Made by a program: the position numbers and the translations under genes. DNA of 64,000 bases. Source: Streptomyces pactum (GTDB lineage: Bacteria; Actinomycetota; Actinomycetes; Streptomycetales; Streptomycetaceae). The notes under the pieces were generated by a model. It searched no databases. It saw nothing but the letters and a program-made list of their open reading frames with translations, and was not told the DNA's origin. Shown one piece after another: positions 1 to 64,000 of this stretch (positions are counted from its first letter, which is position 1; every line of letters starts with the position of its first letter). The stretch covers positions 5,411,501 through 5,475,500 of the forward strand of contig NZ_CP019724.1 in the NCBI RefSeq assembly GCF_002005225.1, in the 5' to 3' direction.

Positions 1-2
1 AC

Positions 3-176
3 GCCCTCCTGGTCGCCTGGATCGGCATGATCGCCTTCGCCGCCTACGGAATCGCGCTGGCGGTGGCCGCGAGGTCGTACTGGTCCCGGACCCGCCCGCT
101 GCCCGCGGCGGCACCCACGGGGCGGCTCCGGCGCGCGGCCCCGCCGGACGGCCCACTGCCGTACCAGGCACCGTGA
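3..176 (+). CDS. C-terminal end of a membrane protein (5' truncated by window edge)
   Basis: Frame 3 is open from the window edge to a TGA at 174-176. The visible 57 residues begin with a hydrophobic segment (ALLVAWIGMIAFAAYGIALAVAA) that would make one membrane helix. A basic, proline-rich cytoplasmic-type tail (RSYWSRTRPLPAA...) follows. The rest of the gene lies outside the window, so no family can be assigned. The next gene is convergent, on the minus strand. Confidence 0.5.
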   Translation, partial: ALLVAWIGMIAFAAYGIALAVAARSYWSRTRPLPAAAPTGRLRRAAPPDGPLPYQAP

Positions 177-287
177 CCACCCCTCCCCGCCCGCCGGAAA
201 CAAGGTGCGTGCGTCAGGGCACACCACCTACCGTCCCAGCCATCGACGACCGGGCCTGATGCGCCCCGCGTCATGGATCTTTCGGGG

Positions 288-572
288 TTACTCGGGACTT
301 CCGTCGTCCGGAGTCACCGAAGTGATCGCAACGGTGGGAGGTGGAGGCGCCGGTGTGTACACGTACGCCACCGCGAGCCCCGGCACGGCACCCGCGGGCT
401 CGATCCTTGTCTTGCGTACCTCTATGCCGTCCTGTCGGCGGGGTCCCAGCAGTACTCCGAGTCGAGGCACCAGCTCCAGCTCTCGCCGTAAGGATTCCAG
501 TGCCTGTTCCACGCCGAGATCCTTCGCCCGTTGGGCCGCTCGCGCTGTCACGACAGCGATGACACCGGTCAC
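288..572 (-). CDS. Small protein, candidate toxin-like partner of the DUF6247-like gene
   Basis: A 94-residue protein with a GTG start that overlaps the stop of the upstream gene by 4 bp (GTGA), so the two are almost certainly translationally coupled. It has an N-terminal helical, basic half (RAAQRAKDLGVEQALESLRRELELVPRLG) followed by short strand-like segments (IEPAGAVPGLAVAYVYTP, TVAITSV). This layout is compatible with a ParE/RelE-type fold, but no diagnostic catalytic residues can be pointed to. The toxin reading is an inference from size and pairing only; it may be an unrelated small conserved protein. Confidence 0.55.
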   Translation of the reverse strand: MTGVIAVVTARAAQRAKDLGVEQALESLRRELELVPRLGVLLGPRRQDGIEVRKTRIEPAGAVPGLAVAYVYTPAPPPPTVAITSVTPDDGSPE

Positions 573-865
573 TCGCCTCGCGCCTCGCGCTTCAGCCGCG
601 TCGCCAGGTCGATGCCCTCCTGGACGGCGATGTCGAAGTCGGGGTCCTGATACAGGCGGATCCTGCCCCGATAGTCGACGATCACTGCCGCCACGGCCTT
701 GAGGTCCGTCTCCGTCGACGCCTCGAGTGCGCGCTGCAAATCGATCTCGAAGGTCTCCCGGTCGCCGGGAAACCCGTGCCCGGAACGCAGAGCGGCTCTT
801 ATGTCGCCGATGGTCTTCAACGGCAGCGGCGCTGGAATTCCGGTCTCCGCGTGCTGTGCGCTCAC
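569..865 (-). CDS. DUF6247-like small acidic protein, candidate antitoxin
   Basis: A 98-residue protein with a proline-rich N-terminus (PLPLKTIGDIRAALRSGHGFPGDRETFEIDLQRALE) resembling the Streptomyces DUF6247 family, whose members pair with small RelE/ParE-like proteins. The GDRE.FE..L..AL core is visible. It is acidic in its central helix and is the first gene of a two-gene unit with the downstream 94-residue gene. The WhiJ-like cassette lies just upstream on the same strand (163 bp gap). The family call is from memory of the motif; the antitoxin function is inference. Confidence 0.6.
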   Translation of the reverse strand: MSAQHAETGIPAPLPLKTIGDIRAALRSGHGFPGDRETFEIDLQRALEASTETDLKAVAAVIVDYRGRIRLYQDPDFDIAVQEGIDLATRLKREARGE

Positions 866-1028
866 GATCGCCTGCTCCTCGGTCTCCTGTGTGCTACTTG
901 GAGTCTCCTACAGTCCTCCACCGGCCGCCCGCTCGTCAGCTCGTACTCGCAGCGGGCGGCGGGCGAGAGGGGTCGGGGACGACTCGAGCGCGGGCCTGGT
1001 GCGCCCGTGCCTGCCCCGCTTGGCTGTA

Positions 1029-1211
1029 TCAGCGCAACGCGTCGACGAAGCGATGCCAGGCCTCGGACCCCACGGAGAGGACAGGGCCGCCTCTGCGCTT
1101 TGAGTCACGTATCAGTGTTCGGTGCGAGAGGTAGGCGCACTCGACGCACTCGGTTCCGCTGCCGCCGCTGTACGAGGACTTGAACCAGTGGTGCTCTGAC
1201 GTTGCCGCCAT
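1029..1211 (-). CDS. DUF397 domain protein
   Basis: A 60-residue protein with the DUF397 signature: W-F-K-S-S-Y-S near the N-terminus, GG.GTECVE in the middle and I-R-D-S-K towards the end. DUF397 proteins are small actinobacterial partners of DUF5753 HTH regulators of the WhiJ type. The ATG at 1211 lies 6 bp after the stop of the HTH gene, so the two form an operon. The C-terminal ...AWHRFVDALR helix is typical of the family. No membrane segment or signal peptide is present. Confidence 0.85.
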   Translation of the reverse strand: MAATSEHHWFKSSYSGGSGTECVECAYLSHRTLIRDSKRRGGPVLSVGSEAWHRFVDALR

Positions 1212-1217
1212 CAAGAT

Positions 1218-2060
1218 TCACTCCTTGCTGACTCTGTCGATCAGTTCGGCTGAGGACTCGAGGTCGAGTGCCTGGGCGCTGAGGTACTGGAACGCCAATC
1301 TATAGCGCTGCAGTTCCTCCGGTTTCTCCATGAACAGCCCACCCCCGAGGAGGTCCACGTACACCACGTCCAGTTCGGGGCTCTGGCCGCGAAGGGTGGC
1401 AAAGCTGCCCACGGCAGCCGCATGGGCGCCCCGCGCGAACGGCAGTACTTGGACCGTGACGTGCGGACGCTCGGCGATGGCAAGCAGGTGCGCGAGTTGC
1501 TCCCGCATCACCTCGCGGCCTCCGACCCGCCGCCGGATGGCGGCTTCGTCGATCACGCACCAGATGTGCGGGGGTTCCTCGCGTGCCAGCAACTCCTGCC
1601 GCTTCATGCGGATGTCGACCATGTGCTGCACCTCGCGCTCATCGCATTGCACTTCTGAGGCTCGGTGGACGGCCTCCGCGTAGGCACGCGTCTGGAGCAG
1701 CCCGGGTACGTACATGCAGGCGTAGTGGTCCTCGCGAACCACCTCGTCCTCCAAGGTGAGCATGAGGTTCATGGACTCGGGGATGGGATCGGCCAGGGAT
1801 CGCCACCAGCCTTGGATCTTCGCGCCCTTCGCCAGTTCGACCAGGGCCAGGCGCTCCTCGTCCGTCGCACCGTACTCTCGGCAGAGGGCGTCTACGGCGG
1901 GCCACTTGACCGTCCCCTCCTTCGTCTCGTAGCGACTCAGCGTCGCCTTCGAGATGCCGACGCGTGCGCCTGCCTCCTCAAGCGTCAGCCCTCTGCATTC
2001 CCTGAGCCGTCGCAGGTCGGCGCCCAGTTGGCGCCTGCGGGTGGTGGGTCCAACTGCCAT
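1218..2060 (-). CDS. XRE-family HTH regulator with DUF5753 domain (WhiJ-like)
   Basis: A 280-residue regulator. Residues about 10-70 form an XRE helix-turn-helix (LGADLRRLRECRGLTLEEAGARVGISKATLSRYETKEG). The remainder is the DUF5753 domain with its landmarks: YVPGLLQTRAYAEAV, R..RQELL, IDEAAIRRRVG and VQVLPFARGAHAA. WhiJ-family proteins of Streptomyces act in development and usually neighbour a DUF397 gene and an RsbW-like ATPase, as here. The ATG at 2060 is preceded by GGAGGG. The divergent gene is the ATPase. A 13-bp palindrome in the intergenic space is a candidate operator. Confidence 0.9.
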   Translation of the reverse strand: MAVGPTTRRRQLGADLRRLRECRGLTLEEAGARVGISKATLSRYETKEGTVKWPAVDALCREYGATDEERLALVELAKGAKIQGWWRSLADPIPESMNLMLTLEDEVVREDHYACMYVPGLLQTRAYAEAVHRASEVQCDEREVQHMVDIRMKRQELLAREEPPHIWCVIDEAAIRRRVGGREVMREQLAHLLAIAERPHVTVQVLPFARGAHAAAVGSFATLRGQSPELDVVYVDLLGGGLFMEKPEELQRYRLAFQYLSAQALDLESSAELIDRVSKE

Positions 2061-2187
2061 GTGTGCGGCCCTCCGTGTCGATCCAGTAGATCGTCGTGCT
2101 CAGTCGTCGGCGACGGCAAGACGGTGTGCGCCGGGGGCGTGCGATGGGCAGTTGTGCTCCCATCGACGCCATGATGAGAGTTCCATT

Positions 2188-2200
2188 TTGAGAGTCTCAA
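2188..2200. promoter_or_regulatory. Perfect 13-bp palindrome between divergent HTH and ATPase genes
   Basis: TTGAGAGTCTCAA is an exact odd palindrome centred on position 2194. It lies 128 bp upstream of the HTH gene and 67 bp upstream of the ATPase ATG, in a locally A/T-richer patch. XRE/WhiJ-type proteins bind short palindromes near their own promoters, so this is a plausible operator. The assignment is inferred from position only. Confidence 0.45.
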
Positions 2201-2266
2201 TGCAACTCTGAGTCACAGCCGGAACACAGTGCGCCAACAGTGGCGCTGGTGAGGGAGTGGTGCGAC

Positions 2267-2926
2267 ATGGATGGCTCTCTATGGATGCCGACGCGGCCGT
2301 GGAGGCTGCCGTTTCTGGCCGACGCCGAGCAGGTGTCGTCCTTGCGGCGGGCGCTGCGAATCCACTTGGAGTACTGGGGGCTGCACGAACTGAGAGACGC
2401 GGCGGAGCTCTGCACCGGTGAACTCATCACCAATGTCATCAAGCACGTCGGACCCGGAACGCCGTCCACGCTGGTCGCTTCCCTGAACGGGCCCCATCTG
2501 CGCATCGAGGTTCACGACCCCGACCCCCGCGCGCTGCCGACTCTCACCTGCGCGGGCCCCGACGCAGAGACGGGGCGAGGGATGGTGCTCGTCGAAGCCC
2601 TCAGCGACCGCTGGGGTGTCGAGCTGACCGGTGATCACAAAGTGACCTGGTGTGAGCTCCGGCCGCGTGCCGCCAGGGCCGGCCGTCAGGTGCCGGTCCC
2701 TCGACTCGCGCGTGCCGCGGACGTGCTGAGTCTGTACAGCGGCTCGGCCCCAGAGCCGCAGCCGGTCGATCAGGGCCGGTTGGGCGCCGCGATGGCGGAG
2801 GAGGCGGCGATCGACATCATCACCGATCTCCTCTACTGGTTCCGCCTGCACGGGCGGGACCCTGACGACATGCTGGACCAAGCTCAGGCGCGCTTCGAGG
2901 CGGAGAACGAACCTCGGCTCTCCTGA
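2267..2926 (+). CDS. RsbW/AbaA-like HATPase-domain protein
   Basis: A 219-residue GHKL-type ATP-binding protein. It carries the N box EL.TGELITNVIKHVG (here ELCTGELITNVIKHVG), a D-P-D box (EVHDPDPRALP) and the GRGMVLVEALSDRWG glycine box typical of anti-sigma-factor-like kinases of Streptomyces. The C-terminal 60 residues are a helical extension (AMAEEAAIDIITDLLYWFRLHGRDPDDML). I chose the ATG at 2267 because GAGGG lies 11 bp upstream; a GTG at 2240 is possible. It is divergent from the HTH/DUF397 pair, the standard WhiJ-cassette layout. It could act as a serine kinase on an anti-anti-sigma factor, or only bind ATP. Confidence 0.85.
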   Translation: MDGSLWMPTRPWRLPFLADAEQVSSLRRALRIHLEYWGLHELRDAAELCTGELITNVIKHVGPGTPSTLVASLNGPHLRIEVHDPDPRALPTLTCAGPDAETGRGMVLVEALSDRWGVELTGDHKVTWCELRPRAARAGRQVPVPRLARAADVLSLYSGSAPEPQPVDQGRLGAAMAEEAAIDIITDLLYWFRLHGRDPDDMLDQAQARFEAENEPRLS

Positions 2927-2956
2927 GGCGGCGCGCCCGCGGCCGACGTGTCTGGC

Positions 2957-5900
2957 TCAGCTCGCCTGGATGGCCGAGTAGGTCCACACGTCGGCCGGGA
3001 GGGGGTGCTCGAGCTGCCAGGTGATCGCCATCGGCTTGCTACCGGTGTGCTGCGCATAGGTAGCCGGGCCGAGAAGCATCCACGGTTGGGGCTTGCCTAT
3101 GTCCGTGTTCTTGTAGCGGCGCATGAAGAGGAGGACGTGACTGCCGCGACGCGCATGCTGCCGGTAGCGCAGGCCGGTGCGCGAGTCGGCTGCCGTCGAG
3201 TTCTGGGACTCCCAGTGGAAGAGGGTCGGGTTAAGCGCGTAGTCCTTGTAGCGCACGGTCGGCGAGAAGTCCTTCTCGTCCTTTTCGAGGGTGATGAGCA
3301 GCGCATCCGTCTGGAGCTCCTCGACCCACTGCACACCCTGCGCGAAAGATCTCGGCATCTGTCCGCCGAAGCGTGCGACGCCGAGCGCGGCCAGTATTTC
3401 GGACCGGTTGTACGCGCTGTGGACCTTCAGCGGGACTTGGCTGAGAGGTCCGGACAGGGCGATCGGGAAGTGGTCGGCCTGCTCGATGACGTGCGCCAGC
3501 ACTTGCCGGAGTTCATCCCGCAGCGCTCGCTGCGGGTGCAGGGACGCGAGCCCCTCCTCGAAGCTGGTGAACCCGCCCGCGTTGTCCCACAGGTTGAAGA
3601 ACAGCATGCGGGCGTAGGCCTGATCGGTCGAACCGAGTGCTTCGTACGGCGGAGCGTCGTCCTCCAGAAGCCGCAGGTAGGCCTGCGCGCGCTCGGGGTC
3701 ATCGACGTGCAGGAAGGCGTGGACCCGCTTGAGCAGTGCCGTTTCACCCGGCGGGACGGCTTCGGTGATCATCCCAGCTCGGCGGAGGACGGTCGTCCAG
3801 GAGTTGGCACTCTTGTACAGCTCCTTGATCTCGCGGCGACTCTCCTGGAGATAGTCGGCGAGGCGTGGCGTGCTGTACTCCTTGACCTCCTTCACCAGCG
3901 TCTTCACCGTGGCACCCAGTTGGGTCCGGATGTTGTCGAGGACGAGCTCCTTCGACTTGCCCTCCAGAATGATCTGGCATCCGGACGGCAGTTGGGGGAA
4001 GTCACGCTCGATGTGCTCGACCAGTCGGTTTCGCGACAGGTTGGTCAGGGCTCGGAACTGCTCCTCGAAACGGAATTCGGCCCGGTGCTGGCCGATGAAG
4101 TCGAGGACCGTGAGTACCGGCTTCGTCTCGGTACGCCGCAGTCCACGCCCCAACTGCTGGAGGAAGACGGTGGCACTGTTGGTGGGGCGCAGCAGGAGGA
4201 GCGTGTCGACGTCCGGGATGTCGAGCCCCTCGTTGAACAGGTCCACCGAGAAGATCACCTGGATCCTGCCGTCCCGAAGGTCGGACAGTGCCCGGGCGCG
4301 CGCGTCGGCAGGCGAGTCACTGTCGAGTGCCACAGCCCGGAGGTCGGCCTTGCGGAAGTACTCGGCCATGAAGTGAGCGTGCGCCTTGGTGACGCAGAAG
4401 CCGAGCGCCCTCATGGCTCCGGGGTCGGAGACCTTGTCCCGGATCTGCTTGACGATGATGCGGGCCCGCGCGGTGTGGCCCGTGAAGAGATTGCCGAGCT
4501 CTTGGTCGGCGTAGGAACCCTTCTGCCAGTTGAGGTTCGTCAGGTCCGTGCCGTCCGGGATGCCGAAGTAGTGGAAGGGGCACAGCAGGTCGTTCTCCAG
4601 GGCCTCCCAGAGCCTCATCTCGGCGGCGATGCGGCCCTCGAAGAACTCGTCCTGGACATTGAGCCCGTCCATCCGCTCGGGAGTGGCGGTGAGGCCCAGT
4701 AGTTCCCCGGGCGTGAAGTGGTCGATCACGCGCCGGTAGGTGGAGGCCGTGGCGTGGTGGAACTCGTCGATCACGATGACGTCGAAGTGGTCCGGAGCCA
4801 ACTGCTCCAGCCGCTGCACGTTGAGCGACTGGACGCTGGCGAAGACATGGTTCCACTCGCGTGGATCCGCGCCGCCATACAGCAGTTCACCGTAGGAGGC
4901 GTCGTCCAGCACCTCTCGGTAGGTGCGCAGCGACTGCTTGAGGATCTCCTTGCGATGGGCCACGAACAGCAGCCGCGGCCTACCCCCGGCCGACTCCTTG
5001 CACAGGCGGCGGTAGTCGAGGGCGGCCATCACGGTCTTGCCGGTACCGGTGGCAGCGACCAGCAGGTTGCGGTGGCGCCCGCGGAGCTCGCGTTCGACGC
5101 TCAACCGCTCCAGCATGTCCCGCTGGTGTGGGAAGGGACGCACCTCGAGGCCGGAAAGGTTGATTCTCAGGTCGGTGGTCGGCGTCGTCCCCCCCGCCTG
5201 GGCCAGAGCTCCGTCGAGGCGCTCGCCGTGGAGATCGGGGTCGTATGTCTCGAAGGCCGTGTCGTTCCAGTACGCGTCGAAGGTCGCCTCGAACTTGTCC
5301 AGCACTGCGGGCGTGGCCACTGACGACAGACGTACGTTCCACTCCAGACCGTCGAGTAGGGCCGCACGGGACAGGTTCGAGCTGCCGACGTATGCCGTGT
5401 CGAATCCCGTCCGGCGACGGAAGAGCCAGGCCTTGGCATGGAGCCGCGTCGAGCGGATCTCGTAGTTGACCTTCACGGTGGCGCCGAAGTCGCGTACGAG
5501 CCGGTCGAGGGCATGGCGATCCGTGGCGCCCATGTAGGTGGTGGTGATGACCCGGATCGGAACCCCGCGCTCCTTGGCGGCACGCAGGGAGTCCTCCAAC
5601 ACGCGGATGCCGTACCACTTCACGAACGCGCAGAGCAGGTCGATACGGTCCGCGGTGGCCAACTCGGCTCTCAGCTCGGAGCCCAGACTGAGGTCCTCCG
5701 GCGAGTTGGTGAGCAGAGACGTTTCGGAGAGCGGGGTGAGCGGACGGATCGCGTAGGCCCCGGGAGCCTCCCGCTCCGCAAGCGCCAACAACTGCCGAGG
5801 CCCTTCGACGATGGAGCTGACGGGCTCGTCAGCGGCCTGATCGCAGGCCCCGGCGGCGAGGGACTCCAGGATGCGGTTGGCGAAGGGAACCCGCCGGTCG

Positions 5901-6103
5901 GCCGGGAGCTGAGTGAGGCGGCGGGCCACCATGTCACCGATATGCCGCGCCAGCACATGAGGCGAGGACTCCGCGCTGACCTCCGCGTCGACGGCCTTCC
6001 AACCAGCGGCCTCAAGTTGCTCCAGCTCGCCGTGCACGCGGTCCGTGATCAGTTGCTCGTAGACCCCCGCGACCGGCTGCGCCGATCCCCCCGCTTCTCC
6101 CAC
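2957..6103 (-). CDS. PLD-like / DEAD helicase / DUF3427 multidomain protein
   Basis: About 1,048 residues. The N-terminal quarter ends in a phospholipase-D-like domain with the HxK motif (LHAKAWLF) and GSSN (AYVGSSNLSRAAL). A superfamily 2 helicase follows: Walker A ATGTGKT, DEAH-type box IDEFHH, motif III GLTATPER, and motifs V/VI in DLFNEGLDIPDVD and QQLGRGLRR. The C-terminal 400 residues match the DUF3427 arrangement (LDFIGQHR, FEEGLASLHP). Proteins with PLD-helicase-DUF3427 order occur scattered in bacteria and are suspected of roles in DNA defence or repair. I chose the GTG at 6103 because GAGGGGG lies 6 bp upstream; an upstream in-frame ATG at 6169 is possible. It stands alone on the minus strand with no methylase or nuclease partner. 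Confidence 0.85.
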   Translation of the reverse strand: MGEAGGSAQPVAGVYEQLITDRVHGELEQLEAAGWKAVDAEVSAESSPHVLARHIGDMVARRLTQLPADRRVPFANRILESLAAGACDQAADEPVSSIVEGPRQLLALAEREAPGAYAIRPLTPLSETSLLTNSPEDLSLGSELRAELATADRIDLLCAFVKWYGIRVLEDSLRAAKERGVPIRVITTTYMGATDRHALDRLVRDFGATVKVNYEIRSTRLHAKAWLFRRRTGFDTAYVGSSNLSRAALLDGLEWNVRLSSVATPAVLDKFEATFDAYWNDTAFETYDPDLHGERLDGALAQAGGTTPTTDLRINLSGLEVRPFPHQRDMLERLSVERELRGRHRNLLVAATGTGKTVMAALDYRRLCKESAGGRPRLLFVAHRKEILKQSLRTYREVLDDASYGELLYGGADPREWNHVFASVQSLNVQRLEQLAPDHFDVIVIDEFHHATASTYRRVIDHFTPGELLGLTATPERMDGLNVQDEFFEGRIAAEMRLWEALENDLLCPFHYFGIPDGTDLTNLNWQKGSYADQELGNLFTGHTARARIIVKQIRDKVSDPGAMRALGFCVTKAHAHFMAEYFRKADLRAVALDSDSPADARARALSDLRDGRIQVIFSVDLFNEGLDIPDVDTLLLLRPTNSATVFLQQLGRGLRRTETKPVLTVLDFIGQHRAEFRFEEQFRALTNLSRNRLVEHIERDFPQLPSGCQIILEGKSKELVLDNIRTQLGATVKTLVKEVKEYSTPRLADYLQESRREIKELYKSANSWTTVLRRAGMITEAVPPGETALLKRVHAFLHVDDPERAQAYLRLLEDDAPPYEALGSTDQAYARMLFFNLWDNAGGFTSFEEGLASLHPQRALRDELRQVLAHVIEQADHFPIALSGPLSQVPLKVHSAYNRSEILAALGVARFGGQMPRSFAQGVQWVEELQTDALLITLEKDEKDFSPTVRYKDYALNPTLFHWESQNSTAADSRTGLRYRQHARRGSHVLLFMRRYKNTDIGKPQPWMLLGPATYAQHTGSKPMAITWQLEHPLPADVWTYSAIQAS

Positions 6104-6198
6104 CACGACCCCCTCGATCAACACACCGATGTCGCTCAGTTCTAACAGGAGCCACTGACACCGAGCCACGCCTGTAGTGCCGAGCGCCCATCAAATGA

Positions 6199-6239
6199 GC
6201 AGAGCGTGAACACTCACCGGGTGAGTGTTCACGCTCTGC
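6199..6239. promoter_or_regulatory. 41-bp perfect palindrome (20-bp arms, 1-bp centre)
   Basis: The left arm GCAGAGCGTGAACACTCACC (6199-6218) is the exact reverse complement of 6220-6239, with a single G at 6219. It sits between the stop of the SRPBCC gene and the start of the helicase gene, both on the minus strand. It could be the terminator of the SRPBCC gene, although no T run follows. It could instead be an operator or cruciform upstream of the helicase gene. Exact symmetry to the centre is more typical of a protein-binding site than of a terminator. Confidence 0.6.
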
Positions 6240-6287
6240 GAAGTGGGTCTCCCGGCGGAGGGGACACGCCGGCGACGTCCGCCCCGC

Positions 6288-6740
6288 TCAGCCCCTCGCC
6301 CCCTCCGCCAGGAACCCCTCCAGCCCGTCCAGGAGCATGCCGCTGCCCTGCTCCGCCCCGTCCCGTGCTTCCGCCGACTCGCAGGTCTGGCTGACGGTGA
6401 TCACGGTGTTGCGGGGGCCCTGCTCGGTGAGTTCCATGGTCATCGTCTCGGGCTCGGGGCGGCCGGGGATGTCCATGCCGATGACCAGGTGGCTGGGCTC
6501 GGCCACCTCCAGGTAGGAGCCGGTCAGGGGGAACTCGGCGCCGTCGGGGGTGACCATCGTGGCCTTCCAGGCGCCGCCCGGCCGTACGTCCAGTTCGACG
6601 GAGCCGGGGGCGGCGTGGGCCCACTGGGCGTACTGGTCGGGGGTGGTCCAGGCCTGCCAGACCCGCGCCGCGGGGGCGTCCAGGGTGCGGGTCAGGGTGT
6701 AGGAGAAGCCGTTCGCCGGGGTCTTCTGCTCGGTGCTCAT
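6288..6740 (-). CDS. SRPBCC / AHSA1-type domain protein
   Basis: A 150-residue single-domain protein of the START/SRPBCC (AHSA1, activator of Hsp90 ATPase-like) family. The landmarks are FSYTLTRTLDAPAARVWQAWTTPDQYAQW near the N-terminus, the central GGAWKATMVTPDG..FPLTGSYLEV and the C-terminal helix GMLLDGLEGFLAEG. Such proteins bind hydrophobic ligands; many streptomycete copies are paired with an ArsR regulator, which is absent here. The ATG at 6740 is preceded by AGGAGAC. A longer open frame runs upstream but lacks family similarity there. Confidence 0.85.
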   Translation of the reverse strand: MSTEQKTPANGFSYTLTRTLDAPAARVWQAWTTPDQYAQWAHAAPGSVELDVRPGGAWKATMVTPDGAEFPLTGSYLEVAEPSHLVIGMDIPGRPEPETMTMELTEQGPRNTVITVSQTCESAEARDGAEQGSGMLLDGLEGFLAEGARG

Positions 6741-6838
6741 GTCGTCCTGTCTCCTTGGGTGACTGGTCTCGACGCCTTGCGCTCTCTTCGCGAGTTCGTG
6801 AGGCTGTTGCACCTTTAGACGTCCGGCGGGGCGGGAAC

Positions 6839-7882
6839 TCATCGGTCCGCCGCGCCGGCTCCTTCCGGTCCGTGGCACCGCGCGTACGGCCTCTCCGAGC
6901 CGCACCAGCACGCCGCCCCCCGCTGCGGCGGCCACGCCACCGCGCGTCCCCGGGCCGCCAGCGTCGTCGCGTACTGGGGGAGGAGGGCCGGGTCGGCGGG
7001 GGAGGAGCCCTCCGACGCCGCGAAGGCCTCGTAGGACGGGACCGTGCCCCGGACCACGCCGAGGTTGGGGGTGCCGGACGACGCCAGCTCGCGCAGTGCC
7101 GCCTCTATGGTCGCCAGGTGCTCCTCGTACGAGGGGTACTCGGCGGCGAGGGGCGGATAGGCATCCAGCAGTTCCGCCAGCTCGTCGGCCGGCCAGTGGA
7201 GCATGGCCACCGGGAAGGGACGGGAGAGGGCTTCGCGGTAGGCGCCCAGTTCGGCGCGCAGGCGGGAGATCTCCGCCTCCAGGTCCGCCGGGTTGTCCGA
7301 GCCCAGGGACCAGACGCGCTTGGGGTCGTGCAGCTCGTCCAGGGAGACCGGCATGGAGTGCAGGGTGTCGGCGAGGGCGTCCCACTCGTCGTGGGCCTGG
7401 CCGAGCATCCTGCGGACGCGGTGGCGGCCGTAGAGGAGGGGATGCGTCGAGTACGGGGGTTCCGGGACGTCCGTCAGGAGCAGGCGGGCGCCCTCCGTGA
7501 ACGTCTCGTGCGCCGCCTCCAGCTCGTCGTGGGCCTCCAGGGCCTCGGCGACGATCACCCAGGGGGTCGGGTCGCGCGGCGACGCCGCGCGGACGCCGTC
7601 GATGATCGCCCTGGCCTCCGCCTCATGGCCGTACTCCCAGAGGTTCGACGCCTTGAGGGCGCGCACCAGGGACGGGTTCTCCAGGCCGGGGGAGCCGGTG
7701 GAGGAGGCCAGCAGGCGGTCGTAGAGCTTGGTCGCGGCCGGGCGGTCGCCGGAGAGTTCCAGGTGGGCCGCGGCGCGCAGGAGCAGGGCCTCGGCGTCCT
7801 CGGGGTAGAGGCCGGCGGTCCGCTCCAGGCGTGCCGCTTCGGCGGTGTGGTCGACGTTTTCGGCGGGCGTGTCGGGGCGCAT
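6839..7882 (-). CDS. TPR-like protein with C-terminal SEC-C zinc motif
   Basis: A 347-residue cytoplasmic protein. The first 150 residues are alanine-rich helical pairs in TPR style (YPEDAEALLLRAAAHLELSGD, SLVRALKASNLWEYGHEAEARAII). The middle part contains ISRLRAELGAYREALSRPFPVAMLHWPADEL. The C-terminus ends in a SEC-C metal-binding motif (CWCGSERPYARCHG), known from SecA and many small proteins. SEC-C marks zinc binding but does not fix a function. The ATG at 7882 is used; a GTG three codons earlier is possible. It is transcribed alone, downstream of the GH30 gene and a tandem repeat. Confidence 0.8.
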   Translation of the reverse strand: MRPDTPAENVDHTAEAARLERTAGLYPEDAEALLLRAAAHLELSGDRPAATKLYDRLLASSTGSPGLENPSLVRALKASNLWEYGHEAEARAIIDGVRAASPRDPTPWVIVAEALEAHDELEAAHETFTEGARLLLTDVPEPPYSTHPLLYGRHRVRRMLGQAHDEWDALADTLHSMPVSLDELHDPKRVWSLGSDNPADLEAEISRLRAELGAYREALSRPFPVAMLHWPADELAELLDAYPPLAAEYPSYEEHLATIEAALRELASSGTPNLGVVRGTVPSYEAFAASEGSSPADPALLPQYATTLAARGRAVAWPPQRGAACWCGSERPYARCHGPEGAGAADR

Positions 7883-8016
7883 GGGTGACACCGTACTGCC
7901 GACGGGTGGCGAAGGTGAGGTACCCGCAGGCCAGAGGCCGCCGCAGGCCAGGGGACCGGTGCCAGGACCGGCGCCCCGCGGGCTCCCGGCGCGGGTGCCC
8001 CGTCGTCTCCTGTGCC

Positions 8017-8080
8017 GTCACCCCGTCACCCCGTCACCCCGTCACCCCGGCACCCCGGCACCCCGTCACCCCGTCACCCC
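8017..8080. repeat. 8-bp tandem repeat (GTCACCCC, eight copies)
   Basis: Eight contiguous octamers, six GTCACCCC and two GGCACCCC, lie between the stop of the GH30 gene and the start of the SEC-C gene. There are degenerate copies on both sides. Eight is not a multiple of three, so length changes would shift any frame read through it; it appears non-coding. It is a likely length-variable locus between strains. Confidence 0.85.
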
Positions 8081-8109
8081 GTCGTCCCCTGTGTCGTCAC
8101 CCGTCGTCC

Positions 8110-9609
8110 CTACGCCGTCACCCCGTCGATCTGCAGCGTCTGCACCGACCGCCCCGCGAACGGCACGCTCACCGTCCGTCCGCTGAGACGGGTGTCCGTA
8201 TGCGCCGCGTACAGGTCGCCGGTACCCGTCGTCACCGTGTTCCAGCGGGGGACCAGGCCGCCCGCTTGACCGGTCGCGGCGGAGAAGCGGGAGAGGTCGA
8301 AGGTCAGGGTCCGGGACGACTCCGACGTGTTCGCCGCCACGACGACCAGGCGTCCCGCCGCCCTGTCCAGCGCCGCCGCCGCGTAGCTCACGCCGGTGTC
8401 GAGGATCGTCATGCCGGGGCGGATGTGGCGGCTGAACTGGGCCAGCACGTAGTACTTCGTCTGCACGGCGCCCGGCTGGAGCGTGTCCGGGTCGTACGCG
8501 ATCGTCGCCCAGCCGGCCGACGGGTCCATGACCTGCCAGTAACACCAGGCCGTGGGGTGCAGCCAGCGGAAGTCGTAGAGCAGGTTGCTCGCCATGCTCA
8601 TGCCGGTGGCGTCGTTCTGGCCGGTCTCCGAGTTCCACAGGGTCTTGCGGGACGTGGTCACCACGTCCGTGTAGAGGAGGTCGCGGCGGCCTCCGGAGCC
8701 CTGGTAGCCGTGCACGTTGACCTGGTCGACCAGGGCCTTCGTCGTCGGCCCGAAGGAGTTCCAGGTGGTGCGGGCCAGGTCGTAGCTCGTCTCGTCGGAC
8801 GCCGATATCGCGGTGTCCGTCAGGCCCCGCTTGTCCAGTTCGGCGCGCAGGTGCCCCAGCACCGACGCCTGTGTGGGGGCGTCGATATGGCAGCCCTCCT
8901 GCTTGCCGGTCGCCGTCCACCAGTTGGAGCTGGGTTCGTTGAAGGGGTCCACGGTCGCGAAGGTCACGCCCCAGTTCGCCCGCGCGTGCGCAGCCACCGA
9001 CGCCAGGTGGGAGGCGTGCTGTCGGTGGTTCCAGGGCTGGAGGTTGTTGCCGCCGTCGGCCGCGCCGGACGGATTGTGGTTGGCGCACATCCACCACATC
9101 GGGGAGTTGGCGAACAGCTCGCAGGTCGCGCCCCGCTCCACCGCCATCAGCAGCATGGCGCGCTGCTTCGCGTCCGCCGACCAGTTCCAGGCCGAGGAGG
9201 ACGGGTCCTCGTCGCGCCAGTCCTGCCAGTAGCCCTCGATCTGCTTGAAGCCGGGGATGTTGGGCGACTCCACCATGCGCTCGCCGTCCACGGCGTTCCA
9301 GCCGCACGCGCCGAGGTTGTAGCGCGCGATGTTCAGGCCGAGTCCGGGCAGGGTGCGGCCGCCGTACGGCACCCGCCGGGTGGTGAAGAAGAGGTCCGCG
9401 AAGTCGGCGCGGTCGCCGAAGACGTTGGCCCACCAGGCCAGGGACGTGCCCCAGCCCTCCCACGTGCCGTACGCCGCCGCCGGGTCCACGCCGACCGTGG
9501 CGTCCGCCGCCGTGGCCGCGGCCGCGGACGCGTGCGCGGTGCTGGTGGCCAGGGTGCCGCCGAGGAACGTACCGCCTGCCGCGGTCAGCAGGGTTCTGCG
9601 TCGGATCAT
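8110..9609 (-). CDS. Secreted GH30 glycoside hydrolase (endo-beta-1,6-galactanase type)
   Basis: A 499-residue exported enzyme. The N-terminus is a Tat signal (MIRRRTLLTAAGG with a twin-arginine) ending near ASA. The (beta/alpha)8 catalytic domain has the acid/base motif DPFNEPSS and the nucleophile region WNSETGQND. The aromatic-rich segments GWGTSLAWWANVFG and NSPMWWMCANHN match the GH30_5 endo-beta-1,6-galactanases characterised in Streptomyces. A C-terminal beta-sandwich (LVVVAANTSESSRTLTFDLSRF) follows. The likely substrate is the beta-1,6-galactan side chains of arabinogalactan proteins. The ATG at 9609 is chosen because it places the Tat motif at the N-terminus. A LacI-type palindrome lies 130 bp upstream. 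Confidence 0.88.
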   Translation of the reverse strand: MIRRRTLLTAAGGTFLGGTLATSTAHASAAAATAADATVGVDPAAAYGTWEGWGTSLAWWANVFGDRADFADLFFTTRRVPYGGRTLPGLGLNIARYNLGACGWNAVDGERMVESPNIPGFKQIEGYWQDWRDEDPSSSAWNWSADAKQRAMLLMAVERGATCELFANSPMWWMCANHNPSGAADGGNNLQPWNHRQHASHLASVAAHARANWGVTFATVDPFNEPSSNWWTATGKQEGCHIDAPTQASVLGHLRAELDKRGLTDTAISASDETSYDLARTTWNSFGPTTKALVDQVNVHGYQGSGGRRDLLYTDVVTTSRKTLWNSETGQNDATGMSMASNLLYDFRWLHPTAWCYWQVMDPSAGWATIAYDPDTLQPGAVQTKYYVLAQFSRHIRPGMTILDTGVSYAAAALDRAAGRLVVVAANTSESSRTLTFDLSRFSAATGQAGGLVPRWNTVTTGTGDLYAAHTDTRLSGRTVSVPFAGRSVQTLQIDGVTA

Positions 9610-9738
9610 GGCTGTCTCCGCCTCTCCGCTCGCGGTCAACCAGGGGGAGGGATACGGGAGTTGACTGTTCTTCTGTGCCGTGTGCCCCCTCGTCTCCAGG
9701 AAGCATCGGGTGTGGCACGTGAGGTTGTCGAGGGGTGT

Positions 9739-9750
9739 GACAGCGCTTTC
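9739..9750. promoter_or_regulatory. LacI-type operator candidate upstream of GH30 gene
   Basis: GACAGCGCTTTC is an imperfect palindrome around AGCGCT with one mismatch. This is the kind of site bound by LacI-family sugar regulators in Streptomyces. A similar perfect site (GAAAGCGCTTTC) precedes the pectate lyase gene. The placement 130 bp upstream of the GH30 ATG fits a promoter-region operator. The cognate regulator is not in the window. Confidence 0.5.
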
Positions 9751-9784
9751 CAGCCCTTTCCCTCGGGGTTATCGGAAGGGGTTG

Positions 9785-10213
9785 TCAGAAGGGGTGGAGG
9801 AGGGTCGCCATGCGGAACAGGACCGCCGTCAGCGTGCCCACCCACAGCAGCACTCCCAGGCACAGGCCGAGCAGCGCCGTCCGGTAGCGCTCCGGTGAGT
9901 CCAGGGACACGCTCTCGGGGGCGCCGGGCAGATGGCGGACGCGGACGCGGGTGCCCTCGGCGAGGCGGTGGGCGCCGGTCGTGCCGGGGATGGCGTACTC
10001 GTGCTCGGCGCCTTCCGCGTCGGTCCAGCGGACCACCGGGTGCAGAGCGGCGTACGTCCCCTCCCGGGACGCGGTGTGGTCCGTCACCACACCCTCCGCG
10101 ACGCGGCCCAGGCGGCGTATCAGATGCTCGGTGACCGCGTTCCGGGCTTCCAGGGCGGTCAGGGCGAGACCGCCGAGGAAGGGGAGCAGGGCGAGAAGCC
10201 AGTACACACTCAT
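9785..10213 (-). CDS. DUF3592 membrane protein
   Basis: A 142-residue protein with an N-terminal membrane helix (VYWLLALLPFLGGLALTALEA), a central beta-rich soluble domain and a C-terminal helix (LLGLCLGVLLWVGTLTAVLF). The pattern RVAEGVVTDHTASREG..AALHPVVRWTDAEG, later GTRVRVRHLPGAPE, is the DUF3592 domain: a small OB-like domain flanked by two transmembrane segments. Its function is unknown. The ATG at 10213 is followed at once by the first helix. It is downstream of a 16-bp repeat array and divergent from the DUF6412 gene. Confidence 0.8.
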   Translation of the reverse strand: MSVYWLLALLPFLGGLALTALEARNAVTEHLIRRLGRVAEGVVTDHTASREGTYAALHPVVRWTDAEGAEHEYAIPGTTGAHRLAEGTRVRVRHLPGAPESVSLDSPERYRTALLGLCLGVLLWVGTLTAVLFRMATLLHPF

Positions 10214-10331
10214 GGACGGTGAGCCTATGGCCGGCCGCCATTCCGGCAGGGCCGCGCCGTCGGTCGCCGGTGGCGCACGGCGGCGCACGGCGGGGCGAGG
10301 CGGGGCAGAGCGGCGGCCGTCGGCGGCCGGA

Positions 10332-10395
10332 CCCGCACGGGGATGAGCCCGCACGGGGATGAGCCCGCACGGGGATGAGCCCGCGCGGGGATGAG
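10332..10395. repeat. 16-bp tandem repeat, four copies
   Basis: Four contiguous copies of CCCGCACGGGGATGAG (the last with one change) are followed by a partial fifth copy. The array lies between the divergent DUF3592 and DUF6412 genes, immediately upstream of a TATAAC-like promoter element. There is no spacer variation, so it is not a CRISPR. Confidence 0.85.
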
Positions 10396-10426
10396 CCCGC
10401 ACCGAGTCCCGTGGGGGCCGGTCCTG

Positions 10427-10432
10427 TATAAC
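10427..10432 (+). promoter_or_regulatory. Probable -10 element of the DUF6412-yidC unit
   Basis: TATAAC stands out in very GC-rich surroundings 35 bp upstream of the DUF6412 ATG, with GAGGGGGAG as ribosome site between them. No good TTGACA-type -35 is visible at 17 bp, where the repeat array ends. Confidence 0.4.
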
Positions 10433-10467
10433 TGGGGCAAACGCGCGTACGAGAGGGGGAGTGGCCG

Positions 10468-10833
10468 ATGACCCGAGAACGGGCCGTCCCGCGTCCCCCG
10501 CGCACCCCGCGTTCCGTGGGCTACCAACGCCCCCTGCGCATCCTGCGCCCCTTGCTCGTACTGCTGCTCGTGCTCCTCCCCGTCGCGCTCGTCGACGTCG
10601 GCAGCCTCTCCGCCACCGTCGCGCTCGCCGCGACCGCCGCGGTCGGTTCCGCGCTCGCCGTCTGCGCCGTCATCGCCGCGCGCAGCGCGCCCGCGGTGCC
10701 GCGCACCCGGGTGCGTACGGCCATCAGGGACCGGGACCTGCGTACGGCCTTCCTGCCCCAACGCGATCCCGACGCCCCCGGCCGCCGCCGGCCCCGAGCG
10801 CCCGGGCACGCCCTCCCGGCGACCACCGCGTAG
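10468..10833 (+). CDS. DUF6412-type small membrane protein
   Basis: A 121-residue protein with a basic N-terminus and two hydrophobic segments (LLVLLLVLLPVALVDVG and VALAATAAVGSALAVCAVIAA), then a basic tail (RTRVRTAIRDRDLRTAFLPQRDPDAPGRRRPRAPGH). The segment RTRVRTAIRDRDLRTAFLPQRDPDAPGR is the recognisable core of the DUF6412 family, which is found next to yidC-like genes in streptomycetes. It begins after GAGGGGGAG and is followed 105 bp later by the YidC paralogue, so co-transcription is likely. Its function is unknown; it may assist the insertase. Confidence 0.75.
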   Translation: MTRERAVPRPPRTPRSVGYQRPLRILRPLLVLLLVLLPVALVDVGSLSATVALAATAAVGSALAVCAVIAARSAPAVPRTRVRTAIRDRDLRTAFLPQRDPDAPGRRRPRAPGHALPATTA

Positions 10834-10938
10834 GGCACGCACAGCTCCTTCCGTACCCGGCCCCGCGCCGGTCGTGTCGTCATGCCGCCATCCCCGCACC
10901 ACCCCGGCACGACGAGACCCCCGGAGGGCTCACCACCC

Positions 10939-11652
10939 ATGTCCGTCTTCTCCAGCCTGGTCGAGCACCTCGCCGACCTGCTCCAGCCGCTCTTCGGCGC
11001 CTCCGCGGCGGCCGCGGCCATCGTCCTGTTCACCGCCCTCGTACGACTTCTCGTCCACCCCCTGTCCAGGGCCGCCGCCCGTGGGCAGAAGGCGCGCACC
11101 GAGCTTCAGCCGAGGATCGCCGAACTGCGCCGCAAGCACGCGAAGAATCCCGAGAAACTCCAGCGGGCCGTGCTCGAACTGCACGCCGAGGAGAAGGTGT
11201 CGCCGCTGTCGGGGTGCCTGCCCAGCCTGTGCCAACTGCCGGCGTTCTTCCTCCTCTACCACCTCTTCTCCAGCTCGACGATCGGCGGGCAGGCCAACGA
11301 ACTGCTCTCCCACCAGCTCCTCGCCGCACCGCTCGGCGGGCGGTGGGCCGACGCGCTCGGCGACGGCGGGCCGGTCGGCGGCGCCGGGCTCGTGTACGTG
11401 GCGCTGTTCGCGTTCGTCGCCGGGGTCGCCCTCTTCGGTTACCGGCTCACCAAGCGGACGATGGCCGAGCGCCCGGTGCTGCCGGCCGGTGACGGGGAGA
11501 CCACGCCGGGGCTCGGTGCGATCACCAAGGTGATGCCGTTCATGTCCTTCTTCACGCTCGTCACCGTGGCCGTCGTACCGCTGGCCGCCGCGCTGTACGT
11601 CGTCACCAGCACGACGTGGAGCGCCGTCGAGCGGGCCGTCCTGTACCGGTGA
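10939..11652 (+). CDS. YidC/Oxa1-family membrane insertase paralogue
   Basis: A 237-residue polytopic protein. The first segment (AAAAAIVLFTALVRLLVHPLSRAAARGQKARTELQP) carries the conserved positively charged groove arginine. Next come the cytoplasmic loop with IAELRRKHAKNPEKLQRAVLELHAEEKVSPLSGCLPSL and the second helix LCQLPAFFLLYHLF. This matches the core of YidC/Oxa1/Alb3, but it is shorter than the housekeeping YidC of Streptomyces, which lies near oriC. The ATG at 10939 directly precedes the first amphipathic region; a frame-open upstream ATG at 10882 adds only a low-complexity stretch. Confidence 0.88.
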   Translation: MSVFSSLVEHLADLLQPLFGASAAAAAIVLFTALVRLLVHPLSRAAARGQKARTELQPRIAELRRKHAKNPEKLQRAVLELHAEEKVSPLSGCLPSLCQLPAFFLLYHLFSSSTIGGQANELLSHQLLAAPLGGRWADALGDGGPVGGAGLVYVALFAFVAGVALFGYRLTKRTMAERPVLPAGDGETTPGLGAITKVMPFMSFFTLVTVAVVPLAAALYVVTSTTWSAVERAVLYR

Positions 11653-11677
11653 GGGCGCGGGCGGCGCACAGCGGGGA

Positions 11678-11712
11678 GCGGGTCCGTGGCCGGTGGCCGG
11701 TCACGGACCCGC
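11678..11712. terminator. Hairpin between convergent yidC-like and haloperoxidase genes
   Basis: GCGGGTCCGTG (11678-11688) pairs exactly with CACGGACCCGC (11702-11712) across a 13-nt loop. It lies 25 bp after the YidC paralogue stop and 55 bp from the stop of the convergent gene, so it could serve both. No T run is present, as usual in Streptomyces. Confidence 0.5.
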
Positions 11713-11766
11713 GGGGCGCGCGTCACCAGGGCTGCGGGGTCCGCGCGTGTCACCGGGGCTGCCGGA

Positions 11767-13200
11767 TCACAGTTCCCGCAACTCGTGCTCGACGACGTAC
11801 GTGCCGACGTCCCTGCCGAGCTCCAGACCGTCCACCGCGTCCCACGGATAGTGGACACCGAGCCAGAGGCGGCTGTCGGCGTTCTCCTCGGCGGCCTCGC
11901 GGAAACCGTCGAACGTCCGGTTCCGGACCGGCGACCTGGGATCGTCGGTACGTGCGGTGAACGTCATCCGGTCGGTGCCGAAGACGTCGGTCATCACCGT
12001 CTGCCAGGCCCCGCCGAAGGTCGCGTGCCCCGACGCCCACGCGGGGAAGCACGGTGTGGTGCCGAGCGGCTCCCAGGCGGGGTCGTTCAGGCCCACGCCG
12101 ATCGCCGAGACCGGGCGCCACAGGTCGATCTGCGTGCGGTACTTCACGTCCCACTCGGCGATCGCCGCGTCCGCCAGTCCGAGGGACACCAGGGCGTACA
12201 TGCGGGCCGTGCGGTAGGTGTCCACACCGCGCAGGTCGGCGAGGATGCCGGTGAGTTCGAGGAACTGGCCGGGCGTCTTGTAGGTGCCGTCGGCGTCGTT
12301 GGCCCAGAACCAGGCCGCGGCCGTCTGGTCCCTGGTGCGTTCGGTGGAGTCCACCCCGCCGAGCCGGCGGGCCTGGTCCACCTGCGCCCGGTACTCCGGG
12401 CTCGCCAGCAGGGCCTCGTACGTGCCGTACGTCTCCGGTGTCGCGGGCCGGAACTGGGTGGAGGAGGTGAGGGCGAACGGGCGCACCCCGCCCCAGTGCG
12501 GGTCGACGGCGTCGCTCTCCGCGGTGCACCCGGCGTCGCCGGTCGGCCGCCAGGCGCCGGGCACGCCGTCCAGCCGGTACGACGTGGTGCCGCGCGAGCC
12601 GTCCTCGTAACGGGTGTTCCACATGCGGTCGGCGATCGGTTCGGCCGCCAGCGGCTTGAGGATGTCGAAGTCGGTCCACTCGTGGCCGAAGCGCTGCGTG
12701 AAGCGCGTGTTGATCAGGGTCTGCTGGTCGGGGAAGAGGCGTACCAGGAGGTTGCGCGCGGTGTGCCCGATGAGCCGCTCCTCCTCGGCGGGCCCTTCCC
12801 GCAGAGGCGCTCCGGAGTACTTGGGCGCCTCCAGGTACGGCTCGAACCTCAGGGTGTGCCAGGTGCGCTGGTACGCGCTCTCCGCGTCGTAGATCGCGGC
12901 GTTCATCATCGCCGCCGCGCGGGCGAGCGGGCCCGGTCCGACGCCCTGTTGCCGCTTGAACACCTCGAGCAGCACCGAGTTCCAGTACTGCACGGGCCGC
13001 CCGTCGAAGGTGTCGTCGGCGAAGGCGGAGGCGGAGGCGGAGGTGGTGGCGGTGGCGGTGGCGGCCGCGGCCGGTGGAGCGGCCATGGACAGCGGTGCCA
13101 GCAGCGCCGCGAGCGCCGCGGGCAACGCGAACCACGACCGGACCCGTAACGCGCCGTCCGGCCGCGTCCGGCCGGGTCTTGCGGACGTTCTCGAGAACAT
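11767..13200 (-). CDS. Secreted vanadium-dependent haloperoxidase-like (PAP2 superfamily) protein
   Basis: A 477-residue protein with an N-terminal signal peptide (arginine-rich start, hydrophobic ALPAALAALLAPLSMAAPPAAA), then an all-helical domain. The PAP2/haloperoxidase active-site motifs are near the C-terminus: LWRPVSAIG, the PAWASGHATFGG motif with S-G-H, and SRLWLGVHYPWDAVDG supplying the last Arg and His. This matches streptomycete proteins annotated as vanadium-dependent haloperoxidases; whether it brominates or is an acid phosphatase cannot be told. The ATG at 13200 has GGGGAGGG upstream. A Gly/Ala/Thr-rich ATATATTSASASAF linker follows the signal peptide. Confidence 0.85.
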   Translation of the reverse strand: MFSRTSARPGRTRPDGALRVRSWFALPAALAALLAPLSMAAPPAAAATATATTSASASAFADDTFDGRPVQYWNSVLLEVFKRQQGVGPGPLARAAAMMNAAIYDAESAYQRTWHTLRFEPYLEAPKYSGAPLREGPAEEERLIGHTARNLLVRLFPDQQTLINTRFTQRFGHEWTDFDILKPLAAEPIADRMWNTRYEDGSRGTTSYRLDGVPGAWRPTGDAGCTAESDAVDPHWGGVRPFALTSSTQFRPATPETYGTYEALLASPEYRAQVDQARRLGGVDSTERTRDQTAAAWFWANDADGTYKTPGQFLELTGILADLRGVDTYRTARMYALVSLGLADAAIAEWDVKYRTQIDLWRPVSAIGVGLNDPAWEPLGTTPCFPAWASGHATFGGAWQTVMTDVFGTDRMTFTARTDDPRSPVRNRTFDGFREAAEENADSRLWLGVHYPWDAVDGLELGRDVGTYVVEHELREL

Positions 13201-13405
13201 GTGCCCTCCCCTGTCCGAGCCGGCGCGGTCGCGTCGGCGACCCCGAAACTAGGAGGCCGGGAGGGCTCAGGCATCCCACGGGAAGAGGACGGTGGTAAAC
13301 CCCTGCGGTAAGTCGGGCGCCCGTCCTCCACCGTGCGCGGTAGTGACCGGGCACGCGCCCTACGGTCCAGTACGTGAACGGGGTATTGCGGAGTGGTCCC
13401 CGACC

Positions 13406-13429
13406 TCGGAGGATCGACCAGTCCTCCGA
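13406..13429. promoter_or_regulatory. Inverted repeat upstream of FAH-family gene
   Basis: TCGGAGGA and TCCTCCGA form exact 8-bp arms around an 8-bp spacer, 71 bp upstream of the fumarylacetoacetate hydrolase ATG. It could be an operator or a hairpin in the mRNA leader. The rest of the 299-bp stretch 13201-13499 shows nothing else I can name. Confidence 0.35.
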
Positions 13430-13499
13430 TGGCTGCGCACTGCCGCATCCAGGTCGCACCTCATCGGGCGGGCTGCCCGCGATCGAGGAGTTGGGGATC

Positions 13500-14357
13500 A
13501 TGAAGCTGTTGCGAGTCGGTACGGCGGGGTCGGAGCGACCCGCGCTGCTCGACGCCGACGGGACCCTGCGAGACCTGTCGGGCGTGGTGACGGACATCGA
13601 CGGAGCGATGCTCGGCGATGACGCCGCGCTCGATCGGGTACGGGCCGCCGCCGAAGCCGGTGACCTGCCCGCCCTGGACGGCACGGGGCTGCGCGTGGGA
13701 CCGCCCGTGGGACGCGTCGGCAAGATCGTGTGCATCGGTCTCAACTACCACGACCACGCGCGCGAGACCGGGGCCGAGCCGCCCGCCGAGCCCGTCGTCT
13801 TCTTCAAGGCGCCGGACACGGTCGTCGGGCCGCACGACACGGTGCTCGTGCCGCGCGGCTCCGCCAAGACCGACTGGGAGGTGGAGCTGGCGGTCGTGAT
13901 CGGGCGTACGGCCCGCTATCTGGAGTCGGCGGCGGAGGGCCTCGCGTGCGTCGCCGGGTACGCGGTCGCGCACGACGTGTCGGAACGGGAGTTCCAGATC
14001 GAGCGGGGCGGGACCTGGGACAAGGGCAAGAACTGCGAGACGTTCAACCCGCTGGGGCCGTGGCTGGTGACCGCCGACGAGGTGCCCGACCCGCAGCGCC
14101 TGTCGCTGCGGCTGTGGGTGAACGGGGAGCTGAAGCAGGACGGGACGACGGCGGACCAAATTTTCCCGGTGGGGGAGGTCGTGCGGTACGTCAGCCGGTT
14201 CATGGTGCTGCGCCCCGGGGACGTCATCAACACGGGGACGCCGGCGGGGGTGGCGATGGGGCAGCCCGAGCCGAAGCCGTATCTGCGGGCGGGGGACGTG
14301 GTCGAGCTGGAGGTCGAGGGCCTCGGGCGGCAGCGGCAGGAGCTGAAGAACGCCTAG
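13500..14357 (+). CDS. Fumarylacetoacetate hydrolase-family protein
   Basis: A 285-residue enzyme. The N-terminal 70 residues are the small FAH N-domain, followed by the catalytic FAH fold with GKIVCIGLNYHDHARETGAEPP, FFKAPDTVVGPHD and the metal-binding KTDWEVELAVVIGR. Later motifs are GYAVAHDVSEREFQ and DVINTGTPAGVAMG. The family covers 2-keto-3-deoxy-acid dehydratases, acylpyruvate hydrolases and 2-hydroxyhepta-dienedioate isomerases. The motif order fits the acylpyruvase / ureidoglycolate-lyase-like subgroup, with the exact substrate open. The ATG at 13500 is preceded by GAGGAG. It is transcribed alone, convergent with the next gene. Confidence 0.9.
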   Translation: MKLLRVGTAGSERPALLDADGTLRDLSGVVTDIDGAMLGDDAALDRVRAAAEAGDLPALDGTGLRVGPPVGRVGKIVCIGLNYHDHARETGAEPPAEPVVFFKAPDTVVGPHDTVLVPRGSAKTDWEVELAVVIGRTARYLESAAEGLACVAGYAVAHDVSEREFQIERGGTWDKGKNCETFNPLGPWLVTADEVPDPQRLSLRLWVNGELKQDGTTADQIFPVGEVVRYVSRFMVLRPGDVINTGTPAGVAMGQPEPKPYLRAGDVVELEVEGLGRQRQELKNA

Positions 14358-14420
14358 GCCGCTCCGCCGGGGGGCGCTGGGACCGGGTGCGTTGTCGGCC
14401 GCTGGGCGTAGGTGGCTGAG

Positions 14421-14451
14421 CGCGCAGTTCCCCGCGCCCCCTTCAGGGGCG
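14421..14451. repeat. Dispersed Streptomyces intergenic repeat (CAGTTCCCCGCGCCCC type)
   Basis: CGCGCAGTTCCCCGCGCCCC followed by CTTCAGGGGCG is a copy of the short GC-rich element scattered at gene ends throughout Streptomyces genomes. The terminal CCCC...GGGG half can fold into a small hairpin. It sits between two convergent genes. A related copy lies after cslZ at 25033. Confidence 0.5.
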
Positions 14452-14457
14452 TCTGCC

Positions 14458-15330
14458 TCACGTCAGCAGTGAAGCGAGCCTGCGCCAGCCCTCCCTCGGG
14501 AGGCGGGTCGTGTCGTCCTCGACCAGTTGGAGGGCCACGTGGTCGGCGCCCGCGTCGTGGAAGGCGTCGACGCGGGTGCGGATCGTGTCCTCGTCGCCCC
14601 AGGCGAAGACGGCGTCGACCAGGCGGTCGCTGCCGCCGCCGGTGACGTCGGCCTCGGTGAAGCCGAGGTTGAGGAAGTTCCCGGTGTAGTTCGGGAGTTC
14701 CAGGTACCGGGCGAGGTAGGCGCGGGCCGTCGCGCGGGCGCGGGACGGGTCGGAGTCGAGCACCACCTTGAACTCCGGGGCCAGCAGCGGGCCCGCGCCG
14801 AGCCTCTCCCGGGCCTCGGCGGTGTGCTCCGGGGTGACCAGGTAGGGGATCGCGCCCGCCGCCCGGTCGCGGGACAGCTCCAGCATCTTCGGGCCGAGCG
14901 CGGCCAGCACCCGGTGGCCGGCCCGCATGCCCGCCTTGTCCAGGTCGTCGAGGTAGCCGACCATCGTCGAGTACGGGCGGCTGTACCCCCGCACCCGCGG
15001 GCCGTGGCTCACGCCGAGGCCGAGCACGAAGCGGCCGGGGTGGGCCACCTCCAGCTCGGCGAAGCGCGCCGCCGCGGCGGAGGCCTCGTGCTCCCAGATG
15101 CTCTGGATACTGGTGCCGACCACGAGGCGCGAGGTCGCCTCGATCAGCGGCGCGGCGTCCCGGGCGGAGGTGTTGCCGCCCAGCCACACGGCGCCGAACC
15201 CGAGCTCTTCCAACTCGGCGACGGCCTCGCTCCGTTCGTCGGCGCGCGCCGGGTCCTCGGCGCGCAGTTGCGCGCTCCAGACGCCGTACCGTCCGACCGA
15301 TTCCCGCAAAGAAGCCGTCGTGTCGTTCAT
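14458..15330 (-). CDS. LLM-class F420-dependent oxidoreductase
   Basis: A 290-residue (beta/alpha)8 enzyme of the luciferase-like monooxygenase superfamily. The visible features are YGVWSAQLRAEDPARADERSEAVAELEELGFGAVWLGGN at the N-terminus and RLVVGTSIQSIWEHEASAAAARFAELE. FVLGLGVSHGPRVRGYSRPYSTMVGYLDDL, the region binding the cofactor phosphate, comes next. This layout corresponds to the TIGR03620-type F420-dependent subgroup common in actinobacteria. The ATG at 15330 has a GGAGGG ribosome site. The substrate is unknown. Confidence 0.88.
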   Translation of the reverse strand: MNDTTASLRESVGRYGVWSAQLRAEDPARADERSEAVAELEELGFGAVWLGGNTSARDAAPLIEATSRLVVGTSIQSIWEHEASAAAARFAELEVAHPGRFVLGLGVSHGPRVRGYSRPYSTMVGYLDDLDKAGMRAGHRVLAALGPKMLELSRDRAAGAIPYLVTPEHTAEARERLGAGPLLAPEFKVVLDSDPSRARATARAYLARYLELPNYTGNFLNLGFTEADVTGGGSDRLVDAVFAWGDEDTIRTRVDAFHDAGADHVALQLVEDDTTRLPREGWRRLASLLT

Positions 15331-15436
15331 CGGTTGCGATCCCTCCGGTGGGCACCGTGATCTTCCTGCGTACCTGTCTGCCAACCACGGGTACCCACCG
15401 GCGATTCCCCGGGTACGCCGCCCGGGGCCGATCGGG

Positions 15437-15919
15437 CTACTCGCCCAGGAACCGCTCCAGCGCCTCCACCACCAGCCGGTGGTCCTCCACCTGCGGCAGC
15501 CCGGACACCGTCACCGCGCCGACCACACCGACGTCCGCGACGGTGACCGGGAACGAGCCGCCGTGCGCCGCGTAGGTGTCGGCGTCGAGCCGCGAGGACT
15601 CCTCGAACGTCGTGCCCTTGGCCCGGAAACGAGAGCCCACCAGGTACGACGCGGAGCCGTACCGCTCCACCACCCGGCGCTTGCGGGCGATCCAGGCGTC
15701 GTTGTCCGGCGTCGAGCCGGGCAGGGCCGCGTGGAAGAGCTGCTGGCCGGCGCGGTGGATGTCGACGGCCACCGGCGCCCGGCGCTCCCGGGCCAGCTCG
15801 ACCAGGAGGGAGCCCAGCGCCCACGCGTCGTCGTTCGTGAACCGGCGGAAGACCAGGCGGCGTTCCTGCGCCTCCAGTTCCTCCACGGTCGGGACCGCTG
15901 CCTCGGGGGCGGGGCTCAC
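15437..15919 (-). CDS. Heme-degrading-domain / UPF0303 (GlcG-HbpS-like) protein
   Basis: A 160-residue cytoplasmic protein of the GlcG/HbpS fold, UPF0303 branch. Markers are ELEAQERRLVFRRFTNDDAWALGSLLVELA and VAVDIHRAGQQLFHAALPGSTPDNDAWIARKRRVVERYGSAS. The conserved AAHGGSFPVTV and GVVGAVTVSGLPQVEDHRLVVEAL sit near the C-terminus. Its start overlaps the stop of the Gfo/Idh/MocA gene by 4 bp (ATGA), so the two are coupled and probably act on one sugar-related pathway. Its function is unknown despite the domain name. Confidence 0.88.
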   Translation of the reverse strand: MSPAPEAAVPTVEELEAQERRLVFRRFTNDDAWALGSLLVELARERRAPVAVDIHRAGQQLFHAALPGSTPDNDAWIARKRRVVERYGSASYLVGSRFRAKGTTFEESSRLDADTYAAHGGSFPVTVADVGVVGAVTVSGLPQVEDHRLVVEALERFLGE

Positions 15920-17019
15920 AGGGTCACCACCACTCCGTCGCGGGCGGACCGGCGGGCCGCCTCCAGTACGTCCAGGGCGGCAGCCGCCTCACGGGCGCCG
16001 ACCGGGTTGGGTCCGCCCTCCAGCAGGGCCTTCGCCACCGCCGCGTAGTAGGCGGGGTAGTCGCCCGGTACGGTCGCCGCCACGCTTCCGCCGCCGGTCA
16101 CCGGGGACTCCCCGGAACCGACGCGGCCCCACAGCGACTCGTCCTCCTCGCCCCAGCCGGGGCCGGGCCGCTTGCCCTCGCGCAGCGCCGCCTCCTGCGG
16201 GTCGAGGCCGTGCTTGACGTACCCGGCCTTCGAGCCCAGGACCCGGAAACGGGGGCCGAGCTGGGCGGCGGTGGCGGAGACGTACAGGTGGGAGCGGACG
16301 CCGTTCGCGTGCGTGATCGCGAGGAACGTGTCGTCGTCCGCCTCCGCGCCCGCCCGCCGGACCACGGACTCGGCGTACACCTGCGTGGCCGGACCGAAGA
16401 GGACGAGCGCCTGGTCGACGACGTGGCTGCCGAGGTCGTAGAGGAGACCTCCGATCTCTGCCGGGTCGCCGGACTCGCGCCAGCCGCCCTTCGGCTTCGG
16501 CCGCCAGCGCTCGAAGCGGGACTCGAACCGCCACACGTCGCCCAGCGCGTCCTCGGCCAGCAGTTGGCGCAGGGTCAGGAAGTCGTTGTCCCAGCGGCGG
16601 TTCTGGAAGACGGAGAGCAGCAGGCCGCGCTCCTCGGCCAGCGCGGCCAGCTCCCGCGCCTCGGCCGCCGTGCCCGCGACCGGCTTGTCCACCACGACCG
16701 GCAGACCGGCCTCCAGGGCCGTCGTCGCGAGCGGCACGTGCGTCTTGTTCGGGGACGCGATGACGATCAGGTCCAGCTCGGCGGCCCGCTCGAACAGCTC
16801 GTCCGGGCCGGCGACGGTCCGCACGTCCGGGAACTCGGCGCGGGCCTGCCGCTGCCGGTCGGGGTTCGAGGTGACCACCGTGTCCAGGGTCAGGCCCTCG
16901 GTGGCGGCGATCAGCGGGGCGTGGAACACGGAGCCCGCGAGGCCGTAACCGACGAGGCCGACGCGCAGCGGGCCGCGCGGAGCGTTGCCCGGGGGATTGC
17001 CGGAGGGAGTACCAGTCAT
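15916..17019 (-). CDS. Gfo/Idh/MocA-family NAD(P)-dependent oxidoreductase
   Basis: A 367-residue enzyme with an N-terminal Rossmann fold (RVGLVGYGLAGSVFHAPLI). The signature E-K-P loop appears as VVVDKPVAGTAAEA, and the C-terminal alpha/beta domain includes GGLLYDLGSHVVDQALVLFG. The family oxidises sugars, inositols and related compounds. It is the first gene of an operon with the GlcG-like gene and is divergent from a ROK regulator with an inverted repeat between, suggesting sugar-responsive control. The ATG at 17019 is preceded by GGAGGGAG; the upstream in-frame ATG at 17055 would run through the operator. Confidence 0.92.
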   Translation of the reverse strand: MTGTPSGNPPGNAPRGPLRVGLVGYGLAGSVFHAPLIAATEGLTLDTVVTSNPDRQRQARAEFPDVRTVAGPDELFERAAELDLIVIASPNKTHVPLATTALEAGLPVVVDKPVAGTAAEARELAALAEERGLLLSVFQNRRWDNDFLTLRQLLAEDALGDVWRFESRFERWRPKPKGGWRESGDPAEIGGLLYDLGSHVVDQALVLFGPATQVYAESVVRRAGAEADDDTFLAITHANGVRSHLYVSATAAQLGPRFRVLGSKAGYVKHGLDPQEAALREGKRPGPGWGEEDESLWGRVGSGESPVTGGGSVAATVPGDYPAYYAAVAKALLEGGPNPVGAREAAAALDVLEAARRSARDGVVVTL

Positions 17020-17025
17020 GCCTCC

Positions 17026-17052
17026 CACTTTCGCAACGCTGTTGCCAAAGTG
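17026..17052. promoter_or_regulatory. Inverted-repeat operator candidate for the divergent ROK regulator
   Basis: CACTTTCGCAAC (17026-17037) and GTTGCCAAAGTG (17041-17052) are inverted repeats with 11 of 12 positions matching, around a 3-bp spacer. The site is 7 bp upstream of the oxidoreductase ATG and 24 bp upstream of the ROK GTG. A/T-containing inverted repeats of this type are usual ROK-family operators, so one bound dimer could control both genes. Confidence 0.6.
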
Positions 17053-17075
17053 CAAGCGCCGGAGACAATGGAGGC

Positions 17076-18653
17076 GTGAACGGGACGAACGGCGGGAGCG
17101 CGGACGCGGATAGCGCGAGGGCGGGGGCGGGTGCCGGTACGGGGTCGGGCGCGGGCGGTATGACTACGGGTGCTGGTGCTGGTGCTGGTGCTGGTGGCGG
17201 CGCGGGTGTCGGTACGGGCACGGGCGCTGATGCGGGCACGGGTGCGGGTGCGGGTGCGAGGACGGGCCGGGGCGCTGGTACGCAGACGGGTGCGGGGACG
17301 GGCCGGGGCGCTGGTACGGGGACGGGTGCGGGCGCGGGCGTGGGTCCTGCGGCGGGCGGTGGCATGCGGGGCGCGGCGGGTGGCGCCAACCTGCTCGCCC
17401 TGCGCAGCCACAACACCGCCCTGGTACTCGACCTGCTGCGCGGCGCCGGTGCCGACGGCATCAGCCGGCTCGAACTCGCCGAGCGTACCGGGCTCACCCC
17501 GCAGGCGGTCAGCAAGATCACCGCGCGGCTCCGGGAGGACGGGCTCGCCGCCGAGGCCGGACGCCGCGCGTCCACGGGCGGCAAGCCGCGCACGGTACTG
17601 CGCCTGGTGCCGGAGGCGGGCCACGCGCTCGGCGTCCACCTGGACCGGGACGAGCTGCGGGCGGTGCTGGTCGATCTGGACGGTGCCGTGGTGGGGGAGC
17701 GGCGCACCCCGCTGGACCTGGGCGCGGGTGCGGTGTCCGTGGTGGAGGCGGTGGCGCGGGCGGCCCGGGAGCTGGTCACCGGCACCCTGGCCCCGGCGGG
17801 GGGAGCCCTCGGTGCCGCGCCCACCCTCCTCGGCCTGGGCGTCGCCCTCCCCGGCCCGCTCGACCACGTCCGGGGCGTGCTGCACCGGGTCACCGGCTTC
17901 CCGGAGTGGGACGGGTTCCCGTTGCGGGACGCGCTGGCGCGCCGGCTCGGCGTGCCGGTCGTCGTCGACAAGGACACCAACGCGGCGGCGCTCGGCCTGG
18001 CGGTCGGTCTCGCGGCCGGTGGCAGGGGCGGCGAGCGGAGCGGTGAGCGAGGCGATGAGGACGGCCGCGAAGGCGACGGCGACGACGAAGGCGCCAGTGA
18101 CAGCGCCAGTGAGGGCGAGGGCGCCAGTGAAGGCGTCGGCGGGGGCGGCTGGGGCGGCTGGGGCCTGGGCGGCGGCGAGGGAAGCGGTTCGTTCGCCTAT
18201 CTGCACCTCGGTACGGGACTCGGCGCCGGCCTCGTCTTCGGCGGCGGCGTGCACCGGGGCGCCCGGACCGGCGCCGGGGAGTTCGGGCACCAGGTCGTCC
18301 AGTTGGACGGGCCGCCCTGCACCTGCGGGGCCCGCGGCTGCATAGAGGCCCTGTGCCTCGGTGCGGTGGCCCGCGGCGACCTCGCGGAGGCGGCCAGGGT
18401 GCTGGGCGCGGGCGCCGCGAACCTCGTCGGGCTGCTCGACATCGACCTGGTCCTGCTGGGCGGCCGTACCGTCGCCGCCGCGCCCGGCACCTTCGTCCAC
18501 GGGGTCGGCGCCGTCCTCGACGCCCGCGCCCGGCGCGAGGGCGGACGCGACGGCTCCGTACCGGTGCGGATCGCGCCCGGCGGGACGCGCGGAGTCGCGG
18601 AGGGCGCGGCCCAACTCCTGCTCGCCCCGCTGTTCGGGCGCGGCGGCGCCTGA
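17076..18653 (+). CDS. ROK-family transcriptional regulator with long low-complexity insertions
   Basis: 525 residues. Residues about 1-96 are Gly/Ala/Thr low complexity encoded by short imperfect repeats. The real ROK protein then begins: a winged HTH (NTALVLDLLRGAGADGISRLELAERTGLTPQAVSKI), the ATPase-like half with DKDTNAAALG, and the second half with LHLGTGLGAGLVFGG. The zinc motif is GEFGH...CTCGARGCIEA. Between the last two ROK blocks lies a Gly/Ser/Asp/Glu insertion of about 55 residues. An internal ATG at 17364 would give a normal N-terminus, but only the GTG at 17076 has GGAG nearby. It probably represses the divergent oxidoreductase operon in response to a sugar. Confidence 0.85.
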   Translation: MNGTNGGSADADSARAGAGAGTGSGAGGMTTGAGAGAGAGGGAGVGTGTGADAGTGAGAGARTGRGAGTQTGAGTGRGAGTGTGAGAGVGPAAGGGMRGAAGGANLLALRSHNTALVLDLLRGAGADGISRLELAERTGLTPQAVSKITARLREDGLAAEAGRRASTGGKPRTVLRLVPEAGHALGVHLDRDELRAVLVDLDGAVVGERRTPLDLGAGAVSVVEAVARAARELVTGTLAPAGGALGAAPTLLGLGVALPGPLDHVRGVLHRVTGFPEWDGFPLRDALARRLGVPVVVDKDTNAAALGLAVGLAAGGRGGERSGERGDEDGREGDGDDEGASDSASEGEGASEGVGGGGWGGWGLGGGEGSGSFAYLHLGTGLGAGLVFGGGVHRGARTGAGEFGHQVVQLDGPPCTCGARGCIEALCLGAVARGDLAEAARVLGAGAANLVGLLDIDLVLLGGRTVAAAPGTFVHGVGAVLDARARREGGRDGSVPVRIAPGGTRGVAEGAAQLLLAPLFGRGGA

Positions 18654-18757
18654 CGGTGCTCGCTCGCCGCCCCGGTGCCGGACGACGAGCGGAGCGGATG
18701 TCCCGGCGGCACGCCGTCCGCGTCCGGCTCTACCCGCGACAACCGCTCCGCTCGAGG

Positions 18758-18902
18758 CCCTGTGGGCCGCGCCCGGCCACGCCCGCCTGCGTGCCCCTGT
18801 GGGCCGCGCCTGGGCTACGTCCGTCTGCGTGCCCCTGTGGGCCGCGCTGGGCTACGTCCGTCTGCGTGCCCCTGCGCGCCGCGCCTTGCCGCGCCCGCCT
18901 GC
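18758..18902. repeat. Four imperfect 37-bp tandem repeats
   Basis: The unit begins CCCTGTGGGCCGCGCC and ends CGTCTGCGTGC. The two central copies are nearly identical and the outer two are diverged. The array fills the gap between the stop of the ROK gene and the stop of the convergent sugar dehydrogenase gene. Open frames through it are a by-product of its GC content and lack start signals. Confidence 0.8.
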
Positions 18903-18910
18903 GCCGCCGC

Positions 18911-20506
18911 TCAGCGGCCCACCGCGCACGCGTCCCCGTTGAGCATGAAGCGCGGCGGCGGCGACGCGTCACCGGTGTGCTCGGCGAGGTAGCCCAGCGT
19001 GACGCTCGCGCCCGGCGCGATCGTGGCGTTGTGCGGGGCGCTGCCCGCCGAGACCGTGTTGCTCCCCTGCGTCAGCTCCGTGTTCCAGTCGGAGACGACG
19101 CGCTGCCCGAGGGCCAGCGGGAACTCGAGCGTCCAGCCGTTCACCGGGGCGTCGCCGGTGTTGGTGACGGTGAGGTCGACCGTCGTACCGGTGCCCCAGG
19201 CCGTGACCGTGCGGTCCACCCGGCAGGTGGGTTCCTCGCGCGTGAACGACATGCGGTGCAGGCCGCCGGGCAGGTCGTTCACCACGTAGAACTCCCCGTC
19301 CACGGTCGTGCCGATCGACGTCACCTGGGTGGGCGTCTCGCCGATCTCGGCCTGCTCGTAGCCGCCTCGGCCGTCGGGCCGCAGCGCCCACACGGTGGAC
19401 GAGCAGTAGTCGGTGGCGATGTAGGTGCCGCCGACCAGGTCGGCGTACTGCCGGCCCCGGTAGACGTGGCCGCCGATGACCGAGCAGCCGCCGGTGTAGG
19501 GGGAGTAGGTGAAGACCGGCTCGGTGTACTCCTCGCCGGGCACGCAGTCCCCGTCGGTGAACTTCTCCAGCCCCTCGTAGCAGGACCAGCCGAGGTTCAG
19601 TCCGCCCTGGCCGGCGGGAATGTGGTCGACCTCCTCCCAGCGGCCCTGGCCGACGTCGCCGATCCACAGGGAGCCGTCGGCGGCGTCGAAGGAGAAGCGC
19701 CAGGGGTTGCGCAGCCCGTACAGCCAGATCTCCTCGCGGGCGCCGGGGGTGCCGACGAAGGGGTTGTCGTCGGGGACGCAGTAGGCGAGCGGGGCGCAGG
19801 CGCGGCTCACGTCGATGCGCATGATCTTGCCCAGCAGGGTGTCCAGCCGCTGCCCGGCGTCGAAGGGGTCGCCGGAGCCGCCGCCGTCGCCGATGCTCCA
19901 GTACAGGTCGCCGTCGGGGCCGAACGCGAGCTGGCCGCCGTTGTGGTTGCTGTACTCGGCGTGTGCCTGGGAGAGCAGGACCTCCAGGCGGGACTCGTCG
20001 AGCCGGTAGCGGGCGAGGGTGACCGCGCCGTCGGGGAGTGCCGTGTACGCCAGGTACAGGTCCGGGCTGTCGGCGAAGTCCGGCGGGAGCGCGATGCCGA
20101 GCAGGCCGCGCTCGTTGCCCGACTCGTCCACGGACGGGGTGATGTCGAGCAGCGGGGCCTGGGCCAGGCCGGTGTCCGGGTGGTAGACGCGGACCCTGCC
20201 GGACTTCTCGGTGATGAACAGCCGGTCCGTGCCGTCGTCGGGGGCGGCGAGGGCGGTGGGCCGTCTCAGCCCGGAGGCGACCTGGGTGGTGGTGGCGTTG
20301 AGCGACGGGAGGGGGACGGACGCCTTGACCGGTCCCGGGACCGGTCCCGGGACCGGCCCCGCTGTCGCTGTCGCTGTCGCTGCCACTGCCGCGGAGGCGG
20401 GGGTCAGGGCGGTCAGCAGGAGGACCGGCAGCAGCGCCGCGGCGAGGGTGCTCAGGACGAGCGTCAGGCGACGCCGCACGTGACGGACATGTATATGACA
20501 ACGCAT
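18911..20506 (-). CDS. Secreted PQQ-type sugar dehydrogenase with C-terminal CBM2
   Basis: 531 residues. A signal peptide with a long basic N-region is followed by a Gly/Pro/Val linker (PVPGPVPGPV). The six-bladed glucose/sorbosone dehydrogenase propeller comes next: ASGLRRPTALAAPDDGTDRLFITEKSG, NERGLLGIALPPDF, NHNGGQLAFGPDGDLYWSIGDGG, GLRNPWRFSFDAADG and GLNLGWSCYEG. The last 100 residues are a CBM2-type cellulose-binding module (TAWGTGTTVDLTVTNTGDAPVNGWTLEFPL...NTVSAGSAPHNATIAPGASVTLGYLAEHTG) with its conserved tryptophans. It probably oxidises cellulose-derived sugars and could feed electrons or peroxide to LPMO-like enzymes. A CebR-type box lies 40 bp upstream, fitting induction by cellobiose. 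Confidence 0.88.
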   Translation of the reverse strand: MRCHIHVRHVRRRLTLVLSTLAAALLPVLLLTALTPASAAVAATATATAGPVPGPVPGPVKASVPLPSLNATTTQVASGLRRPTALAAPDDGTDRLFITEKSGRVRVYHPDTGLAQAPLLDITPSVDESGNERGLLGIALPPDFADSPDLYLAYTALPDGAVTLARYRLDESRLEVLLSQAHAEYSNHNGGQLAFGPDGDLYWSIGDGGGSGDPFDAGQRLDTLLGKIMRIDVSRACAPLAYCVPDDNPFVGTPGAREEIWLYGLRNPWRFSFDAADGSLWIGDVGQGRWEEVDHIPAGQGGLNLGWSCYEGLEKFTDGDCVPGEEYTEPVFTYSPYTGGCSVIGGHVYRGRQYADLVGGTYIATDYCSSTVWALRPDGRGGYEQAEIGETPTQVTSIGTTVDGEFYVVNDLPGGLHRMSFTREEPTCRVDRTVTAWGTGTTVDLTVTNTGDAPVNGWTLEFPLALGQRVVSDWNTELTQGSNTVSAGSAPHNATIAPGASVTLGYLAEHTGDASPPPRFMLNGDACAVGR

Positions 20507-20545
20507 GAGTCCTACTCGTCCTTCTTTCCGTGGGCGTCGATGGTG

Positions 20546-20559
20546 TGGGAGCGCTCCCG
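20546..20559. promoter_or_regulatory. CebR-type operator upstream of the CBM2 sugar dehydrogenase
   Basis: TGGGAGCGCTCCCG matches 13 of 14 bases of the established CebR box TGGGAGCGCTCCCA. CebR is the LacI-family repressor released by cellobiose in Streptomyces cellulase and cebEFG control. It is 40 bp upstream of the dehydrogenase ATG on the minus strand and 215 bp from the divergent surface-protein ATG. Confidence 0.8.
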
Positions 20560-20773
20560 CGCTCCCGCACTCAGGCTGCGACTCATGAGGCGGAGGGGCA
20601 ACGCGTGATTGCGCCACTTTCGCGCCGCCTGGCGCGAACAGGGTCCGTCGGCGGTCGTCGCGTCGGGCCGCCGGTCGAGGGGCGCCGGCCGAGGGGCGCC
20701 GGTCCTCCGTCCGGGTGTCATGGCTCGGATGGCGGTGCCCGGGGCCGCGATCCATCGGCACGATCATGTGTTT

Positions 20774-21559
20774 ATGCGACTGTTCACGCCCGCGTCCCCC
20801 GGCCTGGTGGCGGCAGCCGCCCTCCTGGCCGCCACCGCGTCCGCCGTCCCCGCACACGCGGATCCCCGGGCCCCGCTGCCCGCCTGCACGGCCCCGGACG
20901 ACCACACCTTCCCCCTCACCACCCGCATCCACGGCGGCCCCGCCGGCTACGAGGCGGGCGGTGGCTACGGCACCTGGTACGTGGACCTCACCAACACCAC
21001 CTCCCGCACCTGCGAGGGAATCCACCCGGTCGTCGTCCTCGTCGACGAGAAGCGGACCCTGGAGCCCTCGCAGGCCCGCCTGGAGTTCTACGACGGCTCC
21101 CAGCCGCACCCCGTCGTCTTCGAGGCGACCGACCGGGACGAGCTGATCGGCGCGTTCGGTGACGCCGTCGACGCGAGCGCCGGCTTCCCCGGCTTCACCG
21201 TCGGCCCCGGCAAGACCCGCACCGTGAAGGTGCGGCTCGCGCTCACCTCGGACGCCGCTCCCAACGAGGTCACCGCCAACGCGGCCGTGGTCCAGCGGCG
21301 CGGCGGCGACGGCGAGTGGATCGGCCAGTCGAACGACTACCGGTTCCGCATCGGCACCGGTGCGCCGGCCGCCGCGACGAGCACCGGCCCCGCCACCCCG
21401 TCCGTCGCCGCCACCCCGGACGACCAGGGCACCGGCATCCCCTTCGCCGACGAACTCGCCGGCACCGGACTGGGCCGGATGGACGCGGCCCTGGGCGCCA
21501 CCGCCCTGCTCATCGCCGCCGGCGGCGTGGCCGTACTGCTGACCCGCAGACGCCGCTGA
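20774..21559 (+). CDS. LAxTG-type sortase-anchored surface protein
   Basis: 261 residues with a signal peptide (LVAAAALLAATASAVPAHA) and a beta-sandwich ectodomain (YGTWYVDLTNTTSRTCEGIHPVVVLVDEKRTLEP). A Thr/Ala/Pro-rich stalk follows, then a sorting signal: LAGTG, a hydrophobic segment (GATALLIAAGGVAVLL) and RRRR. LAxTG is the recognition motif of class E sortases in Streptomyces, which anchor the long chaplins. The ATG at 20774 is chosen because the signal peptide starts there. The gene is divergent from the sugar dehydrogenase gene. The ectodomain family is not recognised. Confidence 0.82.
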   Translation: MRLFTPASPGLVAAAALLAATASAVPAHADPRAPLPACTAPDDHTFPLTTRIHGGPAGYEAGGGYGTWYVDLTNTTSRTCEGIHPVVVLVDEKRTLEPSQARLEFYDGSQPHPVVFEATDRDELIGAFGDAVDASAGFPGFTVGPGKTRTVKVRLALTSDAAPNEVTANAAVVQRRGGDGEWIGQSNDYRFRIGTGAPAAATSTGPATPSVAATPDDQGTGIPFADELAGTGLGRMDAALGATALLIAAGGVAVLLTRRRR

Positions 21560-21567
21560 TTCGGCCC

Positions 21568-21651
21568 GGAGCCTGGAGTCCCGGGCGCGGAGCCTGGAGT
21601 CCCGGGCGCGGAGCCTGGAGTCCCGGACGCGGAGCCCGGAGTCCCGGACGC
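21568..21651. repeat. 21-bp tandem repeat, four copies
   Basis: Four contiguous units of about GGAGCCTGGAGTCCCGGGCGC with one to three changes, plus a 7-bp partial copy, begin 9 bp after the stop of the LAxTG protein gene. The unit length of 21 bp could be read as seven-codon repeats on either strand, but there is no start or ribosome site. It may contribute to 3'-end RNA structure. Confidence 0.85.
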
Positions 21652-21755
21652 GGAGCCCACCGTCCGCCCGCCGGAAGCTGAGACGGCCGTTCCCACAAGA
21701 TCCTGCGCTGTTTAGGCTGGGGCGCACGCTGGACCGCGCAGGAGGAGACCCGCAC

Positions 21756-22535
21756 ATGGCAGACCGCAAGCCCATCGAGTCGTGGCTCACCGACATGGAC
21801 GGCGTCCTCATCCACGAGGGCGTGCCGATCCCCGGCGCCGACGCCTTCATCAAGAGGCTCCGCGAGTCCGGCAAGCCCTTCCTGGTCCTCACCAATAACT
21901 CGATCTACACCCCGCGCGACCTGCACGCCCGGCTGCGCCGCATGGGCCTGGAGGTGCCGATCGAGTCGATCTGGACCTCGGCGCTGGCCACCGCCAAGTT
22001 CCTGGACGACCAGCGGCCGGGCGGCTCGGCGTACGTCATCGGCGAGGCCGGTCTGACCACCGCGCTGCACGACATCGGCTACATCCTCACCGACCACGAG
22101 CCCGACTACGTGGTCCTCGGCGAGACCCGCACCTACTCCTTCGAGGCCATGACGAAGGCGGTCCGGCTGATCAACGCGGGCGCCCGGTTCATCTGCACCA
22201 ACCCCGACGAGACCGGCCCCTCCACCGAGGGACCGCTCCCGGCGACCGGCGCGGTGGCCGCCCTGATCACCAAGGCGACCGGCAAGCAGCCGTACTTCGC
22301 GGGCAAGCCCAACCCGCTGATGATGCGCACCGGGCTGAACGCGATCGGCGCCCACTCCGAGAGCAGCGCGATGATCGGCGACCGCATGGACACCGACGTG
22401 CTGGCCGGCATCGAGGCCGGCATGCAGACCTTTCTCGTGCTCACCGGCCTGACCCGGCCCGAGCAGGTCGAGAACTTCCCGTACCGCCCGTCCAAGGTGG
22501 TCGACTCCATCGCCGACCTGGTCGAACGGGTCTGA
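21756..22535 (+). CDS. HAD-IIA family phosphatase (NagD-like)
   Basis: 259 residues. HAD motif I is DMDGVLIHEG with the nucleophile Asp, motif II is LVLTNNS, the lysine is in FAGKPNPLMM, and the acidic motif IV is MIGDRMDTDVLAGIEAG. The C2a-type cap lies between motifs II and III. NagD-like enzymes dephosphorylate sugar phosphates or nucleotides as metabolite-repair enzymes. The start has AGGAGGAG upstream. A GGCCCCCGC hairpin follows the stop. It is an ordinary housekeeping gene, apparently monocistronic. Confidence 0.92.
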   Translation: MADRKPIESWLTDMDGVLIHEGVPIPGADAFIKRLRESGKPFLVLTNNSIYTPRDLHARLRRMGLEVPIESIWTSALATAKFLDDQRPGGSAYVIGEAGLTTALHDIGYILTDHEPDYVVLGETRTYSFEAMTKAVRLINAGARFICTNPDETGPSTEGPLPATGAVAALITKATGKQPYFAGKPNPLMMRTGLNAIGAHSESSAMIGDRMDTDVLAGIEAGMQTFLVLTGLTRPEQVENFPYRPSKVVDSIADLVERV

Positions 22536-22605
22536 AACCGGTACGCCGGCCCGTACGCCCACGGCAAACCCCGAGCCCCTCGGTATGACCCGTTCGGAGC
22601 AGCCG

Positions 22606-22630
22606 GGCCCCCGCGCGGGATGCGGGGGCC
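22606..22630 (+). terminator. Hairpin after the HAD phosphatase gene
   Basis: GGCCCCCGC (22606-22614) and GCGGGGGCC (22622-22630) form an exact 9-bp stem with a 7-nt loop, 70 bp after the stop codon. It lies directly before the ribosome site of the next gene. It may end transcription or separate the sortase unit. Confidence 0.5.
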
Positions 22631-22669
22631 GGTTCCGCGGGGGAGTCTCCAGGTAACCGGAGGTGGACG

Positions 22670-23233
22670 ATGGGCTCACTGAAAGTCGCTCTCTGTGCCG
22701 GGGCCGCGCTGGCCGCGGCGCTCGCACCGATCGCGGCCCGCACACCGGCCGCGCACGCGGTGGACGGCGGTGGCGTCTCGGTGTCACCGTCCACACCCGC
22801 GCCCGGCGGCGACGTCGAGCTCCGCGTGGCGGACTGCACCGAGAAGACGGCCCTCGCCGTGTCGGCGGCGTTCGTCTCGGACCTGAAGCTCACCGTGGCC
22901 GCGAGGGACGGCGTCCTCGTCGGCGCCGGCACGGTCCGCTCCACCACGGAGGCCGGCGCGTACGCCGTGCGGGTCGAGTGCGGCGGTGACGCCCGCGAGG
23001 GCACCATCACCGTCGCCGGGCCGCGGCGCCCGGCGGCGCCCGCCTCGCCCGTCGCCCCCGTCGACGCGGGCGGCGGCGGCACCGCGCGGCTGGCCGCCGC
23101 CGACACCCGGGACGAGGCCCGTCCCGAACCCCCCGGCACGGCGCACACCGTGACCGGTCTGGTCCTCGCCGGCATCGCCGCCGTCGCCGTCGCGCTGCGC
23201 GGGGTCCGCAGCCGGGGCCTCGGAACGGACTGA
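22670..23233 (+). CDS. Small secreted membrane-anchored protein, sortase partner
   Basis: 187 residues. A signal peptide (VALCAGAALAAALAPIAARTPAAHA) precedes a beta-sandwich domain of about 75 residues (GVSVSPSTPAPGGDVELRVADCTEKTALAVSAAF...YAVRVECGG) with a likely disulfide. An Ala/Pro/Gly stalk and a C-terminal hydrophobic helix (VTGLVLAGIAAVAVAL) with a basic tail follow. The sequence PPGTA just before the helix resembles a degenerate LPxTG-like signal. It starts after GGAGG and ends 6 bp before the sortase gene, so it is the natural substrate candidate for that sortase. Confidence 0.82.
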   Translation: MGSLKVALCAGAALAAALAPIAARTPAAHAVDGGGVSVSPSTPAPGGDVELRVADCTEKTALAVSAAFVSDLKLTVAARDGVLVGAGTVRSTTEAGAYAVRVECGGDAREGTITVAGPRRPAAPASPVAPVDAGGGGTARLAAADTRDEARPEPPGTAHTVTGLVLAGIAAVAVALRGVRSRGLGTD

Positions 23234-23239
23234 CCGACC

Positions 23240-23911
23240 ATGTCCGGACCGGACCAGCGACGCGCCGTCGGCTCCGGCCGCCCGGTGACCGGCATCGCCT
23301 GGGTGGTGCTGCTCCTGGGGCTGTGGCTGTGGGGCCGCGAGGCCACCGACGTGCGCGAGGGCGTATCCCGGCCCGCCACCGGCGACATGGCGGCGGCCGG
23401 CCGGCCCCCCGGCATACCCCTGCCCCCCGCGCACGCGCCCCTCGACGGCGCCGTGCCGCAGCGGCTCGACGTCCCCCGGCTCGGCATCCGGGCCCCGGTC
23501 GTGGCCCGCGGCCTCGACGCCGAGGGCGCCATCGAACCACCGCCCTTCGACCGGCCCGGCTCCGTCGGCTGGTACGCGGACGGCGTGACGCCGGGCGAGG
23601 CGGGGACCGCGCTGATGGTGGGCCACGTCGACACCGAGACCCGGCCCGCCGTCTTCTACGAGATCAGCACCCTGGAGCCCGGCGAGACGATCCGGGTGGC
23701 CCGCGAAGCCGCCGAGGCCGCCGAGTTCACCGTCGACGACGTCAAGGTCCACACCCGCGACGGCTTCGACGCCCGGCAGGCCTACGGGCCGCACCGCACG
23801 GGCCGCGCCGAACTCCGTCTGATCACCTGCGGCGGCACCTTCGACCGCGCCACCGGCAGCTACACGGCCAACGTGGTCGTCTCGGCGTACCTCACGGGCA
23901 CCGGCCCCTGA
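23240..23911 (+). CDS. Class F sortase
   Basis: 223 residues with an N-terminal membrane anchor (VTGIAWVVLLLGLWLWG) and then the sortase beta-barrel. The catalytic triad can be placed: His in MVGHVDTETR, Cys in LRLITCGG and Arg in a later strand before YTANVVVSAYL. The sequence RLDVPRLGIRAPVVARGLDAEGAIEPPPFDRPGSVGWYADG is typical of the class F sortases of actinobacteria, which are the least understood class. It is a transpeptidase acting outside the membrane. It follows the putative substrate gene by 6 bp. Confidence 0.9.
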   Translation: MSGPDQRRAVGSGRPVTGIAWVVLLLGLWLWGREATDVREGVSRPATGDMAAAGRPPGIPLPPAHAPLDGAVPQRLDVPRLGIRAPVVARGLDAEGAIEPPPFDRPGSVGWYADGVTPGEAGTALMVGHVDTETRPAVFYEISTLEPGETIRVAREAAEAAEFTVDDVKVHTRDGFDARQAYGPHRTGRAELRLITCGGTFDRATGSYTANVVVSAYLTGTGP

Positions 23912-24000
23912 CAACCTCCGGGCCGGTATTCGGGAACCGCGTGGGCGTCGCGGGCGTATGTCAGGATTGAGCCTTGGAACAGTGCACCCAGGGGGGTTGG

Positions 24001-25032
24001 ATGTACGGCAGCAGGGGGGCCGGAGCCTTGTCCACGAGGCGGGCGTCCGCGGCGGTGCTGGGGGCGGCACTGCTGCTCGCGGGCTGCTCCTCGTCCGGTG
24101 ACGGCGGGGACGAGGACCAGGACAAGAACGCGGGCGCCGGGATAACGCAGCAGCCCAAGGAGGCCGACCCGTTCTGGGTCAATCCGGACGGCAACGCGGC
24201 CCGGCAGCTCGCGGCCTTGCAGAAGTCCGACGACAAGGACCAGGCCGAGCAGATCCGCAAGATCGCCCAGCAGCCGACCGGCGAGTGGATCAGCCCGGAG
24301 AACCCCGAGGAGCAGGCCCGCGGATTCACCGAGGCCGCCGACGAGGCCGGCCGCACCGCCCTCCTCGTCCTCTACAACATCCCGCACCGCGACTGCGGCC
24401 AGTACTCGGGCGGCGGCGCCGCCGACGGCGACGCCTACCGCGACTTCGTCGACGGCGTGGCCAAGGGCATCGGCGACCGCTCCGCCACGGTCATCCTGGA
24501 ACCGGACGCGGTGCTCCACCTGGTGGACGGCTGCACCCCGGAGCAGTTCCACGAGGAGCGCTACGACCTTCTCAAGGGCGCCATCGGCAAGCTCACCGCG
24601 CTGAAGAACACCAAGGTCTACCTGGACGCGGGCAACGCCGGCTGGGGCCACCCCGACCAGATCTTCGAGCCGCTGAAGTGGGCGGGCATCGACCAGGCCG
24701 ACGGCTTCTCGGTCAACGTCTCGAACTTCTACACCACCCAGGACTCCATCGCCTACGGCAAGCAGCTCTCCGCCAAGGTCGGCGGCAAGCACTTCGTCAT
24801 CGACACCAGCCGCAACGGCAACGGCCCCTACACGGAGGGCGACCCGGGCGAACGCTGGTGCAACCCGCCGGGCCGGGCCCTCGGTGAAACGCCGACGACG
24901 AAGACGGCCGACCCCCTGGTCGACGCCTACCTGTGGGTCAAGCGTCCCGGGGAGTCGGACGGCGAGTGCAAGGGCGGCCCGAAGGCGGGCGAGTGGTGGC
25001 CCGAGTACGCCTTGGAGTTGGCGCAGGGATAA
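24001..25032 (+). CDS. cslZ: CslZ, GH6 endoglucanase lipoprotein of the tip-glycan cluster
   Basis: 343 residues beginning with a lipoprotein signal (LGAALLLAGCSSS, lipobox L-A-G-C). A charged linker precedes the GH6 fold: TALLVLYNIPHRDCGQYSGGGAADGDAYRDFVDGVAKGIG, the acidic VILEPDAVLHLVDGC, YLDAGNAGWGHPD and FVIDTSRNGNGPY. GH6 enzymes cut beta-1,4-glucan by inversion. In Streptomyces the gene beside glxA-cslA encodes CslZ, thought to trim the glucan made by CslA at hyphal tips. I chose the ATG at 24001, with GGGGGG upstream, over an in-frame TTG at 23974. It is convergent with glxA. Confidence 0.92.
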   Translation: MYGSRGAGALSTRRASAAVLGAALLLAGCSSSGDGGDEDQDKNAGAGITQQPKEADPFWVNPDGNAARQLAALQKSDDKDQAEQIRKIAQQPTGEWISPENPEEQARGFTEAADEAGRTALLVLYNIPHRDCGQYSGGGAADGDAYRDFVDGVAKGIGDRSATVILEPDAVLHLVDGCTPEQFHEERYDLLKGAIGKLTALKNTKVYLDAGNAGWGHPDQIFEPLKWAGIDQADGFSVNVSNFYTTQDSIAYGKQLSAKVGGKHFVIDTSRNGNGPYTEGDPGERWCNPPGRALGETPTTKTADPLVDAYLWVKRPGESDGECKGGPKAGEWWPEYALELAQG

Positions 25033-25060
25033 GCGCCCCAGGGGCGCGGGGCTGTGTCAT
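25033..25060. repeat. Dispersed GC-rich intergenic repeat after cslZ
   Basis: GCGCCCCAGGGGCGC is a short exact hairpin, followed by GGGGCTGTGTCAT. It is a diverged copy of the Streptomyces gene-end repeat also seen at 14421. It lies between the convergent cslZ and glxA genes, where it can act as a weak bidirectional terminator. Confidence 0.45.
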
Positions 25061-25130
25061 CTGCGGCTGCCGCCGCGTGGGCGCGATCAACCGCGACGCT
25101 CCCCGCGCCCGACAAGCACTCGCGGGAGCG

Positions 25131-27068
25131 CTACGGCACGTGCACCCACTCCGCCTTGGAAGGCGTGCCCTCGCCGTCGGTCACGAACATCATGTACCAC
25201 CCGGACTGAACGAGGTTCTTGTTCTCAGGAACCGTCACCGTCAACTGATCCCCGTCCGCCTTGAAGTCCAGCGCGATCGACCGCTGATCCACGTCAGTGA
25301 CATGCGTCGACGCACTCGGCCGGATCAGCCGCACCTTCTTGACCGTCCCGGCCGCCCGGGACGTGAACGTGCCCGACTCGCCGCGCTCGATGGTCTGCGG
25401 TCCGCCCGACAGGTCCGGCCGCGAGTCCCGGTACAGGTACGGCGGCGTGTAGATCTCGATGCGCTGCTCGAACTTGCCCGGCTTGGTGTTGGCCTTGTCG
25501 GCGTAGAGCGAGTCCGAGCCGAAGAACATCAGGCGCCCGTCGGGCAGCAGGATCGATCCGGAGTGGTAGTTCCGGCCGACCAGCGGATCCGCGACCCGCT
25601 CGAACTCGTTCGTGCCCGGGTGGTACAGCCGGGCCTCGAGGATGTTGGAGTCGCTCCGGCCCCGGTAGTCCTCGGAACCGCCGGAGACCAGCACACTGTC
25701 GTCCGGCAGGATCGAGGCCTGCGGATAGCGCGTGCCCTTGTCCAGCGACGGACCGTCCACGAACTTCGGGTCGTCGGCCTTCAGGTCGACGATCCTGGTC
25801 TTCTCGCTGGACAGCTTGGACTCGCCGACCCCGCCACCGCCGATCACCATGTACTTCTCGTCCTGCGCCGGCGGCAGCAGCACCGAGTTCGCGGTCTCCA
25901 GCATGTCCGGGTCGCTCAGGCCGGGAACCTTGGTGAACTTGTTGGTCTCCACGTCCCAGATGCCCGGGTCGCGGCCCACGTCGTCGGGGCCGTAGCCGGC
26001 GTTCGCACCCGAGTAGAAGATCTTGCCGTTCTGCATCAGGAACAGCGCCGGGTACGTCGGGAACTGGCGGACCTTCTCGGTGTAGGTCCACTCCTTGGTC
26101 TTCGGGTCGTAGATCTCGTTTTTGCCCGGGACGAGCTGGCCGATGTCGTCGAGGCCGGAGACGCTGAGGATCTTGCCGTCGCTCAGGGTGGTGAGCGTCG
26201 GGTACCAGCGGGCCTCGTGCATCGGGTCGACCTTGATGTACTTCTCGGCGACCGGGTCGAACTCGAAGGCGTCCCGGATGCCCTGGAAGTCCTTCTTGTC
26301 GAGGGCGAGCTTCTGCGCGATGCCGTACGTGTTGCGCGCGTCGGCGCCCGACAGACCCCGGACGCGGTAGTTGTCCTGAGTACCCGTCTGGTATTCCCGG
26401 CCGCTCTTCTCGGCCTCGACGTAGATCCGGCCGATGCCCGGGTCGTTGCGCAGGAACTCGCCGGTCTCCTCGTCGAAGACCTTCTCGGCGCGGGGCACCA
26501 GCACCGGGTCCTTGGAGACGAACGTCTTCTTGTTCTCCTTGCCGGTGAACTTGGTGCCCGCCGGCAGGGTGATCGGCTTGTCCGGGTTCTCGTTGTGGAC
26601 GATCATCAGGCCACCGGCCTTGGTGACGTCACCCTTGAGCTTCTCGTACCGCTTGGTGCCGCCCGCGATCAGCAGGTTGCCGTTGGCGAGCTGGGTGTGG
26701 CCGGTGCAGAACAGGTCGGTGGGCGTCGGCACCTTCTTGATGGTCCCCTTGACCGGGTCCCAGATCCGGGTGTCGAACCGCTTCGCGTCGAAGTTGTCCT
26801 GGTTGTTGCCCGACCCGGCGACGAGCAGCACCTTGCCGGTGCGCAGCAGCGCCGCGTGGATGGTGTTCTGCCGGTACTTCTCGGGAAACTCGACGATCTC
26901 CCACTTGCCGTTGGCGGCCTTGTACTCCGGCTTGTTGATCTTGTACTGGTGGTATTTCTCGGTTCCGAAGCGGTAGAGCCACGGCCCGTTCATCCCGGCC
27001 AGCGCGACTACCACCGCCGTACCTATCGCGAAGCGACGGGCGCGACGGCGGCCGGCACGGTCCTTCAT
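25131..27068 (-). CDS. glxA: GlxA, mono-copper radical oxidase (galactose-oxidase-like)
   Basis: 645 residues. An N-terminal membrane anchor (FAIGTAVVVALAGMNGPWLYRF) is followed by a seven-bladed propeller and a C-terminal immunoglobulin-like domain. The radical-copper site can be read by comparison with galactose oxidase: Cys121 (DLFCTGH), Trp288 and Tyr289 (EARWYPTLTTLSDGK) for the thioether cross-link, Tyr501 and His502 (GRNYHSGSILLPDGR), and His589 (SASTHVTDVDQR). GlxA needs copper and acts with CslA in glycan deposition at tips and in morphological development. Its start overlaps the cslA stop by 4 bp, so the two are coupled. The stop is 98 bp from convergent cslZ. Confidence 0.96.
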   Translation of the reverse strand: MKDRAGRRRARRFAIGTAVVVALAGMNGPWLYRFGTEKYHQYKINKPEYKAANGKWEIVEFPEKYRQNTIHAALLRTGKVLLVAGSGNNQDNFDAKRFDTRIWDPVKGTIKKVPTPTDLFCTGHTQLANGNLLIAGGTKRYEKLKGDVTKAGGLMIVHNENPDKPITLPAGTKFTGKENKKTFVSKDPVLVPRAEKVFDEETGEFLRNDPGIGRIYVEAEKSGREYQTGTQDNYRVRGLSGADARNTYGIAQKLALDKKDFQGIRDAFEFDPVAEKYIKVDPMHEARWYPTLTTLSDGKILSVSGLDDIGQLVPGKNEIYDPKTKEWTYTEKVRQFPTYPALFLMQNGKIFYSGANAGYGPDDVGRDPGIWDVETNKFTKVPGLSDPDMLETANSVLLPPAQDEKYMVIGGGGVGESKLSSEKTRIVDLKADDPKFVDGPSLDKGTRYPQASILPDDSVLVSGGSEDYRGRSDSNILEARLYHPGTNEFERVADPLVGRNYHSGSILLPDGRLMFFGSDSLYADKANTKPGKFEQRIEIYTPPYLYRDSRPDLSGGPQTIERGESGTFTSRAAGTVKKVRLIRPSASTHVTDVDQRSIALDFKADGDQLTVTVPENKNLVQSGWYMMFVTDGEGTPSKAEWVHVP

Positions 27069-29059
27069 TCCTTACGTCCCCCAAGTCCACCAAGGGCGAT
27101 CTGCATGGTCTGGTCGTTGCCTCCGTCGGAGGCCGCCCAACTGGGCTTCTGCTGCGGCGCGTGCGGCGCGTGCGGCGCGTAGGTCTGCGCGGGCACCGCG
27201 TCCGCGGGTGCCGCCTGCTGCGACGGGACCCGCGGTGCGGGCTCCGCCGCCACGGCCGGCGGCTGCTTCTTCGCCTTCCGCAGTTCGTGGCGCCAGGCGA
27301 ACATCGGCGACGCGGTGATCAGCAGCGCGAACGTCGCCCAGATGATCATCGCGGGGTGCGAGTGCCCGTAGACGAAGCCCGCGGTGATCGAGCCGCCGAA
27401 GATCACGATGAAGTACCAGTGGTACCGGAAGGTTCCGAAGAGGGTGTCCGGGCTGGCCGAGTCGCCCTTCGGCGTGACCACGAACTTGCTCTTGCGGCGC
27501 AGCACCGAGTCGATGAGCGCCTTCGCGTACAGCGGCGCCGACAGCGCGGACATCACCATGCCGGCCACACCGCCGGAGCCCTCCGGCTCGTGCGGCGAGA
27601 CGTTGTGGCGGCGGTTCCAGACGTACAGGCCGATCTGGAGGGCGGAGGCGTTGCCGTAGAGCATCAGCCAGACCGCCGGGTCGATGTTCACACCCGAGGC
27701 GCCCAGGCCCAGGAACAGGCAGCAGCTCAGCGCCGCCAGGATCCAGTTCAGGGCCGACATCGGGTAGAAGATGATCATCATCGTGTAGTTGAAGAGCTTG
27801 CTCGGCGGGAGCGAGTACCAGCCCTTCCAGTACTGCTTGAGGATCGTCTCGTACGTCCCCCGGGACCAGCGCATCTGCTGGGTGAAGAAGTCCGTCCAGG
27901 CGTTCGGGCCCTCGCCCACCGCGAGCACGTCCGGGGTGTAGACCGAGCGCCACTTGCGGCCCGTGGCCGGGTTCTTGTGGCGGTGGATCTCGAAGCCGGT
28001 CGCCATGTCCTCGGTGATCGAGTCGTACAGACCGCCGATCTGCTTGAGCGCGCTGATGCGGACCGCGTTCGAGGTGCCCACGAACATCGGCGAGCCGTAC
28101 CGGTTGCCGGCGCGCTGGATCAGCGCGTGGAAGAGGAACTGCTGCGACTCGGCGGCCTTGGTGATCGGGTTGTCGTAGTTGCCGTAGACCTGCGGGCCGA
28201 TGACGAAGCCGACGTCCGGGTCGCGGAAGAAGCCGAGCATCCGCTCCAGGTAGTTGGGCAGCGGCACGTGGTCGGTGTCGACGGAGGCGAAGAAGTCGTA
28301 GTCGCCGCCGTGCGCGTCGAGCCAGGCGTTGTAGTTGCCGTGCTTGGTCTTGGCGCGGTGCGGGCCCTTGGGCATGTTCCACTTCGCGACGCCCTTGCGG
28401 GAGAAGTGGTGCACGCCGAGGCGCTCGCAGACCGCCTTCACCTCGGGGTCGTCGCCCTCGTCGAGGAGCCAGACGTGCATCAGGCCGCGGTGGCGGATCT
28501 TCACGGCCGCCTCCAGGGTCTTCGTCACCATCTCCAGCGGCTCCTTGCCGGGCACGAAGGAGGTGAGGAAGGCGACCCGGGTGCCGGTCTCGGGCACCAC
28601 CGGGATCGGGTCCCGGGCGACCAGCGTCGCGTGGGCGTTCGACAGCACGTTCAGGCAGCGGAACAGCTCGATCAGGCCGATCGAGACGAGCATCACGATG
28701 TCGAGCGTGGGCAGCCAGTCGAAGGACACGTAGTCGCGCTCGGTCCAGTGCGTGGGCTGCAGCAGCCAGACCAGCAGCACCACCGACAGCAGCGGGGCGG
28801 CGGCCAGCATCAGCGCGACCCGGACGCGGTGCGGCTCCTGCGAGATCAGCGAGCGGTACTGCACCTTGTAGGGCTTGTGCGGGTCGGGCTGGGTGAGGGG
28901 GCCCGCGAGCCGGCTGTAGTGCTCGTAGTCGTACCTCGGCAGGGTCTTCTGTATCCGGCGGAACGAGCCGGTGTTCCAGGTCCGATGCGCGGGCACCCTG
29001 AGCTGGGTGGTCTGGGACGGGTCGTGGTCCTGCCCGGCGCCCGTCGGCGTCGACGTCAT
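27065..29059 (-). CDS. cslA: CslA, cellulose-synthase-like GT2 glycosyltransferase
   Basis: 664 residues. An N-terminal cytoplasmic region precedes two membrane helices (VALMLAAAPLLSVVLLVWLL, LDIVMLVSIGLIELFRCL) and the GT2 catalytic domain. The synthase motifs are LLDEGDDPEV, SVDTDHVPLP (D-x-D), SITEDMATGFEIH (T-E-D catalytic base) and QQMRWSRGTYE (Q-x-x-R-W, acceptor channel). Further C-terminal helices and a basic Ala/Pro tail follow. In S. coelicolor and S. lividans CslA makes a beta-glucan at hyphal tips together with GlxA and is needed for attachment and aerial growth. Translation of glxA is coupled to it. It lies 280 bp from the tRNA-Lys transcribed towards it. Confidence 0.96.
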   Translation of the reverse strand: MTSTPTGAGQDHDPSQTTQLRVPAHRTWNTGSFRRIQKTLPRYDYEHYSRLAGPLTQPDPHKPYKVQYRSLISQEPHRVRVALMLAAAPLLSVVLLVWLLQPTHWTERDYVSFDWLPTLDIVMLVSIGLIELFRCLNVLSNAHATLVARDPIPVVPETGTRVAFLTSFVPGKEPLEMVTKTLEAAVKIRHRGLMHVWLLDEGDDPEVKAVCERLGVHHFSRKGVAKWNMPKGPHRAKTKHGNYNAWLDAHGGDYDFFASVDTDHVPLPNYLERMLGFFRDPDVGFVIGPQVYGNYDNPITKAAESQQFLFHALIQRAGNRYGSPMFVGTSNAVRISALKQIGGLYDSITEDMATGFEIHRHKNPATGRKWRSVYTPDVLAVGEGPNAWTDFFTQQMRWSRGTYETILKQYWKGWYSLPPSKLFNYTMMIIFYPMSALNWILAALSCCLFLGLGASGVNIDPAVWLMLYGNASALQIGLYVWNRRHNVSPHEPEGSGGVAGMVMSALSAPLYAKALIDSVLRRKSKFVVTPKGDSASPDTLFGTFRYHWYFIVIFGGSITAGFVYGHSHPAMIIWATFALLITASPMFAWRHELRKAKKQPPAVAAEPAPRVPSQQAAPADAVPAQTYAPHAPHAPQQKPSWAASDGGNDQTMQIALGGLGGRKE

Positions 29060-29181
29060 GAGTCATCCCCCCACACGCGGGTCAGCGCGTGTTTCGTCGC
29101 TTCCTTCGCCCGTCCGGTCCCCCTCGACCTTCACGGACGTAACAGTGGTGGGTTGCTGTCACCACGGCATCCACACCTTAT

Positions 29182-29210
29182 ATAGACATGGAACGGCGAC
29201 CCCCGGTTGC
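29182..29210 (-). promoter_or_regulatory. Candidate ECF-sigma promoter upstream of cslA
   Basis: On the minus strand GCAACC (plus 29205-29210) is followed after 17 bp by GTCTAT (plus 29182-29187), resembling the -35 GGAAC / -10 GTCT pattern of SigE-type ECF promoters. It would start transcription about 115 bp upstream of the cslA ATG, in an A/T-rich patch (TATATAAG). One of the -35 bases deviates, so this is tentative. Confidence 0.3.
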
Positions 29211-29300
29211 ATGATGCCCCCCTCGGCATCCGGCCCCGCAACCGGACCAGGGTTCTACGGTGTTCGTCTTGATCGCAAGACGTCCGGGGACCGAGTACGC

Positions 29301-29333
29301 CGAAGGCCCCCCGTGTGCTACGGGGGGCCTTCG
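29301..29333. terminator. Terminator downstream of tRNA-Lys copy 1
   Basis: CGAAGGCCCCCCGT and ACGGGGGGCCTTCG form an exact 14-bp stem with a 5-nt loop, directly after the 3' end of the minus-strand tRNA. It also separates the tRNA from cslA downstream. Confidence 0.8.
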
Positions 29334-29341
29334 GTTGTCGG

Positions 29342-29415
29342 TGCGCCGCCAGGGACTCGAACCCCGGACCCGCTGATTAAGAGTCAGCTGCTCTAACCAA
29401 CTGAGCTAGCGGCGC
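29342..29415 (-). tRNA. tRNA-Lys (anticodon CTT), copy 1
   Basis: A 74-nt cloverleaf: acceptor GCGCCGC/GCGGCGC, D-arm GCTC...GAGC, anticodon arm GCTGA-CTCTTAA-TCAGC giving anticodon CTT, and a TTCGAGT T-loop. No CCA is encoded. The sequence is identical to the copies at 32637-32710 and 46010-46083. Confidence 0.97.
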
Positions 29416-29624
29416 CTGCTGACCTGCACAACTCTACCGGATGCCGGACGGTGCTCCGGACCGTCCCCGGGCGCCTCCGGCAGCCTGTGCGGGGGCGCCG
29501 CCGACGGCCGTGTACATCATTCGGACCGTCAACATGCGCGCGACGAGGACAGTTGAGAAACTGACCGACATGTACCGAAGTACACCGCCGCGGACTTTTT
29601 CACCGGGAGTGTGAGGGGAATCCC

Positions 29625-30638
29625 ATGGAGGCTCCCGTATTCGAGGAAATCGACCCCGCGAGCGACTGCGACTGCCCCGGCTGCCGTCACTGGCGCCGCG
29701 TCCTGCCGCATTCCCCGGCCGGCCGCGCCCCCGCCCATCCGGCGGCCCACCGCGCGCTGGCCGTGGCCGCGGCCGCCGCCACCGGGATGCTGTGCGCGGG
29801 GCAGGCGGCAGCGGCCCCGACCGCCGTCCACGCACCCCACCTGCCGGGCGTCGGGGCAGGTGGAGAGCCTGACACCCCCCAGGGCCCCAGGGCGCCGCTG
29901 CACGGCTCGACCGGCGCGCCGACGACACCCCCGGCCGGGGCGGAACCGGCCGCGATCACCCGTACGGAGATCATCGAGCGGGCCAAAACCTGGGTCACCG
30001 CGAAAGTCCCCTACAGCACCGCTTACTGGTCCGACGGTTACCGGCAGGACTGCTCGGGTTATGTGTCGATGGCCTGGCAACTGCCCACGAACGAATGGAC
30101 GGGCAGCCTCGGCACATTCGCCGAACGCATCACCAAGGAGGAGCTCCAGCCCGGCGACATTCTGCTGTTCCACAATGCGGCCGACCCTCAGAAAGGCTCC
30201 CATGTGGTGATCTTCGGCGGCTGGACGGACGACACGCACACCCGGTACACGGCCTACGAGCAGACCCCGCCGCACACCCGCACGCAGCCGACGCCCTACG
30301 CCTACTGGAGCGACTCGGCCAAGTACCTGCCCTACCGCTACAAGGGGGTCGCGACGAGTGCGGCGGGCAGTCCCGCCGCGGCCCCCGCCTCGCACGGCGT
30401 GGCCGGATACCCCGGACGGGCGATGTTCCGGCCGGGCGCGGACAACCCCTACGTCACCAGGCTCGGCAGGCGGCTGGTGGAGAGGGGGTTCGGCACGTAC
30501 TACACGACCGGACCGGGTCCGCGCTGGGGCGAGGCGGACCGGCGGGGCGTCGAAGCCTTCCAGCGCGCCCAGGGCTGGCGCGGCGGCGCGGCGGACGGCT
30601 ACCCGGGCCCGGAGACCTGGCGGCGGCTCTTCTCCTGA
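29625..30638 (+). CDS. Secreted NlpC/P60-like cell-wall hydrolase with peptidoglycan-binding domain
   Basis: 337 residues. The N-terminus is long and cysteine-containing (SDCDCPGCRHWRR), followed by a hydrophobic export segment (ALAVAAAAATGMLCAGQAAAA). A Pro-rich linker precedes an NlpC/P60-type papain fold with the catalytic Cys in YRQDCSGYVSMAW, GDILLFHN, and the His in SHVVIFGGW. The last 60 residues form a peptidoglycan-binding domain (RLGRRLVERGF...VEAFQRAQGW..GADGYPGPETW pattern). It probably cleaves peptide stems in the wall. It lies between the csl genes and the LPMO gene, so local wall opening for glycan export is an attractive role. The SPFH gene follows. Confidence 0.85.
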   Translation: MEAPVFEEIDPASDCDCPGCRHWRRVLPHSPAGRAPAHPAAHRALAVAAAAATGMLCAGQAAAAPTAVHAPHLPGVGAGGEPDTPQGPRAPLHGSTGAPTTPPAGAEPAAITRTEIIERAKTWVTAKVPYSTAYWSDGYRQDCSGYVSMAWQLPTNEWTGSLGTFAERITKEELQPGDILLFHNAADPQKGSHVVIFGGWTDDTHTRYTAYEQTPPHTRTQPTPYAYWSDSAKYLPYRYKGVATSAAGSPAAAPASHGVAGYPGRAMFRPGADNPYVTRLGRRLVERGFGTYYTTGPGPRWGEADRRGVEAFQRAQGWRGGAADGYPGPETWRRLFS

Positions 30639-30698
30639 CCGTCCGCCCGGCGCTGACCACCCGTTCATGACGCATCTGGCGCGGAGGCTGGAGCACGC

Positions 30699-31853
30699 AT
30701 GAGTACGACCTCTTCCACGAACCCGGACACCAAGCCGCCGGCCCCGCCGGGGCCCGGAGCCCCCGAAGGGGCGGCGCAGGCCGGCCACCGGCCCGCCCGG
30801 CTCATCCGCAACGAGGCCACCACCGAGATCCCCGTCCACCTGCTGTTCCGCGACGATCCCGATCCGGCGCCGGTGCCGCTGGGCCCCGCGGTCGTCGGCC
30901 GCAGGCAGGGCACGGGGGAGCAGCCCCGGACGCGGCGCCCGGTCGCCGCGCGCCCGCGTCCGGCGCCGAGCGTCGACCCGGAGCTGGCGGAGAGTCCGGG
31001 CCGGGTGCTGCCCGGTGCGGTGGGGGTGGCCGGCGGATTCTGCGGGGCGGCGGGCTGCGCGGTCACCTCCTGGTGGGCCGGGGTCGTACCGCCGCTCGCC
31101 GCCCAGGCGCTGGGGCTGCCGTCGTACGCGGGGGCGGGGCTCGGGCCCGCGCAGTGGGCGGCGTACGCGGCCGCCGGGGCGCTGGGGCTGTTCGGGTTCG
31201 GCGGGCTGGCCCGGGGCCGGACCGGACGGGCCTGGGTGCTCGGCCTGTTCGGCCGCTACCGGGGGACCGTCCGGCGCACCGGCCTGATGTGGGTCAACCC
31301 GCTGCTGCTGCGCCGCCGGGTCGACGTCCGGCTGCGGCACTGGCGCAGTGAGCCGGTGCCCGCGGCCGACGGCAACGGGGTCGCGCTGAGGGCGGTGCTG
31401 CTGGTGGTGTGGCGGGTGCGGGACACGGCGCGGGCCACGCTGGGCGTCGAGGACCACGAGGCGTATCTGCGCCAGTGTGTCGAGGCGGCGCTGGCCCGGG
31501 TCCCGGTGGAGCCGGTCGGCACGGTCCGCAGCTCGGCGGACGTGGCCGGCGACACGCTGACCCGGCTGGTGACGGCCGACGCGGCGCCGGTCGGCCTGGA
31601 GGTGTTCTCGGTGCGGCCGGTCCGGGTGGAGTACGCCCCCGAGGTGGCCGCCGCGATGCACCGGCGCCGGATCGCCGCGCTGGACGCGGCGCAGCGGGCG
31701 AGCGTGCTCACCTCGGTCGTGGACTCGGTGGAGGACACGGTGACCCGGCTGACCGTGCGCGGGCTGGTCGAACTCGACGACTACGAGCGCAAGGTGCTGG
31801 TGAAGGACCTGACGGTGGCGTTCTGCGCGGGGCGGGGGGACACCGGGCCCTGA
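30699..31853 (+). CDS. SPFH / band-7 domain membrane protein
   Basis: 384 residues. A disordered Pro-rich N-terminus of about 100 residues precedes two hydrophobic segments (AVGVAGGFCGAAGCAVTSWWAGVVPPLAA, AQWAAYAAAGALGLFGFGG). The SPFH core follows: RGTVRRTGLMWVNPLLLRRRVDVRLRHW, then DGNGVALRAVLLVVWRVRDTARATLGV and the C-terminal coil EVAAAMHRRRIAALDAAQRASVLTSVVDSVEDTV. SPFH proteins are flotillin-like scaffolds. Its place between a wall hydrolase and the LPMO suggests it organises tip-glycan machinery. It starts 60 bp after the hydrolase stop; co-transcription is likely. Confidence 0.87.
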   Translation: MSTTSSTNPDTKPPAPPGPGAPEGAAQAGHRPARLIRNEATTEIPVHLLFRDDPDPAPVPLGPAVVGRRQGTGEQPRTRRPVAARPRPAPSVDPELAESPGRVLPGAVGVAGGFCGAAGCAVTSWWAGVVPPLAAQALGLPSYAGAGLGPAQWAAYAAAGALGLFGFGGLARGRTGRAWVLGLFGRYRGTVRRTGLMWVNPLLLRRRVDVRLRHWRSEPVPAADGNGVALRAVLLVVWRVRDTARATLGVEDHEAYLRQCVEAALARVPVEPVGTVRSSADVAGDTLTRLVTADAAPVGLEVFSVRPVRVEYAPEVAAAMHRRRIAALDAAQRASVLTSVVDSVEDTVTRLTVRGLVELDDYERKVLVKDLTVAFCAGRGDTGP

Positions 31854-31875
31854 CCCGTTCCCCGGTTTCCCCTAT

Positions 31876-31887
31876 TGGTATGGACAT
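31876..31887. promoter_or_regulatory. Degenerate second dre-like element in the LPMO promoter
   Basis: TGGTATGGACAT matches 8 of 12 positions of the dre consensus TGGTCTAGACCA and is 40 bp upstream of the strong site. Paired direct repeats of this kind are described in Streptomyces chitinase promoters. Alone it is weak evidence. Confidence 0.35.
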
Positions 31888-31915
31888 GTTCAACCAACGG
31901 CAATAATCTGAGACT

Positions 31916-31927
31916 TGGTCTAGACCT
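31916..31927. promoter_or_regulatory. DasR-type dre site upstream of the LPMO gene
   Basis: TGGTCTAGACCT matches 11 of 12 bases of the dre consensus TGGTCTAGACCA, bound by the GntR regulator DasR, which senses glucosamine-6-phosphate and controls chitin and GlcNAc genes. It is 43 bp upstream of the LPMO ATG. It suggests the LPMO is regulated with the chitinolytic system. Confidence 0.8.
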
Positions 31928-31969
31928 GCACGGCTCACTGAACTTCCCCCACGTCACAGGAGCAGCAGT

Positions 31970-32575
31970 ATGCGTACCAGGACCAAGTTGTACGCCGCCG
32001 CGGTGGGCATGGCGACCACCGGAGCCCTCGTGCTCTCGTCCGGCGGTGCCAGCGGCCACGGCTACACCGACCTGCCGGTCAGCCGGCAGAAGGTCTGCCA
32101 GAACGGCGCCGTCAGCGGTTGCGGTGCCATCCAGTGGGAGCCGCAGAGCGTCGAGGGCCCCAAGGGCTTCCCGGCGGGCGGACCGGCCGACGGGCGGATA
32201 TGTTCCGCAGGCAACACCCGGTTCGCCCCGCTCGACAGCCCGAAGACCCCGAACGGCCGGGCGTGGCCGACCACCAGGGTGAACGGCGGACAGAACTACA
32301 CCTTCCGCTGGCAGTTCACGGCCCGGCACGCCACGACCGACTTCCGGTACTACGTCACCAAGCCGGGCTGGAACCAGAACCACAACCTGTCCCGGTCCGA
32401 CCTCAACCTCACGCCGTTCTTCACGGTGCCCTACGGCGGCAAGCAGCCGCCGGCCACCCTCTCCCACAGCGGCACGCTGCCGTCCGGGCTGAGCGGGCAC
32501 CACGTCATCCTCGCGGTGTGGACGGTCGCCGACACGGGCAACGCGTTCTACGCGTGCTCGGACGTGACCTTCTGA
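31970..32575 (+). CDS. lpmP: AA10 lytic polysaccharide monooxygenase
   Basis: 201 residues. The signal peptide ends directly before His30 (SGGASG-HGYTDLP), which becomes the mature N-terminus and first ligand of the copper histidine brace. The second His is in TARHATTDFRYYVT, and the axial aromatic region is NAFYACSDVTF. Two disulfides are likely (KVCQNG/SGCG and RICSAG). It is a single-domain AA10 enzyme without a CBM, as in the Streptomyces LPMO next to cslA that supports glycan deposition at tips. The substrate could be chitin or the tip glycan itself; the dre site argues for chitin. It ends before a terminator shared with a tRNA. Confidence 0.93.
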   Translation: MRTRTKLYAAAVGMATTGALVLSSGGASGHGYTDLPVSRQKVCQNGAVSGCGAIQWEPQSVEGPKGFPAGGPADGRICSAGNTRFAPLDSPKTPNGRAWPTTRVNGGQNYTFRWQFTARHATTDFRYYVTKPGWNQNHNLSRSDLNLTPFFTVPYGGKQPPATLSHSGTLPSGLSGHHVILAVWTVADTGNAFYACSDVTF

Positions 32576-32598
32576 ACCGGCGGCCGACCGGACGGACG

Positions 32599-32630
32599 AA
32601 GGGCCCCCTCGCCTGGGCGAGGGGGCCCTT
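32599..32630. terminator. Bidirectional terminator between LPMO gene and tRNA-Lys copy 2
   Basis: AAGGGCCCCCTCGC and GCGAGGGGGCCCTT form an exact 14-bp stem with a 4-nt loop. It is 24 bp after the LPMO stop and 7 bp after the 3' end of the minus-strand tRNA, so it can serve both strands. Confidence 0.82.
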
Positions 32631-32636
32631 CCACTG

Positions 32637-32710
32637 TGCGCCGCCAGGGACTCGAACCCCGGACCCGCTGATTAAGAGTCAGCTGCTCTAACCAACTGAG
32701 CTAGCGGCGC
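32637..32710 (-). tRNA. tRNA-Lys (anticodon CTT), copy 2
   Basis: It is identical over all 74 nt to the copies at 29342-29415 and 46010-46083. It has the same CTCTTAA anticodon loop and no encoded CCA. It is followed at its 3' side by a strong hairpin. Confidence 0.97.
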
Positions 32711-32810
32711 ATGACTCCCGCCGTCCGCTTCCCGCGGCCGGCGACGACGAAAATACTACCCGGTCCCGGGCAGTGCTCCCGACCACGCGCCCGGGCGACC
32801 GGTGACCGGT

Positions 32811-32840
32811 GGTCTAGATCGGTCTGGATCGGTCTAGATC
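32811..32840. repeat. Three tandem decamers GGTCT(A/G)GATC
   Basis: GGTCTAGATC, GGTCTGGATC and GGTCTAGATC are contiguous and run into the stop codon of the IclR gene. Each resembles a dre half with GATC in place of GACC. Confidence 0.7.
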
Positions 32841-33592
32841 GCCAGCGACAGCAGGACCGGCGCCGCGTTCCGGTTCAGCTCGTCCGCGGCCCGGCGCAGC
32901 CGGTGGGCGTGCTCGACCGGCAGGGACAGGGCCAGGCAGCCCACGGCGGAACCGGCCGTGATCGGGACGGCCGCGCAGACCGTGCCCACCGCGTACTCCT
33001 GGAGGTCGAGGACGGGCACGGTGGGCGGCTGGGACTCCAGCCGGGACAGCAGCAGTTGGTCGCTGGTGATGGTGCGCGAGGTCAGGCGGGCCATCTTGTG
33101 CCGGGCCAGGTGGTCGCGGCGGCCCGCGTGGTCGAGCTGGGTCAGCAGGCTCTTGCCGACCGCGGTGGCGTGCGCCGAGACACGGAAGTCCACCCACTCG
33201 TTCACCTTGGGCGTGGCCGGGCTGTCGGCGTACTGGGTGACGCTGACCTCGCCGTCGACGTACCGGCTGATGTAGACGGCGGCGCCCACCGAATCGCGCA
33301 GCCGGTCCAGGGTGTGCTGCAGTTTCTCGCGCAGGGCCTGCTCGCGGCCGTGCGCCGAGCCCAGGCGGGCCAGGGCCTCGCCGGGGACGTACGCGCCGTC
33401 GGTGGTCTGCTCGACGTAGCCCTCGCGGCGCAGCATGCGCAGGAGCGTGGTCAGCCGCTCCCGGTCGAGGCCGGTCAGCCGGGCGAGTTCGGTCTCCGTG
33501 ACTCCGGTGGTGTGCCGCGTCACCGTCTCCAGGACGCGCAGGGCGTCCTGGGCCGAGTGGTGCGGCGCGGTCGGCTTGTGCTGAAGCGCCAC
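32834..33592 (-). CDS. IclR-family transcriptional regulator
   Basis: 252 residues. A winged HTH occupies residues about 8-65 (SAQDALRVLETVTRHTTGVTETELARLTGLDRERLTTLLRMLRREGYVEQ), followed by the IclR effector domain (VGAAVYISRYVDGEVSV, FRVSAHATAVGKSLLTQL, VCAAVPITAGSAVGCLALSLP). The GTG at 33592 has GGGGGAGA upstream; the longer frame upstream has no homology. IclR proteins usually control the adjacent catabolic genes, here possibly the ehu/amidase group 1-8 kb away, though a small secreted-protein gene lies between. A 20-bp palindrome 154 bp upstream of its start is a candidate site. Confidence 0.9.
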   Translation of the reverse strand: MALQHKPTAPHHSAQDALRVLETVTRHTTGVTETELARLTGLDRERLTTLLRMLRREGYVEQTTDGAYVPGEALARLGSAHGREQALREKLQHTLDRLRDSVGAAVYISRYVDGEVSVTQYADSPATPKVNEWVDFRVSAHATAVGKSLLTQLDHAGRRDHLARHKMARLTSRTITSDQLLLSRLESQPPTVPVLDLQEYAVGTVCAAVPITAGSAVGCLALSLPVEHAHRLRRAADELNRNAAPVLLSLAI

Positions 33593-33745
33593 GGTGGTCT
33601 CCCCCTGCGCTCGCTGGTGGGCCCCTGCCCCTGTCCCCGCCTGTGCCCCCGATCCGGACAGCGGATCCCCTTCACGATAGCCGCCGGGCGGCCCGGCGTG
33701 AGGGGGTGTTGGCGAGATTCCGGGGCCCCCAACTGCGGCGCTGAC

Positions 33746-33765
33746 CCGCTGGCATATGCCAGCGG
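33746..33765. promoter_or_regulatory. 20-bp perfect palindrome upstream of the IclR gene
   Basis: CCGCTGGCATATGCCAGCGG is exactly self-complementary with an A/T centre. It lies 154 bp upstream of the IclR GTG and 79 bp beyond the stop of the secreted-protein gene. It may be an IclR operator or a stem. A related half (GCATATGCCAG) occurs at about 45307. Confidence 0.5.
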
Positions 33766-33767
33766 CG

Positions 33768-33800
33768 TGCCCCAGCGCTCCGACCTCGGGCGTTGGGGCA
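33768..33800 (-). terminator. Hairpin downstream of the small secreted-protein gene
   Basis: TGCCCCAGCGC (33768-33778) and GCGTTGGGGCA (33790-33800) pair with one G-T or mismatch position around an 11-nt loop. It is about 45 bp past the stop of the minus-strand secreted-protein gene. Confidence 0.5.
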
Positions 33801-33843
33801 CGCGCGGTGCGTGGTCGCGGTGCCACGCCGGGGACGTCTCGGG

Positions 33844-34296
33844 TCACGAGGTGGAACTGAACTTCGGGTCGCCCCCGGTGCCGAGCAGGGTGCCGCCCTC
33901 CCACAGACCGATCTCCCAGTAGATCGTGGAGTTCTCCGGGATCTCGTCGTGGAAGCCGTCGCACACCTGCCAGCCCGCCGAGGAGCCGCCGTGCTCGTAG
34001 CAGCGGAAGTTGTCGCCGGTCCGGTTCACCGTGCCGCGCACCTCTATGTGGTGGCCGTCGGCCAGGGTGTCGCGGACGTAGAACTTGTCACCGTAGGGCC
34101 GGAAGCACGCCAGGCCGGCCGTCGCGCGGGGGTTCTCGTAGCCGGTGACCTCGTTGCAGTTCGCGTCGAGCGTCGGGGAGGTCGACGTCGCGGAGGCCTG
34201 CTCCGAGTGGAGCGTGGCGGCGGAGGCGGAGCCGCCGAGGAAGGCGACGAGGGCGAACGCGGCCGTGGTGACGAACACGGGGGCGGTGAATTTCAC
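33844..34296 (-). CDS. Small secreted protein of unknown family
   Basis: 150 residues. The signal peptide is TAPVFVTTAAFALVAFLGGSASAA, and the mature domain of about 120 residues contains four cysteines (DANCNEV, GLACFRPYG, FRCYEHGG, WQVCDGFHD), so probably two disulfides. The mature part looks beta-rich (KFYVRDTLADGHHIEVRGTVNR). It resembles other small streptomycete secreted proteins, but I recognise no enzyme motif. I chose the GTG at 34296 because AGGAG lies 11 bp upstream; an in-frame GTG at 34308 overlaps that ribosome site. It is transcribed towards the IclR gene. Confidence 0.78.
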   Translation of the reverse strand: MKFTAPVFVTTAAFALVAFLGGSASAATLHSEQASATSTSPTLDANCNEVTGYENPRATAGLACFRPYGDKFYVRDTLADGHHIEVRGTVNRTGDNFRCYEHGGSSAGWQVCDGFHDEIPENSTIYWEIGLWEGGTLLGTGGDPKFSSTS

Positions 34297-34530
34297 TGTC
34301 TGTCTCACTCCTGCGGTGTGCGGGGCCTGGCTGTGGATACCTGTTCGATCGACGTGACGGGTGGGCTTCCGGGCCCGGCTCTCCCGGCCGGAACACTCGT
34401 CCTCTTATGGCGCGCTCATGACAATATGGGCGGGTTTGTGATGCCGTAAGGCCTTTGTCGGCCCCGCGTCGACGGTTTCAAGCCCCGCTCGCGTCGTCGG
34501 GGAGGCGGGCGCGTCGGAAGCACGAAAAAG

Positions 34531-34582
34531 CCGCGGGTCACCGCACCGTCCGACGTCGGTCGGGCGGTGCGGTGACCCGCGG
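34531..34582 (-). terminator. Intrinsic terminator of the ehuBCDA operon
   Basis: An exact 18-bp stem (CCGCGGGTCACCGCACCG with its complement ending at 34582) has a 16-nt loop. On the minus strand it is followed by CTTTTTC, a rare T run for this genome. It begins 28 bp after the ehuA stop. The remaining parts of the gap 34297-34609 show no gene. Confidence 0.88.
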
Positions 34583-34609
34583 TGGAGACCGGTGGCGCGT
34601 TGTGCGCCG

Positions 34610-35395
34610 TCAGAGCACGGCGCTCAGGAACTCCCTCGTCCGCTCGTGCTCCGGATCGCTGAAGATCTTCTCGGGAGCCCCGGACTCGATGACCCGCCCC
34701 GAGTCGAACATCAGGACCTGGTCCGAGATGTCGCGGGCGAAGTTCATCTCGTGGGTCACGCAGAGCATCGTGATGTCCGTGCTGCGGGCGATGTCCCGCA
34801 GCAGGTCCAGGACGCCCGCGACCAACTCCGGGTCGAGCGCCGAGGTCACCTCGTCGAGCAGCAGCACCTTCGGGCGCATCGCCAGCGCGCGGGCGATCGC
34901 CACGCGCTGCTGCTGGCCGCCGGAGAGCTGGGCCGGGCGGGCGTCGCACTTGTCGGCCAGCCCCACCATGTCGAGGAGTTCCCTGGCCCGCTCCGCGGCC
35001 TCGTCCTTGGACATGCCGAGCACGGTGACCGGTGCCTCGGTGATGTTGCGCAGCACGCTCATGTTCGGGAACAGGTTGAACTGCTGGAACACCATCCCGA
35101 TCTGCTTGCGGACCTCGCGCCGCTCCTTCTCCGTCGCCGGGAACAGCTTCTGCCCGTCCACGGTGATCGTGCCCTCGTCGGGCTTGAGCAGCGTCATCAG
35201 CAGCCGCAGGATCGTCGTCTTGCCGGACCCCGACGGACCGATGAGGGTGACGTGCTTGGCGGCGTCGACGGAGAAGTCGAGGTGGTCCAGGACGGTGTTG
35301 TCCCCGAACCGCTTGGTGACCTGCTCCAGCCGGATCAGCTCGCCGGTGCTGCGTTCGGGACTGGTCCCGGGGGTGGGAAGAGTGTCAGTGGGCAA
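34610..35395 (-). CDS. ehuA: EhuA-type amino-acid/ectoine ABC transporter ATPase
   Basis: 261 residues. Walker A is GPSGSGKTTI, the Q-loop region is MVFQQFNLFPNMS, the signature is LSGGQQQRVAIARAL, Walker B is VLLLDEVTSALDPEL and the switch His is in CVTHEMNFA. This is the polar amino-acid (PAAT) subfamily. The start is a TTG with GGAG 7 bp upstream that overlaps the ehuD stop by 11 bp. It is the last gene of the transporter operon and is followed by a strong terminator. The ehu naming rests on the B-C-D-A gene set and on EhuB/C/D similarity; glutamate or another amino acid is possible. Confidence 0.9.
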   Translation of the reverse strand: MPTDTLPTPGTSPERSTGELIRLEQVTKRFGDNTVLDHLDFSVDAAKHVTLIGPSGSGKTTILRLLMTLLKPDEGTITVDGQKLFPATEKERREVRKQIGMVFQQFNLFPNMSVLRNITEAPVTVLGMSKDEAAERARELLDMVGLADKCDARPAQLSGGQQQRVAIARALAMRPKVLLLDEVTSALDPELVAGVLDLLRDIARSTDITMLCVTHEMNFARDISDQVLMFDSGRVIESGAPEKIFSDPEHERTREFLSAVL

Positions 35396-36035
35396 GGCGT
35401 CGCTCCAGGGCTCGCAGGAAAAGGGAGGCCACGTAGGAAAGCACGATGAACGCCACGCCGATCACCGTGAGCGGCTCGGTGAACTGGAAGTTCTCACGGG
35501 CGAAGAGCTGAGCCTCGCCGAGCATCTCCAGCACGGTGATCGCCATGAGCATCGGGGTGTCCTTGAGCATGGCGATCACGTAGTTGCCGAGGGCGGGCAC
35601 CACGCGGCGGACCGCCTGCGGAAGGATGACCGCGATCCACGTCCGGTGCACGGGAAGGTTCAGCGCCGTGGCCGCCTCCCACTGGCCGACCGGCACCGCC
35701 TCGATGCCGGCCCGGTACACCTGCATCGTGTACGTCGAGTAGTGCAGACCGATGGCGAAGACACCCGTGGTCAGTGCCGAGGCCTGAACGCCCCACTCGG
35801 GCAGTACGTAGAAGAGGAAGAAGAGCTGCACCAGGAGGGGGGTGTTCCGGATGAACTCCGTGACCACCCCGACCGGCCAGCGCACCCAGCGTGTCGGCGT
35901 CCGCATCAGCAGGGCCCACACCAGGCCCAGCGCGAAGGAGATCACCGAACCGAGGGCCAGGATCTGCAGGGTGACCAGCAGACCGTCCCAGAAGTGCGGC
36001 ATGAAGTCGGAGACCGCGCTCCAGTCCCACTCCAT
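35385..36035 (-). CDS. ehuD: EhuD-type ABC transporter permease
   Basis: 216 residues with about five membrane helices and the binding-protein-dependent permease EAA loop (YRAGIEAVPVGQWEAATALNLPVHRTWIAVILPQAVRRVVPALGN). The N-terminus MEWDWSAVSDFMPHFWDGLLVTLQILALGSVISFALGLVWALL is the EhuD pattern. Its ATG overlaps the ehuC stop by 1 bp (TGATG), so translation is coupled. It forms the membrane channel with EhuC. Confidence 0.9.
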   Translation of the reverse strand: MEWDWSAVSDFMPHFWDGLLVTLQILALGSVISFALGLVWALLMRTPTRWVRWPVGVVTEFIRNTPLLVQLFFLFYVLPEWGVQASALTTGVFAIGLHYSTYTMQVYRAGIEAVPVGQWEAATALNLPVHRTWIAVILPQAVRRVVPALGNYVIAMLKDTPMLMAITVLEMLGEAQLFARENFQFTEPLTVIGVAFIVLSYVASLFLRALERRLAH

Positions 36036-36748
36036 CAGACAGCACCTCCCGCGTTGGTCGCCTCGGGCCGCTTCAGCGCGGCCTCGGCCGCGGGAGTCGG
36101 CGCCTTGCCGACCCCCGCCTTCAGCTTCTGCTCGAGGCCCCGCATGAGCCGGGTGAGCAGGAAGGCGAGGACGAAGTAGATCAGCAGGATGTACGTGTAG
36201 ATCTCCGCGCTCTCCTGCAGCGCGAGACGCACGAGGTTGCCGCTGAACGCCAGGTCGCCCATGCCCATGAGGGACACCAGCGCGGTGCCCTTCAGCAGTT
36301 CCACCAGCAGGTTCGAGAACGGCGGGATCATCTCCGGCAGCGCCTGCGGCAGGAGGATCAGCCGCATCCGCTGCCAGGGGGTGAAGCTCAGGGCGATGCC
36401 GCCCTCGCGCTGGGCCGGGTCGACGGCCGCGATCGCGCCGCGCACGACCTCGGCGCCGTAGGCCCCGTACGTCAGGCCGAGGGCGAGCGTGCCAGCCCAC
36501 ATGGGTACGAGCTGCCAGCCGAAGGCCAGCGGCAGCACGAAGTAGATCCAGAAGATCATGATCAGTGCGGAGGTCCCACGGAACACCGTGGTGTACAGGC
36601 CCGCGAGGAACCTGACGATCCGCGACTGATGAGTGCGGGCGGTGCCCACGACGAAGGCGACCACAGCGCCCAGCAGGGCGCTGAAGACGAGCAGTTGGAC
36701 GGTCGTCCAGACGCCCTTGGCCACGAGTTCCCAGAGTCCGGATGTCAT
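36035..36748 (-). CDS. ehuC: EhuC-type ABC transporter permease
   Basis: 237 residues. It has polar amino-acid permease features: VWTTVQLLVFSALLGAVVAFVVG, then FRGTSALIMIFWIYFVLPLAFGW and the EAA loop VRGAIAAVDPAQREGGIALSFTPWQRMRLILLPQALPEMIPPFSN. The C-terminal tail is basic and Ala-rich. The start overlaps the ehuB stop by 4 bp. It pairs with EhuD. Confidence 0.9.
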   Translation of the reverse strand: MTSGLWELVAKGVWTTVQLLVFSALLGAVVAFVVGTARTHQSRIVRFLAGLYTTVFRGTSALIMIFWIYFVLPLAFGWQLVPMWAGTLALGLTYGAYGAEVVRGAIAAVDPAQREGGIALSFTPWQRMRLILLPQALPEMIPPFSNLLVELLKGTALVSLMGMGDLAFSGNLVRLALQESAEIYTYILLIYFVLAFLLTRLMRGLEQKLKAGVGKAPTPAAEAALKRPEATNAGGAV

Positions 36749-37674
36749 CCGCCGCAGAGCTCCTTCGCGGTCAGATCGGTCATCTCGTCCTCGGTGAAAC
36801 CGAAGGGGCGCAGGATGCGCAAAAGTTCGCCGCTCTTCTTCATCTTGTGCAGCTCGACGTTGAAGGCGTCCCGCAGGTTGGTCTCGTTCGGACGGAACGC
36901 GAAGGCGCCGCCGTCGACGTGCGGCTTGCCGTTGACGATCGGCTTGAACGCCTCGGTCACCTCGGTGTTGGACGACTTCTTCACCACCTCACGGGTGGTC
37001 AGAGCCGTACCGGCGAAGACGTCGGCGCGCCCGGTCTCCACGGCGTTGAGGCCGGCGACCTGGTCCGGCACGATCAGGATGTCGTCCTTCGGATAGCCGG
37101 CCTCCACCGCGTAGGCGATCTCCGCGTAGCCCGTGCCGGTGGCGAACTTGGCCTTCTTCGCCACGACGTCCTTGTAGTCGTGCAGTCCGAGCGGGTTGCC
37201 CTTGCGCACGATGAAGGAGTCCAGCATCTGGTAGTCGGGGTCGGAGAAGATGACCTGCTCGCAGCGGGTGGGGTTGACGTACATCCCGGCCGCCACGATG
37301 TCGAACTGCTGCGACTTGAGACCCGGGATGAGGGAGCCGAACTCGGTCGGTACCGGCTGCACCTCTTCCACGCCGAGCCGCTTGAAGATGACCCTCGCCA
37401 GCTCCGGCGCCTCGCCGGTCAGCTCACCGTTCTTGTCGATGTACCCGAAGGGGATCTCGCCGGCGATGCCGAGCCGGGCCACGCCCTGTGCCTTGAGCCG
37501 GTCGAGGAGATCGCCGCCTTCCACGTCGGACGCGGTGGCCACGCGCGAGCAGCCGGCGGCTCCCAGCGCACCGAGCGCCGCGACCCCCGCGAGCAGCGAC
37601 CGGCGAGTGGGCCCGGCTGTCCTGGGCCTTTGGTCGGATATACCCCATGGAGGGGTTCTGTGTGGTGGAGCCAT
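36745..37674 (-). CDS. ehuB: EhuB-type substrate-binding lipoprotein
   Basis: 309 residues. It has a twin-arginine lipoprotein signal (TRRSLLAGVAALGALGAAGCSR, lipobox A-A-G-C). The periplasmic-binding-protein family 3 fold follows: VARLGIAGEIPFGYIDKNGELTGEAPELARVIFKRLG, DIVAAGMYVNPTRCEQVIFSDPDYQMLDSFIVRKG and AVETGRADVFAGTALTTREVV. The sequence features are those of ectoine/hydroxyectoine-binding EhuB proteins. It is first in its operon and divergent from the DUF3830 gene, so one intergenic region of 107 bp probably controls both. Confidence 0.9.
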   Translation of the reverse strand: MAPPHRTPPWGISDQRPRTAGPTRRSLLAGVAALGALGAAGCSRVATASDVEGGDLLDRLKAQGVARLGIAGEIPFGYIDKNGELTGEAPELARVIFKRLGVEEVQPVPTEFGSLIPGLKSQQFDIVAAGMYVNPTRCEQVIFSDPDYQMLDSFIVRKGNPLGLHDYKDVVAKKAKFATGTGYAEIAYAVEAGYPKDDILIVPDQVAGLNAVETGRADVFAGTALTTREVVKKSSNTEVTEAFKPIVNGKPHVDGGAFAFRPNETNLRDAFNVELHKMKKSGELLRILRPFGFTEDEMTDLTAKELCGG

Positions 37675-37781
37675 GGGCGCGCAGCTACCCGATGAGGGGC
37701 GGGTTATGCCGATCTTTTTCAGTCCGATACCTCGGCCCCGCGCCCTTGACCGCGGGGCCGCCGGGCACTGCCATGGAGGGT

Positions 37782-38276
37782 ATGGCTGATCGCTTCATCG
37801 AAGTCTCGCTGGTCAAGCGCGGAATCACCTGTACGGCCCAACTGCTGGACGACCGGGCCCCGATCACCTGCGCGGCGGTCTGGGACGCGCTCCCTCTCGG
37901 CGGCGACGTGTATCACGCCAAATACGCGCGCAACGAGATCTACGCCCTGTTCCCGCCTTTCGCGGCATCCGAACCACGACTGGAGAATCCGACTGTAACG
38001 CCCATTCCGGGCGACCTGTGCTATTTCGCCTTCGCGGGAGCCGAGTTGGGCACCAAGGCGTACGGCTACGACCGCGAGGTCCGCCCGGGCACCACCCTCG
38101 TCGACCTCGCCCTGTTCTACGAGCGCAACAACCTGCTGCTCAACGGCGACGTCGGCTGGGTGCCCGGCACCGTCTGGGGCCAGGTCGTCGAGGGCCTCGG
38201 CGAGATGGCCGAGGCCTGCAACGACCTGTGGCGCGCGGGAGCGGAGGGGGAGACGCTCGGCTTCCGCCGGGCGTAG
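37782..38276 (+). CDS. DUF3830 family (cyclophilin-like) protein
   Basis: 164 residues. The DUF3830 features are RFIEVSLVKRGITCTAQLLDDRAPITCAAVWDALP, YHAKYARNEIYALFPPFA, PGDLCYFAF and GWVPGTVWGQVV. The fold is predicted cyclophilin-like. The family travels with amidases, hydantoin/Asp racemase-like enzymes and amino-acid transporters, exactly the company found here, but no activity is known to me. The ATG at 37782 is chosen with GGAGGG upstream. It is convergent with the amidase gene across a strong hairpin. Confidence 0.85.
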   Translation: MADRFIEVSLVKRGITCTAQLLDDRAPITCAAVWDALPLGGDVYHAKYARNEIYALFPPFAASEPRLENPTVTPIPGDLCYFAFAGAELGTKAYGYDREVRPGTTLVDLALFYERNNLLLNGDVGWVPGTVWGQVVEGLGEMAEACNDLWRAGAEGETLGFRRA

Positions 38277-38297
38277 CCCCGCTGACGCGGGGAGATC

Positions 38298-38356
38298 GGA
38301 GCGTTCGTCCCGGCAGGCCGCCGGTGCTCACGGTGTGTCGCCGGGACGAACGCTCC
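38298..38356. terminator. Long-stem terminator between DUF3830 and amidase genes
   Basis: GGAGCGTTCGTCCCGGC (38298-38314) and GCCGGGACGAACGCTCC (38340-38356) are exact 17-bp arms with a 25-nt loop. It lies between convergent stops at 38276 and 38366 and can act for both. Confidence 0.85.
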
Positions 38357-38365
38357 CATCGCCGT

Positions 38366-39760
38366 CTACCCGCCCGGGACCGGCGCCGCGCCCGCCTCGT
38401 GGAGCGCGTGCGCGGCCCGCAGGACCAGGTCGTCCCGGTGGCGGGCGGCCACCAACTGGAGGCCGACGGGCAGTCCGTCCCCGTCGGTCCCGACCGGTAC
38501 GGTCGCCGCCGGCTGCTGGGTCAGGTTGAACGGGTAGGTGAAGGGGGTCCACCCCGTCCACCGCCGGTGCCCCGAGCCCTTCGGCACCTCGACGCCCGCC
38601 TCGAACGCCGTGATCGGCAGCGTCGGCGTGACGAGCAGGTCGTACGCCTCGTGGAAGCGGCCCATCCGCCGGCCCAGCTCCATCCGCACGTCCACCGCGG
38701 CCAGGTACTCCAGCGCCGAGTACCGCGCCCCGGCCCCGACGATCTCCCGCAGCCCCGGGTCCAGGAGCTCCCGCTGCCCCGCCCGCAGATGCTGCACGAC
38801 CCGTGCCGCGCCGCTGAACCACAGCGTGTGGAAGGCGTCCACCGGGTCCGCGAAGTCGGGATCGGCCTCCGTCACGTACGCGCCCAGCTCCGCCAGCCGC
38901 TCCACCGCCCGCCGGACCGCCGTCGCCACCGCCGGGCGCACCGCCACCTGCCCGCCGAGCGAGGGCGAGTACGCCACCCGCAGCCCCCGCACCCCGCCGG
39001 ACAGCGCCTCGGTGTACGAACCGGGCGCCGGGCCCAGCGCCGACCAGTCCCGGGCGTCCGGTGTGCCGATGACGTCCAGCATCAGCGCCGCGTCCGCCGC
39101 GTTCCGGGTCATCGGGCCGACGTGCGCCAGGGTGCCGAACGCGCTCGCCGGGTAGAGCGGGACCCGGCCGTACGTCGGTTTCAGGCCGAAGATGCCGCAG
39201 AAGGACGCCGGGATGCGCACGCTGCCGCCGCCGTCCGTGCCGAGCGCCAGCGGTCCCGCCCCGAGCGCGACGGCCGCCGCCGCGCCGCCGCTGGAGCCGC
39301 CCGCGGTGCGGGCGGGGTCGTGCGGGTTGCGGGTGACGCCGGACAGCGGCGAGTCCGTGACGCCCTTCCAGCCGTACTCGGGCGTCGTCGTCTTGCCGAT
39401 GAACACGGCGCCGTGCTCGCGCAGCCGGGCCACGGACGGCGCGTCCTCGTCCCAGGGCCCGTCCGGCGGGACGGCGCGGGAGCCGCGCAGCGTCGGGTGA
39501 CCGCGCATCAGCAGGATGTCCTTCACCGTGACCGGCACCCCGTCCAGCCGGCCGCCCGGCTCCCCGCGCCGCCACCGCTCCTCGGAGCGCCGGGCCCCCT
39601 CGAGCGCCGCCTCGCCGGTCAGCCGGACGAACGCGTTCACCTCCGGCTGGATCCGCTCGGCCCGCTCCAGGGCGGCCCGGGTCACCTCCACGGGGCTGAA
39701 GTCGCCCTTGCGGTAACCGTCGACGAGCTGTACAGCGGTCAGCTCGGTGAGGTCGGTCAT
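38366..39760 (-). CDS. Amidase (amidase-signature family)
   Basis: 464 residues. The Ser-cisSer-Lys triad can be read: Lys in GVPVTVKDILLMRG, the first Ser in RTAGGSSGGAAAAVALG, and the nucleophile Ser in GTDGGGSVRIPASFCGIFGLKPTYG. This is a complete amidase-signature enzyme hydrolysing an amide or carbamoyl bond. It lies in a run with a 2-hydroxyacid dehydrogenase, two Asp/Glu-racemase-fold enzymes and the ehu transporter, so the substrate is probably an imported amide or N-carbamoyl compound. The ATG at 39760 is 28 bp after the stop of the dehydrogenase gene, hence an operon. Confidence 0.92.
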   Translation of the reverse strand: MTDLTELTAVQLVDGYRKGDFSPVEVTRAALERAERIQPEVNAFVRLTGEAALEGARRSEERWRRGEPGGRLDGVPVTVKDILLMRGHPTLRGSRAVPPDGPWDEDAPSVARLREHGAVFIGKTTTPEYGWKGVTDSPLSGVTRNPHDPARTAGGSSGGAAAAVALGAGPLALGTDGGGSVRIPASFCGIFGLKPTYGRVPLYPASAFGTLAHVGPMTRNAADAALMLDVIGTPDARDWSALGPAPGSYTEALSGGVRGLRVAYSPSLGGQVAVRPAVATAVRRAVERLAELGAYVTEADPDFADPVDAFHTLWFSGAARVVQHLRAGQRELLDPGLREIVGAGARYSALEYLAAVDVRMELGRRMGRFHEAYDLLVTPTLPITAFEAGVEVPKGSGHRRWTGWTPFTYPFNLTQQPAATVPVGTDGDGLPVGLQLVAARHRDDLVLRAAHALHEAGAAPVPGG

Positions 39761-39788
39761 GCAGCACCCTCCCGCGTTCTGTGTGACG

Positions 39789-40736
39789 TCAGTGTCCGGG
39801 CACGTAGCCGCGCTTCTTGTCGACCACGTTCGCCAGCGGCTCGCCGGCCGCCCAGCTCTCGAACAACTCCAGGAACTGCGCGCCCAGTTCGTCCCGCCAG
39901 CCGATCGTGTCCCCGCTCATGTGCGGCGAGATGATCAGGTTTGGGACCCGCCACAGCGGGCTGTCGGCCGCGAGGGGCTCGTGGCTGAGCACGTCCAGGG
40001 CGGCGCCCGCGATCCAGCGCCTGGTCAGCGCCTCGGCGAGATCGTCCTCGACGACCAGCGGACCCCGCCCCACGTTCACGAACCGCGCGGAGGGCTGCAT
40101 CATCCCGAACCGCCGGGCGTCGAACATGCCGCGCGTGTCGTCGGTGAGCGGCGCCGCCGCCACCACCCAGTCGGCGCGGGCCAGCAGCCGGTCCAGGTCG
40201 CCGGGCCCGTGGACGCCGGTACGGGCGGTGCGGCCGACCAGCGCGGTCGTGATGCCGAGCGCCTTCAGCGTCCGCGCGATCGCCCGCCCGATCGGCCCGG
40301 AGCCGACCACACAGGCGCGAGTTCCGGCCACCCGCAGCGACTCGCGGTGCCGCCAGGTCCGCTCACCCTGCAGCCGCAGCGTCGTGGGCAGATCCTTCGC
40401 CATCGCGAGGACGAGAGCGGCGACGTACTCGGCGATCGGCTGGTCGAAGACCCCGCGCGCGTTGGTCACCACCGTCTCCGACTCGGCCAGCTCCGGGCAC
40501 ATCAGATGGTCCACGCCGGCGCTCGCGGTGTGCACCCAGCGCGGGCGCGGACCGTCACCGGGCCACGCCTGCCGTACGGCGTGCGAGGTGAAGTCCCATA
40601 CGAGCAGGACGTCGGCGTGCGGCAGCCGCTCGGCGAGGGTCGTCTCGTCGGCGTGCTCGATCCGGGCCCGTCCGGTCAGCCGGCCCAGGCGGGGGAGCGG
40701 CTCGGCGTCCAGGACGAGGAGCGTGGGGGTGGTCAT
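39789..40736 (-). CDS. D-isomer-specific 2-hydroxyacid dehydrogenase
   Basis: 315 residues. The NAD-binding Rossmann domain has RACVVGSGPIGRAIARTLKALG. Active-site motifs are the substrate-binding WVHTASAGVDHLM, the catalytic Arg in FVNVGRGPLVVEDDL and the His in LWRVPNLIISPHMSG. The E-x-x-P segment is in LDVLSHEPLAADSPLW. It probably reduces or oxidises a 2-oxo/2-hydroxy acid made by the neighbouring amidase and isomerase-type enzymes. It is first in a two-gene operon with the amidase and divergent from the racemase-fold pair. Confidence 0.9.
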   Translation of the reverse strand: MTTPTLLVLDAEPLPRLGRLTGRARIEHADETTLAERLPHADVLLVWDFTSHAVRQAWPGDGPRPRWVHTASAGVDHLMCPELAESETVVTNARGVFDQPIAEYVAALVLAMAKDLPTTLRLQGERTWRHRESLRVAGTRACVVGSGPIGRAIARTLKALGITTALVGRTARTGVHGPGDLDRLLARADWVVAAAPLTDDTRGMFDARRFGMMQPSARFVNVGRGPLVVEDDLAEALTRRWIAGAALDVLSHEPLAADSPLWRVPNLIISPHMSGDTIGWRDELGAQFLELFESWAAGEPLANVVDKKRGYVPGH

Positions 40737-40924
40737 CGGCAGGTCTGTCTCCGGTCGGTGGAAGTGGGGGCGGTTCAGGAGTTGACGGCGAAGTTGACCG
40801 GCTGTTGACCTGGGAGTGACGCGGGCGGATTGACCACGCTCGCACCGGAACCTACCTTCGTCAACACGGCCGTGCGTAACGGTGCGTTGTCCTCCCCTTT
40901 CTCAGTGTGAGGTCGGTGCGTGCC

Positions 40925-41794
40925 ATGGACATCTCCTTTCTCGGCGGACCAGCTCCGCAACGCGGGGTCGGCGTGGTCGCCCCGTTCGACTTCGCACTCG
41001 ATCGCGAGCTGTGGCGATGGGTGCCCGACGACGTGTCGCTGCACATGACGCGAACCCCTTTTGTGCCCGTCGAGGTCAGTCTGGACCTCGCCCGGCTGGT
41101 CAGTGAACACGAGACGCTCGGCGAGGCCGTGCGCACCCTCAACGCCATCACGCCCGAGGTGATCGCCTACGCCTGCACCTCGGGCAGTTTCGTCGGCGGC
41201 GTCGTCGGTGAACGCGCGATGTGCGAGGCGATGACCTGGGCGGGCGCGGTCCCGTCCGTGACCACCTCCGGCGCGCTGCTGGACGCGCTGGCCGAGCTGG
41301 GCGTGCGCCGGGTCGCGCTGGTGACGCCGTACACCGTCTCCGTGACCCGGGCGCTGGAGGCGTACGTCGCCGAGGCCGGTGTGGCCGTCACCGGCTGCGC
41401 CTTCATGGGGCTGACCCGGCACATCTGGAGGGTCCCGTACCGCGACGTGGCCGACATGGCCCGCCAGGCGGTACCGAGTCCGGGGTCGGCGGACGCCCTG
41501 TTCATCTCGTGCACCAACCTCCCCACCTACGACGTCATCCCGCAGCTCGAGGCCGAACTGCGGATCCCGGTGATCTCGGCCAACCAAGTGACGATGTGGG
41601 CGGCGCTGCGCCGATTGGGTACCCCTGCGGTGGGGCCGTATCAGGCGCTGACCGATCCGTCCGCGCGCATCGGCCCCACGGTGCCGGGGCCGGTCGGCCC
41701 CGCAGTGGCGGGCCCGGTCGGTCCCGCGGTGGCGGACATGCCGGGCGTCGGTGACGGCCCGGAGACGGAACAGCAGCAGGAAGGGTGGACATGA
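40925..41794 (+). CDS. Maleate cis-trans isomerase / Asp-Glu racemase-fold enzyme with collagen-like tail
   Basis: 289 residues. Residues 1-240 form the two-domain Asp/Glu racemase fold. Both catalytic cysteines are present: YACTSGSFVGG and FISCTNLPTYDVI. This is the pattern of maleate isomerase and of EutA of ectoine clusters. The last 45 residues form a repetitive tail (GPVGPAVAGPVGPAVA) of collagen-like composition, not part of the fold. I chose the ATG at 40925; GTG codons at 40907 and 40916 are in frame. The stop overlaps the next start (ATGA), so the two paralogues are co-translated. Confidence 0.85.
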   Translation: MDISFLGGPAPQRGVGVVAPFDFALDRELWRWVPDDVSLHMTRTPFVPVEVSLDLARLVSEHETLGEAVRTLNAITPEVIAYACTSGSFVGGVVGERAMCEAMTWAGAVPSVTTSGALLDALAELGVRRVALVTPYTVSVTRALEAYVAEAGVAVTGCAFMGLTRHIWRVPYRDVADMARQAVPSPGSADALFISCTNLPTYDVIPQLEAELRIPVISANQVTMWAALRRLGTPAVGPYQALTDPSARIGPTVPGPVGPAVAGPVGPAVADMPGVGDGPETEQQQEGWT

Positions 41795-42522
41795 CAGCAC
41801 TGGGATTCCTGTACCCGGGCCACTCCGGCGAGGACGACTATCCACGCATCGAGCAGCTCCTGGGCAGCGACATCCGGGTGGACCTGGTGCACACGGACAT
41901 CGGCGAGGACGCGCACCGGGTCGACGCGCTGCGCGAGATGGGCTCACCGCAGCGGCTCGCGGCGGGCGTGGCGGAGCTGCGGCTGGCCGGCGCCGACGCC
42001 GTGGTGTGGGCCTGCACCAGCGGAAGCTTCGTGCACGGCTGGGACGGCGCCCAGGAGCAGGTGCGCGCCCTCGCCCAGGCGGCGGGCCTGCCCGCTTCCT
42101 CCACCTCCTTCGCCTTCGTGCACGCGGCGAAGGAGATCGGGGCGCGGCGCGTCGCGATCGGGGCGACCTACCCGGACGACGTGGCACAGCTCTTCGCGGG
42201 CTTCCTCCGCGCCGCCGGCATCGAGACGGTGGATGTCGTCAGCTCGGGCGTCATCACGGCGGCGGAGGTCGGCACCTGGACCGAGGCGGAGGTGCTGGCC
42301 CTGGCCCGCGCCGCCGACCGCCCGGACGCGGAGGCGGTCCTCCTCCCGGACACCGCCCTGCACACGGCGGCCCACATCCCGGCCCTGGAGAAGGAACTGG
42401 GCAAGCCGGTCCTCACCGCCAACCAGGTGACCATCTGGGAGGGCCTGCGCCTGGCCGACCGCCGGGTCAACGCACCGGAGCTGGGCGCGCTGTTCACCCG
42501 GGAGCCGGTGGTGCAGGCCTGA
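41791..42522 (+). CDS. Second Asp/Glu racemase-fold enzyme, single catalytic cysteine
   Basis: 243 residues, paralogous to the preceding gene. The first cysteine is kept in VWACTSGSFVHGWDG. The second cysteine position reads LLPDTALHTAAH, with Asp instead of Cys. One-cysteine members of this fold include arylmalonate decarboxylases, where the missing residue abolishes racemisation, so this copy may decarboxylate or may pair with its neighbour. The ATG at 41791 overlaps the upstream TGA by 4 bp with AGGAAGG as ribosome site. It has no tail and is the end of the catabolic group. Confidence 0.85.
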   Translation: MTALGFLYPGHSGEDDYPRIEQLLGSDIRVDLVHTDIGEDAHRVDALREMGSPQRLAAGVAELRLAGADAVVWACTSGSFVHGWDGAQEQVRALAQAAGLPASSTSFAFVHAAKEIGARRVAIGATYPDDVAQLFAGFLRAAGIETVDVVSSGVITAAEVGTWTEAEVLALARAADRPDAEAVLLPDTALHTAAHIPALEKELGKPVLTANQVTIWEGLRLADRRVNAPELGALFTREPVVQA

Positions 42523-42531
42523 CACCGGGGC

Positions 42532-42705
42532 GTGCGGGACGGGGCCGCGCGGGACGTCGAACCCGTCGAGACGAAGGTCGTCGTCTTCCGGCAGGGCACC
42601 ACGCTCGCCGGGTTCTCGTCCTTCGGCATCGCGGCGATCAGCCGGGGCGAGGCGTTCGAGCAGCCGACCGCCGTCATCGAGGCGCAGGCGGCGAAGCTCG
42701 GCTGA
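42532..42705 (+). pseudogene. Possible C-terminal remnant of a protein-coding gene
   Basis: A 57-residue frame with a weak GTG and no ribosome site: ...VETKVVVFRQGTTLAGFSSFGIAAISRGEAFEQPTAVIEAQAAKLG. The amphipathic, strand-forming composition looks like the end of a larger extracellular or ligand-binding domain (VVVFRQGTTLAGFSSF). It begins 10 bp after the racemase stop. It may be the decayed tail of a deleted gene, or a chance frame. Confidence 0.35.
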
Positions 42706-42737
42706 CCCGGACCCGGACCCGGACCCGGACCCGGACC
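42706..42737. repeat. Hexamer tandem repeat (CCCGGA, about five copies)
   Basis: Five contiguous CCCGGA units follow directly on the stop of the remnant frame. They read Pro-Asp or Pro-Gly in open frames but carry no coding signal. The pectate lyase linker further on has a similar Asp-Pro-rich repeat. Confidence 0.75.
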
Positions 42738-42817
42738 AGGCCGACGACTCGATCGACGCGAACTCGACCGACGACTCGGCCGACACGGACCCGGAAGCAC
42801 GGGCCCGGCCACACGGA

Positions 42818-42853
42818 AGAACCCCGGTCCCGCTGGAGCGGGGCCGGGGTTCT
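42818..42853 (-). terminator. Terminator of the atypical tRNA-Gly
   Basis: AGAACCCCGGTCCCGCT and AGCGGGGCCGGGGTTCT form a 17-bp stem with one G-U pair and a 2-nt loop (minimal loop 4-6 nt if the closing pairs open). On the minus strand it starts 5 nt after the 3' end of the tRNA-like gene. Confidence 0.85.
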
Positions 42854-42858
42854 CTTCG

Positions 42859-42928
42859 AGCGCTGGGCAGGCCTTGCACCTGCATTTCCTCACGGGAAGT
42901 GAGGCGTCTTTCCTTGGACCACCAACGC
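42859..42928 (-). tRNA. Atypical tRNA-Gly (anticodon TCC) with GUGC T-loop
   Basis: A 70-nt cloverleaf can be drawn on the minus strand. The acceptor is GCGTTGG/CCAGCGC with one G-T pair. The D-arm is GTC...GAC with A14, G18, G19 and A21 in place. The anticodon arm is CCTCA-CTTCCCG-TGAGG, giving UCC. The variable region has 4 nt, the T-stem is GCAGG/CCTGC, the T-loop is TGCAAGG and the discriminator is T73. G1-C72, C2-G71, U73, C35 and C36 are known bacterial glycyl-tRNA synthetase identity elements, and all are present. The T-loop has G at position 55, so GTPsiC reads GUGC, as in the staphylococcal tRNA-Gly that serve peptidoglycan synthesis. No CCA is encoded. An intrinsic terminator follows. 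Confidence 0.7.
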
Positions 42929-43120
42929 ACTGCCGACCGTTGGGGGTTGAACCCCGCGAGCTGGCAGGATGATCGTATCGCAGCTCCGCCCGGGACGCAC
43001 ATCGGCTGTGCGTCGGGGGTGTCGGATCCACTTTTAGTTCACGAACATGTACGTCGATCGACATCCTGAACTCGTGCAAGCCCTTGCCAGCCCCTGATAG
43101 GGACCCTATTCTCACGGCGA

Positions 43121-43132
43121 GAAAGCGCTTTC
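43121..43132. promoter_or_regulatory. LacI-type operator upstream of the pectate lyase gene
   Basis: GAAAGCGCTTTC is a perfect 12-bp palindrome, 73 bp upstream of the pectate lyase ATG, of the kind recognised by LacI-family sugar regulators. The related imperfect site precedes the GH30 gene. Confidence 0.65.
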
Positions 43133-43204
43133 CCGCCCGTCGTGTTGACATGATCACGACAGGTAGCTCGTTCCGGCACGTGAAGGCGAATGGGGAGACC
43201 GAGG

Positions 43205-44773
43205 ATGAGACGACCAGTCGCGCTGCGACTCAACGCGGCGCTGGCCACCTTGGCCGTTGCCGCGGCCACCGGTGTGGTGCTGTCGATGCCCGAGGCGGCG
43301 GCAGCGGCCAGTGGCGCCACCGGCTACGCCACCCAGAACGGCGGCACGACCGGCGGCGCGGGCGGACAGACGGTCCGGGCCACCACCGGAACCGCGATCC
43401 ACCAGGCCCTGTGCGGCCGTGCCAGCAGCAGCACCCCGATCACCATCGAGGTCGAGGGGACCATCAACCACGGCAACACCAGCAAGGTGTCGGGCGACAG
43501 TTGCAGCACCGCCGAGGACAAGATCGAGCTCAAGCAGATCAGCAACGTCACGATCGTCGGGGTCGGCGGCGGTGCCGTCTTCGACCAACTGGGCATCCAC
43601 ATCCGTGAGTCCAGCAACATCATCATCCAGAACGTGACCGTCCGGAACGTCAAGAAGTCGGGCTCGCCCACGTCCAACGGCGGCGACGCCATCGGGATGG
43701 AGAGCGGCGTCCGCAACGTCTGGGTCGACCACACCACGCTGGAGGCGTCGGGCGGGGAGTCGGAGGGCTACGACGGCCTCTTCGACATGAAGAACGACAC
43801 CCAGTACGTGACCCTGTCCTACAGCGTCCTGCGCAACTCCGGCCGCGGCGGCCTGATCGGCTCGAGCGAGAGCGACCGCTCCAACGGCTACGTCACCTTC
43901 CACCACAACAAGTACGAGAACATCGACTCCCGTACCCCCCTGCTGCGCGGCGGCATCTCCCACATCTACAACAACCACTACGTGGACCTGCACGAGTCCG
44001 GCATCAACTCACGCGCCGGCGCCCGGGCCAAGGTCGACAACAACTACTTCCAGGACTCCAAGGACGTCCTCGGCACCTTCTACACGGACGAGGCCGGCTA
44101 CTGGCAGGTCAGCGGCAACATCTTCGACAACGTGACCTGGTCCGAACGCGAGGGGGACAACAACCCCGCCGGGCCGGACCCGCGGTCCAACACCAGCGTC
44201 AGCATCCCGTACTCCTACAACCTCGACGCGGCCGACTGCGTGCCGGGCGTGGTGAGCCAGACCGCGGGCGCGGGCAAGGGGCTGAAGGTCTCGGACGGAA
44301 GCTGCACGCCGCAGAACCCGGACCCGACCGACCCCGGCCCCACGGACCCGGGCCCCACCGACCCGGACCCGGACCCGACCGACCCCGGTCCCACTGATCC
44401 GCCCACCGGCACCAACCTCAGCATCGGGGCGGGCTCCGACGGTTCCTCCAAGGCCGCCGGGACGAGCTACGGCAACGTCCGGGACGGTGACATGGGCACC
44501 TACTGGTCCCCGACCGGCTCGACCGGTTCCGTCTCCGTGAAGTGGGGCTCCGCCACCACCGTCTCCAAGATCAACATCCGTGAGGCGGCGGGCTCCGAGG
44601 GGAACATCGGATCCTGGCGGGTCGTCAACCACGACACGGGCTCGGTCCTGGCCTCCGGGAGCGGAGCGGGCGTCATCGGCTTCGCCCGGACCTCGCTGGA
44701 GAAGATCACCTTCGAGATCACCGGCTCCAGCGGCACGCCGAGGGTCGCCGAGTTCGAGACCTACGCCGGCTAG
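43205..44773 (+). CDS. Secreted pectate lyase (PL1) with C-terminal beta-sandwich module
   Basis: 522 residues. The signal peptide is followed by a PL1 parallel beta-helix of about 340 residues: TPITIEVEGTINHG, KIELKQISNVTIVGVGGGAVFDQLGIHIRESSNIIIQNVTVRNV, GGDAIGMESGVRNVWVDHTTL, DGLFDMKNDTQYVTLSYSVL, and the catalytic-region RTPLLRGGISHIYNNHYVD. An Asp-Pro/Thr-Pro linker (DPTDPGPTDPGPTD) leads to a 110-residue F5/8-type discoidin-like sandwich (SDGSSKAAGTSYGNVRDGDMGTYWSPTGSTGSVSVKWG), probably carbohydrate-binding. It cleaves polygalacturonate by calcium-dependent elimination. The ATG at 43205 has GGGAGACCGAGG upstream. Confidence 0.92.
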   Translation: MRRPVALRLNAALATLAVAAATGVVLSMPEAAAAASGATGYATQNGGTTGGAGGQTVRATTGTAIHQALCGRASSSTPITIEVEGTINHGNTSKVSGDSCSTAEDKIELKQISNVTIVGVGGGAVFDQLGIHIRESSNIIIQNVTVRNVKKSGSPTSNGGDAIGMESGVRNVWVDHTTLEASGGESEGYDGLFDMKNDTQYVTLSYSVLRNSGRGGLIGSSESDRSNGYVTFHHNKYENIDSRTPLLRGGISHIYNNHYVDLHESGINSRAGARAKVDNNYFQDSKDVLGTFYTDEAGYWQVSGNIFDNVTWSEREGDNNPAGPDPRSNTSVSIPYSYNLDAADCVPGVVSQTAGAGKGLKVSDGSCTPQNPDPTDPGPTDPGPTDPDPDPTDPGPTDPPTGTNLSIGAGSDGSSKAAGTSYGNVRDGDMGTYWSPTGSTGSVSVKWGSATTVSKINIREAAGSEGNIGSWRVVNHDTGSVLASGSGAGVIGFARTSLEKITFEITGSSGTPRVAEFETYAG

Positions 44774-44938
44774 CGAGCGGCCCGGTCGTGCGGCAGTGGG
44801 CGGGGCGTGCCCGGTATGCGCGTACCGGCACGCCCCCGCCCTCTTGCGCGGGCGCGGGACAATGGACGGTGGCCCACTCCTCCACGGGGGTGCCCCGGTC
44901 CGCGGGGAGGGCCGCCGTACGTATGAGGAGGAGAAGAC

Positions 44939-45298
44939 ATGGCGGAGCCCACGCCGCGTCGGAACGAACCGCGGCTACGCCCCGCGCCCCTGCTCTTCGA
45001 GCCGGCGGAGGCGTCCGCCGATCCCGAGCACTTCTTCGACCTCGAGTCGATCGACGATCCCCGGGCCCTGCTGGACCGGGCGACGGAGCTGACGCACGCC
45101 TTCCGGGCGGCGGCGGACCGGGCGATGGAGTTCCAGGCGATGGCGGCGGCCCAGTTGGCCGATCCGCGGCGCTTCGACCGGCTGACGCCCGCGGACATCG
45201 CCGGGCGGGCCGAGTGGACCGAGGACTACGCCAAGAAGATGGTCGAGTTCGGGCGCGACCTGATGCGCGGCGGCGAGGGCGGCGTGCACGCCGAATAG
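44939..45298 (+). CDS. Small conserved actinobacterial protein of unknown function
   Basis: 119 residues, acidic and soluble. A Pro-rich N-terminus is followed by SADPEHFFDLESIDDPRALLDRATELTHAFRAAADRAMEFQAMAAAQLADPRRFDRLTPADIAGRAEWTEDYAKKMVEFGRDLM, which is mostly helical. I recognise the conserved character (streptomycete hypothetical) but no domain. The start has an excellent AGGAGGAGAAG site. It precedes the primase-like gene by 112 bp. Confidence 0.75.
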   Translation: MAEPTPRRNEPRLRPAPLLFEPAEASADPEHFFDLESIDDPRALLDRATELTHAFRAAADRAMEFQAMAAAQLADPRRFDRLTPADIAGRAEWTEDYAKKMVEFGRDLMRGGEGGVHAE

Positions 45299-45410
45299 CG
45301 CGGCCGCATATGCCAGGGGGGTGGGCAAGATACTCCCTTCGGCTTCTTCCTGTCCCGGTTTCCCGCAACTCACGGGAGTCGGACCCTCACGGGCGGTAGA
45401 TGTGTGCGGC

Positions 45411-46019
45411 ATGAGCCACACACGCGATGTCGCCCCCGGTGCCTCCCCCCACGTCTCGGACGTCACGTCCGAGGGGGCCGCCTGGCTGGCCTCGGCGGCC
45501 CCGCACCCGCGCGGCACGCTCGGGTTCTGGGAGGAACGGCCGCAGGCGCCGGTCGTCCTGCCCTGCGGTTTTGCCTTCGACGTGGTGAGCGCTCCCGCGG
45601 TCTTCGGGCGCCGGATGCTGGACCGCATGTGGGACGACGGCCCGGGGTCCGGCCCGGTGGCCGAGTTCCGGGGCCGGATGCTGCTGTTCGCCGCGCCCGG
45701 CACGGCCCAGCGGCTGCCGTCGCTGCTGGAGTGGGAGGAGTGGAGCGCGCGCGGCCGGGAGGGCGGCCGTACCGGTGCGGTGCCGCCGCTGCTGTGCCAC
45801 GGCGCCGGGGACGCGGTGACCGTGCCGGCCCCGGCGGGGGCCCCGGCCTGTTCCGGGGCGCGCTGGCTGGTGGCGCCGGACACGCGCCGGCCCTGGCTGC
45901 CGGGCCCGGATATCCTGCTCTGGGCGGCCGTACGGGCGGCCCGCGCGGCGGTGCGGATTTCGATTTTTCCTCCCGCCGACCAGGATGCTAAGGTCTACGA
46001 CGTCAGCAGGCGCCGCTAG
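45411..46019 (+). CDS. Prim-pol-like small protein (bifunctional primase/polymerase N-terminal type)
   Basis: 202 residues. The block GAAWLASAAPHPRGTLGFWEERPQAPVVLPCGFAFDVVSAPAVFGRRMLDRM is the streptomycete small protein family usually annotated as bifunctional DNA primase/polymerase N-terminal-like. The segment PAPAGAPACSGARWLVAPDTRRPWLPGPDILLWAAVRAAR is typical of its C-terminus. The catalytic acidic pair of real prim-pols is not convincing here, so an enzymatic role is doubtful. The ATG at 45411 is used. Its stop codon lies inside the downstream tRNA-Lys (10-bp overlap). Confidence 0.7.
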   Translation: MSHTRDVAPGASPHVSDVTSEGAAWLASAAPHPRGTLGFWEERPQAPVVLPCGFAFDVVSAPAVFGRRMLDRMWDDGPGSGPVAEFRGRMLLFAAPGTAQRLPSLLEWEEWSARGREGGRTGAVPPLLCHGAGDAVTVPAPAGAPACSGARWLVAPDTRRPWLPGPDILLWAAVRAARAAVRISIFPPADQDAKVYDVSRRR

Positions 46020-46083
46020 CTCAGTTGGTTAGAGCAGCTGACTCTTAATCAGCGGGTCCGGGGTTCGAGTCCCTGGCGGCGCA
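46010..46083 (+). tRNA. tRNA-Lys (anticodon CTT), copy 3
   Basis: It is identical over all 74 nt to the copies at 29342-29415 and 32637-32710 but on the plus strand. The first 10 nt overlap the 3' end of the prim-pol-like gene. It is followed by a strong hairpin. Confidence 0.97.
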
Positions 46084-46090
46084 CAGACGA

Positions 46091-46126
46091 CGAAGAGGCC
46101 CCTCGCCCAGGCGAGGGGCCTCTTCG
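46091..46126. terminator. Terminator after tRNA-Lys copy 3
   Basis: CGAAGAGGCCCCTCGC and GCGAGGGGCCTCTTCG form a 16-bp exact stem with the 4-nt loop CCAG. It also ends the M6 peptidase gene on the minus strand, whose stop is 32 bp away. Confidence 0.85.
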
Positions 46127-46157
46127 CGCGCCGGGGAGCATCCGGAGGGTGCCGGTC

Positions 46158-47534
46158 TCACCCCGGTGTGACCTGCACCGTCCAGGCCCCCGACGCCGTC
46201 CGCCCCGCCACCTCCACCCGTACGCCCTCCTCCGGCACCGTGAAGCGCTCGCCGAGGCTCACCGGGGCGTCGGCGAGCGGGGGGTAGACCGAGTCCTCCC
46301 AGCAGGCCTCGGTGTCCGGGTGGGCGTCGATCACCTCGATCGGCCCGCCCCCGGACTCCGCCCCGCCGCGCACCCGGTACACCAGTACCCCCGCCCGGCA
46401 GGCGGCGACGTCGTTGCCGAGCGGCCCCCGCGCCTCGAAGGCGAGCACGCTGTCCGCGCCCGTGCGCACCACGGCCAGCTTCGTGCCCCGCCCGAGGCCG
46501 AAGGCCGGCGCCCCGGCGGCACCCGTCACCACCACCCCGGGCCCCGCCCCCAGCGGCTCCAGCGTCAGTCGCGTGGGCCCGCTGCCCCGCACGCACGCCA
46601 CCTGCCGGGGCTCCAGCCAGCCCAGCTTCCACTTGTGCCAGCCGAAGAGATCCGGAGCCAGTCCGAACTGGCTGCCCATCAGGTCCCAGTCGCCGACGTG
46701 GGTGTCCCAGTCGCCCTCGCCGTCGACGGGCCGGTGGTACAGATCGGGCAGGTCGAAGACGTGCCCCGTCTCGTGGGCCAGCACCAGCCGGTCCGGCGGA
46801 TGGTTCTCGAAGACCGTGACGACCCGCCGGATGGCGGTGCCGTCGGCCCGCATCGGGGTGTCCAGGTTGACGACCTTCGTCGCGTCGGAGTCCACGCCGG
46901 GCGCGTCCGGGTCGGCGACGAAGTAGACGATGTCGTAGCGGGAGAAGTCGACGTGCCGGTCGGCGGCGTGCAGCGCGTCGCGCAGGTAGGCGGCCCGGTG
47001 CCGGGGGCTCCAGTCGCGCTGTATGTCGTACGCCGTCGAGGGCCGCGGCATGGGGATCCAGCTCGGCAGCGGGTGCGGGCGGAGCGTGAACGTGCCGTAG
47101 GAGGCGCGCTGGAAGAAGCGGGTGGTGGCCGGGAAGTGGTCCGCGGCGAGTTCGGCCGGCGCGGTCAGCGGGTGGGAGTCGGGGAAGGACAGGAACACCA
47201 TCACCGCGTCCAGGGCGCGGGCGGGCCGAGGATAGGCGGCGTTCCAGGTGTCCACGCCCTCGGAGTGGTGCACGTCGGTGCGCTGGAGCGCGCAGGGTTC
47301 GGGGGAGAAGGGCTCGGCGACCGAGGGGGCGGTGATCAGGGAGGTCGCGGCGAGTGCCGACATCGTGGTGCACACCGCCGCCGTACTGCGCAGTCTGGAC
47401 CTGCCCGCCCCCGCCGCCCGGCGGCCCGCGCCGAGCCCCTCGAGGACCTCCCGGGGAAGTCGCCTCAGGGGGAGCTGGCGCGGCACATGAACCTCCGGGT
47501 GCGGTCGACGGGACACCGCATCCAGCTTGTGCAT
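46158..47534 (-). CDS. Secreted M6-family metallopeptidase domain protein
   Basis: 458 residues. A long Arg-rich N-terminus is followed by a hydrophobic export segment (TTMSALAATSLITAPSVAEP). The M6 (immune inhibitor A-like) domain contains VMVFLSFPDSHPLTAPAELAADHFP, SYGTFTLRPHPLPSWIPMP and the zinc motif LAHETGHVFDLPDLYH (H-E-x-x-H). DWDLMGSQFGLAPDLFGWHKWKLGWL is the Met-turn. The C-terminal 170 residues are a beta-rich domain (LTLEPLGAGPGVVVTG...LAVVRTGADSVLAFEARG). It is an extracellular protease. The ATG at 47534 is used; the upstream in-frame extension has no signal. It is divergent from cdgA. Confidence 0.88.
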   Translation of the reverse strand: MHKLDAVSRRPHPEVHVPRQLPLRRLPREVLEGLGAGRRAAGAGRSRLRSTAAVCTTMSALAATSLITAPSVAEPFSPEPCALQRTDVHHSEGVDTWNAAYPRPARALDAVMVFLSFPDSHPLTAPAELAADHFPATTRFFQRASYGTFTLRPHPLPSWIPMPRPSTAYDIQRDWSPRHRAAYLRDALHAADRHVDFSRYDIVYFVADPDAPGVDSDATKVVNLDTPMRADGTAIRRVVTVFENHPPDRLVLAHETGHVFDLPDLYHRPVDGEGDWDTHVGDWDLMGSQFGLAPDLFGWHKWKLGWLEPRQVACVRGSGPTRLTLEPLGAGPGVVVTGAAGAPAFGLGRGTKLAVVRTGADSVLAFEARGPLGNDVAACRAGVLVYRVRGGAESGGGPIEVIDAHPDTEACWEDSVYPPLADAPVSLGERFTVPEEGVRVEVAGRTASGAWTVQVTPG

Positions 47535-47625
47535 GATTGTCGTACTGCGCCCTGTTTGTCTGCACCGGATGGGTGAGCCGCCCGGAATTTCGCGCGAGGC
47601 CTCCCGGCAGGCATCCCCGGGGTAC

Positions 47626-47638
47626 TCACGGAACGTCA
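47626..47638. promoter_or_regulatory. Possible BldD half-site pair upstream of cdgA
   Basis: TCACGGAACGTCA has TNAC and GTNA outer half-sites at the spacing of the BldD consensus (TNAC-N5-GTNA), but only one of the three inner consensus bases. cdgA is a known BldD target in S. coelicolor. It lies about 180 bp upstream of the cdgA start. Weak on sequence alone. Confidence 0.3.
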
Positions 47639-47818
47639 CAACTGGTCGGGGGCGTGTAGAACCCGTCCAGGTGTTGGCAGAAACGATCTGCCAGGAAGAT
47701 CACTCGGTCCCGAACGCGGAACGGCGGCTGGAAGGGCCCCGTGGCAGCCTCTATGATCGGCACACTTTCCTGCACGAACAGAGCACGAACAGAGATCGAG
47801 GCACTGCGGGAGCGAGCG

Positions 47819-49714
47819 GTGAACGGAACCTCCGAAGGGCCGGCGCCCGCGGCAGACCTCGACCGGTCGGCCGTCACAGAGAGTGACAAGTATCTGGCTC
47901 CTCGTACGCCGTGTACGGGGCCCCCGACCTACCGTTCGGCGTTCGCGGCCGCCCCCCTCGCCATGGCCGTCGTCGACGCCGAGGGCATGGTGGTCAGCGC
48001 CAACGACACCCTGGGCACCCTGCTCGGCACCGACCCGGCCGAGCTGGCCGGCTGCGCGGCGGCCGACCTGGTCGACCTCGGCTCCGACGCCGGTACCTGG
48101 CACGCCTACCGCGAGGTGCTGCTGGGCCGGCGGACCCGGCTGCGCTGCACCCGGCGGCTGAAGGGGGCCGACGGGCACTCCCTGTGGGCGCAGGTGACGG
48201 TCGCGCCCCTGGCCGAGTCGGAGGACGTGCGGTCAGGCCTGCTGCTGTCGGTCGCCGACATCAGCGCCCGGCGCGAGCTCCAGGCCCGGCTGCGCCACCT
48301 CCAGATGCACGACCCGGTGACCCGGCTGCCCAACCGCGCGCTGTTCTTCGAGCGGCTGACGGCCGCGCTGGAGGCGGACTCGTACGAGCACGGCGGCACC
48401 GGCCGGATCGGCGTGTGCTACCTGGACCTGGACGGTTTCAAGGCCGTCAACGACACCCTCGGCCACCGCGTCGGCGACCGGCTGCTGGCCGCCGTGGCCG
48501 AACGCCTCACGCGCTGCGCGCAGGAGGCCGCCCACGCGCGGTCCGGCGGCGCCCCGCTGGTGGCCCGGCTGGGCGGTGACGAGTTCGCCCTCCTGGTGGA
48601 GGACTCCACGGGTACCGACCAGCTCGCCGACCTGGCCGAATCGGTCCTCACGGCCCTCCAGGCGCCCTTCGAGCTCTGCGAGCGCCGCCTCTCGGTCACC
48701 GCGTCGGTCGGCGTCGTCGAACGCCACACCGCCGGTACCACCCCCACCGCCCTGATGCAGGCCGCCGACACCACGCTGTACTGGGCCAAGGCCGACGGGC
48801 GCGCCCGCTGGACGCTCTTCGACCCCGAGCGCAACGCGAACCGCATGACCCGCCAGGCGCTCGCCGCCACGCTCCGGCCCGCCATCGAACGCGGCGAGTT
48901 CGCCCTGGAGTACCAGCCGCTGGTCGGCATGGAGGACGGCCGGGTGCGGGGCGTCGAGGCGCTCATCCGCTGGAATCATCCTCAGTTCGGCGTACTGGCG
49001 CCGAATCGGTTCATCGCACTGGCGGAGGAGGACGGTTCGATCGTTCCCCTCGGCCGCTGGATCCTGCGTACGGCCTGCCACCAGGCCCGTCGCTGGCAGC
49101 TCGCCCACCCGGACGATCCGCCGATCTTCGTCAGCGTCAACGTGGCGGTCCGCCAGGTCTGGGACTCCGACCTGGTGGCGGACGTGGCGGCGACCCTGGA
49201 GGAGACCGGTCTGGCCCCGCACCTGCTCCAGCTCGAGCTGACGGAGTCGGCCGTGATGGGCTCCGCGGGCCGCCCGCTCCAAGCCCTCAAGGCGCTCAGC
49301 GACATGGGCGTCCACATCGCCATCGACGACTTCGGCACGGGCTACTCGAACCTGGCCTACCTGAGCCGGCTGCCGGTCTCGGTCCTGAAGCTGGACGGCG
49401 CCTTCGTGCGGGGCTTCCAGTACGACGGGGTCGCCGGCGCCGGAGCCGGAGCGGACGCGGGTGCGACCGGGGCCAATCCGGCCGACGAGGTCATCGTCGA
49501 GGCGATGGTCCAGCTCGCCCACCGGCTGGGCCTGACCGTCACCGCCGAGTGCGTGGAGACGTCCGACCAGGCGACCCGTCTGCGCCGCATCGGCTGTGAC
49601 ACCGGTCAGGGCTGGCTGTACTCCCGACCGGTGGCACCGGACCGTATCTCCGCGCTGCTGGGCCCCGCGGGGCCCGGAGCGGCCGGGGTTCAGGCCGGCG
49701 TCGGCAACCCGTAG
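47819..49714 (+). CDS. cdgA: CdgA-type PAS-GGDEF-EAL c-di-GMP protein
   Basis: 631 residues. A PAS domain at about 45-150 (AFAAAPLAMAVVDAEGMVVSANDTLGTLLG) is followed by GGDEF at about 175-340 with an intact RLGGDEFALLVED. The EAL domain starts with YQPLVGMEDGRVRGVEALIRWNHP (E-A-L). It keeps the metal and catalytic residues in SVNVAVRQVWD, LELTESAVMG, IAIDDFGTGYSNLAYLSRLP and AECVETSDQA. Both activities look possible. The S. coelicolor orthologue is a diguanylate cyclase repressed by BldD; its excess blocks aerial growth. An Ala/Gly insertion sits in the EAL domain (VAGAGAGADAGATGAN). The GTG at 47819 has GGGAGCGA upstream; an earlier ATG at 47741 is possible. Confidence 0.93.
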   Translation: MNGTSEGPAPAADLDRSAVTESDKYLAPRTPCTGPPTYRSAFAAAPLAMAVVDAEGMVVSANDTLGTLLGTDPAELAGCAAADLVDLGSDAGTWHAYREVLLGRRTRLRCTRRLKGADGHSLWAQVTVAPLAESEDVRSGLLLSVADISARRELQARLRHLQMHDPVTRLPNRALFFERLTAALEADSYEHGGTGRIGVCYLDLDGFKAVNDTLGHRVGDRLLAAVAERLTRCAQEAAHARSGGAPLVARLGGDEFALLVEDSTGTDQLADLAESVLTALQAPFELCERRLSVTASVGVVERHTAGTTPTALMQAADTTLYWAKADGRARWTLFDPERNANRMTRQALAATLRPAIERGEFALEYQPLVGMEDGRVRGVEALIRWNHPQFGVLAPNRFIALAEEDGSIVPLGRWILRTACHQARRWQLAHPDDPPIFVSVNVAVRQVWDSDLVADVAATLEETGLAPHLLQLELTESAVMGSAGRPLQALKALSDMGVHIAIDDFGTGYSNLAYLSRLPVSVLKLDGAFVRGFQYDGVAGAGAGADAGATGANPADEVIVEAMVQLAHRLGLTVTAECVETSDQATRLRRIGCDTGQGWLYSRPVAPDRISALLGPAGPGAAGVQAGVGNP

Positions 49715-50790
49715 GCGTCGGCGATCAGCTCGTAGGAGCGCAGGCGTACGTCGCCGCCGTGGGCGTTGGCGGTGAGCATCAGCTCGTCGGCCCCGGTGCG
49801 CTTGTGGAGATCGTCCAGGCCGGACCGGACCTCGTCCGGGGTGCCGTGGATGACGTTGGAGTTCCAGGACGCCACGAACTCCTCCTCCATCGGGCTGAAG
49901 TCGTACGCCTCGGCCTCTTCCGGCGTCGGCACGAGCCCGGGGCGCCCGGTGCGCAGCCGGACCATGTTCAGCGCGGCGGCCAGCACCTGCCGGCGGGCCT
50001 CCTTCTCGTCGTCGGCCGCGAGCGCGGAGACGCCGATGAGGGCGTAGGGGGCGTCGAGGACGGCGGACGGCCGGAAGGACTCCCGGTACAGGTCCAGCGC
50101 CGGGACGGTGTTCTGCGCCGAGAAGTGGTGCGCGAAGGCGAACGGCAGCCCGAGGGTGCCGGCCAGCCGGGCGCTGAAACCGGAGGAGCCGAGCAGCCAC
50201 ACCGGCGGCCGGTGGGCCGACTGCACGCCGCCGGGCGAGGTCGCCTGCACGGGGCCGGGCACGGCGTGGATACGGCGGTACGGGTGCCCGTCGGGGAAGT
50301 CGTCGTCCAGGAACCGGATCAGCTCGGCGAGCTGCTGCGGGAAGTCGTCGGCGCCCTCGTTCAGGCGGTCGGTGCGGCGCAGGGCGGCGGCCGTGGCACC
50401 GTCCGTGCCGGGGGCGCGGCCGAGGCCGAGGTCGACGCGGCCGGGGGCCATGGCCTCCAGCGTCCCGAACTGCTCGGCGATCACCAGCGGGGCGTGGTTC
50501 GGCAGCATGACGCCGCCCGAGCCGAGCCGGATGCGGTCGGTGTGGGCGGCCAGGTGGGCGAGGATCACCGCGGGGGACGAGGAGGCGACGCCGGGCATGG
50601 AGTGGTGCTCGGCGACCCAGTACCGGTGGAAGCCGCGGTTCTCCGCGAGGCGTGCGATGTCCATGCTGGTGCGCAGGGCGTCGGTGGCGGTGCGGCCGGC
50701 GCCGACGGTCACCAGGTCCAGTACGGAGAGGGGGACGGGCGCGGTGCCGTGGGCCGTGCCCCGGATCTCCTCTGCGGCGTCTGCGGCCAT
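49690..50790 (-). CDS. LLM-class flavin-dependent oxidoreductase (YhbW-like)
   Basis: 366 residues. The luciferase-like TIM barrel shows PLSVLDLVTVGAGRTATDALRTSMDIARLAENRGFHRYWVAEHHSMPGVASSSPAVILAHLAAHTDRIRLGSGGVMLPNHAPLVIAEQFGTLEAMAPGRVDLGLGRAPGTDG, the YhbW/CmO-type subfamily that uses FMN or F420. The ATG at 50790 has GGAGGCACC upstream. It is convergent with cdgA with an overlap of 25 bp at the 3' ends. The substrate is unknown. Confidence 0.9.
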   Translation of the reverse strand: MAADAAEEIRGTAHGTAPVPLSVLDLVTVGAGRTATDALRTSMDIARLAENRGFHRYWVAEHHSMPGVASSSPAVILAHLAAHTDRIRLGSGGVMLPNHAPLVIAEQFGTLEAMAPGRVDLGLGRAPGTDGATAAALRRTDRLNEGADDFPQQLAELIRFLDDDFPDGHPYRRIHAVPGPVQATSPGGVQSAHRPPVWLLGSSGFSARLAGTLGLPFAFAHHFSAQNTVPALDLYRESFRPSAVLDAPYALIGVSALAADDEKEARRQVLAAALNMVRLRTGRPGLVPTPEEAEAYDFSPMEEEFVASWNSNVIHGTPDEVRSGLDDLHKRTGADELMLTANAHGGDVRLRSYELIADAYGLPTPA

Positions 50791-50860
50791 GGTGGGGTGC
50801 CTCCTGTGTCGTGACATTCGCTGCGGTTCGCTGCGCGGCGTAACAGGAGGGGGTCTCCGG

Positions 50861-51055
50861 TTATTCCCCGGTGGGGGTCTTCAGGGCGGTGAGGAAGGCG
50901 GTGAAGGCGGGGGTGGGGAAGGTGAGCGTGGCCCTGGCGGGGGCCTTGGAGTCGCGGACGGCTATGTGGGGGCCGCGGTGGGCGATTTCGACGCAGTCGT
51001 TGCCTTCGCCGCCGCCGGAGTAGGACGACTTCTGCCACTGCGTGGGGGTGATCAT
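50861..51055 (-). CDS. DUF397 domain protein (second cassette)
   Basis: 64 residues with the DUF397 core: W-Q-K-S-S-Y-S, G.GNDCVEIAH, I-A-V-R-D-S-K. It is followed by a short helix (TPAFTAFLTALK). It is last in the operon after the HTH gene. The ATG at 51055 is 8 bp after the HTH stop; an in-frame GTG at 51067 overlaps it. It is the partner of the DUF5753 regulator as in the first cassette. Confidence 0.85.
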   Translation of the reverse strand: MITPTQWQKSSYSGGGEGNDCVEIAHRGPHIAVRDSKAPARATLTFPTPAFTAFLTALKTPTGE

Positions 51056-51063
51056 CGTTTCCC

Positions 51064-51915
51064 TCACAGTTCCTTCGTCAGATCGTGAATGAGCTCGCGC
51101 GACCGCTCCGGGGAGAGCGATTCGTCCCTCACCCTACGAAAGAGCTTTCGGAAGTGACCCAGTTGGGCTTCGGAATCAAGGAAGACCGTGCCATGCGGTG
51201 CGTCGCGCACCACGGTGTCCAGGCGGGGCACGGCTCCGCCCACGTGCACCATGGCGCTGCCCGCTCCTGCGAAGTCGTCCAGTGTGAACGGAATCACGCG
51301 AACTGTGACGTGCTCGGCCTCGGACATCTCCAGGATGCGCGCGAGCTGCATCCGGGTCGCAGCACGTCCGGCCACCTTGATCCGGAGCGCCGCTTCGTGG
51401 ATCAACGTCTCGTAGGGAACTGGGTCAGGGCCCTCGACGATGACCTTCCGCTTCATCCTGTGGCGCACCCGGTGCTCCACCTCGCGGTCGGGGAACTCCG
51501 GGTTCATGTAGGTGAAGAGGGAGCGGGCGTAGTCCTCCGTCTGGAACAGCCCTGGCACGTGGGTGACCGCCACATCGCGGCGGAATGTCGCGTGATGGTC
51601 CAACTCGGCGAGGTCCTGATAGGCGGCGGGCAGCACGCCGCGATAGTCGTCCCACCAGCCCCTGACCCGGACCGTCGCCATGGCTGCCAGTGCATCGATC
51701 AAGTCGCCGTCGGAACAGGCGTAGTTGGCTGCGAGGCGGCGTAGCCGCTCCTCGCTCACTCCGGCGATTCCGGACTCGATCTGACTGATCTGGACGGAGT
51801 TCACGCCGAGAAGGGCTGCCGCCTCGGTCGCCTTGAGCCCTGCGGCTTCGCGCATCTTTCTCAGTTCAGCCCCCAGGCGCCCCTGACGTGCTGTGGGTGT
51901 GCGTCTCGGCGGCAC
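51064..51915 (-). CDS. XRE-family HTH regulator with DUF5753 domain (second WhiJ-like)
   Basis: 283 residues. XRE HTH at about 10-65 (LGAELRKMREAAGLKATEAAALLGVNSVQISQIESGIAGVS), then DUF5753 with HVPGLFQTEDYARSLF, RHRMKRKVIVEG, YETLIHEAALRIKVAG and VTVRVIPFTLDDFAGAGSAM. I chose the GTG at 51915 because GAGGAGGAAG lies directly upstream; a TTG six codons earlier is open. It is divergent from the second HATPase gene. Together with the DUF397 and ATPase genes it repeats the cassette at 1.0-2.9 kb. Confidence 0.9.
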   Translation of the reverse strand: MPPRRTPTARQGRLGAELRKMREAAGLKATEAAALLGVNSVQISQIESGIAGVSEERLRRLAANYACSDGDLIDALAAMATVRVRGWWDDYRGVLPAAYQDLAELDHHATFRRDVAVTHVPGLFQTEDYARSLFTYMNPEFPDREVEHRVRHRMKRKVIVEGPDPVPYETLIHEAALRIKVAGRAATRMQLARILEMSEAEHVTVRVIPFTLDDFAGAGSAMVHVGGAVPRLDTVVRDAPHGTVFLDSEAQLGHFRKLFRRVRDESLSPERSRELIHDLTKEL

Positions 51916-51989
51916 GACTTCCTCCTCGCTCAACGGGCGCCCTGGGGCGGCTCGTTCGGGGCAAGGTTACGCGACTCGCTTGCTTGGTA

Positions 51990-51999
51990 ATAAATTTAT
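51990..51999. promoter_or_regulatory. A/T-rich palindrome between second HTH and ATPase genes
   Basis: ATAAATTTAT is a perfect 10-bp palindrome in an unusually A/T-rich island (GGTAATAAATTTATG). It is 75 bp upstream of the HTH GTG and 136 bp upstream of the ATPase ATG. It is a candidate -10/operator region. Confidence 0.4.
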
Positions 52000-52134
52000 G
52001 CCCTACCGTCGGTGACGCGACGCACACCGTGTGGAGTTGCGGGGTGCTGGAAGCGCACCGCTCCGTCCTGCCAGGGCGGCTGCGGCAATGCCACCGCATC
52101 CCATTTCCCCTCCCCATCTCCGGCAGGAGCCCTC

Positions 52135-52569
52135 ATGCCCGAAAACGATCCGTGGGAGTACTCCCTCTACATCCCGAACGACCCCCGTGCCGTCACCGTC
52201 TGTCGGCGTACGCTCCGGCTGATTCTGACCATGCACGGGCTGATCCGGCTGGTCGACCTCGCGGAGCTGCTGGCGACGGAGCTGGTCTCCAACGCCGTGC
52301 GGCATACCGAAGGGCCGGCCGCGCTCCGGGTGCGCTGGTCCGGGACGGGGGTCCTCCGGCTCGGGGCCTGGGACGCGGACCCGTCGCCGCCCGAGCCGCC
52401 GCAGCCGTTCGACCGGGCCGTGGAACGGGAGGACGGGCGGGGGCTGGCGATGGTGCGGGCCTGCGCCGATGTGTGGGGGTGGCAGCCGCTGGCGAGGGAG
52501 GGTAACCGGGGCAAGTACGTGTGGTGCGAACTGGGTACCGCCCCGGCATCCGCGACCCGGACGGCGTGA
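52135..52569 (+). CDS. RsbW-like HATPase protein (second cassette)
   Basis: 144 residues. GHKL landmarks: ELLATELVSNAVRHTEGP (N box), DADPSPPEPP (D box region) and EDGRGLAMVRACADVWGW (G box). It is a compact single domain, shorter than the paralogue at 2267 which has a C-terminal extension. The ATG at 52135 has AGGAG upstream. It is divergent from the HTH gene. Confidence 0.88.
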   Translation: MPENDPWEYSLYIPNDPRAVTVCRRTLRLILTMHGLIRLVDLAELLATELVSNAVRHTEGPAALRVRWSGTGVLRLGAWDADPSPPEPPQPFDRAVEREDGRGLAMVRACADVWGWQPLAREGNRGKYVWCELGTAPASATRTA

Positions 52570-52580
52570 GGCGGTGCCGG

Positions 52581-52946
52581 TCAGTCGACGGGGGAGACCC
52601 GGATGAGGTTGCCGTCCGGGTCCGCGACGACGAAGGTGCGGCCGAAGACCTCGTCGTGGGGCGGTTCGACCACGGTGACGCCCTTGGCGGTCCACGCGGC
52701 GTGGATGTCGTCGATGGCCGCCGAGGGCCCCGGGACCATCAGGCCGACCTCCGAGGTGCGCGGCGTCCCCGGTGCCACCTGGTCCGACCGGCCGCTCCAG
52801 AGCGCGAACAGCACTCCGGGGGCGACCTCGAACGGTACGTAGCGCGGGGTGGTCACGACCGGCTCGATGTCGAACAGATCGGCGTAGAACGCGGTCGCGC
52901 GCTCGACGTCGTCGACGTAGACGAGGAAGAGGTTGGGTGCGGACAT
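52581..52946 (-). CDS. VOC family (glyoxalase-like) protein
   Basis: 121 residues with two betaalphabetabetabeta repeats: NLFLVYVDDVERATAFYADLFDIEPV at the start and VFGRTFVVADPDGNLIRVSPVD at the end, the usual VOC ending. This family includes glyoxalases, dioxygenases and antibiotic-resistance proteins; only the fold can be named. The ATG at 52946 has AAGGAGC upstream. It is divergent from the WYL regulator, which probably controls it. Confidence 0.88.
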   Translation of the reverse strand: MSAPNLFLVYVDDVERATAFYADLFDIEPVVTTPRYVPFEVAPGVLFALWSGRSDQVAPGTPRTSEVGLMVPGPSAAIDDIHAAWTAKGVTVVEPPHDEVFGRTFVVADPDGNLIRVSPVD

Positions 52947-53048
52947 GGGTGTCGGGCTCCTTCCGGGCGGGCCGGTTCCGGCCGTCGGTGTCAGCCTCGC
53001 CTGAGAACATGACACGGTCTGTCGTGTTCAGGTGAGGAAGCCCCACGC

Positions 53049-54041
53049 ATGAGTCGACCGCAACGTCTGATCGAGCTCCTCGCGGCGCTGCAGGCGCGTC
53101 GGCGGACCACCGCCGAGGCGCTGGCCGGCGAGCTGGGGGTGTCGGCCAGAACGGTGCTGCGTGACGTGCGGGCGCTGGTCGACGCGGGCATCCCCGTCTT
53201 CACCGAGCGGGGCAAGTACGGCGGTATCAGCCTGCTGCCCGGCGACCAGGTCGACCTGTCGAAGCTGACGACGGGGGAGGCGGACCTCCTGCGGGCGGTC
53301 GGGCTGGATCTCGACCGGGCCCGGCGGCTCGGCGGCGAGGCGGAGGCCCGGTCGGCGCTGCGCAAGCTCACGTCGCGCCGGTCCGCGCCGCCCGCGCGGG
53401 ACGGCCTGCCGCTGGCCCTGACGGACGTGCTCGCGATCGACAACCGGCCCTGGTTCGAGGACGCCGAGCCCCTGCCCGACGTCGCGGGCCTGGTCCGGGA
53501 CCTGCGCACGGCCAGGCGGCTGCGCATCGGCTACCGGCGGAGCGGTACGGCGGCCGTCCGGGACAGCGTGGTCGACCCGTACGGGCTCGCGCAGCGGGGC
53601 GGGCGCTGGTATCTCGTGGCCGACCGTGACCGGAAGCCGCGCATGTTCGCTCTCTCCCGCCTCCGGTACTGGACCCTGCTCGACGCCGAGCGGCGGCTCC
53701 GGCCCGGTGCCGACCTCGCCGGCACGGTGCGGGAGTTGAGCGAGGCGCTGGAGAACCGGCGGCACGTCCTCGTCACCGCCCGCCTCGACGCGTACTGCCT
53801 GGACATGGCGCGCCGGGTCCTGGGTGCCCGGTTCAGGACGGCGAGCGATCCGGGGGAGGACGGGCGGGTCGAGATCACCGTGGCGTACGACCAACTGGAC
53901 GGTGTGCGGCAGCTCCTGCAGTTCAGCGACCACATCGAAGTCGTCGCGCCCGAGCCGGCCCGCGAGCTGGTCCACCGGCTCGCGACCCGGATCGCCCGCA
54001 CGCACACCCACCGGCCCCCCGGGCACCCCCTCACCACGTGA
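53049..54041 (+). CDS. WYL-domain HTH regulator (YafY/DeoR-like)
   Basis: 330 residues. A DeoR-type winged HTH is at the N-terminus (RPQRLIELLAALQARRRTTAEALAGELGVSARTVLRDVRALVDAGIPVFTERGKYGGISLL). The WYL region follows with VDPYGLAQRGGRWYLVADRDRKPRMFALSRLRYWTLL, where the WYL triad reads W-Y-L, then a C-terminal WCX-like extension. WYL domains sense small ligands or nucleic acids. It is divergent from the VOC gene, the usual target arrangement for this family. The 280 bp between its stop and the helicase gene hold nothing I can name. Confidence 0.92.
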   Translation: MSRPQRLIELLAALQARRRTTAEALAGELGVSARTVLRDVRALVDAGIPVFTERGKYGGISLLPGDQVDLSKLTTGEADLLRAVGLDLDRARRLGGEAEARSALRKLTSRRSAPPARDGLPLALTDVLAIDNRPWFEDAEPLPDVAGLVRDLRTARRLRIGYRRSGTAAVRDSVVDPYGLAQRGGRWYLVADRDRKPRMFALSRLRYWTLLDAERRLRPGADLAGTVRELSEALENRRHVLVTARLDAYCLDMARRVLGARFRTASDPGEDGRVEITVAYDQLDGVRQLLQFSDHIEVVAPEPARELVHRLATRIARTHTHRPPGHPLTT

Positions 54042-54321
54042 ACACCTTCCACGAAACTGTTCACCACCCCCTCAAATGAGCCCCCCAATGACAAAGCGGC
54101 CGGAAGTGTCCTCGCCGTGGCAGCCGCACCGGCTCCCCACGCGACTCACCCGGCTCCCTCGCTCCGCGACCGGTCCGCGACCGGTCCCTTATCGACGATC
54201 CCCGCCACAGCGTCCGGCCGCTTCGCAGCCCTGGCCCGAGCCATGTCTTCCCTGCGCGGCACGTGTTCGGCGTTGGAATCTCAGCCCCGAGGGAAACGAC
54301 GGACCGGCGCCACGGGGATGT

Positions 54322-55698
54322 TCACGGCCGCCACCCCACCCGGTGCTCCGCCAGGTGCGCCAGCACCGCGTGATTCGCCTCCCAGCCGTCCGGGAACTTC
54401 ACCAGCGTGCCGAGCTGCACCGGCTCCGTGGACGGATAGTCGTCCAGCAGCTCGCCCACTCCCTCCCGGCAGACCACGACGCACGCGTGCCGGTGCCGGG
54501 AGGCCAGCACGCACAGGCGGCCGGTCTCCAGGTGGAAGGCGGTGGCGTCGGGGCGGCCGGAGAGCGGGTGCAGGACGACGGTGACGTCGTACTCGCGGCC
54601 CTGGAGGCGGTTCGCCGTGTCCACGGTCACGTCGCTCACGCCGAGGTCGGCCAGCGCGGCCCGTACCGCCGCCGCCTGGTCCCGGTGCGCCGTGCCGACG
54701 GCGATGCGGGCGGACGTCAGGGGGGCGGGGCCGGGCGAGCGCTCGGACGTCGTCGCGCCCTCCCGGTCCAGGAGCCGCCGGACCACCGCCGCCACCGCCC
54801 GCACCGCCTCCGGGTCGGTGCGGGGCGTGTGCCGTGCGGGCAGCTCCAGCAGGCCCCAGCCGGAGCGGGCGGCCTCGTCGATCACCCGGTCGGGGCCCGA
54901 GCCGTCCGACGCCACCGCGAAGGACAGGCCCCGGTCGCCGTGGCCGGTGCCGCTGCGGAACGGCGTGTACGGGTAGAACGCGTCGGAGACCAGCCGCGCC
55001 GCCGACGCCGGCAGCCGCCACGACACCGGCAGCCGGTGCTGGGGCAGGCCCGGGTTGTGGGCGAGGAGCGTCGTCACGGCGGAGGCGGAGGGGTCGTACG
55101 ACAGGCCCGCCCACTGCTCGCTGCCCACCGTCGCGAACGGGTCCAACTGCCCCGGGTCGCCCACGAACAGCGCCCGCTCGAAGAGCCCGGCGACCGCCAG
55201 CAGCGAGTCGGAGCGCATCTGGTACGCCTCGTCGACGATCGCGTGCCGCCACGGCTCGTCCACCGGGACGTGCGCCCACTTCGCGGCGGTCGACAGGACG
55301 ACGGCCTGCCCGGCGAGATCGGCGGCCTTCGCCGACTTGCGTACGCTCGCCAGGTCGTCGAGCGCCTTGTCGTACGGGTCGGCGTCGCTGCTGTGCAGGC
55401 GGCCCACCGGCAGGTCGGGGTTCTTCTCCGCCAGCCGCAGGACCAGGTCGTCGACCTGGGCGTTGGTCTGCGCCACGACCATCAGGGGACGGCCGGCCTC
55501 GGCCAGTTCCAGTGCCGCCCGCACCACGAGGGTGGACTTGCCGGCGCCCGGCGGGGAGTCGACGACGACACCGCGCTCGGTGCCGTGCAGGGTGTCGTGG
55601 AGGATCGCTGCGGTGGCGCGGGCGGCCTCCGCGCCCGGGTCGAAGCCCGCCGGGGCGGCGGTGGGGTCGACGGGGGCCGTGGGGGCCTCGGCGGTCAC
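54322..55698 (-). CDS. SF1 (Upf1/Dna2-like) helicase-type ATPase
   Basis: 458 residues. Walker A is DSPPGAGKSTL, Walker B is AIVDEAYQM, motif III is FVGDPGQLDPF, then VSWRLPASAARLVSDAFYP (motif IV region with Arg), DTANRLQGREYDVTVVLHPLSG (motif V) and RLCVLASRHRHACVVV (motif VI). The order is that of SF1B helicases such as Upf1 and Dna2. The GTG start overlaps the upstream stop (GTGA). It is third in an operon after the Cas4/RecB-like nuclease gene and a large unknown protein. It may work with the nuclease on DNA ends. Confidence 0.85.
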   Translation of the reverse strand: MTAEAPTAPVDPTAAPAGFDPGAEAARATAAILHDTLHGTERGVVVDSPPGAGKSTLVVRAALELAEAGRPLMVVAQTNAQVDDLVLRLAEKNPDLPVGRLHSSDADPYDKALDDLASVRKSAKAADLAGQAVVLSTAAKWAHVPVDEPWRHAIVDEAYQMRSDSLLAVAGLFERALFVGDPGQLDPFATVGSEQWAGLSYDPSASAVTTLLAHNPGLPQHRLPVSWRLPASAARLVSDAFYPYTPFRSGTGHGDRGLSFAVASDGSGPDRVIDEAARSGWGLLELPARHTPRTDPEAVRAVAAVVRRLLDREGATTSERSPGPAPLTSARIAVGTAHRDQAAAVRAALADLGVSDVTVDTANRLQGREYDVTVVLHPLSGRPDATAFHLETGRLCVLASRHRHACVVVCREGVGELLDDYPSTEPVQLGTLVKFPDGWEANHAVLAHLAEHRVGWRP

Positions 55699-57311
55699 AG
55701 GACGTCCTCCTCCGTCTGGGCGTCGGCCGCCTCCGGTACGGCGGCCGTCTCGCCGGGCGGTCCGCCGTGCGTCCACGGGGTCCGGTCCGGGTCGGGCAGC
55801 TTCGCGCCGCCCCGCTGCTCGTGTTCGAAGAGGGTGAAGCACACCAGGTCGCCCTTCTCGGGCACCGATCCGGCCTCGGGCTCCTTGCCCCGGCCCATCT
55901 TGTCGACGATCCGCAGGACCAGCCCGCCCTCGTGCCCGTCCTCGTCGGCCGGTCCGACGTACTGCGCCGCCTGCGGCTTGCCGCCCAGCGACCGGTAGAC
56001 CTTCACGTGCTCGCCCAGATGCGGCCGGTCGTCCGTGCGGACCGTGACCAGCGGGCGCGGACTGGGCCGCTTGCTCTCGCTGTACGCCATGACCACGTCG
56101 GTGACCTCTCCGGCGAACGCCTCGCCGGACAGCCGCCGCCCGGCCATCACCAGCGGATCGTCCAGCGCCTCCTGGGCGTCCAGCCGGGCCTGCTCGCGCT
56201 CGCGCGTGGCGAGCTTGTTCGCCGCCGTCACCGCGTCGTCGCGGCGCGGCTGCGGGGGCTCACCGGACAGGACGCGGTCGCGGTGGGACGTGAACGACCA
56301 GCGGTCGCGGGTCCACCGCTCCTCGACGTGCGCCCCGGCCGGCAGCTCCCGCAGCAGGTCCAGGCCCCGCCACACGGCGTCCCAGGTGGGTCGCGTACGG
56401 CTCTCGACCAGGGCGCGGATCTCCCGCTCGGCCGCGGTGAGCGCGCCGAGCCGCTCGTCGGCCTCCAGACCGTCCTCGGCGGCGGCGAGCGCGGTGCGGG
56501 CACGGTCGTAGCGCTCGATGGCGGGGCCGAGCAGTTTGTTGTCGAAGGCCGGGTCGGTCGCCGGCCCCGCGGGCGGGCACAGCAGTTGGCCGTCGGCGTC
56601 GCGCGCGAGTTCGGCACGCCGCGCGGCCTCGGCGCCGGTCGTCGCCTCGCCGTCGGCCCGCGGGGCGATCCAGGCCAGCAGCGCCCCCAGGTGCTGGTCC
56701 TCCAGCGTGGACTGGCCGGTCGCCCAGTGCCGGCCCAGCAGGTCGGTCATGGCGAGGAGGAGGGAGGAACCCGGGACTCGGGCCCGCTCGCCGTAGTGGG
56801 TCAGCCACCGGCCGAGCAGCGGCACCCTCGGCGGCGCGGGGTGCGGTGCCTGCGGGTCCTGCTCCGCCGTACGCCGGAAACGCATCGACCTGCCCAGCAG
56901 CCGTACGAAGTCGACGCCGGCCCGGCTCGGCACGATCAGTTGCGCGGCGTCCGCGCACAGGTCGACCTCGACCTTGACCCGCTTGCCCGTCTCCGGGGCG
57001 GTCTCGGTGCGCTCGGCGGCCTCCACGCTGTCGGCGTACGCCTCGACGTGCGGCAGCACGATGCCGGCCAGCTCGGCCAGGAACGCGAAGCGCAGATCGC
57101 GGTCGCGGGGCTGCGGGACGACCAGCAGGTGCGGTGCGTCCCGGTCGGTGCCGACCAGGGCGCCCAGCGGGGCACCGGCCTCGCCCGCGGTGATCAGCGG
57201 CACGAAGACCAGCGGACGGTCGGACAGGTGCCGGTGCCGGACCGTGGCGGCGGGCTGGGCGTGGCCGGTGCGCACCGCCTCCAGCCGGGCGAGCGTCGTG
57301 ATCAGTGACAC
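55695..57311 (-). CDS. Large conserved protein of unknown function in the nuclease/helicase operon
   Basis: 538 residues, soluble, Arg/Asp-rich. The N-terminal part resembles an alpha/beta domain (DRPLVFVPLITAGEAGAPLGALVGTDRDAPHLLVVPQPRDRDLRFAFLAELAGIVLPHVEAYADSVE). A central helical, coil-rich section (AAEDGLEADERLGALTAAEREIRALVESRTRP) and a C-terminal OB-like part (GEVTDVVMAYSESKRPSPRPLVTVRTDDRPHLGEHVKVYRSLGGK...GGLVLRIVDKMG) follow. I recognise no family. The GTG at 57311 overlaps the upstream stop by 10 bp and its own stop overlaps the helicase start, so it is tightly coupled and probably a complex partner, perhaps bridging nuclease and helicase. Confidence 0.8.
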   Translation of the reverse strand: MSLITTLARLEAVRTGHAQPAATVRHRHLSDRPLVFVPLITAGEAGAPLGALVGTDRDAPHLLVVPQPRDRDLRFAFLAELAGIVLPHVEAYADSVEAAERTETAPETGKRVKVEVDLCADAAQLIVPSRAGVDFVRLLGRSMRFRRTAEQDPQAPHPAPPRVPLLGRWLTHYGERARVPGSSLLLAMTDLLGRHWATGQSTLEDQHLGALLAWIAPRADGEATTGAEAARRAELARDADGQLLCPPAGPATDPAFDNKLLGPAIERYDRARTALAAAEDGLEADERLGALTAAEREIRALVESRTRPTWDAVWRGLDLLRELPAGAHVEERWTRDRWSFTSHRDRVLSGEPPQPRRDDAVTAANKLATREREQARLDAQEALDDPLVMAGRRLSGEAFAGEVTDVVMAYSESKRPSPRPLVTVRTDDRPHLGEHVKVYRSLGGKPQAAQYVGPADEDGHEGGLVLRIVDKMGRGKEPEAGSVPEKGDLVCFTLFEHEQRGGAKLPDPDRTPWTHGGPPGETAAVPEAADAQTEEDVL

Positions 57312-58519
57312 CCGGCCACCCCGCTCCCGCCCGCTTCGACGCCGGCCGCCGCGAGCGCCTCCGCACGCAGCCGGGCCGCCCTGCGCAGGGCGGCCACCGC
57401 CGGGTCGTCGGGATCGCCGGCCTCTCCGCGGGCCGCCGCCAGCACGTCCTCCACCGTCGACAGACCGCCGAGCTCGGCCCGGACCGGACGGCCCAGCGCG
57501 GTCACCGCGCCGGTCTCCCGGGACCGGGCGCGGCAGTGGAAGGCCAGCTCGCAGGCGGACAGGCACTCCGGCGCGTACGTCGCCGGGACCGCCTCGACCG
57601 CGGCGGTCAGCTCCTCCGCCGGCAGGTCGGGGGAGAAGCGGACGCCCTCGGGGAGCGTGTCGGCGATGTCCTCGAGACGGGTCAGGCGGGCCAACTGGCG
57701 GTCCGTGACCGCGCGCTGCCTGCGCACGTCGACGGCGGACGCCGTGGGCAGGTTGGAGAAGTCCTTGGGGCACACCAGGAGCACGCGGTGGCGCACGCGC
57801 GGCGCGGGGTCCAGACGGGCGGCCACCCGCTCCAGGGCCAGCACGTACACCGCGGCCTGCCGCGCGGCGGCGCCGACCTTCGCCGGGTCGGCGGAACCGT
57901 CCAGCATGGGGAAGGACTTGATCTCGACGACCGTCCAGCTTCCGTCCGGATGGACCACCACCGCGTCCGGTTCCAGGAAGGCGGGGGAACCGGCGACGTC
58001 GAGGGCGAGCATCGGGTGGTCGAGGAGCGTCCAGCTCCCGGGGGCGCCGGGTGTCCCGGTGGCCTCCCGCAGGGCCAGCGAGGTCCGCGCCGCGCGGCCT
58101 TCGGGGCCGGACGCGGACAGGTCGGGCACGTGGGCGGCGGCGGGCGGCTCGGCGCCCCGGTCCAGTTGCTCGTGCACGAGCCGCAGCAGCTCGGCGCCCC
58201 CGTCCGCCTTGACCCGCGCCTCGAAGGCGTTGCCCCGCGTGAACGCGAACTGGGACTGTCCGAAAACCGCCGGCGAGCCCAGCGCGCCGGCGAGCGACGC
58301 CTTGTCCACCCCGGCGCCGTCGAGGATGGCTCGCCGGCGGCACCCGGGGTTGGCGGCGAGGGCGGCCAGGGCCCGCGCGTCCAGCGCCTTGGCCGGTACG
58401 TCCGGACCGCGCAGCTCAGCGAGCCGGTGCCGGAGTCTCGTCCCCCGCGTCCGAGGAGGAGACGTCCGGTTCGGCTCCTGGCCCGAACCGCTGCTCGCGC
58501 TGCCGTGGAAATCGCTCAC
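57302..58519 (-). CDS. PD-(D/E)XK RecB/Cas4-like nuclease with Fe-S-type cysteines
   Basis: About 405 residues. The nuclease core reads FLEPDAVVVHPDGSWTVVEIKSFPML (D...E-I-K), then QAAVYVLALERVAARL as the QxxxY-type helix. One cysteine lies N-terminally (NPGCRRRAIL) and three lie C-terminally (CLSACELAFHC: C-x3-C-x5-C). This layout matches the 4Fe-4S cluster of Cas4, AddB and Dna2 nucleases. It resembles the RecB-like nucleases annotated in the TM0106 group. I chose the GTG at 58519; upstream starts (58540, 58543, TTG 58549) are possible and would overlap the PAP2 gene further. It is the first gene of the three-gene operon. Confidence 0.83.
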   Translation of the reverse strand: MSDFHGSASSGSGQEPNRTSPPRTRGTRLRHRLAELRGPDVPAKALDARALAALAANPGCRRRAILDGAGVDKASLAGALGSPAVFGQSQFAFTRGNAFEARVKADGGAELLRLVHEQLDRGAEPPAAAHVPDLSASGPEGRAARTSLALREATGTPGAPGSWTLLDHPMLALDVAGSPAFLEPDAVVVHPDGSWTVVEIKSFPMLDGSADPAKVGAAARQAAVYVLALERVAARLDPAPRVRHRVLLVCPKDFSNLPTASAVDVRRQRAVTDRQLARLTRLEDIADTLPEGVRFSPDLPAEELTAAVEAVPATYAPECLSACELAFHCRARSRETGAVTALGRPVRAELGGLSTVEDVLAAARGEAGDPDDPAVAALRRAARLRAEALAAAGVEAGGSGVAGCH

Positions 58520-59414
58520 CCGCGGAAGTCTGGCATCCACCACTGACAATCGTGGAACCCGCGTCGGCCGGGGCCGGTGCGGCCGGTGCGAAACGGGCCG
58601 CGAGCCGGGTCCGCACCCGGTCCGCCGTCCGCAGCACGTACGGCGTCAGCAGCAGTCCCGCGCCCATCACGGCCGCTCCCGCGACCGCGTCGAGGAAGTA
58701 GTGGTTGGCGGTGCCCATCACCACGATCGTGGTCACCAGCGGGTAGACGACGGCGGCCACCTTCGTCGTGCGCGTGCCGCCGTAGCGCCACAGGATCACC
58801 CCGCACCACAGCGCCCAGCCCACGTGCAGGCTCGGCATGGCCGCGTACTGGTTGGTCATCCCGCCCAGGCCGCGCGGCGCGCTCGCCTCGCCGCCCCACC
58901 AGCCGTACGAGCTGTACTGGGCCATCGTGTCGACGAAGCCGTGGCTCGCGTCCAGCAGCCGGGGCGGGCAGGTCGGCAGCAGGGTGAAGCCGACGAGGCC
59001 GATGAACGTGGACGTCAACAGCCAGGTGCGGGCGGCCCGGTAGCGCACGGTGCGCGAGCGGAACAGCCAGATCAGGAGGGCGGGGGTGACCGCGTAGTGC
59101 AGCGACGCGTACCAGAAGTCGGCCGGTATGCCGATCCACGGCTCGCGGGTGAAGAGGCGGTTGAGCGGGTGCTCCGCGTTGAGGAACAGCGCCTCCTCCA
59201 GCCGCAGGATGGCCAGGCCGTGATCGACCGCGTCGGAGATGTCACCCCGGACGAGGAGCCGGCCCGCGGAGTAGCAGGCGTACACGAGGACGATGAGCGG
59301 CAGCTCGGTCCACCAGCGCAAGCGAGTTCTCGGGGTCGCCTCGGTGCCCGGTGTCTCGGTGTGCGGCAATCCGATCGCCCTCCCCCTTCGTTCTCGCGCG
59401 CCTCGGACGGACAC
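58416..59414 (-). CDS. PAP2-family membrane phosphatase / phosphotransferase
   Basis: 332 residues with about six membrane helices. The PAP2 active site is split: RYRAARTWLLTSTF.., then QYAAMPSLHVGWALWCGVILW (S-L-H) and MGTANHYFLDAVAGAAVMG (H-Y-F-L-D). The N-terminal helix PLIVLVYACYSAGRLLVRG and LNAEHPLNRLF are typical of the inositol phosphotransferase-like PAP2_3 branch. The C-terminal 55 residues are charged and disordered and overlap the nuclease gene by about 100 bp in another frame. It probably dephosphorylates a lipid. The GTG at 59414 is used. Confidence 0.88.
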   Translation of the reverse strand: MSVRGARERRGRAIGLPHTETPGTEATPRTRLRWWTELPLIVLVYACYSAGRLLVRGDISDAVDHGLAILRLEEALFLNAEHPLNRLFTREPWIGIPADFWYASLHYAVTPALLIWLFRSRTVRYRAARTWLLTSTFIGLVGFTLLPTCPPRLLDASHGFVDTMAQYSSYGWWGGEASAPRGLGGMTNQYAAMPSLHVGWALWCGVILWRYGGTRTTKVAAVVYPLVTTIVVMGTANHYFLDAVAGAAVMGAGLLLTPYVLRTADRVRTRLAARFAPAAPAPADAGSTIVSGGCQTSAGERFPRQREQRFGPGAEPDVSSSDAGDETPAPAR

Positions 59415-59565
59415 GGGCGTGCCACTTTACGGCCTCTGCGCGCCCCGCTTCACTGGGCGCCCTCGGCCCTGATAGACGCCGGGATCGCCCGCCGGGTTGC
59501 CCGCGTGCGGCGTGCGCGATGATGGAGTGGTCCTTCAGACATTTCTCCCGGAAAGGCCCCCTTCC

Positions 59566-60162
59566 ATGGCACCGCGCATCCTGCTGGCCCGGCACGGACA
59601 GACGGAGTGGTCGCTGTCCGGCAGACACACCGGCAGGACCGACGTCCCGCTCCTGGAGGAGGGCAGGCGCGGCGCCAAGCTGCTCGGCGAGCGGCTGCAC
59701 CGGGCGCCGCTGGAGGGGCTGCCCGGGGTGGAGGTGCGCACCAGCCCGCTGTCCCGCGCGAGCCAGACCTGCGAGCTGGCCGGTTTCGGTGAGCGCGCCC
59801 GGGCCTGGGACACGCTGATGGAGTGGGACTACGGGGCCTACGAGGGCATGACGCCGGACGAGATCCAGGCGGTCCGGCCCGGCTGGCTGATCTGGCGGGA
59901 CGGAGTGCCCGGGGGCGAGAGCCTGGCGGAGGTCACCGCGCGCGCGGACGAGGTGGTGGCGTGGGCGCGGGAGGCGGACCGCGACGTGCTGGTCTTCGCC
60001 CACGGGCACATTCTCCGGTCGATCGGGGCGCGGTGGCTGGGGCTGCCGCTGGACTTCGCGGCGCGGATACGGCTGAACCCGACGTCGCTGTCGGTGCTGG
60101 GCTGGGCGTACGGGGAGCCGGCGCTGGAGAGCTGGAACGACTTGGGGCACCTGGCGGGCTGA
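59566..60162 (+). CDS. Histidine phosphatase (phosphoglycerate-mutase-like)
   Basis: 198 residues. The RHG motif is [24 protein letters not shown], the second His is in [19 protein letters not shown], and the catalytic Arg and Glu are in [18 protein letters not shown] and [17 protein letters not shown]. It is a typical broad-specificity acid or sugar phosphatase. The ATG at 59566 is chosen because homology starts there. It is divergent from the PAP2 gene. A tandem repeat follows. Confidence 0.92.
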
Positions 60163-60198
60163 CGTCGGCGTGGCCCGGCGTCGGCGTGGCCCGGCTTC

Positions 60199-60310
60199 GG
60201 CGCTGTCCGGCCGAGACGTTGTCCGGCGGAGGCGCTGCTGTGCGGCGGAGGCGCTGTCGGGCGGAGGTTCTGTCCGGTGGAGGCGCTGCCCGGCGGAGGC
60301 GCTGCCCGGC
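60199..60310. repeat. 18-bp imperfect tandem repeat, about six copies
   Basis: The unit is about GGCGCTGTCCGGCGGAGG, repeated with changes. It is followed by smaller CCCCGTG and CCCAGGT repeats up to about 60450. It fills much of the 369-bp convergent gap 60163-60531, in which I see no gene. Confidence 0.75.
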
Positions 60311-60531
60311 TTTACGGGCGCTCAGGCTGCCTCAGGTCCCAGGGCTGCCCCGTGCCCCGTGCCCCGTGCCCCGGGCTTCAGGTGTCCCAGGTCCCAGGCC
60401 GCCCCAGGGCCAGCCCCCAGCCCTCAGGCCCCAAGCCCTCGGGAGCCGTCGGGGAGCACTGGGCAGGCGCGGCTGCCGCGGCCGGGGCCGGGGCCGGGGC
60501 GGTGCCCGCGGGCACCGCGCCGTGGTGCGGA

Positions 60532-61989
60532 TCACGCCGTTCGCGGCAGGGCAGCGTGGCGGTCCAGGAAGGCGGAGACGTCCGATGCCCGCCGGTGCGG
60601 CAGCAGTACCCGTGCCGTGGCGGACAGCATCGTGCGGACGCGTGACGACTGGACCTCGCCCAGCAGGTCCAGGACCCGCATGCCCGCCCCCGCCGCCTCG
60701 TCGGGCCGGCCGCCGCGCGCCAGGTCGTCCGCCAGTTCCGCCGAGTACAGCGCGAGGTTCCGGGTGAAGTGCGGGTCCTGCAGTTCGCCCGCCCGGCGTG
60801 CGTGCCGTGCCGCCCGGGGCCAGTCGCCCAGGGTGGACCAGCACTGGGCCTCCAGTCCCTCCAGCTCGGCCTCGCCGTAGAAGCTCATCCACTCGGGGTC
60901 GGCCTCCGAGGGGCCCCGTCCGAAGAAGGCCTGCGCGCGGGCCAGCGCCTGCTCGCAGCCGACGCGGTCGGCCAGCCCCGCCCAGCCGCCCGCCTCGCGC
61001 AGCGCGAGCAGGGACATCAGCCGGGCCGAGCCCAGCGGGCGGGCGGCGCTCCGCGCGGCCTGGGCCGCCCGTACCGCCTCGCGCGGACGCCCGGCGTCGC
61101 GGGCCAGGAACGCCATGTTGCAGAAGGCGTGCGCCTCCAGACCCGCGTCGCCGTTCATCCGGGACGTGGCGAGGGCCTCGGCGTAGTGGGAGCGCGCGTC
61201 GTCGAAGCGCCCGGAGTCGTGCGCCAGCCAGCCCACGGAGATCGCCAGTTCACCGGCGCCGGAGTAGAGCCGGTCCGCCGTCGCCTGCCGGGTCGCACCG
61301 GCGTCCAGCAGCGCGTACGCGGTACGCAGCGGGGCCGCCGCGCGCCGGTAGAGACCGTCGGCGCCGTGCCGGTCGTCGAGCAGCCGGATCCGGCGGACGG
61401 CTTCTTCGAGGGCGCCCGCGTAGCCCGCCCCGGCCCTGCGTACGGGGCGCTGCGCCGCCGCGGCGTCGAGAGCGAGCCCCAGAGGGCCCAGCGATGCGAC
61501 GGCCACCGTGGCACCGCTCGTCATGAATGCGCGACGCAGCACGTCGCTCTCCTCGTTGTCGTCGTGCGGGTCTCGCGTGTCGTGCGTGTCCCGCGTGTGC
61601 GGTGTCTCATACGGCTCGTGCGCCCCTCGCATCTCACCCGTGGCGCGCGAAGGCGCCCCGGGGTACGTCGGGGGCGCGTCCTCCGAGGCGCGCGCCCGGC
61701 GCCCGCGTACCGACGAACGGGGCGCGAAGCCCAGGTCGGTGAGCGTGCGGCCGGGGAACATGTGGAGGAACACCCGCTCGTACGCGTAGTTGGGGCAGCG
61801 GATCTCGCCCGCCTCGACCCGGCCGACGTAGCGCGCGTCGCAACTGACCCGCTCGCCGATCTCCCGCGCGGCCCGCCGCACCACCGCCGCGAACTCGGCG
61901 GGCGAGCGCCCGCCGCGCAAGCGCCGGAAGGCGAGGTTCGGCCGCGCCGGCCGGTCGGGCTGGGCTGAGGTCACCGTTGACGACGCCAT
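60532..61989 (-). CDS. NsdA-like TPR regulator
   Basis: 485 residues. The N-terminal 75 residues look like an HTH-type recognition region (RSPAEFAAVVRRAAREIGERVSCDARYVGRVEAGEIRCPNYAYERVFLHMFPGRTLTDLGF). A His/Asp/Thr-rich spacer (YETPHTRDTHDTRDPHDDNEE) and a hydrophobic segment (RRAFMTSGATVAVASLGPLG) follow, then TPR-like pairs (WLAHDSGRFDDARSHYAEALATSRMNGDAGLEAHAFCNMAFLARDAGRPREAVRAAQAA). The whole resembles NsdA/NsdB-type negative regulators of Streptomyces differentiation and antibiotic production. The ATG at 61989 has GAGAGGACC upstream. It is divergent from the next gene with a 288-bp regulatory gap. Confidence 0.85.
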   Translation of the reverse strand: MASSTVTSAQPDRPARPNLAFRRLRGGRSPAEFAAVVRRAAREIGERVSCDARYVGRVEAGEIRCPNYAYERVFLHMFPGRTLTDLGFAPRSSVRGRRARASEDAPPTYPGAPSRATGEMRGAHEPYETPHTRDTHDTRDPHDDNEESDVLRRAFMTSGATVAVASLGPLGLALDAAAAQRPVRRAGAGYAGALEEAVRRIRLLDDRHGADGLYRRAAAPLRTAYALLDAGATRQATADRLYSGAGELAISVGWLAHDSGRFDDARSHYAEALATSRMNGDAGLEAHAFCNMAFLARDAGRPREAVRAAQAARSAARPLGSARLMSLLALREAGGWAGLADRVGCEQALARAQAFFGRGPSEADPEWMSFYGEAELEGLEAQCWSTLGDWPRAARHARRAGELQDPHFTRNLALYSAELADDLARGGRPDEAAGAGMRVLDLLGEVQSSRVRTMLSATARVLLPHRRASDVSAFLDRHAALPRTA

Positions 61990-62277
61990 GGCCGGGTCCT
62001 CTCGTGCGAACCGACGAACCATGCCGGGACGGGGGCGGGTTACGAGGATTTCTCCGTTTGTCAGCCCTGTTCCCGGCGAGCAAGAACGTACCGGCTGTGA
62101 CGGAGCCGCCACGCGCTGTTTGGCTACAAACCGGATATCTCATCCGCGTTCTGCCATGAAGTGCCATCCTTTGCGGCTGACTTGTGCCGTAGCCGTTGAC
62201 GGCTCCACGCGTTGAACGCTGCGGACCGGGAGGCCCCCCGACTCCCGACCCGACCCGCTCGTCCAAGGAGGAGTTCC

Positions 62278-62676
62278 GTGGTGGAGGCCGGGATGGATAC
62301 CAGACGGTTCAGCGATCCCCCCTGCGACGCCTGCGAGGTCGTCACCGTGCCGACCCGGCAGGGTCTGGAGGCGGTCGACATCCTCAGGCGGGGCGCCGGT
62401 GACGGGGTGGGCCCCGTGATCCACGATTACGGCTGCGACACCCTGGGGTTCCTGGTGCCGCCGGGCACGGCCGCCGCCTGGGACGTGCCGGGCAGCACCT
62501 GCACGGAGACGGACGGCCGCGGACTGAGCCTCGACCCGGCCCCCGAGCCGCCCCTGGCGGGCTCGGACTGGCTGCTGCCCCCCGGCGAGGCGGACCTGGC
62601 GACCGACCCCGCGGTACTGCGGGCGGCGCTGGGCGAGGCGGCCCGGCTGATCGAGGCCGCGGACGGCTGTAGCTGA
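62278..62676 (+). CDS. Small conserved protein, primase-polymerase C-terminal-like fragment
   Basis: 132 residues. HDYGCDTLGFLVPPGTAAAWDVPGSTCTETDGRGLSLDP resembles the second half of the streptomycete prim-pol-like proteins; the protein at 45411 is a different, longer relative. Four cysteines are present (PPCDACEV, YGCDTL, TCTET). The GTG at 62278 is chosen because AAGGAGG lies 6 bp upstream; an internal ATG at 62293 has none. It is divergent from the NsdA-like gene. The family call is tentative. Confidence 0.6.
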   Translation: MVEAGMDTRRFSDPPCDACEVVTVPTRQGLEAVDILRRGAGDGVGPVIHDYGCDTLGFLVPPGTAAAWDVPGSTCTETDGRGLSLDPAPEPPLAGSDWLLPPGEADLATDPAVLRAALGEAARLIEAADGCS

Positions 62677-62728
62677 GTCCCCCGGTCCACCCGTACGGTG
62701 CCGTTCCGGTCGCGCCGATAATGGACCG

Positions 62729-63598
62729 ATGGGAAAGTCCAGGAACGCCCGCCGCGGGCGCGCTGCCGCCGAAGCCGTCGCCGAGAACGTCGACGGCGGG
62801 CTCGCCGAGCTGATCCCCGACCGGGAGCGCGGCCGGGCCTGGACGCTGCTGATCGACGGCGCCCCGCAGTCGCACGTCGACCTGGACGACCCGGCGTACC
62901 TGTCCTTCGAGTACCAGCGCCGCCTCGGGCACGTCATCGACCTGGCCGCCCCGCCGGGCAAGCCGGTGCAGGCCGTGCACCTCGGCGGTGGCGCCCTCAC
63001 CCTCGCCCGTTACGTCGCCGCCACCCGCCCCCGCTCCACCCAGCAGGTCGTCGAGAAGGACGCCGGCCTCGTCGAGCTGGTCCGCCGGGAACTTCCCCTG
63101 GACCCCGGCGCCCGGATCCGGGTGCGCTCCGCCGACGCCCGCGCCGGACTGGCCAAGGTGCCCGACGGCTGGGCACGGCTGGTCGTCGCGGACGTCTTCA
63201 GCGGGGCCCGTACCCCGGCCCACCTGACGTCCACCGAGTTCCTCGACGAGGTCCGGCGCGCCCTCGCGCCCGGCGGCATCTTCGCCGCCAACCTCGCCGA
63301 CGGACCGCCGCTCGCCCATCTGCGCGGACAGATCGCCACCGCCGCCGACCGCTTCCCGGAACTCGCCCTCGTCGCCGACCCGGCCGTACTGCGCGGCAAG
63401 CGCTTCGGCAACGCGATCCTCGTCGCCTCCGACCACCCGCTGCCGGTCGCCGAACTCACCCGCCGCGCCGCCTGCGACCCCCACCCCGCGCGCGTGGCAC
63501 ACGGCCGCGTGCTGGCCGACTTCACCGGCGGCGCCGTACCCGTGACGGACGCGGCGGCGGTGGCCTCCCCGGCGCCGCCCCCGTCCGTCTTCCGGTGA
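62729..63598 (+). CDS. Spermidine-synthase-like SAM-dependent protein
   Basis: 289 residues. The class I methyltransferase/aminopropyltransferase fold shows DDPAYLSFEYQRRLGHVIDLA, motif I VQAVHLGGGALTLARYVAATRP, the acidic TQQVVEKDAGLVELVRREL and DGWARLVVADVFSGARTPAHLTSTEFLDEVRRALAPGGIFAANLADG. The aminopropyltransferase DYR...Y/D box is modified, so it is a spermidine-synthase-like protein of uncertain substrate, common in actinobacteria. It is preceded by CGATAATGGACCG with a weak ribosome site. It is convergent with the partial gene at the window end. Confidence 0.88.
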   Translation: MGKSRNARRGRAAAEAVAENVDGGLAELIPDRERGRAWTLLIDGAPQSHVDLDDPAYLSFEYQRRLGHVIDLAAPPGKPVQAVHLGGGALTLARYVAATRPRSTQQVVEKDAGLVELVRRELPLDPGARIRVRSADARAGLAKVPDGWARLVVADVFSGARTPAHLTSTEFLDEVRRALAPGGIFAANLADGPPLAHLRGQIATAADRFPELALVADPAVLRGKRFGNAILVASDHPLPVAELTRRAACDPHPARVAHGRVLADFTGGAVPVTDAAAVASPAPPPSVFR

Positions 63599-63599
63599 C

Positions 63600-64000
63600 T
63601 CAGTAGGTGCCGACCTCCACCCGGGGCGGACCGTCGTGCCAGGTGCAGAACACCGACACCCGGTCCGCGCCCGAGGCGAACTCCACCCGGATCCACGACT
63701 CCGTCTTCCACACCTGCATCGACCAGCCCGCACCCGGCGTCGCCGACACCAGGGACGCGGACGACGTACCGAGGTCGAAGACCGCGCGGCCACCGTCGGT
63801 TTCGTAACTCCTGACCCGGCCGGACGCGGTGGGGGAGGGGGCCACCGGAGCCTCGGAAGAGGTGGACGGCGCGGTCCGGGGCGGGGTGGGGGACGGTTCG
63901 TCGGGGGTCTCGCTCGGCTTCGGCGAGGCACTGCCCGAGGGCGACGGCCGCCTGGTGGACGAGGCCAACGACCCCGAACCCGCGGTGTCCTGCGCCTCCC
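63600..64000 (-). CDS. C-terminal part of a secreted or membrane protein with Pro/Ser/Thr linker (5' end outside window)
   Basis: The minus-strand frame is open from the window edge to a TGA at 63600-63602. The visible part is a Pro/Ser/Thr-rich linker (PSPSGSASPKPSETPDEPSPTPP) followed by an 80-residue beta-rich C-terminal domain (RVRSYETDGGRAVFDLGTSSASLVSATPGAGWSMQVWKTESWIRVEFASGADRVSVFCTWHDGPPRVEV). It resembles the extracellular C-terminus of septum-type or kinase-like streptomycete membrane proteins; the family is not identified. The start is outside the window. Confidence 0.7.
   Translation of the reverse strand, partial: EAQDTAGSGSLASSTRRPSPSGSASPKPSETPDEPSPTPPRTAPSTSSEAPVAPSPTASGRVRSYETDGGRAVFDLGTSSASLVSATPGAGWSMQVWKTESWIRVEFASGADRVSVFCTWHDGPPRVEVGTY

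Follow-up and report, generated by a model that had tools for sequence, protein, structure and literature searches.

The window, a 64,000-nucleotide stretch of Streptomyces pactum DNA, carries a tRNA gene on the minus strand at 42859-42928. The gene is 70 nt long, does not encode the 3' CCA, and is a genuine tRNA-Gly(UCC) whose T-loop reads GUGC. ARAGORN predicts a tRNA-Gly(tcc) on the minus strand at 42858-42928, and Rfam RF00005 gives the gene 42.4 bits (cut-off 29). By Rfam bits it ranks third from the bottom of the 69 tRNA matches in the genome, and a fast-filter Rfam scan did not pick it up. The family of this tRNA is referred to here as the patchy GUGC tRNA-Gly; a separate GUGC tRNA-Gly(UCC), the universal one, is described below.

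The RNA folds as a cloverleaf (-31.2 kcal/mol, z -3.2) with a 7-bp acceptor stem that includes one G.U pair, a 5-bp anticodon stem, and a 5-bp T-stem. The D-stem has just three standard pairs, with C13 and A22 mismatched. Sequence and family alignment place G18G19 in the D-loop region CAAGGAAA (42909..42916, minus strand), which lacks positions 16-17. The anticodon UCC (U34 C35 C36; 42895..42897, minus strand), assigned by ARAGORN and the family alignment, lies in the loop CUUCCCG (42893-42899, minus strand), where base 37 is C. The T-loop is UGCAAGG (U54 G55 C56 A57 A58 G59 G60; 42872..42878, minus strand), which gives GUGC at positions 53-56, and the discriminator is U73. The preliminary description of this DNA had reported an atypical minus-strand cloverleaf of 70 nt with UCC, U73, a GUGC T-loop, and intact acceptor, anticodon, and T stems. 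ARAGORN, Rfam, and the sequence bear this out, and the atypical features are C37, the three-pair D-stem, the absence of 16-17, and GUGC.

The same genome has an ordinary tRNA-Gly(UCC) (G000 C1 5694064-5694134), which shares the anticodon, U73, G1-C72, C2-G71, and G3-C70 with the window tRNA. Its GUUC, A37, G49-U65, and G51-C63 set it apart from the window tRNA, which has GUGC, C37, and A51-U63; this is the comparison that the preliminary description had proposed. The ordinary tRNA scores 71.6 Rfam bits versus 42.4. The window tRNA has neither the purine 37 nor the GUUC T-arm of an elongator tRNA-Gly(UCC), and it does have the elongator's U33 and 7-nt anticodon loop.

A -10-like hexamer, TACGAT, lies within TGCGATACGAT at 42972..42977 on the minus strand, 43 nt upstream of the tRNA. 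Across the family, a raw count finds 233 of 245 copies with TANNNT at a distance of 36-62 nt upstream, and in 152 the distance is 46-48 nt. Anchoring on TANNNT yields the consensus TGcGcTAtgNT; this element, followed by gatct.gagc, is conserved ~40-50 nt upstream of patchy-family tRNAs. No -35 consensus was found upstream of the 245 copies, and TGcGcTAtgNT without a -35 perhaps indicates a special sigma factor or an activator.

Downstream, an intrinsic-terminator hairpin folds at 42816..42853 (minus strand), beginning 5 unpaired nt after the tRNA. The distance is as the preliminary description gave it; the helix is not the 17 bp claimed there and has 16 pairs and one internal mismatch. The 3' 50 nt of the 245 copies average -34.1 kcal/mol versus -16.6 for shuffled sequences (one simple shuffle each).

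The convergent neighbor encodes an arylmalonate-decarboxylase/Asp-Glu-racemase family protein (Amdase; 41785..42522, plus strand; Pfam PF17645, PF01177), and the divergent neighbor encodes a pectate lyase (43190..44773, plus strand; Pfam PF00544). Neither is a conserved partner of the patchy tRNA in the loci compared. Amdase matches were found in 37 of 81 genomes, and among the 30 loci inspected the tRNA lies within 1.5 kb downstream of Amdase at the window's own locus only. One other genome (G150) has an Amdase-like gene beside a patchy-family copy. No clean empty site for the window locus was found among the 30 Amdase loci, because the flanks are rearranged too. A role as a cis-regulator or cis leader was rejected: a codirectional gene begins within 300 nt downstream in only 22 of 77 loci, and the genes that follow the tRNA may face either way.

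Within 17 kb of one another, the window also holds three tRNA-Lys(CUU) genes of identical sequence and score (Rfam, 68.4 bits), at 29340-29415 (minus), 32636-32710 (minus), and 46010-46084 (plus). They are possible integration sites of mobile elements.

Conservation and genomic placement of the family

A blastn search with the gene and its flanks matches the tRNA body in 51 of 101 Streptomyces genomes, including the window's own; the raw tally was 52, and G030 was excluded, as its matches cover terminator-like sequence only. Carriers hold 1-6 copies each. The other 50 genomes gave no blastn body match, and in three of these non-carriers (G023, G056, G088) a covariance model of the family gave nothing above 46 bits.

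The 32 distinct bodies have a mean column identity of 93%; the alignment leaves out identical bodies and the 5'-truncated L091, and a second alignment set (A2) left out identical bodies and one tRNA-Arg. The carrier and copy counts leave out a single match in G070 and another in G087, neither of which covers the body. Two-sided changes occur at 6 stem pairs, versus 2.0 +/- 0.9 in shuffles, and 97.8% of stem cells are paired, versus 36-47% after sliding. The tertiary partners U8-A14, A15-U48, G19-C56, and U54-A58 are invariant in all 32. G18G19, which the preliminary description had noted as retained, is present in 31 of the 32, the window's included; the exception is L093.

Among 246 copies, counted as distinct by flank, 242 have the T-loop TGCAAGG; the pattern behind this count itself required TGC, and the blastn set did not. 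Pattern searches also required parts of the D- and T-arms and a 5' GCG, which conditions their counts; the unconditioned blastn set agrees. The preliminary description had named loss of the stems in related Streptomyces and a freely varying T-loop as marks of a decaying pseudogene. The covariance model, run over Streptomyces, and the compensatory stem changes speak against decay, and the T-loop is near-invariant.

The covariance model, built from the 32 bodies, was run on 297 Streptomycetaceae genomes and matches 142 of them at E 1e-5. In 90 of the 142 the match is strong (E 4e-17 or better): 87 belong to the genus itself and 3 to other genera (G105, G185, G200). A class-wide sample gave strong matches in 12 of 16 own-genus genomes and in 0 of 181 others. 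The weaker matches of 38-51 bits that were read (all but L374, L380, and L381) are ordinary tRNAs, the universal GUGC tRNA, or tRNA-like genes of the sister genus g14. ARAGORN recognizes 4 of 13 patchy-family loci submitted.

A distant relative with UCC in another genus of the family (G176, L196/L447; 60.6 bits) has the T-loop UGCAAAU and the D-loop AACAGCA, without GG. The sister genus g14 has a further GUGC tRNA-like gene (L197-L199, L220; L444-L446), present as three copies within 3 kb in two genomes, with the anticodon loop CUUUCAG (U35, not C35) and the T-loop UGCAACC.

The patchy tRNA is carried on 67 plasmid records, 65 from Streptomyces and 2 from Streptantibioticus. Laboratory strains with the family include S. 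clavuligerus ATCC 27064, with 4 matching places on its plasmid record, and S. griseofuscus DSM 40191. Phage records and viral contigs hold no match to it, and a phage origin was rejected on that ground. Placement was analyzed with all blastn body matches on 21 contigs above 5 Mb. On these chromosome-sized contigs, 18 of 25 copies in multicopy genomes sit in the outermost 10% of one end or the other; those at the ends of G091 and G068 are probably paired through terminal repeats and so are not independent. Single-copy genomes have 2 of 13 copies in this outer part. Carriers have larger genomes (9.2 versus 7.9 Mb). Paralogues compared in five genomes (2-5 copies per genome, not always all) are 97-99% identical in the body, 55-85% in the leader, and 53-57% in distant flanks. 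Judged by these sequence distributions, the family is accessory at the least, and mobile if read further.

Directly upstream of two copies, on plasmids of S. goshikiensis and S. coeruleorubidus (L359, L362), lie genes for a primase/polymerase, a P4-type primase, and DUF6009; this module is absent from four other annotated contexts. One genome, counted with 5 copies (G024), includes among them the 5'-truncated L091 (C53), possibly an integration remnant.

Decoding features, glycine determinants, and known relatives

The 246 copies have 24 anticodon-arm types. A 7-nt loop is present in 220, nearly all of them CUUCC(U/C)G, and position 37 is a pyrimidine in 218 of the 220. The window copy, like most of the main group, has U33 in such a loop. 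The remaining 26 copies have 6-nt loops (CUCCAA, AUCCAA, CAACCG, CAGCCG, CAUCCG, CUGCCG); U33 is absent from most of them, and position 34 may be U, A, or G. The loss of U33 and of the 7-nt loop falls in side lineages (L081-L090, L094, L193-L195). CC aligned with C35C36 is kept in all 24 types despite changes at 32, 33, 34, and 37 and in loop length, although in the 6-nt loops this assignment was made by eye and needs two registers. Ordinary tRNAs of the window genome have U33 and A/G37 in 41 of 41 distinct sequences read, which are part of the set.

Glycine determinants in bacteria are G1-C72, C2-G71, U73, C35, and C36; those of Thermus further include G10 and C50-G64, and Thermus GlyRS also recognizes U16 (PMC9976931). 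In the patchy family, G1-C72, C2-G71, U73, and G10 are found in all 32 distinct bodies and C50-G64 in 30, with U-G in the other two. U16 is missing. The pattern of sequence conservation points to selection on charging rather than decoding.

Staphylococcal wall tRNA-Gly(UCC), as the preliminary description gives it, has GUGC in place of GUUC, escapes EF-Tu, and hands its glycine to the wall through Fem proteins; papers speak of altered loops in these tRNAs (PMC4052509, PMC8007984, PMC9976931). One of them describes the replacement of the strong EF-Tu pairs G49-U65 and G51-C63 by A49-U65 and A51-U63, and of GG at 18-19 by UU or CU (PMC4052509). In the window genome, five ordinary tRNA-Gly sequences have G49-U65 and G51-C63 when read by eye. 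The 32 distinct patchy-family bodies have A51-U63 in 31 and G49-C65 in 30.

The patchy family resembles the S. aureus non-proteinogenic tRNA-Gly(UCC) (Giannouli et al. 2009) in the UCC anticodon, the glycine determinants, the altered T-loop, A51-U63, and several genes per genome. It differs from them in having GG18-19 rather than UU or CU and G49-C65 rather than A49-U65, and is not filed with the staphylococcal wall tRNAs for these two reasons. It is also unlike them in its short D-loop lacking 16-17, its pyrimidine 37, its 6-nt anticodon-loop variants, and its patchy, plasmid-borne spread.

The tRNA-Other of Bacillus cereus is tRNA-like, is said to be non-translational, and is linked to wall phenotypes and mobile DNA (PMC3399842). 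The patchy family is similar in being a tRNA-like gene on mobile DNA. tRNA-Other lies inside longer transcripts and in one genome; unlike it, the patchy tRNA is a family with a nearby -10-like element, a terminator, and kept glycine determinants.

The universal GUGC tRNA-Gly(UCC) and the cell wall

In the Streptomyces wall, one glycine forms the bridge, and a FemX-type enzyme adds it. The preliminary description had proposed that the window tRNA is dedicated to this cross-bridge. Part of that overall reading stands: the tRNA is atypical, is conserved, has the glycylation determinants, and probably acts outside translation. The cross-bridge role in particular lacks support. FemAB is present in 101 of 101 Streptomyces genomes, 50 of which have no match to the tRNA, and a different GUGC tRNA-Gly(UCC), found in all 101, fits better.

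This universal tRNA lies in the window genome at G000 C1 4587428-4587499 (L414, L221), adjoining a tRNA-Gly(GCC). Its model scores at least 94 bits in every one of the 101 Streptomyces genomes, and the next group of matches reaches 72. Of the 101 genomes, 95 were read and 94 copies located, and all 94 have GUGC and A18G19. The anticodon loops are normal (CUUCCAG or UUUCCAA, with U33 and A37), A18 with G55 stands for the usual G18 with U55, and the T-stem has a bulged U. In one ortholog outside the genus (L215), GG and GUUC occur side by side, from which positions 18 and 55 are taken to change together. Genomes carry 1-3 copies, three in a few (e.g., G018), and ARAGORN missed the gene in 4 of 7 loci submitted.

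The universal tRNA shares UCC, U73, the GUGC T-loop, and A51-U63 with the patchy family. In the class sample it exceeds 75 bits in 16 of 16 own-genus genomes and in 0 of 181 others, 81 of which have FemAB; it is thus a trait of the genus and its family and no general companion of FemAB. By its presence in all 101 Streptomyces genomes, it would fit a universal wall role better than the window tRNA, although the FemAB-bearing genomes outside the genus that score no more than 75 bits count against such a role.

A link between the patchy tRNA and wall enzymes was sought in gene content and neighborhood. Carriers have somewhat higher numbers of FemAB and of the LPG-synthase family PF09924 (p 0.05 and 0.005, kinship ignored). 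The link is gone after genome size is accounted for (logit -0.03 versus 1.34 for size; p 0.23, kinship ignored). With size allowed for, tRNA copy number is likewise unlinked to FemAB number, against a dedicated cross-bridge role. Only two FemAB stretches, read as one protein, are present in 16 of 51 carriers and 21 of 50 non-carriers. Among 645 called genes at 81 loci, no neighbor family recurs in more than 6 loci; those reaching up to 6 are an orthologous locus, which we take to be tsaD and its neighbors, and a scattered oxidoreductase family. Pfam assignment of the 143 nearest neighbors (proteins of 60-650 aa) places no more than 3 in any family. The 25 commonest of the 141 Pfam families matched by these flanking proteins do not include FemAB, which also counts against the cross-bridge proposal. 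Proteins near some copies look by eye to be GH3- and alginate-lyase-like, and the window has its pectate lyase; a link to carbohydrate-active enzymes was considered and dropped.

GlyRS is present in all 101 Streptomyces genomes, with three matched stretches in 97 and four in the other four (two carriers, two non-carriers). These genomes give no sign of a dedicated second GlyRS.

Function and alternatives

The locus belongs to a real, conserved family of atypical tRNA-Gly, whose most likely role is to carry glycine outside translation. The conserved fold, the kept GlyRS determinants, the broken decoding features, the -10-like element and terminator, and the multicopy, plasmid-borne spread are apparent from sequence; from these we infer transcription, charging, EF-Tu escape, a transferase, and an acceptor. 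The specific proposal is a functional, self-transcribed tRNA-Gly taken out of translation, to which we give roughly even chances. The housekeeping GlyRS would charge the tRNA with glycine. The weakened T-arm and decoding-deficient anticodon loop would then hold most of it off EF-Tu and the ribosome, and the glycine would be handed to a non-ribosomal acceptor. If one enzyme had to be guessed for the acceptor step, it would be a FemABX-type (GNAT-fold) transferase; the patchy family would then be an auxiliary donor of glycine to the wall, or to a wall-like product, in addition to the universal GUGC tRNA. Wall supply is possible as a side role, though not favored as the main one.

Several observations run counter to this proposal. 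The searches by co-occurrence and neighborhood gave no transferase or acceptor: FemAB and LPG-synthase numbers do not follow the family once genome size is accounted for, and neighbors do not recur at the loci compared. The retained GG18-19 and G19-C56 may keep an elbow suited to translation factors. U33 and the 7-nt loop persist in the main group, and weak GGA decoding is possible. The C35C36 of the 6-nt loops is placed by eye, in two registers. The U35 of the g14 gene breaks the C35 rule, if that gene belongs with the patchy family.

A regulatory or decoy tRNA-like RNA, whose C-rich loop pairs with ribosome-binding sites or which titrates GlyRS, a tRNA nuclease, or a toxin, is an unlikely but serious alternative. 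It would account for the -10-like element at 233 of 245 copies, the stable 3' hairpin, the C-rich loop in all 24 arm types, and the multicopy accessory spread, and the B. cereus tRNA-Other offers a precedent (PMC3399842). However, the conserved sites are tRNA tertiary and GlyRS positions, including U73, and not the loop alone, and a cis-leader version meets the scarcity of codirectional genes within 300 nt downstream (22 of 77 loci). It is improbable that the gene is an ordinary extra tRNA for GGA codons that diverged by chance. UCC, U33, and the 7-nt loop of most of the main group, the window copy included, would suit such a role, but an ordinary tRNA-Gly(UCC) with GUUC, U33, and A37 is present in the genome as well, and neither a tRNA with C37 nor the 6-nt-loop lineages, which mostly lack U33 and have A, G, or U at 34, would decode normally.

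That the window tRNA is the dedicated donor of the peptidoglycan glycine bridge through FemX is very improbable, even with its GUGC T-loop, UCC, A51-U63, and glycine determinants and with FemAB in every one of the 101 genomes. Against it stand the 50 of 101 genomes without a match, the different tRNA-Gly(UCC) in 101 of 101 (GUGC in 94 of 94 read), and a copy number unrelated to FemAB number after genome size. Hardly any weight falls on the idea that mobile elements have spread a tRNA pseudogene or the remnant of an attachment site. The plasmid and subtelomeric copies, the 5'-truncated L091, and L093, changed in both D- and T-loop, would agree with it; the compensatory changes, the near-invariant body, and the -10-like element and 3' hairpin that accompany almost every copy do not.

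Returning to the carrier reading, its more ambitious form is a mobile, multicopy tRNA of Streptomycetaceae that has dropped decoding and acts purely as a glycine carrier for a novel tRNA-dependent glycyl transfer, beside a universal GUGC tRNA that would serve the wall. We regard this form as tentative, at somewhat less than even chances. Among the matches listed in open-licence literature, with subscription papers and preprints outside scope, no title or abstract concerns either GUGC tRNA-Gly family. For most instances in which aminoacyl-tRNA is drawn away from translation for wall synthesis, the mechanism has been called somewhat unclear (PMC4052509). If the carrier reading is true, a tRNA is kept purely as a glycine carrier and has spread on plasmids and chromosome arms. 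A single Streptomyces cell would then offer two unlinked GUGC tRNA-Gly families, with ordinary tRNA-Gly as controls. Deletion of the patchy family could leave the universal GUGC tRNA intact, and the relatives of the patchy tRNA with 6-nt loops would make a natural series in which charging and decoding can be told apart.
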